Shown piece after piece: positions 1-29,208 of a DNA stretch of 29,208 nt. The position numbers were made by a program, and so were the translations under genes. The DNA comes from a virus, in the IMG/VR virus record IMGVR_UViG_3300011253_000519, positions 1-29,208 of that record, one strand, 5' to 3'. The notes beneath the pieces were generated by a model. That model was not told the origin of the DNA. It saw only the letters and a program-made list of their open reading frames with translations, and made no database searches. How positions within the stretch are numbered: the first letter of the stretch is position 1; each line of letters opens with the position of its first letter.

Positions 1-63
1 AATTTAGAATTTGAAATAATAGAAAGTAACATAGATTTTAAAAACGAATTATTTATATTTTAA
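1..63 (+). CDS. 3' end of a small early protein (continues from the right end of the window)
   Basis: The window opens in a reading frame of 20 codons that ends at TAA (61-63), encoding the C-terminal tail NLEFEIIESNIDFKNELFIF. The phase matches the gene that runs off the right end at 29208, on the same strand. If the molecule is circular, the two parts form one 89-residue protein. The next gene starts 1 nt after this stop, as expected inside a tightly packed operon. I do not recognise the protein. The fragment alone is too short to prove coding; the join with 29002-29208 is the main support. Confidence 0.6.
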   Translation, partial: NLEFEIIESNIDFKNELFIF

Positions 64-64
64 T

Positions 65-238
65 ATGAAATTAACAATTTACGAAATCATCACAATGAAA
101 CTATTAATAAGAAGCACCATTGAAGATTATGAAGAAAGGATTAAATTATTCAATGCAGACAAAGAAGATGATATAGATTTTATATTATATTACAATTTAA
201 GAATAGAAGAACTACAAGAAATATTACTAAAATTATGA
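65..238 (+). CDS. Small hypothetical early protein (57 aa)
   Basis: This 57-residue frame starts MKLTIYEIITMKLL, is rich in Lys, Glu and Ile, and ends LRIEELQEILLKL. The second half looks helical and acidic. No known domain is recognised. The stop overlaps the start of the next gene in the form ATGA (235-238), and the start lies 1 nt after the upstream stop, so the spacing is that of an operon member. A second Met at codon 11 is an alternative start. It is most likely one of the small accessory proteins made early in infection. Confidence 0.6.
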   Translation: MKLTIYEIITMKLLIRSTIEDYEERIKLFNADKEDDIDFILYYNLRIEELQEILLKL

Positions 239-483
239 AATTTGAAAAACAAATAAGCCCGGAACTTAGGAATATCCTAAAGGCTTGCACTACGGTGAAT
301 CAACGCAAAGATGTGGCAAGCATCAATGGAATGTCTATGCACACACTAAACGCAATGATCAACGGCCAGCGGTCTATTACAGACAGCACAAAGCAAAGTT
401 TAATAGATTTGGTCAGCCTATCATTAGACAATGCAAAATCGTTTAATTTAACACTAACAGAATATTATCTAAAATTAATTTAA
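235..483 (+). CDS. Small helix-turn-helix-like protein, possible regulator
   Basis: This is an 82-residue protein. The segment QRKDVASINGMSMHTLNAMI (about residues 23-42), followed by NGQRSITDST, has the spacing of a Cro/CI-type helix-turn-helix: a short helix, a turn at Gly, a recognition helix, then the 'NGxRxIT' turn common in XRE-family proteins. This is a visual call, and the rest of the protein is unremarkable. It overlaps the upstream gene by 4 nt and lies 4 nt before the SSB-like gene. If the window is the whole genome, it is the only regulator-like gene apart from the DnaA-like protein, so it could control the early/late switch. That role is inference. Confidence 0.6.
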   Translation: MKFEKQISPELRNILKACTTVNQRKDVASINGMSMHTLNAMINGQRSITDSTKQSLIDLVSLSLDNAKSFNLTLTEYYLKLI

Positions 484-487
484 AATT

Positions 488-1081
488 ATGTCAATTACAG
501 CAACAACAAAAACGAACAGCAAGAAATTTGAAATCATTGAAGCCGGATCATATCCAGCAAGATGCTATTCAATGATTGAGATGGGAACAAACGAAGAAAC
601 CTATCAAGGTGCCGCAAAGATGGTTAACAAGGTCCGCATCACCTGGGAACTACCAACCGAGATGCAAGTATTTAAAGAGGAGCGTGGGCCTGAGCCGCGT
701 GTAATCTCAAAAGAGTTTTCATTGAGTATGCACGAAAAAGCAAACCTACGTGGCTTTCTTGAATCTTGGCGTGGTAAGTCATTTACAGACAACGAAGCAA
801 AGGCCTTTGATGTTACCAACCTTTTAGGTGTACCGTGCTTGTTAAGCATCACGCACAAAACCGCAGGCAATGGCAATACCTATGCAAATATCAGTAGTGT
901 ATCATTACTCCCTAAAGGTATGGAGTGCCCTGAGATGATCCACGAACGCCAAGAACTATCATTTGATAACTTCAAAGAAGAACTATTTGAAAGTCTACCA
1001 GATTTTATAAAAGAAAAAATCCAGACTTCTCAAGAATATCAATCTTTAAATAATGAAAGCAATAATGATTTACCATTTTAA
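488..1081 (+). CDS. SSB-like phage replication protein (NGO0469-type family)
   Basis: This 197-residue protein starts, after a polar leader, with FEIIEAGSYPARCYSMIEMG. That resembles the family annotated as 'phage replication initiation protein, NGO0469 family', which has an SSB-like OB fold. Beta-rich stretches continue through residue ~145 (VRITWEL, KEFSLSM, CLLSITHK). The C terminus is a low-complexity Asn/Ser stretch ending NNDLPF, an acidic tip like the tail by which bacterial SSBs recruit partner enzymes. The likely role is binding single-stranded DNA during replication. It sits in the + strand early operon, 4 nt after the HTH-like gene, and its end overlaps the next gene. The OB-fold identity is known for the family and not directly visible here. 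Confidence 0.75.
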   Translation: MSITATTKTNSKKFEIIEAGSYPARCYSMIEMGTNEETYQGAAKMVNKVRITWELPTEMQVFKEERGPEPRVISKEFSLSMHEKANLRGFLESWRGKSFTDNEAKAFDVTNLLGVPCLLSITHKTAGNGNTYANISSVSLLPKGMECPEMIHERQELSFDNFKEELFESLPDFIKEKIQTSQEYQSLNNESNNDLPF

Positions 1082-1454
1082 AGAAATAGCAATTCAAGCA
1101 ATTCAAGGGGCAACTGACCCCTTGATTGCATATGCTGAACTCAAGGGTTATAAGCAAGAACTAGATCAGGCCATTAAAGACCTAGAGCCGGTGGCCTTAG
1201 ATGAGAGTGCAAAGTATGGCAAATCATTCGAGTTGCACGGGATAAGGTTTGAACGCCGCAACGGTGCCACTCGGTATGACTTCAAGCACCTGGATAAATG
1301 GCAGCAACTGAACACCGCTTTGAAGGATTTTGAAAAAAATAGCAAACATTCATTAGCCGCTGCAAAGTATGGCGGAAATTATATTGATGAGAACGGTGAA
1401 GAAATACCGGTACCACATGTGACTTATAACAAAGATAGTTTAGTAGTAAAATGA
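1053..1454 (+). CDS. Hypothetical phage early protein (133 aa)
   Basis: The protein has a helical N-terminal half (about residues 10-55), then a conserved-looking core RFERRNGATRYDFKHLDKWQ (about residues 67-86), and ends in VTYNKDSLVVK. I associate the 'RNG...YDFKH...W' pattern with uncharacterised early proteins of Bacteroidota phages but know no function. The ATG at 1053 overlaps the SSB-like gene by 29 nt; a second ATG at 1065 (MIYHFKE) would overlap by 17 nt, and I cannot decide between them. Its stop overlaps the next start in the ATGA form. Position next to the SSB-like gene suggests a link to replication or recombination, which is inference only. Confidence 0.65.
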   Translation: MKAIMIYHFKEIAIQAIQGATDPLIAYAELKGYKQELDQAIKDLEPVALDESAKYGKSFELHGIRFERRNGATRYDFKHLDKWQQLNTALKDFEKNSKHSLAAAKYGGNYIDENGEEIPVPHVTYNKDSLVVK

Positions 1455-1576
1455 GAACACCACTTGAACGGTTATTGGAATGGGTGCGGCACAATATGCC
1501 AATGGATATTGATGTTTGTTTATTACTAGAAGCTAAAATTAAAGAGATGATTAAAGATGATAAGAGAGAGAATTAA
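1451..1576 (+). CDS. Small hypothetical early protein (41 aa)
   Basis: This is a 41-residue frame, MRTPLERLLEWVRHNMPMDI followed by DVCLLLEAKIKEMIKDDKREN. Its start overlaps the previous stop by 4 nt (ATGA), and its end overlaps the DnaA-like gene by 20 nt. It fills what would otherwise be a gap of about 100 nt in a packed operon, which is the main reason to believe it. It appears to be two amphipathic helices separated by a Pro/Met turn. No family is recognised. Confidence 0.5.
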   Translation: MRTPLERLLEWVRHNMPMDIDVCLLLEAKIKEMIKDDKREN

Positions 1577-1982
1577 CAAAAGGGCCGGATTAATTGCAAA
1601 ACTTGAGGAGTGGCAGAAAATAGACTTGAATGCACTAGGTGAGTCTGAGCCAATACCTTTGACAAAGGAAATAATATTGAAAGGTGTTTTAAAATGTTGC
1701 CGCAGAGATTTCGAAAGCGTATTTTGGAGACACAAAGCCAGCGGCAAAGTAAACCAACTTGCCCCAAACGTAAAAATACGACAAATGTACTTTTATATCT
1801 GCCAAAAATTAATGCACCTATCTTTAAAAGAAACCGGAAGGGTAACTGTAAGAGGTAAGTTATTCCAGCTATACGACCATTCAACGGTTATTCACGCGGT
1901 AAGGGCACACGAAAATAGAATTGAGTGTTATAAGTCAGAAAAGAAATTAAGTGATTCGGTAATTCAATATCTACGTTTATAA
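1557..1982 (+). CDS. DnaA domain IV-like DNA-binding protein without an ATPase domain
   Basis: The 141-residue protein ends in a region that resembles the DNA-binding domain (domain IV) of the replication initiator DnaA. A helix RQMYFYICQKLMHLSLKETG (residues 75-94) is followed by the signature DHSTVIHAV (107-115), compare DHTTVIHA in DnaA. Between the two, this protein has about six more residues (VTVRGKLFQLY) than typical DnaA. Residues 1-70 are basic, with paired Cys47-Cys48, and match nothing I know. There is no AAA+ domain, so it cannot act as a full initiator. It may bind DnaA-box-like sites on phage or host DNA, to recruit replication proteins or to compete with host DnaA. It overlaps the 41-aa gene and shares its stop with the next start (TAATG). 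Confidence 0.75.
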   Translation: MIRERINKRAGLIAKLEEWQKIDLNALGESEPIPLTKEIILKGVLKCCRRDFESVFWRHKASGKVNQLAPNVKIRQMYFYICQKLMHLSLKETGRVTVRGKLFQLYDHSTVIHAVRAHENRIECYKSEKKLSDSVIQYLRL

Positions 1983-2383
1983 TGAGGTTATTTTTATTTT
2001 TTCCATTGTTGATTAACTACGCCACTTCATCATTTGAAGTGGTTAAGGTTACACCAATAATTCAAGATAGCTTGATAGACGCTATTATATACGTTGAAAG
2101 CCGTGGTGATAGTATGGCATACAATGCTGGAGAAGATGCGGTAGGAGTGCTACAAATACGCCCTATCATGATGCGAGAGGTTAACCGGTTACTACAAGAA
2201 AATAAATACACGCTAAAAGATCGCTGGAGTAAATCAAAATCCATTGAGATGTTTAATGTGATTAAGCAACACACAACCAACCCAACCAATGAAATACTGG
2301 CCCGTAATTGGAACGGCGGTTGGAATGGCTACAAGAAAAAAAGTACACTAAAATATTGGCAAAAAGTCAAAAGAAAATTATGA
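1982..2383 (+). CDS. Exported lytic transglycosylase (SLT-like)
   Basis: This 133-residue protein has a hydrophobic N terminus (MRLFLFFPLLINYATSS), probably a signal peptide or anchor. It then shows the SLT/goose-lysozyme motifs: DAIIYVESRGD with candidate catalytic Glu at residue 38, GVLQIRP (about 54-60), and a C-terminal ARNWNGGWNGYKKKST...YWQKV block as in small transglycosylases. It would cleave peptidoglycan glycan strands in the periplasm. Position in the early operon, away from the holin and amidase genes on the other strand, leaves two options: a second lysis enzyme, or one that eases passage of DNA or the superinfection state. The gene starts inside the previous stop and ends overlapping the next start (ATGA). 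Confidence 0.75.
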   Translation: MRLFLFFPLLINYATSSFEVVKVTPIIQDSLIDAIIYVESRGDSMAYNAGEDAVGVLQIRPIMMREVNRLLQENKYTLKDRWSKSKSIEMFNVIKQHTTNPTNEILARNWNGGWNGYKKKSTLKYWQKVKRKL

Positions 2384-2646
2384 ACGATATACAACCCGAA
2401 GTTTTACTTCACTTGCTTTGCTTTCAAGCGGCTGAGTTATCTGAGGAACTAGATACAACCGCGGCCCTTAAAAAGAGCCTAAGAACGCTCCGCAACTTCA
2501 CTCAAGACTGGGTGCGGGAATTTGAGCAAACAGAAACGGGTAGTGAATACCAAGCCAGGTGCATCCACAATTTTAATGTGGTTTTAAACGCTTGCACAAA
2601 AGACATATTACTCACACCAATAGGAGAATTTGAAGTAAAAAAATGA
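2380..2646 (+). CDS. Hypothetical protein (88 aa)
   Basis: I place the start at the ATG at 2380, which overlaps the preceding stop in the ATGA form; a longer frame from 2308 would overlap the transglycosylase by 76 nt and is unlikely. The protein (MNDIQPEVLLHLLCFQAAEL...) is helical and soluble, with acidic segments, three Cys and a C terminus IGEFEVKK. No family is recognised. Its stop overlaps the next start by 4 nt, so it is translated together with the membrane proteins that follow. Confidence 0.6.
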   Translation: MNDIQPEVLLHLLCFQAAELSEELDTTAALKKSLRTLRNFTQDWVREFEQTETGSEYQARCIHNFNVVLNACTKDILLTPIGEFEVKK

Positions 2647-2912
2647 AATATCCATTAATCACCATCATCTTAATTTTAGTATTGAACGCCATTGGCTTAT
2701 TTATATTACTAAAGAATCCCGTTTATGAACCATTACATCATGAACCGGACATAATAGAGCTAACTAATACAGATACACTATATTTGGAAATTGAAGTTTT
2801 GAAATTAAAATCTGACACTATAAAAGTAATTTATGAAACAAAAATTAATAATTACCGGGCTTTGCCTACTATTCACCGCGTTGAGTTATTCGCAAAACGT
2901 ATTAATCAATGA
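2643..2912 (+). CDS. Membrane-anchored periplasmic protein, possible inner-membrane spanin
   Basis: This is an 89-residue protein with one N-terminal membrane segment (residues 4-23, PLITIILILVLNAIGLFILL), a Pro-containing linker, then a heptad-like helix (LYLEIEVLKLKSDTIKVIYE) and a conserved-looking end NNYRALPTIHRVELFAKRIN. The build, an inner-membrane anchor plus a periplasmic helix, is that of an i-spanin. The next gene starts inside this one in another frame with an 80-nt overlap, an arrangement typical of spanin pairs. Against this, the partner lacks a lipobox. The spanin role is therefore plausible but unproven. Confidence 0.6.
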   Translation: MKYPLITIILILVLNAIGLFILLKNPVYEPLHHEPDIIELTNTDTLYLEIEVLKLKSDTIKVIYETKINNYRALPTIHRVELFAKRINQ

Positions 2913-3195
2913 AGAAACTGGTGATACTTTGGTTACTATTACCATTAGTCAGATGGATGGTATATACATTGAACTTTTGCAAAAGGATTCTTTATCCAGA
3001 CAAGCCATAATAAACGCGTCTAAGGAAATGAAATACGTTCAGTTGATAGATAGTGCCAAAGTAGACTTAAAAATGTCACAGACAGCCTTAAAAGGGCTTT
3101 CGCAAACCAACCAAAAACAAAAGGTAAGATTAACTAGAACCCGGCAATCTTTATTGTTAGCCGTTGGAATCATTATTTTACAAATTATTTTATAA
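2833..3195 (+). CDS. Exported protein with C-terminal membrane segment, overlapping the previous gene
   Basis: The 120-residue protein has a typical signal peptide (MKQKLIITGLCLLFTALSYS, cleavage near residue 20), a polar helical middle (about residues 45-100) and a hydrophobic C terminus (LLLAVGIIILQIIL). It begins within the preceding gene in the +1 frame. The signal peptide lacks a lipobox Cys, so it is not a standard outer-membrane spanin; the C-terminal segment could anchor it instead. The overlap and topology suggest the pair works together at the envelope. An alternative is a superinfection-exclusion protein. The stop is fused to the next start (TAATG). Confidence 0.6.
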   Translation: MKQKLIITGLCLLFTALSYSQNVLINEETGDTLVTITISQMDGIYIELLQKDSLSRQAIINASKEMKYVQLIDSAKVDLKMSQTALKGLSQTNQKQKVRLTRTRQSLLLAVGIIILQIIL

Positions 3196-3356
3196 TGCCA
3201 GATATAACGATGTGTAGAGGTATTGACTGCCCACTCAAAGAAACGTGCTACCGATTCAAAGCAATGGCGAATGTTTACGGGCAGGCTTACTTTTCAAACC
3301 CGCCTTATATTGATCAAGGGTGTGAATACTATTGGGAGATAAATAATAATAATTAA
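3195..3356 (+). CDS. Four-cysteine miniprotein, probably metal-binding
   Basis: This 53-residue protein has Cys7, Cys12, Cys18 and Cys43 (MCRGIDC, KETCYRF, QGCEYYWE). The regular spacing suggests a zinc or Fe-S site. The block YFSNPPYIDQGCEYYW recalls small four-Cys proteins I associate with Bacteroidota phages, function unknown. It starts within the stop of the preceding gene (TAATG) and is the last gene of the first + strand operon. It ends in an Asn run (NNNN). Confidence 0.7.
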   Translation: MPDITMCRGIDCPLKETCYRFKAMANVYGQAYFSNPPYIDQGCEYYWEINNNN

Positions 3357-3364
3357 ATAAATTC

Positions 3365-3394
3365 TTTGTATTGTAAAATTGTACGTTAGATTTG
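3365..3394 (+). promoter_or_regulatory. Bacteroidota-type promoter for the two genes at 3416-3782
   Basis: TTTG at 3365-3368 and TAGATTTG at 3387-3394 match the -33 (TTG) and -7 (TAnnTTTG) consensus of Bacteroidota, 18 nt apart. The expected transcript start is near 3400, giving a leader of about 15 nt before the ATG at 3416. A 5-bp inverted repeat GTTAG/CTAAC (3385-3389 and 3397-3401) straddles the -7 element and could be an operator. Confidence 0.75.
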
Positions 3395-3415
3395 TACTAA
3401 CAAAGAAAGAAAGAA

Positions 3416-3583
3416 ATGACAAACACAAACACAAACACAGAGAAAGCAAAAGTTATCGCTAGATTAGTTAAGCTAGGAAACAACTTAGAGAACGCTACAA
3501 AGTACACCAATGAGCATTACGAGTATGTATCTAACAACTACTATGGAGTAGCTAAGATTGCTGAAGTTATAATGTGTCTATAA
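3416..3583 (+). CDS. Small hypothetical protein (55 aa)
   Basis: The 55-residue protein begins with a Thr/Asn repeat (MTNTNTNTEKAK), followed by one helix (VIARLVKLGNNLENATKY) and a Tyr-rich segment (HYEYVSNNYYGVAKIAEVIM). The start is preceded by AAAGAAAGAAAGAA, an A-rich leader usual in Bacteroidota. It is the first gene after its own promoter, so it may be made at high level or at a separate time. No family is recognised. Confidence 0.6.
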   Translation: MTNTNTNTEKAKVIARLVKLGNNLENATKYTNEHYEYVSNNYYGVAKIAEVIMCL

Positions 3584-3596
3584 TAATAAATTAAAT

Positions 3597-3782
3597 ATGA
3601 CAAAAATAAATATAAAATTCTTAGCTTTTAGTATTGCTTTTTTTACCGTTGCTTTAATGGTGATCACTGGAGTGCTGCAAAATTACATAAACTTTCAAAG
3701 CATAGACAATGAAATTGCTTTTACATTTGTTGCCTTATTTGGCGGGATAGCTTTTTTATTCGGCCTTAAAAAAGATGCGTAA
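3597..3782 (+). CDS. Small membrane protein with two transmembrane segments
   Basis: The 61-residue protein has two hydrophobic stretches (about residues 8-27 and 39-56, AFTFVALFGGIAFLFGL) and a short basic C terminus KKDA. It lies 13 nt after the previous gene and shares its promoter. Its size and topology would suit a pinholin or antiholin-like regulator, and the lysis genes lie just beyond on the other strand. No sequence motif proves this. Its last 17 bp overlap the 3' end of the convergent metallophosphoesterase gene. Confidence 0.55.
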   Translation: MTKINIKFLAFSIAFFTVALMVITGVLQNYINFQSIDNEIAFTFVALFGGIAFLFGLKKDA

Positions 3783-4875
3783 ACCTTGCAATCTGTCCGT
3801 GTTCCTTAGAATGCAAAAATCCCTCTATTGCTTTCGGTGCGTGCTGGTATCCGTTTCTATGGTGCCATGAATCTGTCCCACTTGGAGATCTTAAACTTTC
3901 AACCGTGACACCTTGGTAATCTTTTGAAGTCTTATGATGCACGTGATGAGTATACACATAACGGTGCTTTGTTGTTGCCCAGTCTTCGGCTTCAACGGCC
4001 ATCAATAGCGGTAAGTCATTGGCCTTTGCTCCGTCTCCGTGAGTGGTCCCTATTAATGACGTACCATAAGCAAAATACTTCCGGTGTGCAATAGAGCAAT
4101 CAAAGGTAATATTATTATTTTTTCTAAACCAAGTTTGTATCACGTCGGCCAAGAAAAAACCGCTTTGGTAATCGTGGTTTGATGGGTTAAAATGAAATAC
4201 AACATCCGCAACGGGAAGCAACATCTCCAGCACATCCACATAAATTTGCTTTGCTTTTAAAAAATTGCTGTACCACATTCCGTCTGTGTCTTGTGGAGTA
4301 CCGCTTGTAGTTTGCCGCTTTGGGGAATCAATATGCAAAATATCGTTGCCACCGATAAATAAAATTTTATCTATGTTATACCCTTGGGATTTGTCAATAA
4401 TGCCTTGTACCCCCTCTAAAACGCGTTTAACCGCTATGTTTGTATCATAGTCCTCACCAGTCTCAAATGCTTCACACAATTTGCCTATGTGTACATCAGC
4501 GGGATCAATGACTAATAAATGGCCATCCTTTGACTTTTTGCGTTTAATCTTTGGATACTTTGGTGAGTATCCTTTTAAGTCTTTTATCAGTTTTTCGCGG
4601 ATTTTATCATAAGACACCGCCCCTTCATAATCTGGGTTTGTAAAGAATAAAGATGTGTCTTTTGTTTTAACCCAACCGTGCTTGACTGATTTGGTTGGCA
4701 CTCCAGCATTGTCACAATAGTTGTCTATCTTTGATTTGTGCAAGCCATACCGCTCTTTAATTGTCAACGGTGCTTTGCCAATTATAGGGCTTAAGCGAAT
4801 GAAGTAGTCTTTTCGGCTTTCGTGTTCGCCTTGTGGGTGAGTGTTAAATGCGTCTAAATATATATTATTCTCCAT
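3766..4875 (-). CDS. Phage metallophosphoesterase-like protein
   Basis: This 369-residue protein carries the ordered motifs of the calcineurin-like metallophosphoesterase superfamily: DVH (127-129), GGND (175-178) followed by H181, NHD (233-235), HGD (279-281) and HHVH (310-313). These residues bind two metal ions. An N-terminal region of about 110 residues has an HTH-like stretch (LTIKERYGLHKSKIDNYCDN). Similar proteins occur in many siphophages with no known substrate; a nucleic-acid or nucleotide phosphodiester is plausible. Its start overlaps the amidase gene by 11 nt, making it the last gene of the long - strand transcript. No terminator is evident after it, and it runs 17 bp into the convergent gene. 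Confidence 0.8.
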   Translation of the reverse strand: MENNIYLDAFNTHPQGEHESRKDYFIRLSPIIGKAPLTIKERYGLHKSKIDNYCDNAGVPTKSVKHGWVKTKDTSLFFTNPDYEGAVSYDKIREKLIKDLKGYSPKYPKIKRKKSKDGHLLVIDPADVHIGKLCEAFETGEDYDTNIAVKRVLEGVQGIIDKSQGYNIDKILFIGGNDILHIDSPKRQTTSGTPQDTDGMWYSNFLKAKQIYVDVLEMLLPVADVVFHFNPSNHDYQSGFFLADVIQTWFRKNNNITFDCSIAHRKYFAYGTSLIGTTHGDGAKANDLPLLMAVEAEDWATTKHRYVYTHHVHHKTSKDYQGVTVESLRSPSGTDSWHHRNGYQHAPKAIEGFLHSKEHGQIARFTHLF

Positions 4876-5272
4876 ATTCTTTGTTTACGTCGAAACTTGG
4901 GCACGCTTTATTGCCGAACTCATTGTGGCCGTGTACTGTCAAGCTACCATATTTTGCTTTGAGATCGGATATTAAACACCTCAGCCCTTCTTTCTGTGCG
5001 TTTGTCCTCGTGTCCTTTGGATGCTCCATATTCGCATCTACTCCGCCAACATAACAAACGCCAATGCTGCCAACATTTTCGCCTCTTGTATGGGCTCCTA
5101 TGCTATCAATGTGGCGGCCCATATTAACAGAGCCATCTAATTCAATGACGTAGTGGTAGCCGTTGTCACTCCAACCCCTATTCAAATGCCATTGGCGTAT
5201 TGTGTCGGTTTTTACATCGCGGCCCTCTGGAGTGGCTGAACAATGAATAATAATTTTATCAATTCTTCGCAT
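4865..5272 (-). CDS. Endolysin: N-acetylmuramoyl-L-alanine amidase (T7 lysozyme-like)
   Basis: This 135-residue amidase_2-type enzyme would cut the bond between MurNAc and the peptide stem. Zinc ligands fit T7 lysozyme: His10 (IIIHCSAT), His116 and Cys124 (HGHNEFGNKACPSFDV), with the catalytic Lys two residues before the Cys (Lys122). Other family blocks are WSDNGYHYVIELDGSV and GSIGVCYVGG. It has no signal peptide, so release depends on the holin gene just upstream on the same strand. Its length is that of the single catalytic domain, with no wall-binding domain. It overlaps the 50-aa gene upstream by 14 nt and the metallophosphoesterase downstream by 11 nt. Confidence 0.9.
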   Translation of the reverse strand: MRRIDKIIIHCSATPEGRDVKTDTIRQWHLNRGWSDNGYHYVIELDGSVNMGRHIDSIGAHTRGENVGSIGVCYVGGVDANMEHPKDTRTNAQKEGLRCLISDLKAKYGSLTVHGHNEFGNKACPSFDVNKEYGE

Positions 5273-5411
5273 AATTAAAATGAACCGTTACTATGAATAA
5301 GTACAAAGTTAATGTATTATAATTAACATTGTTATCTGGGGCGATGTACTCCCAGCCCAAAGCAAAGCGATCATGCGGGAAATGGAATGCTAGTGTAACA
5401 CTCCAATTCAC
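5259..5411 (-). CDS. Small protein between holin and endolysin (GTG start)
   Basis: A 50-residue frame starts at GTG, overlapping the holin stop (TAGTG at 5409-5413), and runs through the whole apparent gap to end 14 nt inside the amidase gene. The sequence MNWSVTLAFHFPHDRFALGW followed by EYIAPDNNVNYNTLTLYLFI and VTVHFNYAKN alternates polar and hydrophobic residues like beta strands and is rich in aromatics. It resembles small proteins I associate with lysis regions of Bacteroidota phages, but I know no function. The reason to accept it is that the rest of the - strand is packed, and an open frame joins both neighbours by overlap. Confidence 0.55.
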   Translation of the reverse strand: MNWSVTLAFHFPHDRFALGWEYIAPDNNVNYNTLTLYLFIVTVHFNYAKN

Positions 5412-5830
5412 TAAAATTGCTTTTTAACGTCTTTAATCTTATTTATAATTACTTTAATCTTATCAATGAATGAATAGCCTTTTACTTTGACAAATGACTC
5501 ATCCATAGATTTCACCTCAATAGATAGCAACACTAGGGCGATTAATTTAGTAGAGATAAACTCCACACTAATAACGCTCATTGTTAGTGCGTTTATTATA
5601 AAGACATCAGAAGCATATATCAGCATAACTGCCGCCACATAGCTTACCAATTTAGGTACTAATCCGTTTCTAAATATTTTGCTTGTTATTTCTTCGCCAG
5701 TTTTCTTAGCTTTCCATAATCCGAAACAAGTATCTAATATCGTAGCAAGTGCGACCATAAGAATAATGCCCTTAATTGGGGCAAAAAATAATACCAATGT
5801 AGTTGCTATGGTGCTAAGATAAATCTTCAT
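5411..5830 (-). CDS. Phage holin (holin_4-type)
   Basis: The 139-residue protein has several membrane segments (about residues 4-33, 58-80 and 85-105). A first hydrophobic block including GIILMVALATILDTCFGLWK is followed by the loop AKKTGEEITSKIFRNGLVPK and a basic C-terminal tail. The pattern 'hairpin - D...GLWKA - S.k...G...K' fits the phage holin family 4 / toxin-secretion holins. It would form membrane lesions that free the cytoplasmic amidase. Its start overlaps the upstream gene by 17 nt, and it is followed at once by the small gene and the amidase gene, a classic lysis cassette. Confidence 0.8.
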   Translation of the reverse strand: MKIYLSTIATTLVLFFAPIKGIILMVALATILDTCFGLWKAKKTGEEITSKIFRNGLVPKLVSYVAAVMLIYASDVFIINALTMSVISVEFISTKLIALVLLSIEVKSMDESFVKVKGYSFIDKIKVIINKIKDVKKQF

Positions 5831-6176
5831 CAGGAATCACGCAGAACGGGCTATCAGGGTTAGCAATACAATACCCTTTAAGATAAAGCGAGTCATCTCC
5901 AGCAAAGGTATGAACTCCTACTGGGTCAGGCCATACAATATAAGCCTCTAAGCTATCTACTGGCTCGTTTAAGAGCATATCAACAGCGAACATAGTACTT
6001 AGGTCAGTACATACGGGTTCTTCTCCCTCGCTATAAGCAAAGCATATATGCCCAATTTCCATAACCGCCGTTATCTCAGGTATTAAAGTTTGGTTGCCCT
6101 CTTCGTCTGTGTTATAAAGAGTTGGTCTAATGGTCGACCATTGCTCGTCGGTAAATTCGTATTTATTAAATATCAT
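5814..6176 (-). CDS. Hypothetical tail-associated protein (120 aa)
   Basis: This acidic 120-residue protein starts MIFNKYEFTDEQWSTIRPTL and contains EEGNQTLIPEITAVMEIGHI, IVWPDPVGVHTFAGDDSLY and a C-terminal Cys/Pro-rich segment (YCIANPDSPFCVIPDEDLS). It overlaps the first tail fibre gene by 4 nt and the holin by 17 nt. The place between fibre and holin is where small fibre chaperones or tail accessory proteins are often encoded; that role is inferred from position only. I recognise no domain. Confidence 0.65.
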   Translation of the reverse strand: MIFNKYEFTDEQWSTIRPTLYNTDEEGNQTLIPEITAVMEIGHICFAYSEGEEPVCTDLSTMFAVDMLLNEPVDSLEAYIVWPDPVGVHTFAGDDSLYLKGYCIANPDSPFCVIPDEDLS

Positions 6177-7963
6177 ATTGTTGTTAGTGTTGCTAGTTCT
6201 GTATTGCTTAATCTTGTTTTGTAAAGTTGTAGGTTTTTAACGTTGCCTTCGAAAACATCGTTTCCGTCACCTCTGTCAAATCCTAAAGTGTCCAATCCGA
6301 TAGGAACTGCTCCACTTGTATCGCTTGCAATTAACAAACCATTTGCGTAAATCTTAAAATCATTTGCCTTGTATGCAAAAGCAATTTTCGTTCCGCTTGT
6401 TATTGTAGCTATGGTCTGTGTAGTGTTTACAGTAATTGAGCCGCCACTCGCTACTACGAATTGTATTTGCGTACCATTGTATAATAGAGCCATCACTACT
6501 CTATTAGAAGTTCCGCCATCGCTAATGCTGATTTGTCGGTCAGTATTCGCTCCACTAAACGCTGATATCTCAACAAACAAAGTACCCTCCGTTTGTCCTA
6601 TCACATCACTCAAGCCAGTAGTGCTGCTTGTGTCTTGAATCCTAGTCACCGTAGTGCCTGAGGTGGGGATTATCGAAGTAGCGTAGGAGCCAGCCTCGAG
6701 CATTGCTCCGTAAAAATATCCATAATCCGTTACACTTCCTTGATAAGTAGGGTTATAATTAGTTGGGTGAAAAGTTGGGTTTAAAGAATTGCTAAGTCCT
6801 ATTATTACATAAGTTGATGTACCGCTTGCTGATGTTCCAGCAACTGAAGCTCTAACCCATCCGTTACCGTAATCTTCTATTTTTGTCACAACATTGGTAA
6901 GTCCGTTTGAACTATTACCACCAGTTGTTAGACCTTCCGAATCAAAAACTTGCGTATAGCTATTTGAGCCTATTAGTATTTTTATAGAAAAATATCTTCT
7001 AGTTCCCTTTTTGTAAAAAACGCTTGCGGTACTTGTTGCTGATGCGGTAATTGGAGATGTATTATTTATTAGGTGTATACCATTAACCGCAGTTTCTAAA
7101 AATTTATCAGCATTTGTAGTACCGTCGGGGCTTGTCGTATTGTTTGCAGCTATTGTAACTCCATCCTCATCCCACGCCGCATTACTAAAGTCGCTTGATT
7201 GAGTAACCAAATTAGTTCTCTGAGGTTCTAATTTTAAAGACCCGTTTGAATTGTTAAGGTAATCTACTCTCGGTATGTTTAAACGAGTCGTAGTAGGGTA
7301 GTATGTTTTAGCCGTTGAGCCTGAGTTTAGTTGTGCGTCTTGGATGTATATGCTTTCACCAACTGCGTCAGCTAAATAATCGTTATCTGCTGGTGCTGGT
7401 GCAATGTCAATAGCTCCCGTATTGGTAACTACTCCCGTAATACTGCAACGATACCAGCCGCCACCTACGCTTTCAATACTGCCAGTAAGACCACTATTCT
7501 CTGTGCCTACCGTTCCGTTTAGTAAGTTAAACCATACACGCCCCCCCCCAGCTATTGAGTAGGTTCTAACAATTCCAAAATTTACAGTACCAGCCTTCAT
7601 ATAGCAAGATAATGCAATTACTTCGCCCACCGTAAAAGTTTGCGATTGTCTAATTCTTGTTTCTGAACCAATAGTAGTAGACGCAATAACCCAAGCAGAA
7701 GTACCCCCGTCTTTGTCCGCTTGACCCCCAGTTATTGTTGAGTTTCCAACAGACCAAGTAGCATTAAAAGTATTTGATTGCTCTATCAAATTGTACGGCA
7801 CTTCTTCAATAAGCCCTTCAGCGTTTACTATAGTACCCGTACTCGCTCTAGCGAACGTTAATTCATCCGCATAGAAGTTATTATCTACCTTGTGGTATGC
7901 TAGAAGGTTGCCAGACTTTCCTGCCCAATTCCCGTTTCCTAATTGTAAAGATGGTTCTGCCAT
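6173..7963 (-). CDS. Tail fibre / receptor-binding protein 1 (contains a G9 tract)
   Basis: The 596-residue protein has an N-terminal block DELTFARASTGTIVNAEGLI (33-52), the repeated theme NLIEQSNTF...W and NLVTQSSDFSNAAWDEDG, each followed by beta-rich segments ending in GWYRCSI or GWVRASV, and a C-terminal concanavalin/LamG-like domain from about residue 460 (IAFAYKANDFKIYANGLLIA). This is the architecture of phage tail proteins that bind surface glycans. It is related along much of its length to the next upstream gene, so the pair arose by duplication. Codons 139-141 are GGG GGG GGG, a slippage-prone tract. The gene overlaps the following gene by 4 nt and lies 1 nt after the stop of fibre 2. 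Confidence 0.75.
   Translation of the reverse strand: MAEPSLQLGNGNWAGKSGNLLAYHKVDNNFYADELTFARASTGTIVNAEGLIEEVPYNLIEQSNTFNATWSVGNSTITGGQADKDGGTSAWVIASTTIGSETRIRQSQTFTVGEVIALSCYMKAGTVNFGIVRTYSIAGGGRVWFNLLNGTVGTENSGLTGSIESVGGGWYRCSITGVVTNTGAIDIAPAPADNDYLADAVGESIYIQDAQLNSGSTAKTYYPTTTRLNIPRVDYLNNSNGSLKLEPQRTNLVTQSSDFSNAAWDEDGVTIAANNTTSPDGTTNADKFLETAVNGIHLINNTSPITASATSTASVFYKKGTRRYFSIKILIGSNSYTQVFDSEGLTTGGNSSNGLTNVVTKIEDYGNGWVRASVAGTSASGTSTYVIIGLSNSLNPTFHPTNYNPTYQGSVTDYGYFYGAMLEAGSYATSIIPTSGTTVTRIQDTSSTTGLSDVIGQTEGTLFVEISAFSGANTDRQISISDGGTSNRVVMALLYNGTQIQFVVASGGSITVNTTQTIATITSGTKIAFAYKANDFKIYANGLLIASDTSGAVPIGLDTLGFDRGDGNDVFEGNVKNLQLYKTRLSNTELATLTTI
7541..7549 (-). repeat. Homopolymer tract of nine G in fibre 1
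   Basis: Nine consecutive G on the coding strand (C on +) form codons 139-141 of the fibre. In AT-rich DNA this is exceptional; I saw no longer C or G run elsewhere in the window. Adding one G places TAA four codons on (after Ala-Cys-Met-Val). Losing one G gives a stop after six codons (Val-Tyr-Gly-Leu-Thr-Tyr). Either change removes about three quarters of the protein. Confidence 0.85.
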
Positions 7964-7964
7964 A

Positions 7965-9599
7965 TTATAATATTGTGTAGTCTAGTGATAATGCTAATGA
8001 AGTAAAACTCTTGTGTGGTGTGCCCGTTAAATCGGTAAGTTGTTCGTCTGTTAGTGCTGAGGGGAAGACCATTACGTTTTGGCATTTGCCGTAGAAATTT
8101 AAACTTCCATTTCTATCGAAACTTAATTTATCTAATGTATTAGCAGTAAAACTAACTCCCGAAGAATCTGTAGCCACTTCAACACCATTTACCCATAATG
8201 CGAAGTCATTAGCTTTCCATTTAACGGCAATTTTATTAAATTCAGTTTCATTTGATAAAACAAATTCCATATCGGTAGATGCAGCTCCGCTAACTTCTAT
8301 TCTTGTTCTAATTGTATTTGATGTGTCTTTATACCCAAGATAAATAAAATTGTTAACATTAGACTCGTCTATAATATTCATTAACCTATAAGTACCATCA
8401 TTAGATAAAGCAGCTATATTTAAAAACAAAACCCCCTCAGTACTATTAATAATACTACTTAGCCCCGTAGTGCTGCTTGTGTCTGCTATACGAGTGGTAG
8501 CACTTCCGCTTGTTGGGATGTATGAGGTTGGGTAAGAGCCTTGTTCTAGTTGTGCTCCATATAAATCTATACCATCTCCTGACGAGCCAGTACCATTTGA
8601 TGTAGTTATCTCAACTCCTACATTTGTAGATGTCGTTGAACATAAGCCGCTAATAATACACCTATACCAACCGCTCCCCATAGGCTCAATCGTTCCGCTG
8701 CCAGCCGTAACTAAACCCGTCGAAAGATTAAAGGTAGCAGACGCAGACCATAGAGAGTTATTGTTTGAACCGAGACTGATTGATGTCAACTCTGCCGCCT
8801 TTACAAATACACTTGCTGTGTATTGTGAGCCGCTTGACATTGCAATACTTTGAGTTCTTATAAAGTGCTGACCAGTATCGGCGTTTTCTTCATACCGATA
8901 AGCATTGTAAATGCCTTCTGGTGATATTGTTGTGCTAGCTGCTACAGAACCTCTAAACACTTGCCAAGCCGCATTACTAAAGTCCTCCGATTGAGTAACT
9001 AAATTTGTTCTCGTCGGTTCTAAAAGTAGAGACCCACATCCGTTAGAGTAGTCTATGCGAGGGATGTTTGAGGTTGTGTATTCTTTTACGCTTACGTTGT
9101 CTATTGAGCCTATTAAGTTACCTGCACCAGAATTATTTATGTAAATATTCGTAACGTTAGTTGTTGTGCCTATAAATGAATAGCTCCCTACCTCCGAAAA
9201 TAAAGGAGATACTGCACCGTAACAATCAACGACCACGCCGTTAGATGTGCGGTCTACTATGTCAAAGCTAACTATAACTTGAGTGCCTACGTTTAACTCT
9301 AAATAAGGCAAAGATTGAAACATTCTTCCGCTGCCAGTACTTGTTGCTTTGCCGTCAGCTATTGACCAGTTTGCAGATTTAGTCCATGCAGTGTCGCTAG
9401 CGAAATCACCATTAACAACTAATTCACCCCCAATAATAGCAGCCGTCTCTATCAACCCTTCACTATTTGTCCTTGTAGCAGAGCTAGCTCTTGAGAAGGT
9501 TAGGTCTCCCGCTCCACTTACTGGCTTCTGAGCATATATCTTACTCTCTTTGTACCCACTTGGGTAGGCTATTAAACTAGCGTCATCGTATAAACTCAT
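7965..9599 (-). CDS. Tail fibre / receptor-binding protein 2 (paralogue of fibre 1)
   Basis: This 544-residue protein shares its layout with fibre 1: N-terminal GDLTFSRASSATRTNSEGLI, a middle block GSLLLEPTRTNLVTQSEDFS followed by NAAW, then GSYPTSYIPTSGSATTRIAD and SSTTGLSSII, and a C-terminal LamG-like domain (KIAVKWKANDFALWVNGVEV). A beta domain at about 59-170 (GGELVVNGDFASDTAWTKSA...) looks like a carbohydrate-binding module and is absent from fibre 1. It probably binds host surface sugars. It has no G tract. It starts within the stop of a 50-aa gene (4-nt overlap) and ends 1 nt before fibre 1. Confidence 0.75.
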   Translation of the reverse strand: MSLYDDASLIAYPSGYKESKIYAQKPVSGAGDLTFSRASSATRTNSEGLIETAAIIGGELVVNGDFASDTAWTKSANWSIADGKATSTGSGRMFQSLPYLELNVGTQVIVSFDIVDRTSNGVVVDCYGAVSPLFSEVGSYSFIGTTTNVTNIYINNSGAGNLIGSIDNVSVKEYTTSNIPRIDYSNGCGSLLLEPTRTNLVTQSEDFSNAAWQVFRGSVAASTTISPEGIYNAYRYEENADTGQHFIRTQSIAMSSGSQYTASVFVKAAELTSISLGSNNNSLWSASATFNLSTGLVTAGSGTIEPMGSGWYRCIISGLCSTTSTNVGVEITTSNGTGSSGDGIDLYGAQLEQGSYPTSYIPTSGSATTRIADTSSTTGLSSIINSTEGVLFLNIAALSNDGTYRLMNIIDESNVNNFIYLGYKDTSNTIRTRIEVSGAASTDMEFVLSNETEFNKIAVKWKANDFALWVNGVEVATDSSGVSFTANTLDKLSFDRNGSLNFYGKCQNVMVFPSALTDEQLTDLTGTPHKSFTSLALSLDYTIL

Positions 9600-9748
9600 T
9601 GTAAACTATCTAAAAATGCTATGGTACAACTCTTATTTTCTACTACTCCTCCGTCTGCCAGTACTCTTAACTTGTAGGCATCAAATATTATCTGACCAAC
9701 ACTGACATCATCAGATAGATTGCCATACCGGTAACCGTACCCGTACAT
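9596..9748 (-). CDS. Small tail-region protein (50 aa)
   Basis: The 50-residue protein starts with a Tyr/Gly repeat (MYGYGYRYGN), then SDDVSVGQIIFDAYKLRVLA and DGGVVENKSCTIAFLDSLQ. The block 'Y.LRV.ADGG.VE...C' is a theme I associate with small proteins encoded just before fibres in Bacteroidota phages, possibly an adaptor or the end of a fibre shaft; the function is unknown. Its stop overlaps the fibre 2 start (ATGA), and it begins 1 nt after the stop of the 91-aa gene. It fills a gap of about 150 nt exactly. Confidence 0.65.
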   Translation of the reverse strand: MYGYGYRYGNLSDDVSVGQIIFDAYKLRVLADGGVVENKSCTIAFLDSLQ

Positions 9749-9749
9749 A

Positions 9750-10025
9750 TTATCCTTTAATTAATAATACGCTCCCACTTGCTAAAACAACGCTTTTAAA
9801 CGCCTTTTCACCCTTTGGGCCTAATATCATACCCTTGGTGATTGTTTTGCCGCTTATAGCCCATTCAGCTAATACATCGGTATCATCTTGATCTGTTAAT
9901 GTGGTGAATACCGCATCTTCGTTTACTACCAAAAATTGAAAATTATCTGATGCCGTTGCTGCAAGTGTACCGTCTGTGTACTTGCCGCCTTCCATCCCTA
10001 CCAGGTTGTCTAATGTTATTGCCAT
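9750..10025 (-). CDS. Small structural protein of the tail region (91 aa)
   Basis: This 91-residue protein begins MAITLDNLVGMEGGKYTDGT and is made of short beta strands with Gly/Ser/Thr (FQFLVVNEDAVFTTLTDQDD, GKTITKGMILGPKG, KSVVLASGSVLLIKG). It has the look of a small beta-barrel virion protein such as a trimeric tail or decoration protein; 'KGMILGPKGEKAFKSVVLASGSVL' would suit a small spike or collar subunit. That is inferred from composition and from its place between the tail terminator-like gene and the fibres. It starts 4 nt after the stop of the upstream gene. Confidence 0.65.
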   Translation of the reverse strand: MAITLDNLVGMEGGKYTDGTLAATASDNFQFLVVNEDAVFTTLTDQDDTDVLAEWAISGKTITKGMILGPKGEKAFKSVVLASGSVLLIKG

Positions 10026-10029
10026 TTTT

Positions 10030-10428
10030 TTATATTTTACTTTGTCTTATACTATATTCCATAATTACCCTTGCACATTGGCTGGCATTATCAAATAAAA
10101 TTTCTTGATTGCTCAACAATGTTTGCTTCACATCTTTGCCGTTTACGGTTCCTTTATACCGGTGCAAAATCGTTTCTATTGCATCAGCAATGTTTGACGC
10201 TTCCAGGAATCCAGCGTTGCCATCTTTGCCTTTCGATGCGTATATATTTATCTCAACATCGTGATTGATAATTGAATAACCATCTTTGAAGTTCTCTGGT
10301 GTTCCGCTTTCTGTGATTATTACACGCGGAAATAGATCCTCTTGTGCCGAAATTCCATAGTTCAGTTGTGCAACTAAACTAGTAATCGCCGAAACGTTTA
10401 ATAAAGAATATACAACATCACCAATCAT
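10030..10428 (-). CDS. Tail completion/terminator-like protein (DUF3168-like)
   Basis: The 132-residue protein has the order of features seen in DUF3168 tail terminators: a short N-terminal helix (VVYSLLNVSAITSLVAQLNY), a strand with Pro (LFPRVIITESGTPENFKDG), a central strand pair HDVEINIYASKG, a helix AGFLEASNIADAIETILHRY and a last strand ARVIMEYSIRQ. Such proteins cap the tail tube at its head end. In HK97-like phages this gene usually sits just before the major tail gene; here it lies after the tail tip and HNH genes, so the family call is moderate. A 47-nt gap separates it from the HNH gene. Confidence 0.6.
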   Translation of the reverse strand: MIGDVVYSLLNVSAITSLVAQLNYGISAQEDLFPRVIITESGTPENFKDGYSIINHDVEINIYASKGKDGNAGFLEASNIADAIETILHRYKGTVNGKDVKQTLLSNQEILFDNASQCARVIMEYSIRQSKI

Positions 10429-10475
10429 TTAGTGCAAATTAAATTATTAAGCAAGTTAATTGTATGTAATTTATT

Positions 10476-10778
10476 TTACCTTTTTGATTGTTTAGCAGTT
10501 TTGGATGCGTTGCAACTTTTGCAAAGTGCTTGAAAATTATTGGTATCCCATTTATCACCGCCCTCAGATACCGGCTTTATGTGATCCGTGTAATATGATG
10601 GCTGTGTACATTGGTCCACCTCACACACAGGGTTTGTCATTTTGTAGGATATTGACAATTTTCGCCAAGCCTGGGTATTGTAGAATTTTAAATCTTCTTG
10701 GTCTTTCAACCAATTAGTTTTTTCTTTTCTAGGGTTGTATTCCTTAATGGAATGAACCCGCTTTGGCATTGTTGGCAT
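10476..10778 (-). CDS. HNH endonuclease
   Basis: This 100-residue protein has an HNH fold signature: FYNTQAWRKL, then CEVDQC, TDHIKPVSEGGDKWDTNN and ALCKSCNASKT. The paired Cys (CxxxxC and CxxC) bind a structural zinc, and His in DHI with Asn in DTNN fit the catalytic motif; the final position is Asn (CNAS) where His is usual. The start MPTMPKRVHS resembles the HNH proteins that in many HK97-like phages lie beside the terminase and help packaging. Here it lies in the tail cluster, about 13 kb from terS. It could be a displaced packaging nuclease or a homing type. It meets the tail tip gene at 10778. Confidence 0.85.
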   Translation of the reverse strand: MPTMPKRVHSIKEYNPRKEKTNWLKDQEDLKFYNTQAWRKLSISYKMTNPVCEVDQCTQPSYYTDHIKPVSEGGDKWDTNNFQALCKSCNASKTAKQSKR

Positions 10779-13366
10779 TACGGGTTGTACTGTGAACCGT
10801 GATGTCTGTATAATAATTCACCATCTCTTACATAAATATTCCGCCCAATAAATCTAATTTCTCCGTGTCTCATATCCTCTAGCGTTGTCGGTGCTGTGGT
10901 TACGAATGTTGTTTGTAATGTATCAAATCTTATTTTTTCAGAAAAATACATTTTTTTAAATCCGTAAACTATACGGCTACCACTTGGGATTTCAAAATCA
11001 AGATCAAAACTTTCAACCGCTAAAGTTGCACCAGCCCCAGTATTATTCAAATCTTGAGTAGATGTAATTTCAAGAAATACATCCCCAGTTTCACTTAATA
11101 TTTGTATTTTATCGCCAATTTTAATATCGCCTTGTGAGTTTATATCTATTGAAAGAATACCCGTGTTAGGCAAAATGTCTGAATCTAATATGCCAACCCC
11201 TCTTTCTAACTCCCTTGACTTTCTTAGTTGGTTTTCAACTTCATCTTGTCCAACGGTAATTCCGCCGCCAATGGTGCTACTAGATAACCCCACTCTTGAA
11301 ATCAACACCTCAAACCATTCCCCACTTATTTCATCTGCTAAATAATTAATGGTTACTTGACTGGCAGCAAAAACAACGTTGTTGTAAGGGATTGTTTGAT
11401 AAGGATAATACACGCCTACAAAGTCTCCCATATACTTTTGCAATGGCTTATATTGCAAACTTACCGCTTCCATAATTCTCAACGAACTTAAATTTCCATT
11501 TAAAGGAAAACTACCATCCCAAAGACTATCAATCCCTAGATCAAAAGCCCCACCATTATAGTTTTTATCTACCGTTAAATTGTTTATTTGTATATCACTA
11601 TTCCCTTCATTGATTATTAAATTGTTCAATTGCAAATCTTTTGTGAATTTTGTGTTGGGATTAGTTGCGGATATACTTTCTATGACATTTTCAATATCTT
11701 CCGGAACAGCAACAACGGTATCTTCTAAGAAAAAAACCAAGGTTCCATTCGATGGTGCTTTTCTAATATTTGTCATCACCAATTCAAGTGCAATTATAAC
11801 GCTTGACATTTCATATGGTATTATTGGAGTTGACATTGTAACACGTTCCTTTGCTACATTATTATTTCCCCGGATTACTAAGGTTTTTTCATAATACTTC
11901 TCTGTGGCTGCCGCCGCATTTTCCCAATATGGTGAAATTGTGCTTGATCCTTTTAAAAACTTATTGCCAGAGGATTCATAAACATACAACCTAACAACTA
12001 TATCAGCATCAAAATTTAACCCCGCCACAGAATTAATATCAAATTGAATATTTATAAATTGGCCAGATGCCAAACCCCCTTTAATATCCCCAACATTTTG
12101 ACTAATGACTGGCAATATTTCTAATAATTCGCTTGCTCCTGAACTATCAAAGTTAACCGCGTGCATTTCTTTTGGCGGCAATTGTCCAATATTAATCAAC
12201 TGCTTGTTTTCACTTTCAATACTGGCTTGTTTAATCCCGTACAAATACCCAAATGTACCACCAGAAAGTGGCGTTAATGTATTGTTGCTGTGTAGATATG
12301 GACCTTGCGAATATGTGCCATTTTTTAAATAGTCTCTGTTTAAAATGTTTATAGTATCGTAATTTCTTATTTGTTGCAGATAATAATATCCATTGGTGTG
12401 GATTAACCTAGTTGACATCATTTCCATAATGCCATAGAGTATATCATAACCGGATAAAAATACACGGTCATTTTTTGCTTTTGATTTCTTCATCAAAAGA
12501 TTTTCGTACATAGATGTGTAGTCTAAAAGACTATCAGTTGCATCAACCCCCGTTACATCTACGGCTTTGTATTCAATACTTTCTTTTAAATAAACGTCAG
12601 TAGATTCCCAAAAACCATCTAATCCATTCAGTTCTAATACATCTAAAATAATGTCTTTTAATTTTTTATTTTGTAGGCTTGTTACATCGCCATTGTATTC
12701 AATATCCTTCAGTCTATCTATTCCATCAATCGTTCTAAACACATATTCACGCGGGCTGCTTTCATTATTCCACTCAATAAGATCCATAACTAAATTGCCA
12801 GCCCATTGTAGTTTATACCCGCTTAAATTACGTTCAACGGTCAACCTTAATTCATCATCATCGCTTTGAAGATACAGATCAATAAAACGGTCAAAAAAAG
12901 CACTATTTACACTCGTTCTATCTTCTTGAACGTTGGAATAAGTTACATCAGTTCTTGATGTCATTAATGGGCTTAATATATAATCATCTGAGTTTTTATA
13001 CTCAGTGACTAAATCGACCACCACCGGTTTTAAAGATGGGATAAAACTAGCTAGATCTGTATTGTCATTTTTTATGGTTGTTTGTGTGCCAAAAGTTTCT
13101 GTGTAGACGGTTATTTCTGTTCTGTTTAACCCCGAATTATAAGTGAATGAACTTATGTTGTCAGAATCTTCAACAATTCCCGTCACCAACAATATAGGTT
13201 GATTAGCTTCTATGTAATCAGTCCAGTCACCGGTGATATAATATACAAGCCCTAAACCCCCAGAAATTGGAGCGTTTAAACCAACGTAGTTTTTGCCGTA
13301 TAATCTAACCCGGTAATCTTCCCCCGCTAAACTATAAAATTGACTTTCAAATATTATGTTGCTCAT
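10778..13366 (-). CDS. Large tail tip / baseplate structural protein
   Basis: The 862-residue protein directly follows the tape measure gene (ATGA overlap), the place of distal tail and tail-associated proteins in siphophages. It starts MSNIIFESQFYSLAGEDYRV and is beta-rich, with blocks such as ILSPLMTSRTDVTYSNVQED, YVFRTIDGIDRLKDIEYNGD and a C-terminal module IRFIGRNIYVRDGELLYRHH. The early part with 'DGIDRLKDI' recalls tail hub proteins that form the ring at the tip. No enzymatic motif was seen, so there is no sign of a wall-degrading domain. The function is inferred from position, size and composition. Confidence 0.75.
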   Translation of the reverse strand: MSNIIFESQFYSLAGEDYRVRLYGKNYVGLNAPISGGLGLVYYITGDWTDYIEANQPILLVTGIVEDSDNISSFTYNSGLNRTEITVYTETFGTQTTIKNDNTDLASFIPSLKPVVVDLVTEYKNSDDYILSPLMTSRTDVTYSNVQEDRTSVNSAFFDRFIDLYLQSDDDELRLTVERNLSGYKLQWAGNLVMDLIEWNNESSPREYVFRTIDGIDRLKDIEYNGDVTSLQNKKLKDIILDVLELNGLDGFWESTDVYLKESIEYKAVDVTGVDATDSLLDYTSMYENLLMKKSKAKNDRVFLSGYDILYGIMEMMSTRLIHTNGYYYLQQIRNYDTINILNRDYLKNGTYSQGPYLHSNNTLTPLSGGTFGYLYGIKQASIESENKQLINIGQLPPKEMHAVNFDSSGASELLEILPVISQNVGDIKGGLASGQFINIQFDINSVAGLNFDADIVVRLYVYESSGNKFLKGSSTISPYWENAAAATEKYYEKTLVIRGNNNVAKERVTMSTPIIPYEMSSVIIALELVMTNIRKAPSNGTLVFFLEDTVVAVPEDIENVIESISATNPNTKFTKDLQLNNLIINEGNSDIQINNLTVDKNYNGGAFDLGIDSLWDGSFPLNGNLSSLRIMEAVSLQYKPLQKYMGDFVGVYYPYQTIPYNNVVFAASQVTINYLADEISGEWFEVLISRVGLSSSTIGGGITVGQDEVENQLRKSRELERGVGILDSDILPNTGILSIDINSQGDIKIGDKIQILSETGDVFLEITSTQDLNNTGAGATLAVESFDLDFEIPSGSRIVYGFKKMYFSEKIRFDTLQTTFVTTAPTTLEDMRHGEIRFIGRNIYVRDGELLYRHHGSQYNP

Positions 13367-15687
13367 CTTTTAAAACTTGATTCTCTTTCTTGAACTATAA
13401 TTAAATCACGCCCGCTTATTTTTGTAGAAAATATATTTTGATATCCATTTTGGCCACCGCTATTTGAATAACTTGGCGCGGGTGATGTGGATGTAGATGT
13501 TGATCCACTGCCCATCCCTTTTTTGCTTAGACTTGATATTGCTGCACCCGCTGCCACTAATGCAACCCCGCCAATAATAGCAAGTGGTGCCCCCGCTGGC
13601 CCTAAAGCAATGGCCTTGCCTAGTGCTGATTCTGCAATACCTAAAGCAATCATAGCTTCACCAAATTGGCCCATAAACTTACCAATGGAATCAAGCAACC
13701 CACGCCCAAAGTCTTGAACCCTATTATCAAACGAAAACGACTCTTGTATTTCAGCAACTTTTGCTTGTTTTTCTTGTTCTATTCTTGATATTTCATCTGC
13801 ATTACCTTGGGCTGCTTGAATCATTTTATTGTAATGATTTTCAGTTTGTTTCAATTGGTCCTCCATCATTGTGTTGGCGGTTAATGAATCCCCAATAAAA
13901 GAACCTAAACTAGCCAGCCCCTCAGTTGCTAAATCTTTTAATCCAGTTGAAAGTGCCGCCCCCATTTTTCTGCCTATTTGAGCAAAAATATGAACGCTAT
14001 CCTCTGCAACTTTCCCCAATGATGTTTTAATAGCTTCAACGTTTACAACTGGCAAAATTGGAGTTTCACCAATCTTTTTTATTATTGTATTAACTTCAAA
14101 AAGTTCTTGCTTTAATTTGCCAATTCGCTTTTTTTGTTGGTTTTCTGTTAAGTCTTTTTCACCCTCTCCCGTGTCTGTGTCTGTTGTTGGTGCTTTAGGT
14201 ACTTTTACGGGATCAGGTGTTGGCAGTGCTCCACCGATAGTTTTTTTAACATCTTCAAACGCTTCGCCTAATGTTTGAAACTCTTTTTTACTTTCTCTTG
14301 CAGTTAATTTAAATGAATCTAGCCAAGCATTAACCCCGCTACCAATATCAAGCCCCAACATCTCTGCCAATTTTAAGTGCCCTTGTATTATAAACTTGAC
14401 GCTATCTATGAAACCATTTGCAATTTTGACCCAAAGATTATAAAAGAAATCGGCAAATGCTTGTGCGTTGTTTTTAACATATATAAAGACAGCAACTAAT
14501 CCGGCAATTGCTAATATTATTCCCGTAATAATTAAAATTATTGGGTTTGCAGCTAAAAAAGCAAATGCCGTTGTCAATGCACCCACCGCAAAAATTAATG
14601 GCCCAATGCCTGCCACAAGCGAAGCTATGACAACTATGGTTTTCTTTGTTCCCTCTGATAGGTTTGAAAACTTTATTGCAATACTTGAAAGCGTTTCAGC
14701 GGCTGAACTGATAGCCGGAGCCATAACCTCACCAAAGGAAATTCCCAAACCTTCAGTTGCAGATTTTAGCTTCATCATTGAACCTTCAAGTGTGTCATCC
14801 ATTATTCCGGCCATCTCTTTGGCTACATTTGATTGCGTTCTGTAGGCCTCGGTCAATGGATCAATTTGTGCAGCCCCATCCGCCAAAATTAATAATGCCG
14901 CTTTTGCACGGTCTCCCACTTCACCTTCAGCATCTGCAAGATTTAAACCAGTTGCGGCCAATTCTTTTAATGCAACGTTTGTCGGCTTTCCGCTTGCCCC
15001 TATTTCAGATATTATCTTCTTAAGTGCTGTGCCCGCTTGTGACCCTTTTATGCCGCTGTTAGCTAATAAACTAAGCATTGCACTTGTTTCTTCAAGTGAA
15101 ACGCCCGCCGCTTTTGAAATTGGGGCAACATATTTCATTGATTCTGCAAATGAATCAAGATCCAACGCCGATGATGAAAATGAATTTGCCATTACATCGG
15201 TCAAATGCACCATTTCGGTTGCATCCAAACCAAATGCACGCAATGTTGACCCCGCAACTTCAGCACTTCTTGCCAAATCTTCACCGGTTGCAAGTGCCAA
15301 ATCAAGCGTTGCCCCCGTTATTTTCTGAATCTCATCTGATGAAAAACCTAGCTTTGAATAGTTCAACATCAATTCGGAAACCTCACTCGCTGCAAACCTG
15401 GTTGAAATTCCAAGGTCTTTTGCCGTTTTTGTTAATGCCAAGAAATCGTCACCAGTCGCACCACTTATGGCTTGCACCTTTGCCATTGATTGCTGAAAAT
15501 CTGCAAACGTTTTCACGGCTAAACCACCTAGCCCGACAATTGGAGCGGTCAATGACATAGACATTGATTTTCCCACCGATTGCATTTTCTTGCCGGTGCT
15601 TTTTAGACTTCTACTCAAGTTTTGAGAAGACGTTGAGAACGCCTTCATGTCCCACCCAATGCGTAAATTTACACTTTTTTTTGCCAT
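13363..15687 (-). CDS. Tape measure protein (TP901 type)
   Basis: The 774-residue protein opens with a heptad-like helix (SSQNLSRSLKSTGKKMQSVG) and then the TP901 tape-measure core: ADFQQSMAKVQAISGATGDD, LTKTAKDLGISTRFAASEVS and SLEETSAMLSLLANSGIKGS. A hydrophobic region at about 344-400 (VVIASLVAGIGPLIFAVGAL...) is probably the membrane-inserting part. A Gly/Ser/Thr-rich C-terminal stretch (GSGSTSTSTSPAPSYS) precedes the end. By the usual rule of about 0.15 nm per residue, the tail should be some 115 nm long. It starts 4 nt after the chaperone extension stop and overlaps the tip protein gene by 4 nt. Confidence 0.92.
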   Translation of the reverse strand: MAKKSVNLRIGWDMKAFSTSSQNLSRSLKSTGKKMQSVGKSMSMSLTAPIVGLGGLAVKTFADFQQSMAKVQAISGATGDDFLALTKTAKDLGISTRFAASEVSELMLNYSKLGFSSDEIQKITGATLDLALATGEDLARSAEVAGSTLRAFGLDATEMVHLTDVMANSFSSSALDLDSFAESMKYVAPISKAAGVSLEETSAMLSLLANSGIKGSQAGTALKKIISEIGASGKPTNVALKELAATGLNLADAEGEVGDRAKAALLILADGAAQIDPLTEAYRTQSNVAKEMAGIMDDTLEGSMMKLKSATEGLGISFGEVMAPAISSAAETLSSIAIKFSNLSEGTKKTIVVIASLVAGIGPLIFAVGALTTAFAFLAANPIILIITGIILAIAGLVAVFIYVKNNAQAFADFFYNLWVKIANGFIDSVKFIIQGHLKLAEMLGLDIGSGVNAWLDSFKLTARESKKEFQTLGEAFEDVKKTIGGALPTPDPVKVPKAPTTDTDTGEGEKDLTENQQKKRIGKLKQELFEVNTIIKKIGETPILPVVNVEAIKTSLGKVAEDSVHIFAQIGRKMGAALSTGLKDLATEGLASLGSFIGDSLTANTMMEDQLKQTENHYNKMIQAAQGNADEISRIEQEKQAKVAEIQESFSFDNRVQDFGRGLLDSIGKFMGQFGEAMIALGIAESALGKAIALGPAGAPLAIIGGVALVAAGAAISSLSKKGMGSGSTSTSTSPAPSYSNSGGQNGYQNIFSTKISGRDLIIVQERESSFKR

Positions 15688-15691
15688 TTTT

Positions 15692-16030
15692 TTATTTAAA
15701 CCAATTCGGTTTTTCTTCTTTTAACTTTTGCAATTCTTCTTTGCTCCAGCCGTTGCCTTTGGTGCCTTTCGGTGTGCTGATTTTCTCCCATTCAAATTTC
15801 ATCAAATCTGTAGGGCTCTTCATTCTTTTATTCCCCGCCGCTTTTAATGACACAAACGAAACAAACCTAGCAGTCTCCCAATGTACCCGCTCACTTATTT
15901 TTTGGTCCATTTGGTGACCATAGTAAGCATCTAGGATTTCAACCATTGAATAACTTTCTAAGGATGCGGGGCTTTGCTTCAATGCACCCAGGACAAAACC
16001 CCGTATCCAATTAATCAAAGGTTGTTTTAC
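15692..16030 (-). CDS. Tail assembly chaperone, frameshift extension (T part of GT)
   Basis: This frame has no ATG near its start and is open upstream past the end of the G gene. A -1 shift on A AAA AAG (16030-16036) joins them: after Lys-Lys the reading continues Val-Lys-Gln-Pro-Leu-Ile-Asn-Trp. The extension is 112 residues, so the GT fusion is about 207 residues. It contains SMVEILDAYYGHQMDQKISE and ends LKEEKPNWFK. In siphophages, G and GT keep the tape measure soluble and recruit tail tube subunits; this pair lies exactly between the major tail and tape measure genes. A TTG at 16018 could serve as an independent start, but the slippery site makes fusion far more likely. Confidence 0.85.
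   Translation of the reverse strand, partial: VKQPLINWIRGFVLGALKQSPASLESYSMVEILDAYYGHQMDQKISERVHWETARFVSFVSLKAAGNKRMKSPTDLMKFEWEKISTPKGTKGNGWSKEELQKLKEEKPNWFK
15962..16008 (-). promoter_or_regulatory. Stem-loop downstream of the frameshift site
   Basis: In the - strand RNA, the arm GGATACGGGGTTTTG (16008 to 15994) pairs with CAAAGCCCCGCATCC (15976 to 15962) over 15 positions, with one A/C mismatch and one G-U pair, closing a 17-nt loop. It starts 21 nt after the slippery heptamer. This is further than the usual 5-9 nt, but it is a strong structure within a coding region. Confidence 0.7.
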
Positions 16031-16314
16031 TTTTTTGCTTCTGCCTTCAAATTATTCATAGCCGCCATATCTTCTGACATAGCTTCTGTGAATACGTTTA
16101 AAAGGCCCATATCATCATCAATTGCATCAATGATAAAATCCTTTGTAACTTTCTCGCCAGCTGCTTGTAGGCCCGCATAAGCGATTTCTACAATATCAGC
16201 CATTTTAATGTTTTCACCCATTGCGGAAATACTGCTTCCACTTTCCTTTTCAAACAATAATATTGCTTTGAAACCGAATTTAAATTTGTACTCTTTGTTT
16301 TTAATTTTAATCAT
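16027..16314 (-). CDS. Tail assembly chaperone G
   Basis: I place the start at the ATG at 16314 (MIKIKNKEYKFKFGFKAILL). A longer frame from 16344 would encode MPILFLYIKI from terminator sequence and is not credible. The 95-residue protein has a beta hairpin start (KIKNKEYKFKFGFKAILLFE), then helices (ADIVEIAYAGLQAAGEKVTK, GLLNVFTEAMSEDMAAMNNL) as in small chaperones encoded before tape measures. It ends KAEAKK-TAA, and those last codons form the slippery site that allows a fraction of ribosomes to make GT. Its position between the major tail protein and tape measure genes supports the call. Confidence 0.85.
   Translation of the reverse strand: MIKIKNKEYKFKFGFKAILLFEKESGSSISAMGENIKMADIVEIAYAGLQAAGEKVTKDFIIDAIDDDMGLLNVFTEAMSEDMAAMNNLKAEAKK
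16030..16036 (-). promoter_or_regulatory. -1 ribosomal frameshift heptamer A AAA AAG
   Basis: In the frame of G the codons are GCA AAA AAG TAA, so the heptamer A AAA AAG is in the correct phase for a -1 slip and lies directly before the stop. The same heptamer is used in E. coli dnaX. The -1 frame is open from upstream of this point to 15692. A GAAGG stretch lies about 8 nt upstream. Confidence 0.85.
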
Positions 16315-16327
16315 AATTTTTATATAT

Positions 16328-16356
16328 AAAAAAAGGATGGGCAAAAACCCACCCCC
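16328..16356 (-). terminator. Intrinsic terminator after the major tail protein gene
   Basis: The - strand RNA reads GGGTGGG - TTTTTG - CCCATCC followed by seven T (16334 to 16328). The 7-bp stem has one G-U pair, which pairs only in the - strand orientation. It lies 30 nt after the major tail stop and 14 nt before the chaperone start. Confidence 0.8.
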
Positions 16357-16385
16357 TTTATTGTGTACGAACTAAAAAATGTCTA

Positions 16386-16796
16386 TTAAGTAACAGTTGC
16401 TTTCGTAATTGCTCCAGTTCCTTCTAATGATACAGAAAAGGTGCTTGATTCCTCAAGTCCATCTGTTCTTTCTAATGAAGTAATGTAACAACTCCCGGAA
16501 TATTCTTTATCATCGCTAATATTGGTAGTCCAAGTAACAACAACTTTTGCTCTTAGTATAAACTCACCATATAAATCTTCATAACCATAAGATGCGTCTT
16601 CAGCAAAAAACCCTTCAGCCGATCCGCTGAAAGCGATTTGGCCTTCTAAACTCTCTTTCCATCCCGCCGAGTCTTTTGTCGAACTATCGCGTGTAGAGTG
16701 ATCTAATGTTAAACTATTTGATGTTAAATGTGCAACGGTTACTCCGCCCACTTCTATTTTTGCTAATGTCCCATTCAGGATACCCGTTGATGCCAT
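16386..16796 (-). CDS. Major tail (tube) protein, TP901-1-like
   Basis: This 136-residue protein starts MASTGILNGTLAKIEVGGVT and contains DHSTRDSSTKDSAGWKESLE and a strand-rich end (CYITSLERTDGLEESSTFSV, SLEGTGAI). This is the compact beta-sandwich pattern of TP901-1-family major tail proteins, where 'T.D..G....L.G....f.gsaeg' is typical. It forms the tail tube by stacked hexamers. The gene lies between connectors and chaperones, as expected. A -7-like element 24 nt upstream and a terminator directly downstream suggest it also has its own short transcript, fitting the large amount of tube protein required. Confidence 0.85.
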   Translation of the reverse strand: MASTGILNGTLAKIEVGGVTVAHLTSNSLTLDHSTRDSSTKDSAGWKESLEGQIAFSGSAEGFFAEDASYGYEDLYGEFILRAKVVVTWTTNISDDKEYSGSCYITSLERTDGLEESSTFSVSLEGTGAITKATVT

Positions 16797-16819
16797 ATCT
16801 TTATTGTTTTATTTTAATG

Positions 16820-16827
16820 CAAACTTA
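16820..16827 (-). promoter_or_regulatory. Promoter-like -7 element before the major tail gene
   Basis: TAAGTTTG on the - strand matches TAnnTTTG and overlaps the stop of the upstream 77-aa gene. The start codon is at 16796, so a leader of roughly 15-20 nt is expected. No convincing TTG was found at the -33 position. Confidence 0.45.
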
Positions 16828-17058
16828 ATTACTTTGCTTTTTTCTTTTTGTAATTTTTTTAACTATTGGCGTTTCTTCATTATCAGCCGCTATTTCTAAA
16901 ATGTGCTCTACTTGTTCTTCTTTGGTGTAACCATCGAAATCTTTTGCAACACCTAAATCAATTAATTCTTTGCCCAACTTATTTGAAACCCTCAATTGTG
17001 TGCCTTGTGGTAAGACTCTTCTAGCCACGGCGTGATCTTGTAATAATTCTATTTTCAT
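16825..17058 (-). CDS. Small head-tail region protein (77 aa)
   Basis: The 77-residue protein MKIELLQDHAVARRVLPQGT continues QLRVSNKLGKELIDLGVAKD, then an acidic stretch and a very basic end (VKKITKRKKQSN). Short phage proteins with the theme 'V.LL.dh..g...G..l.vs...a..Li..GvA' occur in head or connector regions and are uncharacterised. It overlaps the gp10-like gene by 4 nt and occupies the slot where the tail terminator gene is often found. Confidence 0.65.
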   Translation of the reverse strand: MKIELLQDHAVARRVLPQGTQLRVSNKLGKELIDLGVAKDFDGYTKEEQVEHILEIAADNEETPIVKKITKRKKQSN

Positions 17059-17525
17059 AAATTTAATGTTTTTGCTTTTTTATCAATGTATTTTTTTAAT
17101 TGTGTGCTGGCCTGATTATATGTGCTTTCCCCCGTTTGACTAAAAGTTTTTTGCACAAAGTTTTTTCCACCAGTTGGGTTTGCTTCATGTTTCCCGATAC
17201 CCAAGTCAACCCAAAAAGCATAAAAACCATCATATTTTTTTGCCCCTTTCCCGTACCTTGGCCCAACCAAAACATTGGGATATTTCTTAGATGGTGATGT
17301 TTTTATTGCAATTGATTTTTTCAAATTTCCTGGATAATACAAATTATCTCTGACAATAATAACATTGTCAGATTGTGGTGCTTTTTGCCGCATTGCTTGC
17401 ATCATTGGTTTTGCTTGCCTTCTTAATATTTTTAATATTTCACGGCGTTTTATCTTATCATTACCCAATGATTTGATTTCATTTGAAACATCTTCAATCC
17501 CTTCTATTTTTAACTCTTGTTTCAA
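17055..17525 (-). CDS. Head-tail joining protein, HK97 gp10-like (TTG start)
   Basis: The 156-residue protein has an N-terminal helix (EGIEDVSNEIKSLGNDKIKR), a basic middle LKILRRQAKPMMQAMRQKAP, then GNLKKSIAIKTSPSKKYPNV followed by LVGPRYGKGAKKYDGFYAFW and VDLGIGKHEA. The order 'A.P...G.L..si......k....v.VGp....yaf..E.G' is that of HK97 gp10-like connectors that link head to tail. The frame begins with TTG overlapping the upstream stop (TTGA); no ATG is close. A polybasic stretch ends the protein. Confidence 0.8.
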   Translation of the reverse strand: MKQELKIEGIEDVSNEIKSLGNDKIKRREILKILRRQAKPMMQAMRQKAPQSDNVIIVRDNLYYPGNLKKSIAIKTSPSKKYPNVLVGPRYGKGAKKYDGFYAFWVDLGIGKHEANPTGGKNFVQKTFSQTGESTYNQASTQLKKYIDKKAKTLNL

Positions 17526-17836
17526 AGTTTCTTTGTTGCTGTTAAAAATAACCCTTCGCGGTCTAATTCTTGTATTTCAACAATATCATAATAATTGCTA
17601 TTGTAAACCACCCGCATAGCTTCGTTTATTCCATCAAAGAACCGTATTTTAAACCGCACTTTATTTGTTGCCGTTATCTGATCCGCTTCTATTTTCTCAC
17701 TTCCAGACACCTTTTTTATTGATGCAAAAGCCGTGTGAAAAGTAGACCAACTTGATGTATATTCACCAATACTATTGGTTGAAAAAGTTTGGCTTTCAAT
17801 TACAATTTTTCTATCTAACCGGCCAATATTTATCAT
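17522..17836 (-). CDS. Phage head closure protein (SPP1 gp16-like)
   Basis: This 104-residue protein starts MINIGRLDRKIVIESQTFST and continues GEYTSSWSTFHTAFASIKKV, IEADQITATNKVRFKIRFFD and VVYNSNYYDIVEIQELDREG. The pattern 'G.ld.ri.i......d..G....w......waai....g.E...a.......f.iry...i......i.y.g..y.I' is that of the phage head-tail joining (head closure) family. It plugs the portal/connector after packaging. It overlaps both neighbours by 4 nt. Confidence 0.85.
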   Translation of the reverse strand: MINIGRLDRKIVIESQTFSTNSIGEYTSSWSTFHTAFASIKKVSGSEKIEADQITATNKVRFKIRFFDGINEAMRVVYNSNYYDIVEIQELDREGLFLTATKKL

Positions 17837-18384
17837 ATTTCTGTTCTTTGGCTAACTAGTGAAATCTGGTATTGTGTACCTCTGCTTAATTGCTTAACGC
17901 TTCCAATGATTTCATTTTGTCTCATTTCAAACATATCCGCCACCATCATTCTAAGGGCTTGTTTTACCATTGCATCACTATTTGCTAGTGTTGTAATCTC
18001 AATGTCAATTGGCCAATCCCTATCATTTAAGTTTGGTGCATTGTCTAAAATTTCAATATAGGAATACAATCCATTGTTCCAAGTATATTTTGATGAATCT
18101 AGCAAAGTCCTAGTATTGGCTGCATCATAGTAATATATTGCCACCGTGTCAACCGGTGCAACATCAACCCTAAAATCTTGCCACATATCCATATATCCAG
18201 TAACAGCACCCTTCACAAGAATAGCCGCTTCATTATATAACATTACGTGTGCTGATGAAATATAATCATTTATTAAATCGTCAAATGACGTATCTAAAAT
18301 GTTTAAATGTCTTTTGGCCTCTACTAATGTTAAAGCCCAATTTACTACCGGTGTGTAGCTTGTTATTTTTTTATTTCTTATCAT
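17833..18384 (-). CDS. Head-tail connector (gp6-like adaptor)
   Basis: I start at the ATG at 18384 (MIRNKKITSYTPVVNWALTL). The longer frame from 18426 would add MKKGGFCPSFFFDV, which is read from the terminator hairpin and is not credible. The 183-residue protein has the family opening LVEAKRHLNILDTSFDDLIN followed by DYISSAHVMLYNEA, then beta strands around VDTVAIYYYDAAN and a C-terminal helix VKQALRMMVADMFEMRQNEI. These match the HK97 gp6 / phi-E125 gp8-like adaptor that sits under the portal. It overlaps the head closure gene by 4 nt. Confidence 0.8.
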   Translation of the reverse strand: MIRNKKITSYTPVVNWALTLVEAKRHLNILDTSFDDLINDYISSAHVMLYNEAAILVKGAVTGYMDMWQDFRVDVAPVDTVAIYYYDAANTRTLLDSSKYTWNNGLYSYIEILDNAPNLNDRDWPIDIEITTLANSDAMVKQALRMMVADMFEMRQNEIIGSVKQLSRGTQYQISLVSQRTEI

Positions 18385-18390
18385 CACATC

Positions 18391-18423
18391 AAAAAAAAAG
18401 GATGGGCAAAACCCACCCTTTTT
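18391..18423 (-). terminator. Intrinsic terminator after the major capsid gene
   Basis: The - strand RNA reads GGGTGGG - TTTTG - CCCATCC followed by nine T (18399 to 18391). The stem is identical to that after the major tail gene and differs only by one T in the loop. It lies 23 nt after the capsid stop and ends 6 nt before the next start. Confidence 0.85.
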
Positions 18424-18446
18424 CAATATATAAAATTAAATTAAAA

Positions 18447-19652
18447 TTACCCGAAAGTACCTACGCTGATGGCGGCATCCTGTACTAATGCGCTATCCCA
18501 GTAAGAGTTTAAGATAAGTCTGTTGGTTCCCTTTATAGCTTGTGTATAAGGATCCATTAATATTTCAACTCCACCAAATTGTGCGATTTGAACTTTGCTC
18601 CAATCTCCATAATAAACGGCTGGGTTTGTGATGTCAGCAATTTGATTACTAAACTTAGACATAACACCCATTATCATTTCGTTTATGATTAGTGGATTAA
18701 CACCAGAAACTTGTGCTGCTGTATATACTTCAGTGAATAGGTCGTTAGATATTGCAAAACCAAGGTTTCCACGGTTGTGGTTGTTTGATTGTACTTCCTC
18801 AACAAGTGCCATCATTAAATCTGTGATGTCTGCATTTGTTACGGCTGTTTTTCCGTTTCCTAAAAAGTTATACGCTCCGTTTGCTGAATCATCAGTAAAT
18901 AATGCATACTCAACTTTTGCTCCAACTGCTTGTGCAATTGAGTTTCTCAAAGCACCTTCGATAGATTCGTTTGCTTGCATTGCTGCTTGCTTACTGAAAT
19001 CTACATATGCTGCAAGTCTCTTTGGTGCAAGGTCTTTCTTGCTCATTGCTGAACCGCCATCGATTGCATCAGAAACTTCAGTTTCCCATTGTGTAGTAAC
19101 CGCTCCAAGTATCGGAATGCGTTGGTCAGTTGTAGAACTTACACGTGTTACACCTAGATCATCTAGGATTGTGTTGGCATAAACTGCATCAACAAAACTT
19201 TGAGCCTCAACTCCAGTTGTACCGTTCTCAGTTATTACCGCTCTGTTCAATACCATTGCTGGTATCACAATCCCGTTTGAAGAACGACCAATAGCGGCCA
19301 TTTCTCTTTCACCTTCTTGTGCCATTTCCGCTTCAACTCCTTCAAGTTTGCCGCCAAATGCTGCTCTTACTGCTTTACCGAAAGAAAAGTCTCTAACTAT
19401 TTCTTTTTCTTCTTTAGTTTCTGTCGCTATTGGACTGCCACCTAAATTTGCGCTTTTCATTCTAATTTCTTCTTGTTTTTCTGTTTTTGGTAACTCATCA
19501 ACTAATCTAGTCAATTCGTCCATGTTTGTGTCAAAAGACACTTTTTCTTCTTCTGTAAAATCTCTATCCTCAGAAGTAACTAATGTTTCAAGAGTATCAA
19601 GGGTGCTTTTTGCAACACCTATTTCTTCTCTTATTGTTTTGCTGTTTCTCAT
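18447..19652 (-). CDS. Major capsid protein (HK97 fold)
   Basis: The 401-residue protein has a charged helical N-terminal delta domain (about residues 1-90, MRNSKTIREEIGVAKSTLDT... acidic and Lys-rich) that is normally removed by the prohead protease, followed by the HK97 core. Typical blocks are GIVIPAMVLNRAVITENGTT, STTDQRIPILGAVTTQWETE and a spine helix region KDLAPKRLAAYVDFSKQAAM. The end ILNSYWDSALVQDAAISVGT fits the P domain. The gene directly follows the protease and portal genes in transcription order. A terminator follows, suggesting a separate abundant message. The position of cleavage cannot be read with certainty. Confidence 0.92.
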   Translation of the reverse strand: MRNSKTIREEIGVAKSTLDTLETLVTSEDRDFTEEEKVSFDTNMDELTRLVDELPKTEKQEEIRMKSANLGGSPIATETKEEKEIVRDFSFGKAVRAAFGGKLEGVEAEMAQEGEREMAAIGRSSNGIVIPAMVLNRAVITENGTTGVEAQSFVDAVYANTILDDLGVTRVSSTTDQRIPILGAVTTQWETEVSDAIDGGSAMSKKDLAPKRLAAYVDFSKQAAMQANESIEGALRNSIAQAVGAKVEYALFTDDSANGAYNFLGNGKTAVTNADITDLMMALVEEVQSNNHNRGNLGFAISNDLFTEVYTAAQVSGVNPLIINEMIMGVMSKFSNQIADITNPAVYYGDWSKVQIAQFGGVEILMDPYTQAIKGTNRLILNSYWDSALVQDAAISVGTFG

Positions 19653-19672
19653 TTTTTAAAAATTTATTGTTG

Positions 19673-19681
19673 CAAATATTA
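19673..19681 (-). promoter_or_regulatory. Imperfect -7-like element before the major capsid gene
   Basis: TAATATTTG on the - strand has three instead of two bases between TA and TTTG, and no clear -33 TTG. It lies 21 nt upstream of the capsid ATG, in the 37-nt gap after the protease gene. Weak on its own; it matters because it would bracket the capsid gene together with the terminator. Confidence 0.25.
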
Positions 19682-19689
19682 TTTATAAA

Positions 19690-20292
19690 TTATAAGTATT
19701 TTGTAACTATTTTAACTTTGCCAAAGTTTCGTAAATCTGCTTTTGTTGCAAGTCCCATTGTAACCGGTACTTCTTCAACTATTTCTTCAAGAGTTTTTTT
19801 GATTTCATCTACTTGGTCTGCACTACGTTTGAAAGCATCGCGATTTGACCCCGCTGAAACAACTGACCATTCAATTAATTCTTGACGTGTAAAATATACC
19901 GTGTCACGATCTTCACCTTCATTTGAATCACCGTATCTATACTCATGCGGAATTGCTCCAACTGATGCCATTTTCAAAATCCCATCATTCATTTTGTTAA
20001 ATACTTTGTCAGCCAGTGGATTGTTGCCTTCACGCTCAAAAGTTACCTCACCTATCAAAGCATCTCCATCTTGAAATACTCGTGATGTGCCTATTATGGT
20101 ATCAGGATTGTCTCCGCTTACCACGTGATTATATCCAACTATTGGGTTTCTATTGTAGCTGTCTAATTCCCAACCGGCTAATTTAAAAACCGTGCCGTGT
20201 CTGTCAACTGATTCAGTTGAAATCACAAACTGGGCAGTTCTGTTTTCTACATCAACCCCTCTACATTCAACTAATCTATCTATTTTGTTCAT
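19690..20292 (-). CDS. HK97-type prohead protease
   Basis: This 200-residue serine protease of the U35/S78 type matures the capsid. The candidate triad is His56 in VGYNHVVSG, Ser110 in KMASVGAIP, and Glu141 in ELIEWSVVSAG; each sits in the expected local motif (N-H, 'S.G', 'E.S.V'). The N-terminal region QFVISTESVDRHGTVFKLAG also fits. The C terminus (about 157-200) is charged and probably a scaffold or self-cleaved tail. The gene overlaps the portal gene by 17 nt and precedes the capsid gene, the usual portal-protease-capsid order. Confidence 0.92.
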   Translation of the reverse strand: MNKIDRLVECRGVDVENRTAQFVISTESVDRHGTVFKLAGWELDSYNRNPIVGYNHVVSGDNPDTIIGTSRVFQDGDALIGEVTFEREGNNPLADKVFNKMNDGILKMASVGAIPHEYRYGDSNEGEDRDTVYFTRQELIEWSVVSAGSNRDAFKRSADQVDEIKKTLEEIVEEVPVTMGLATKADLRNFGKVKIVTKYL

Positions 20293-21496
20293 CTTTTTTA
20301 TAATATTCTTTTATATCATCAATTGGAATTCGGTTTATTTGAACATATCGTTCATCACCGCCATCAATGCTATTTCTATCTTCCAACTCAAGCACATCAT
20401 TAATTGTATATGCTCCAATGTCTGTCATTAATCTATAATACTCTCCTTTGGTTTTTACATCCGTTCGCAGTAAACGATCAACATTGTGCTTGAAATAGAA
20501 AGTTCTTTTTTCGTTTTCTTTTAGTAATTTTCGTCTGTACTCTTGCTCAATCTTCTCAATCCAGGAGCCAATGCCATAGGTCACAAACTCAATGCCCATA
20601 TGCTCAATGTTTGAAAATGTAGACCCATCCATTTCATTAATCATGAATGAAGGTATGCCCAATATTGTGGCAATCTCATTCTTTTGAAATTTCCTGGTTG
20701 CTATGAACTCAGCATCTGCCGGCGGCATTCCTATACGGTGATATTTAGAACCCGCGTCAAGTATAGCCGTGCCACGTGTGCCATTTGGGCCATAATTAGC
20801 AGACCATTGTTGATTTATTGCGTCTTTTGTTTCTGGCTTTAAGGTTCCGGCGTATTCAATATATCCGTCAATCCTGGTTCCTTTGTTGTAAAAATCTGCA
20901 CCGTAATCTTGTGCTGCTAGTGAAAGCCCTAAGTTTTGTTTATGGATTTGAATAGCTGACAATCCTATTACCGGATCAACACCAAAACCGCGAAGGTTTA
21001 TAATGTCTCTATCCGCTACAAGTAAAGTTTCAGTTTTATTTGATGCTAGTTTTATTTCAACTTTCCAGAATATTTCATCATCATATTTTATCGGCTCGCA
21101 TATCTCGCGGCTAACATTTACCAACGCCGTTGGATTCCCAAAGCTATCACGTTCAATAATTGCTAACCCATTCCCGTGATTTATTGCTGATGTAATTAAT
21201 ATTTGTGTAAAATCAAAAGAAATACTTTCAAAATTTGCTTCAGCATTTAATAGGTATTCTACAGGATGGCTAACCATCTCACGCTTACCATTGTTTTTTT
21301 TGAAAACCTCAATTGGAAGCATTGCAACTGATTCCGATATTCTACGAACACCGGCCCAATATGCTGATAAACCCATTGCAGTGGTTTCCGTCACTGGAGT
21401 ACGGCCAACCATACCACCAAAGTTTGCGTTTAAAAAACCTTTCTTTTCTGCTAAAAAAGGATTTATCCGTTTAATCTCAAGACCCAAAAATTTCAC
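20276..21496 (-). CDS. Portal protein (HK97 family, GTG start)
   Basis: The 406-residue portal forms the dodecameric gate for DNA. Family blocks include GLSAYWAGVRRISESVAMLP (43-62), GNGLAIIERDSFGNPTALVN, DRDIINLRGFGVDPVIGLSA and FQKNEIATILGIPSFMINEM, with the late motif FKHNVDRLLRTD. The first possible start is GTG at 21496, since a stop lies just upstream. The length is normal for the family. It follows the 136-aa repeated protein after a 70-nt gap that holds a -7-like element. It overlaps the protease gene by 17 nt. Confidence 0.92.
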   Translation of the reverse strand: MKFLGLEIKRINPFLAEKKGFLNANFGGMVGRTPVTETTAMGLSAYWAGVRRISESVAMLPIEVFKKNNGKREMVSHPVEYLLNAEANFESISFDFTQILITSAINHGNGLAIIERDSFGNPTALVNVSREICEPIKYDDEIFWKVEIKLASNKTETLLVADRDIINLRGFGVDPVIGLSAIQIHKQNLGLSLAAQDYGADFYNKGTRIDGYIEYAGTLKPETKDAINQQWSANYGPNGTRGTAILDAGSKYHRIGMPPADAEFIATRKFQKNEIATILGIPSFMINEMDGSTFSNIEHMGIEFVTYGIGSWIEKIEQEYRRKLLKENEKRTFYFKHNVDRLLRTDVKTKGEYYRLMTDIGAYTINDVLELEDRNSIDGGDERYVQINRIPIDDIKEYYKKDEQNR

Positions 21497-21520
21497 TATT
21501 GCAAAAGTGTTTTAAATAAA

Positions 21521-21528
21521 CAAAAATA
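21521..21528 (-). promoter_or_regulatory. Promoter-like -7 element before the portal gene
   Basis: TATTTTTG on the - strand matches TAnnTTTG and lies 25 nt before the portal start, in a very AT-rich gap. The -33 region shows TTT rather than TTG at the usual distance, so the call is tentative. It could start a head-gene transcript. Confidence 0.35.
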
Positions 21529-21566
21529 AAATGTAATAAATTTAACTAAAAAACAAAGCGAACTGC

Positions 21567-21977
21567 CTATTTATTTTTTTTATGGTTTATTGATTGAAGG
21601 GCCTTAAAACTTTGATAGTTCCGGTGCGGCTTATAGTTTGGTAAATATTTATTGATTTCATTCACCGTTGCATCATAGGCCATTTTACGGATTTTTACCT
21701 TTTTTAAATGCTTGTGAAATAAATTATCTATGCCATCGGTGACCGCTTCAATTATATCATCAGGAACTTCTATCTCTTTGTTGTTATTATTAGACAATAC
21801 AACCCGATAGCTATCAAAGTCTTTATAGTGTTTAAATTTTGGTGCATATTCTCGCATCATTTCAATAGCTGCATCATAAGCATCTTCGCTGGTGTTGTTC
21901 CGTAACATTTCCAAAAACAATAAATCAAAGTTTTTTTTGTTGTTCAGTACGTCATAAATTTTGTTTGGTATTTTCAT
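21567..21977 (-). CDS. Hypothetical protein with an internal repeat, between terminase and portal
   Basis: This 136-residue basic protein contains two related units: residues 33-62 (AYDAAIEMMREYAPKFKHYK...SYRVVLS) and 100-129 (AYDATVNEINKYLPNYKPHR...SFKALQS). Nine of 30 positions are identical and many more are similar, without gaps (AYDA, then Tyr, Pro, Lys, Ser-aromatic-basic). The spacer has KEIEVPDDIIEAVTDGIDNL. The repeat suggests a pseudo-dimeric or DNA-binding protein; no family is recognised. It starts 2 nt after the large terminase stop, so it is probably co-translated and may act in packaging. The C terminus is very basic (NHKKNK). Confidence 0.75.
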   Translation of the reverse strand: MKIPNKIYDVLNNKKNFDLLFLEMLRNNTSEDAYDAAIEMMREYAPKFKHYKDFDSYRVVLSNNNNKEIEVPDDIIEAVTDGIDNLFHKHLKKVKIRKMAYDATVNEINKYLPNYKPHRNYQSFKALQSINHKKNK

Positions 21978-21979
21978 TT

Positions 21980-23578
21980 TTACATTATATAAAGGTTCCC
22001 TTCTTCTAAATAACTAACTCCACCATCACCGCCATCAAGCCATAAGCCATAAGCCATAATATTGGTAATTAATCCATCAATTTTTTTATTTGGAGTTTTC
22101 ATATCCTTTTCAAGTTTTATGTTGCCCGCTGGATCTGATCTCACAGCCGCATTGCCAGCCATCCATCTCAAAACCGGATTGCCAAAGTGATTGAATTTCT
22201 TACTTTCAATGGCCGCTTGCATTTCTTTTGTTGGTGCGGTCATACTTTTAAACCCCTGGCGAAACTCTACCAAATCAAAACCCTCATCAATCAACTTTGG
22301 TGCTATGTGGTGACTGTTCCAATTGTCATATGCAATTGTCCGGATATCATATTCCTTTCTCAACTCACCCATTTTATGAATTATAAAATCGTAGTCAATT
22401 ACATTTCCGCTTGTTTCTTCAATCAAATCATCCCTCACCCATTCTTGGTAATTGATATTATTCTTATCTGCCGATTGTGAGCCCTTATCTTCTGGCAACC
22501 AAAACCAGTTCTTTGAATAAAATTTATCTTCTATTTGCCAAACCAAACTAAATGCCGTTATATCTGAACGGGATGACAAATCTAAACCACCATAACACGG
22601 GTAGTCTTTCAATATTTCTTCATCAAATTCCCATTGTGAAGCATTCCAGATTTCGTCATTTATCCACCCATCTTTTGATTGTGTCCAGATATTAAGATAG
22701 TACCGTTTAAAACTATTCAAACTCGCAGAACTTACCAATGCTTTGTTTGATTCCTTTTCATATGCACGCTTGCCAATACTCACATTGTAGTTTGGATTTG
22801 CTTTTATCCAGGTGCTTTCTTCAAAAGGATCATCATCTTTATCCGCTCCGTAAACACAAACCAATTGCGATTCATCTTCAACAATTCCCTTTGCTACATC
22901 AATGGCTTGTTCATGACGTTGGTATCCTATGCCATACAAATCACTGCCCGCCGTGGTAATAATAAAACTCAAAGGTTGCTTCCTGGCCCCTTGTGATTTC
23001 TCTACCATCTCCAGCACTTCATTATTTTTATGAACGTGCAATTCATCAATAATGGCTAGTTGTGGGTTGATTCCATCTTCACCACCAGCCTCTTTTGAAA
23101 GTATTTGATAGGTTTTTAAACCGCCAATGTGGTCCGGTGCTGTTATTGAATTACGGTAAATATTGCACTTAGATTTTAAACGTGGTGATTTTTGAATTAC
23201 TTGTTTTGTGGCTTCAAAAACCAAACCCGCTTGTTTACGGCCCCAAGCAACTCCCACAATTTCAGATCCGCCTTCACGCTCTATGTCTATAAACACACAA
23301 GCAAGCGAAGCGGCCAAAAATGATTTCCCTGATTTCTTTGGAATTTCAATATAAGCACTAGTGTATTTTCTTAAATCCGTTTTTTTATGCTTCCAACCAA
23401 AAAGCGGTTTTATAATATCGTCTTTTTGCCATTGCTCTAAAATAAAAGGTTCGCCGGCTTTGTCACCTTTCACGTGCTTCACGTTGTCCTCAATGTATTG
23501 GACCACCAAGTTTGCAACCCGATCATCAAAGTAATACTTATCTAAATCTATTTTTGAAAAGTCCGTTTTATATGCCAT
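21980..23578 (-). CDS. terL: Terminase large subunit (Terminase_1 family)
   Basis: I start at the ATG at 23578 (MAYKTDFSKI), which overlaps terS by 11 nt; the frame is open further to 23653, but that would overlap terS by 86 nt. The 532-residue motor has a Walker A variant IPKKSGKS (79-86), Walker B LAIIDEL (174-180, Asp178-Glu179), a coupling motif TTAGS (208-212) and a nuclease domain opening with GGLDLSSRSD (Asp333). The ATPase drives DNA into the prohead, and the nuclease cuts concatemers. Family membership fits HK97-like phages, commonly cos-type, but no cohesive end could be located. Confidence 0.95.
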   Translation of the reverse strand: MAYKTDFSKIDLDKYYFDDRVANLVVQYIEDNVKHVKGDKAGEPFILEQWQKDDIIKPLFGWKHKKTDLRKYTSAYIEIPKKSGKSFLAASLACVFIDIEREGGSEIVGVAWGRKQAGLVFEATKQVIQKSPRLKSKCNIYRNSITAPDHIGGLKTYQILSKEAGGEDGINPQLAIIDELHVHKNNEVLEMVEKSQGARKQPLSFIITTAGSDLYGIGYQRHEQAIDVAKGIVEDESQLVCVYGADKDDDPFEESTWIKANPNYNVSIGKRAYEKESNKALVSSASLNSFKRYYLNIWTQSKDGWINDEIWNASQWEFDEEILKDYPCYGGLDLSSRSDITAFSLVWQIEDKFYSKNWFWLPEDKGSQSADKNNINYQEWVRDDLIEETSGNVIDYDFIIHKMGELRKEYDIRTIAYDNWNSHHIAPKLIDEGFDLVEFRQGFKSMTAPTKEMQAAIESKKFNHFGNPVLRWMAGNAAVRSDPAGNIKLEKDMKTPNKKIDGLITNIMAYGLWLDGGDGGVSYLEEGNLYIM

Positions 23579-24044
23579 CGCTATAAATGTCCGTGTTGGT
23601 TTCTGGTTTGCTTTGCAATTGTATCCGTGTTCTTGCTGAAGGTGAAAACCCAAATTCCTGGCATAATCTTAAATAATCCTTCCTAATTTTGTTAAGTTCA
23701 TTATAAAGCGGATCTATTTTTATGGTTCCTTTATCATCTGTATACGTTCGGCTCTTTACATTTTCCTTCAACCACTCCATTTCACCAGCTACATAGCAAT
23801 ATTCTTTAAATAGTGACAAATCAATATATGATATGTACCCGTAAATCTTATGCGACTGCATTAACTGAGAAGTCCACACCTCTTTGGCCTTGTCGCTCAA
23901 ATCTTCCGGCGGCGTTGGAATTGTATCATGTACCCAGTCCAACGCATTGGCGTCTGCAATCTGATCATTGGCCCTTGTGACGTTAATTGTGCCTTTTGCT
24001 TTCAATACCGCGATTGGTTGCGGTGACGGCCCCCTAGTTCCCAT
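23568..24044 (-). CDS. terS: Terminase small subunit (P27 family)
   Basis: The 158-residue protein starts with the P27-type opening MGTRGPSPQPIAVLKAKGTI, followed by DTIPTPPEDLSDKAKEVWTS and DLSLFKEYCYVAGEMEWLKE. It would recognise the packaging site and load TerL. The 'P..L...A...W' and 'D...l..yC' themes are typical of this family. It overlaps terL by 11 nt. Upstream is a 75-nt gap rich in G on the - strand, with a -7-like element, the most likely place for the start of late transcription and possibly near the packaging site. Confidence 0.88.
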   Translation of the reverse strand: MGTRGPSPQPIAVLKAKGTINVTRANDQIADANALDWVHDTIPTPPEDLSDKAKEVWTSQLMQSHKIYGYISYIDLSLFKEYCYVAGEMEWLKENVKSRTYTDDKGTIKIDPLYNELNKIRKDYLRLCQEFGFSPSARTRIQLQSKPETNTDIYSDGI

Positions 24045-24078
24045 CCCCCAAACTTGTAAACGTGAAATTTTTTCGCCA

Positions 24079-24086
24079 CAAACGTA
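24079..24086 (-). promoter_or_regulatory. Promoter-like -7 element before terS (candidate late promoter)
   Basis: TACGTTTG on the - strand matches TAnnTTTG and lies 34 nt upstream of the terS start, in the gap between early-type and packaging genes. The nearest upstream TTG is only 13 nt away, shorter than the usual ~19. The G-rich DNA just upstream (24115-24127) is unusual for this genome. Confidence 0.4.
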
Positions 24087-24119
24087 TGTCAGTGATTCGC
24101 AAAAATGTTTTAAACCCCC

Positions 24120-24293
24120 CTATCCCCTCTTTATAATCTCTATTAGTCTCCATATGTGTGTTTTTTTAATTTTGTGTACCCGCATCAACTTAATAAATAA
24201 ATCTCGTTTGTCCGACAGACACCCGGTAATCTCAGCGGTAATCTTCTTACCCGCTGATGATGCTGTGACTTTATATTTCTTTTTTAGTTCCAT
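24120..24293 (-). CDS. Small basic protein (57 aa)
   Basis: I start at the ATG at 24293 (MELKKKYKVTASSAGKKITA); an upstream ATG at 24308 is an alternative with more overlap. The 57-residue protein is strongly basic (ends HKIKKTHIWRLIEIIKRG) and overlaps the VRR-NUC gene by 23 nt. It may bind nucleic acid. The block ITGCLSDKRDLFIKLMRVHK is helical. No family is recognised. Confidence 0.6.
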   Translation of the reverse strand: MELKKKYKVTASSAGKKITAEITGCLSDKRDLFIKLMRVHKIKKTHIWRLIEIIKRG

Positions 24294-24531
24294 AAATAAC
24301 TTTACCATCCTTTAAACAAAAGGCCTCAAATCCCTGGCCAATTAACTCATCTATTCTATACTTCTGTAATGGTTTTAATGTATCACCACCCGTCTTGCAT
24401 TCAATGAAGATAGCTTTACCATCCTTTAAACATAACAAATCTGGATAGCCGTTCACACTTAATCTTATAATGTTTAAAACAAGATATCCACATTCTATAT
24501 ACTCTTTTATTACTTTACTTTGATACTTCAA
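24271..24531 (-). CDS. VRR-NUC domain nuclease (TTG start)
   Basis: The 86-residue protein is a minimal VRR-NUC nuclease of the PD-(D/E)XK type: NGYPDLLCLKDGKAIFIECK carries the catalytic Asp (PDL) and Glu-x-Lys (ECK), followed by LKPLQKYRIDELIGQGFEAF. Such enzymes cut branched DNA, for example Holliday junctions, and in phages are often encoded beside an SNF2-type helicase as here. The start is TTG at 24531, overlapping the helicase end by 17 nt; no ATG lies in this frame before the catalytic part. It probably acts with the helicase in replication or recombination. Confidence 0.85.
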   Translation of the reverse strand: MKYQSKVIKEYIECGYLVLNIIRLSVNGYPDLLCLKDGKAIFIECKTGGDTLKPLQKYRIDELIGQGFEAFCLKDGKVIYGTKKEI

Positions 24532-25744
24532 AAAAATCTCTCTTAAACATATTAACGGTGTAATCCTTTTTATTGATTACGTTCTTGTATATCTTAGCCT
24601 CTATACCTTTACGTGCAAACACCCAGTATACATCATTGGCTTGTCTGTCCATTGTAGTCATCCTATCCTTAGACTGAAAGTAACTGATTGAACTGAAGTC
24701 TATGTTATAATATACTAATGCGTCAGCCTCTCGTAGTGATATACCTTCACGCCCTGATATTATTTGCAGGGCTATGTTCTTATCAGTACCATTAAACTCA
24801 TCTAACTCAGTGCATAAGCTATCCCCAAATATATCCCTTAATATTTGTAACTCCCCTTTAAACTTATAGAATATCCCTATCTTCTTACCTTGGAACTTAT
24901 CACGGATAAACTCCGCCTTGCTATGGTCAATGATTGCCGAGGTTCCATCCTCAAGTATACACGTGCCGCTGCATAGCTGGTGTATCTTGTTTTGTAGTTT
25001 CACGGCTGTGTCTGCTATGATCACACCGTTGTGCCCTTGCACTATCTTATCCTTCTTTAGTTGGCTAATGATTTGTAGTGTGATTGGTTTCATATCACAG
25101 TGGAGTATATGCTCGTTCACATTAGATTCAAACCCCGCTTCTTTCTGTGTGTAGGTAATGATATGCTTATCAATTAACGGTTTGATCTTAGCATAGTCTG
25201 CTTGGCTGTAATCTTTCACATCAGCATAACCAAAGTTTCTTGTGGTTATGTTCACAAAGTTTTGTGCCCACTTATAAAAGTTCGGCCATTGTTTGAACGG
25301 GGAGTTATTACTTAACCAATACTGATGATAGACCTGGCTGTATGATTCCGCGTTTGGTGTACCGCTTAGGAATATCATAGGTAGGTTGGCCCATCGTTGC
25401 TTGATTATCTTGGCGGACTTGTTAGGCTTAGGGAATGATGCGTTACGGTGATGCTCATCGCTTACTACTATATCATATTCACCTTCTACCTTATGCAATG
25501 ATTCGTTGTTGATTACATTAATATAGAAGTCAAACCCATAGTTTTCATAGTCATTAATAATACTACTGATTGCTTTCTTCTTGGTAATGAATAGCACCGA
25601 TGCGGCACCCAACTCCTCACAGATAGCTAAGGCCGTCAATGTCTTACCAGTACGCACTTCCATCTGTAAGTACAGCAACTGATGATCCGCTATGATATCA
25701 ATACCACGCCTCACAATATCCTTTTGATAGTCTCTTAGTTGCAT
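24515..25744 (-). CDS. SF2 (SNF2/DEAD-like) helicase
   Basis: The 409-residue helicase has Q-like start MQLRDYQKDI, motif I MEVRTGKT (28-35, lacking the usual first Gly), motif II SDEHH (95-99), motif III SGTP (127-130), and in the second RecA domain ISGREGISLREADALVYYNI with the motif VI-like YFQSKDRMTTMDRQ. This is the compact phage form of SNF2-type helicases. It is followed by the VRR-NUC gene, an association known from many siphophages and linked to recombination or replication restart. It starts inside the 3' end of the mom-like gene (10-nt overlap), and its first 14 bases are nearly identical to the start of that gene. Confidence 0.85.
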   Translation of the reverse strand: MQLRDYQKDIVRRGIDIIADHQLLYLQMEVRTGKTLTALAICEELGAASVLFITKKKAISSIINDYENYGFDFYINVINNESLHKVEGEYDIVVSDEHHRNASFPKPNKSAKIIKQRWANLPMIFLSGTPNAESYSQVYHQYWLSNNSPFKQWPNFYKWAQNFVNITTRNFGYADVKDYSQADYAKIKPLIDKHIITYTQKEAGFESNVNEHILHCDMKPITLQIISQLKKDKIVQGHNGVIIADTAVKLQNKIHQLCSGTCILEDGTSAIIDHSKAEFIRDKFQGKKIGIFYKFKGELQILRDIFGDSLCTELDEFNGTDKNIALQIISGREGISLREADALVYYNIDFSSISYFQSKDRMTTMDRQANDVYWVFARKGIEAKIYKNVINKKDYTVNMFKRDFFEVSK

Positions 25745-25745
25745 A
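25731..25745. repeat. Direct repeat copy 1 flanking the mom-like gene (helicase start)
   Basis: On the - strand this reads ATATGCAACTAAGAGA at the helicase start. The segment ATGCAACTAAGRGA recurs at 26387-26401 with one mismatch. It supplies both the stop of the mom-like gene (AAC TAA) and the first codons of the helicase. Confidence 0.7.
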
Positions 25746-26400
25746 TCATTATACTTTTTGGATACGGTAAAATATTGTATTTTAATTTATTTAATAATAC
25801 TTTTTTTCGTTTACTTTTAGCATTAAAATAAATGTATCTGTGCTTTCTTGGTCTATCCACATAATAAACGTTTTCAGCACCATACTTTTCTTTGACTTGT
25901 GCCATTGTCATTCTATTAGCATAAGTTGCGTGATGTTGATGTTCTAATCCTTTTACCTTGGGATCTTTAAATTTAGCACTAAGTCCACAATACAAAAAAT
26001 TTGTAGCTTGATATACTATACCTAAATGCCCTTGTTGTATTTCAGCAAAAGAAACTATTATTTCCTTATCAAGTAATTTAATTGTATTGCCTATCAAGTA
26101 ACTTTCTGTGTTTTTTGGCGTATCGTCTTCTGTCCATAATCTTGTTAATTCGTAAACATTATTTTTTTCAGATTCGCCACAAATACCCTTTAACAAAGTA
26201 CTACTACAACTCACACCATAAACAACTACTCCAACAATACGCTCATTGTTAAACAAGTCGCTTTGTTCTTCTGTTTTTTCAAATAATCCAAAAGCCATAC
26301 TGCAAGGTGCTTGCCTATGTAAATAATGATTTTTAATTACTAAATCCATTGCAGTTCTGTAATTAATTTGTTTTATTATGTATCTATCCCTTAGTTGCAT
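25735..26400 (-). CDS. mom: Mom-like DNA adenine modification protein
   Basis: This 221-residue protein (start at ATG 26400, 1 nt after the primase stop; an ATG at 26418 is possible) resembles the phage Mu Mom family, GNAT-fold enzymes that modify adenine in DNA to N6-carbamoylmethyl-adenine and protect it from restriction. Family blocks: KNHYLHRQAPCSMAFGLFE (24-41), RIVGVVVYG, LTRLWTED, SYLIGN, then VSFAEIQQGHLGIVYQATNF (116-135), a basic PRKHRYIYF (184-192) and the end LPYPK. In relatives I recall SYAD where SFAE is found here, so Glu120 deserves notice. Six extra residues (SIMICN) follow LPYPK before a stop shared with the helicase start. It lies within the replication operon, and its mRNA would therefore be made early. 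Confidence 0.8.
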   Translation of the reverse strand: MQLRDRYIIKQINYRTAMDLVIKNHYLHRQAPCSMAFGLFEKTEEQSDLFNNERIVGVVVYGVSCSSTLLKGICGESEKNNVYELTRLWTEDDTPKNTESYLIGNTIKLLDKEIIVSFAEIQQGHLGIVYQATNFLYCGLSAKFKDPKVKGLEHQHHATYANRMTMAQVKEKYGAENVYYVDRPRKHRYIYFNAKSKRKKVLLNKLKYNILPYPKSIMICN

Positions 26401-26401
26401 A
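26387..26401. repeat. Direct repeat copy 2 flanking the mom-like gene (mom start)
   Basis: On the - strand this reads TATGCAACTAAGGGA and covers the mom start. Thirteen of 14 bases from the ATG on match the helicase start, so both proteins begin MQLRD. Confidence 0.7.
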
Positions 26402-28705
26402 CTAAAACGGTACTTCATTAACTAATTCAAACCAGCGGTTGCCATTCGTGTGGCCCTCAATGTATTCGTAGCTGCTATATCTTGAATACTTCTGCACCCA
26501 AATATTGAATTTCTTTTGGGTTAGCCACTTCTTATAATCCTGGTAATCTTCAACAAACTGATCATAGAAGTTTCTTTTATTTATTCTCTTATCAACGCAT
26601 TCGTTATCCTTATCCGTTATCCACTCAACAAACTCCATTGATGTTTCAGCTATAAATCTACGCACTTTGATGTTCTTGGCGTTGGCTTGCTCTATTAACC
26701 CAAATTCAAAATACTTCTGAATACAACCGACCATATAGTTATCAAATGCAATGTAATCATCAACCCCCCAATCATCGAATAATTGCCGCTTGAAATCATC
26801 ATAAGGTGTTTTACTGCTATTGTAATACTGGGCGAACTCAATCTCATGCCGGCGTCTGTTATGGCTATTCCCTTCACCTTTAATTGCGTAGTTAGTAGAT
26901 AGGACCATCTTGGGCGAATCCTCGACACTTAGCTTTATAGCATCTTTATTTTTACGCTCTAGGGTTATCCCTTCAGTTACTAAACTAAATTTACTTTCAA
27001 AATCAAAGTTTTTCTTGACATCATCAAAAACCAATATCTGAGTATCTTGGCTTATGGTTTGGTACGGGAATGACTTTTTATCATCAAATGACTTGCCGTC
27101 CAATATACCCGTTCTTCGTATCTGTCTTAAGCCTTGCACAAATAAACCTTTACCGGTGCCGCCTTCTGGGTTGTCGCTTATTACCTCGTCATTGAGTATG
27201 ATAGCCTTATTGTTCACCTTATTCTTAAAGGTGTGCAATAGATAGCCTATCGTGCATTCAATGGCCAATGGTTCACCGTTACTTATATTAATGATAAAGG
27301 TGTTGTAATCGTTCTTGGTTACATTAGACGGCACAAAGTCACGTTCAATAATTTGGTTCTTCCATATGTACCCATCACAGTCCGTATAATCATTTAAAAC
27401 TATACTTTCCTTAGTTACTTCCAATATTCCATTTTGATAAGCAATAAATGATTTGGATCGGGTGTCTTTTAACATTATCAATTCTATACTATCTAAGAAC
27501 TGCAAATAGTTATCGCTAAATATTACTTGATAGTTAACACAATAGGCCCACACCTTTTCTTCATCTAAGTCTAAAAGGTAATTTAAAACAAAGTCCTTTA
27601 TTTTTTCGGTGCTGGTCTCTTGGACTATATTGCTTTGTACTTTAACAAATGACGGTTTTAAGCTATCCCCGCTAAAGAATTTTTTAAACCCGTTTCTTTC
27701 TAAAAATAGTTTGTATTTAAGCGGTATTAATTTAACCTTTTCTTTTTCATAGAACCAAAAATCGTGGTGCTCCGTATCGTTGGCCACTTGCTCGTATACA
27801 TCATCATCAATCTTATGTAGTTCTTTGACCTTTTCTTTAGTGTATTTTAAATCCTTTTTAATTTTATCTATTCGGGTATAATCTTCAAAGTATTTACTAC
27901 CAAATGAACGGATGCGGTAAGCACTGCTAATTGTGTTTCGTGTTTTCTTTTCATCAAAATCACCAATGGCCACATTGTTTATGATATATTCCTGGGCCGT
28001 AGTTTCATTTATTCCGTACTCACAGAAAGCACCGGATATATCTAGGATAAAGTTATTTGCTTGACCATCGACAAAATCCCGTGACCAATTCCAGGCCATT
28101 ATCAAATCAATTATTTTGCTTTCATCGGATAAAGGTATTAATGGTACCTTTTCGTTTATATTAAAACCGTCTTCTATTAGTTTAGGAGAATATACCAGCC
28201 CTTCATAATTAATATATATATCTGGATCGTAACTTTCAAAACAAACTCGGTCAACATTACAGCCAGACAAATCAAGATAGTCATAATTAAAATCCTTAAC
28301 AAACTCCTTAAAATATTTCTCGTGTGTTTTTGCATCGCATTTTGGTATATGTACTATTCCTTTTATACCATTCCTTGATGGTGATCTAAAAAGGGAAATA
28401 ATATGTTTGTTTTCTTTTAACTCATCAAATAACCTTTTATAGTCGTTTTCCGGCACTTTGTCAAAATCTAATACCATTAGACCACTATGCTCTTTTAAAC
28501 CCGTCTTCTTACGCTCTATAAACTCACCAGCAAACATAATGCACGGAAGTTTAGTTTTTAAACTAGGATCATCTTTGAGGTTGTCTATAATATGTTTGCT
28601 CTTACCTTCCTTTATTCTTTTAAATACTTGGTCTAAATTTAAAAGGTATGGCACATCCTTAGACTTAAATAAAGACTTAAAGAGTGAAATTTTAGTTTTG
28701 TACAT
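26402..28705 (-). CDS. Primase-helicase (BT4734/VirE-type primase plus SF3 helicase)
   Basis: This 767-residue replication protein joins an archaeo-eukaryotic-type primase to a helicase. Primase: MVLDFD (77-82, metal-binding Asp80/Asp82), SLFRSPSRNGIKGIVHIP (104-121) and DRVCFESYDPD (152-162). Helicase of superfamily 3: Walker A PEGGTGKG (513-520), Walker B ILVFDD (557-562), motif C KMVLSTN (599-605) and an arginine-finger-like NRRRHEIEF (616-624). The BT4734-like N terminus is typical of Bacteroidota. No DNA polymerase gene is seen in the window, so the host enzyme probably extends its primers. The gene is the first of the - strand operon, with a -7 element only 5 nt before the ATG. Confidence 0.92.
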   Translation of the reverse strand: MYKTKISLFKSLFKSKDVPYLLNLDQVFKRIKEGKSKHIIDNLKDDPSLKTKLPCIMFAGEFIERKKTGLKEHSGLMVLDFDKVPENDYKRLFDELKENKHIISLFRSPSRNGIKGIVHIPKCDAKTHEKYFKEFVKDFNYDYLDLSGCNVDRVCFESYDPDIYINYEGLVYSPKLIEDGFNINEKVPLIPLSDESKIIDLIMAWNWSRDFVDGQANNFILDISGAFCEYGINETTAQEYIINNVAIGDFDEKKTRNTISSAYRIRSFGSKYFEDYTRIDKIKKDLKYTKEKVKELHKIDDDVYEQVANDTEHHDFWFYEKEKVKLIPLKYKLFLERNGFKKFFSGDSLKPSFVKVQSNIVQETSTEKIKDFVLNYLLDLDEEKVWAYCVNYQVIFSDNYLQFLDSIELIMLKDTRSKSFIAYQNGILEVTKESIVLNDYTDCDGYIWKNQIIERDFVPSNVTKNDYNTFIINISNGEPLAIECTIGYLLHTFKNKVNNKAIILNDEVISDNPEGGTGKGLFVQGLRQIRRTGILDGKSFDDKKSFPYQTISQDTQILVFDDVKKNFDFESKFSLVTEGITLERKNKDAIKLSVEDSPKMVLSTNYAIKGEGNSHNRRRHEIEFAQYYNSSKTPYDDFKRQLFDDWGVDDYIAFDNYMVGCIQKYFEFGLIEQANAKNIKVRRFIAETSMEFVEWITDKDNECVDKRINKRNFYDQFVEDYQDYKKWLTQKKFNIWVQKYSRYSSYEYIEGHTNGNRWFELVNEVPF

Positions 28706-28710
28706 CTCTG

Positions 28711-28718
28711 CAAATGTA
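28711..28718 (-). promoter_or_regulatory. Promoter -7 element of the primase operon, near-leaderless
   Basis: TACATTTG on the - strand matches TAnnTTTG. It ends 5 nt before the primase ATG (28703-28705), so transcription would begin at or next to the start codon. The -33 position has GTG rather than TTG. Confidence 0.55.
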
Positions 28719-28942
28719 TAACTTATTTATTAACCACACTATTTATTTGTATAAAATTTGTAAACGCCCCCTAGGTATTTTACATAAATAACTATATATT
28801 AAGGTATTAAGGCAATTATAAAGAAATTAGGACACGTTTTTTTGGCGGAATGGGGGTACCCTATAAAAAAAACACTTCAAACAACGGGGTATAGGGAAAA
28901 AACCGATAAAACGTTAAATTGCGTCCTAAATGTATTTTTTTA

Positions 28943-28972
28943 TTGCACATTAAATAAATTCGTATATATTTG
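28943..28972 (+). promoter_or_regulatory. Bacteroidota-type promoter of the early operon
   Basis: TTG at 28943-28945 and TATATTTG at 28965-28972 are separated by 19 nt, matching the consensus. The expected transcript start is near 28978, leaving a leader of about 24 nt with the A-rich AACAAAGAAAT before the ATG at 29002. Confidence 0.75.
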
Positions 28973-29001
28973 CATTACATTATTAGAACGAACAAAGAAA
29001 T

Positions 29002-29208
29002 ATGTATCTATCAAAAAATTACAAAGAAGCAATCCAAGGAACAATTGTTTTATCAGAAAATAATAATCATAAAGACTTTTACATTAGTCAAAAAGAATTG
29101 ATTATAGATTGTTTTATGAATTATATTATGAAAAAAGGCGGTGATATAAATGACGTATTTAATATGTATAATAAAATCCCTACCTTTTTGGCTGCAAATC
29201 CTTTTTAT
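29002..29208 (+). CDS. 5' part of a small early protein (runs off the right end)
   Basis: The frame starts at ATG 29002, 29 nt after a strong promoter, and is open for 69 codons to the last base. It reads MYLSKNYKEAIQGTIVLSEN, NNHKDFYISQKELIIDCFMN, YIMKKGGDINDVFNMYNKIP and TFLAANPFY. It stops exactly on a codon boundary, and the left end of the window continues in phase for 20 codons to a stop. The full product would be 89 residues. It is the first gene of the early operon, a place for host-takeover or regulatory proteins. No family is recognised. Confidence 0.7.
   Translation, partial: MYLSKNYKEAIQGTIVLSENNNHKDFYISQKELIIDCFMNYIMKKGGDINDVFNMYNKIPTFLAANPFY

Follow-up and report, generated by a model that had tools for sequence, protein, structure and literature searches.

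Two overlapping reading frames on the minus strand of a viral DNA very probably yield, by programmed -1 ribosomal frameshifting, a short tail assembly chaperone, G, and a longer product, GT, from one mRNA. The DNA is the IMG/VR virus record IMGVR_UViG_3300011253_000519, analysed over its positions 1 to 29,208; this whole stretch of 29,208 bases is called the window here. Judged from its sequence, the site is a lambda-type G/GT frameshift with a dnaX-like signal, and as such ordinary in kind. The initial annotation, which had proposed a programmed -1 frameshift in the tail chaperones with a dnaX-type heptamer and a downstream stem, is supported in this main point, and several of its details are revised below. 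The features of the locus are as follows.

16796-16386, minus strand: major tail protein.
16027..16314, minus strand: G gene, zero-frame tail assembly chaperone of 95 aa, assigned by Phage_TAC_12, PHROG and gene order.
16030..16036, minus strand: slippery heptamer A AAA AAG, in phase and directly before the G stop.
16027..16029, minus strand: zero-frame stop TAA (TAG in four site variants, CAA in L004).
16025..16029, minus strand: spacer of 5 nt separating the heptamer from the base of the hairpin (5-7 nt in relatives).
15940..16024, minus strand: full imperfect hairpin of about 85 nt, putative 3' frameshift stimulator, with base helix 16024-16020/15944-15940.
15962..16008, minus strand: upper arm of the hairpin, a 15-bp imperfect stem with a 17-nt loop.
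15692..16036, minus strand: T frame (-1), 114 aa as read from the heptamer, matching PHROG 16333 (E 7.7e-07); presumed second part of a GT fusion.
15687-13363, minus strand: tape measure protein.

Both overlapping frames thus sit between the genes for the major tail (tail tube) protein and the tape measure protein, as in lambda-type G/GT pairs, and the order on the minus strand is major tail protein, G, T, tape measure. G, which runs from the ATG at 16314 to the TAA at 16029-16027, belongs to a tail assembly chaperone family: it matches Phage_TAC_12 in Pfam (E 2.1e-06; 28.6 bits against a cut-off of 26.2) and a tail chaperone group in PHROG (E 4.2e-08). The host is presumably a member of the Bacteroidota, because of the matches of the tail tube and tape measure proteins, a single relative in a Bacteroidetes MAG and the lack of Shine-Dalgarno (SD) motifs. 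The tail module also contains a small HNH endonuclease gene (window 10476-10778, minus strand). An 862-aa protein encoded directly after the tape measure gene (window 10778-13366, minus strand) has no PHROG and no significant Pfam match and is probably a tail protein of unknown family, and two adjacent proteins of 596 and 544 aa (window 6173-9599, minus strand) both match the tail protein family PHROG 5939 and are likely a duplication. Two published phages were set aside as comparisons: in Flavobacterium phage hattifnatt the similarity covers part of the tape measure protein, and the gene preceding that of the tape measure has no hit to a TAC family; the "frameshift" in the paper on Polaribacter phage P12002L is an annotation setting only.

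The 3' end of G reads GCA GAA GCA AAA AAG TAA, which places a heptamer of the form X XXY YYZ in the zero-frame phase right before the stop, as the initial annotation had seen. A tblastn search with G against 50,697 phage records gave no match, and the related loci were therefore taken from searches of viral contigs; the close comparative sequences all come from one group, in which G is at least about 69% identical to that of the window. The unbiased count of the heptamer is that among the 80 loci retrieved by the G protein alone: GCA AAA AAG ends G in 79 of them, and the sole exception, L002, is cut by the contig end. The last three codons are also fixed in the pooled sets of 66 distinct G genes and 51 distinct sites, there because the heptamer was required for inclusion. 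Across these 66 genes the other conserved alanine columns use three or four codons each, and most conserved lysine columns use two. The codon after the heptamer is TAA in 46 of the 51 distinct site sequences, TAG in four and CAA in one; in that last case (L004) the G stop is changed, the heptamer is kept and the next zero-frame stop lies four codons on. A scan of genome contigs with G found no match, and the same scan with T found one Bacteroidetes MAG contig (L152), a distant relative with a weaker hairpin signal (z -2.4) farther downstream; it was left aside because its G is truncated and its join, C AAA AAA C at L152:60-90, has no canonical heptamer.

The downstream frame was likewise correctly described as lying in the -1 phase, open past the heptamer and without an ATG near its start. 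It is open to 15692 and its upstream stop is a TAA at 16054-16052, and its overlap with G before the heptamer is therefore only short. L063 belongs to a clade whose T frame carries a TGA at -13, three bases upstream of the heptamer. The frame is thus open for only 3 nt ahead of it, which leaves the heptamer as the sole place for a -1 shift. Conservation of the T protein starts at the join, at Lys-Lys-Val, and continues through Pro-Leu and Ile-Arg-Gly-Phe-Val before any methionine is reached, so that T is a -1-phase frame without a conserved start of its own, as in lambda-type pairs.

The minimum-energy fold of the RNA downstream of the heptamer is one hairpin, from 16024 to 15940, with -33.2 kcal/mol and a z of -2.95 against dinucleotide shuffles. 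The imperfect 15-bp stem that had been proposed 21 nt after the heptamer, closing a 17-nt loop, is real: at 16008-15994/15976-15962, the single unpaired position of 15 is an A.C mismatch, and one of the 14 pairs is a G.U. It is not the distant element with a longer spacer that it was taken for, but the upper arm of the larger hairpin, whose base helix, CAACC/GGUUG in the window, begins 5 nt after the heptamer; across all clades this distance is 5-7 nt, a short spacing like that of the dnaX-type stem-loop. RNAalifold recovered the same three-part hairpin from a gap-free alignment of 20 distinct sequences. In the named structure 90.6% of the cells are paired, seven pairs are changed on both sides and the covariation score is 0.293, as against 38.7-52.5% of cells, 0-3 such pairs and scores of 0.037-0.140 when the partners are slid by 1-3 columns; the structure was partly derived from the sequences scored for pairing, so the count of paired cells favours the unslid version. 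The co-variation in related phages that the initial annotation had proposed as a check was found, most clearly at column pair 44-88 (G-C to C-G) and at column pair 53-79 (G-C, U-G, U-A, C-G).

The hairpin lies inside T, where protein conservation could mimic RNA conservation, and it was therefore compared with synonymous recodings at the codon usage of the window. All 26 representatives share the overall fold and are more stable than their own recodings (z -2.4 to -6.3, mean -3.9). Other windows of the phage give a mean recoding z of -0.32 (sd 1.0, minimum -2.98), so that values close to -3 also occur elsewhere, and it is the agreement of all representatives that carries the argument. On a tree built from the flanking sequences, ten branches carry coordinated paired changes; slid partners give 0-3 such branches, and ten was not reached in any of 200 permutations. 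At the hairpin several loci that are otherwise nearly identical differ by an entire block, so recombination of site blocks probably lowers the number of independent coordinated changes among these. Loss of the heptamer or the stem in relatives, which the initial annotation had named as evidence against its reading, was confined to the hairpin of a single contig: the heptamer is always kept, and in L042 a 45-nt in-frame deletion just after it in T removes the upper arm, which is either a natural exception or a jump of the assembly or the polymerase across the hairpin. Taken together, the compared sequences show the hairpin RNA to be under selection.

Other elements suggested for this signal have fared less well. 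A GAAGG stretch is present upstream of the heptamer in the window but is not conserved, an SD-like 4-mer being missing from 11 of 20 distinct upstream sequences; the upstream SD-like stimulator of dnaX-type signals has no conserved counterpart here, and the resemblance to dnaX, which had been claimed for the whole set with a longer spacer, is therefore one of heptamer and hairpin only. SD pairing had also been called weak in the Bacteroidota. Of 20 start sites in the window, not one has an SD motif, as is expected for this phylum. On the other hand, a survey of Bacteroidia genomes found SD-assisted frameshifting in prfB in 72% of them (PMC8710568), and since prfB relies on SD pairing so commonly there, a lack of SD use cannot be assumed. 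The pseudoknot with the 17-nt loop, also put forward as a check, was dropped as a stimulator: between the apical loop and the sequence downstream, no pairing at a conserved position was seen across clades, and none at all in L005, whose site is identical to that of the window. The window has no Rfam match at gathering score, and a covariance model of the element (R1) gave strong matches only at known sites and none in the lineage of Bacteroides phages described next.

The tail tube protein of the window matches those of Bacteroides phages F1, F2 and F4 at 32%, and hhalign shows homology to the window for G and T of these phages alike (E 1.2e-06 and 3.9e-06). In these phages T is joined in the -1 phase at a run of nine A (zero frame GAA AAA AAA AGT TAG). 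The A9 is kept in 12 of 12 further contigs with a readable join, and also in the more distant L168 and L169; examples from Bacteroides phages and gut contigs are L153:3740-3765 and L155-L169. No hairpin was found next to the run, the z against recodings within 15 nt of it being -0.07 to +3.4 in five contigs, and the RNA downstream of the A9 in L153 is not stabilised (z +0.6). Because of the A9 run and the lack of stable downstream RNA, this lineage and that of the window suggest two ways to the same fusion with different modes of slippage, and slippage of the polymerase on the A9 run is a reasonable guess. We speculate, as an idea that is possible but short of probable, that homologous chaperone pairs of Bacteroidota phages have switched between slippage on a conserved A9, by the polymerase or by the ribosome free of structure, and ribosomal slippage on A6G, with a large hairpin downstream as its driver in place of the SD stimulator, in hosts whose anti-SD is occluded.

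Could the same kind of polymerase slippage account for the window itself, with an A added in the A6 run and a normal ribosome then reading T? Nine is a run length at which polymerase slippage is known, and homologous genes carry a conserved A9 at the same join. The window group, however, always has exactly A6 followed by G, in the phase of a heptamer, and keeps a 3' hairpin that polymerase slippage does not need, and slippage on A runs has been reported for n above 7 (PMC3711429), all of which makes transcriptional slippage very unlikely here. Less likely still is a T translated independently, from TTG 16018, the start named by the initial annotation, or from an internal ATG. The window and most relatives have the TTG, yet it is TTA in three variants (L029, L047 and L049) and lies inside the hairpin; at T codon 31 an ATG is kept at about 92%, but it is a Leu codon in L007 and a start there would drop the conserved I-R-G-F-V-L-G. 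An error of sequencing or a pseudogene as the source of the frame change can practically be dismissed, for although homopolymer runs attract errors, about 80 contigs assembled separately, and homologous genes from phage isolates too, show the same -1 phase.

The alternative that deserves most attention grants the shift at the heptamer but gives the hairpin another role, for instance occluding internal T starts or setting how stable the mRNA is. It would fit a hairpin that lies within coding sequence, and distant homologues do have the -1 join without one. The position of its base in all clades is nevertheless at a typical stimulator distance from the heptamer (PMC5009743), and T has no conserved start to occlude, so that we regard this as improbable, though less so than the readings above.

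Under the favoured reading, programmed -1 frameshifting with a stimulatory hairpin, translation would end at the TAA for most ribosomes, which release G. The hairpin 5 nt downstream of the heptamer would hold up a minority; these would slip back by one base while their two Lys tRNAs sit on A AAA AAG, and continue into T. The predicted GT fusion has about 207 residues, with Lys-Lys-Val where G meets T. If lambda is a guide, G and GT presumably act as chaperones, and a fixed ratio of the two would serve to bring the tail tube protein onto the tape measure. Directly observed are the phase, the invariance of the heptamer and the conservation of the T protein from the join on; that the shift takes place, with what efficiency, and that the hairpin stimulates it are what we infer from them and from the conserved RNA.

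Frameshifted tail chaperones have long been known (Xu et al. 2004, cited in PMC8008677 and PMC3711429; review PMC5009743). The literature searched, which left most subscription journals and the 2004 survey outside its scope, gave no earlier description of the RNA element, which appears to be undescribed. With it comes a well-supported -1 signal of defined structure, from phages belonging to a phylum that rarely uses SD pairing, with natural variants numerous enough for tests to be designed without guesswork. Gene calling is affected as well: T of Bacteroides phage F1 is annotated as a separate hypothetical protein.

With lambda G/GT and its many counterparts in siphophages the locus shares gene order, overlapping -1 frames, a shift at the end of G and an expected excess of G over GT. 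It differs in its heptamer, A AAA AAG here as against G GGA AAG in the account of lambda given in PMC7618472, and in its long conserved 3' hairpin, a feature that the material on lambda at hand does not describe. A_AAA_AAG is the shift site of E. coli dnaX, and spacers of 5-9 nt are found in many of the -1 signals that have been studied (PMC5009743); what the window shares with dnaX is this heptamer and a nearby 3' stem-loop, but it has no conserved upstream SD element and its hairpin is longer, at about 85 nt. The short product here is the zero-frame one, as it is in a minority of bacterial dnaX genes (PMC5009743). In layout the hairpin resembles the HIV-1 gag-pol signal as outlined in PMC7618472, with a lower stem near the slip site, a stronger upper stem and unpaired bases between them; sequence and host are unrelated, and the resemblance is one of layout only. 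Bacteroides phages F1, F2 and F4 have homologous G and T in the same gene order and -1 phase, but A9 instead of A6G and no downstream hairpin: a natural comparison, within homologous genes, of what may be transcriptional and ribosomal slippage serving the same need.
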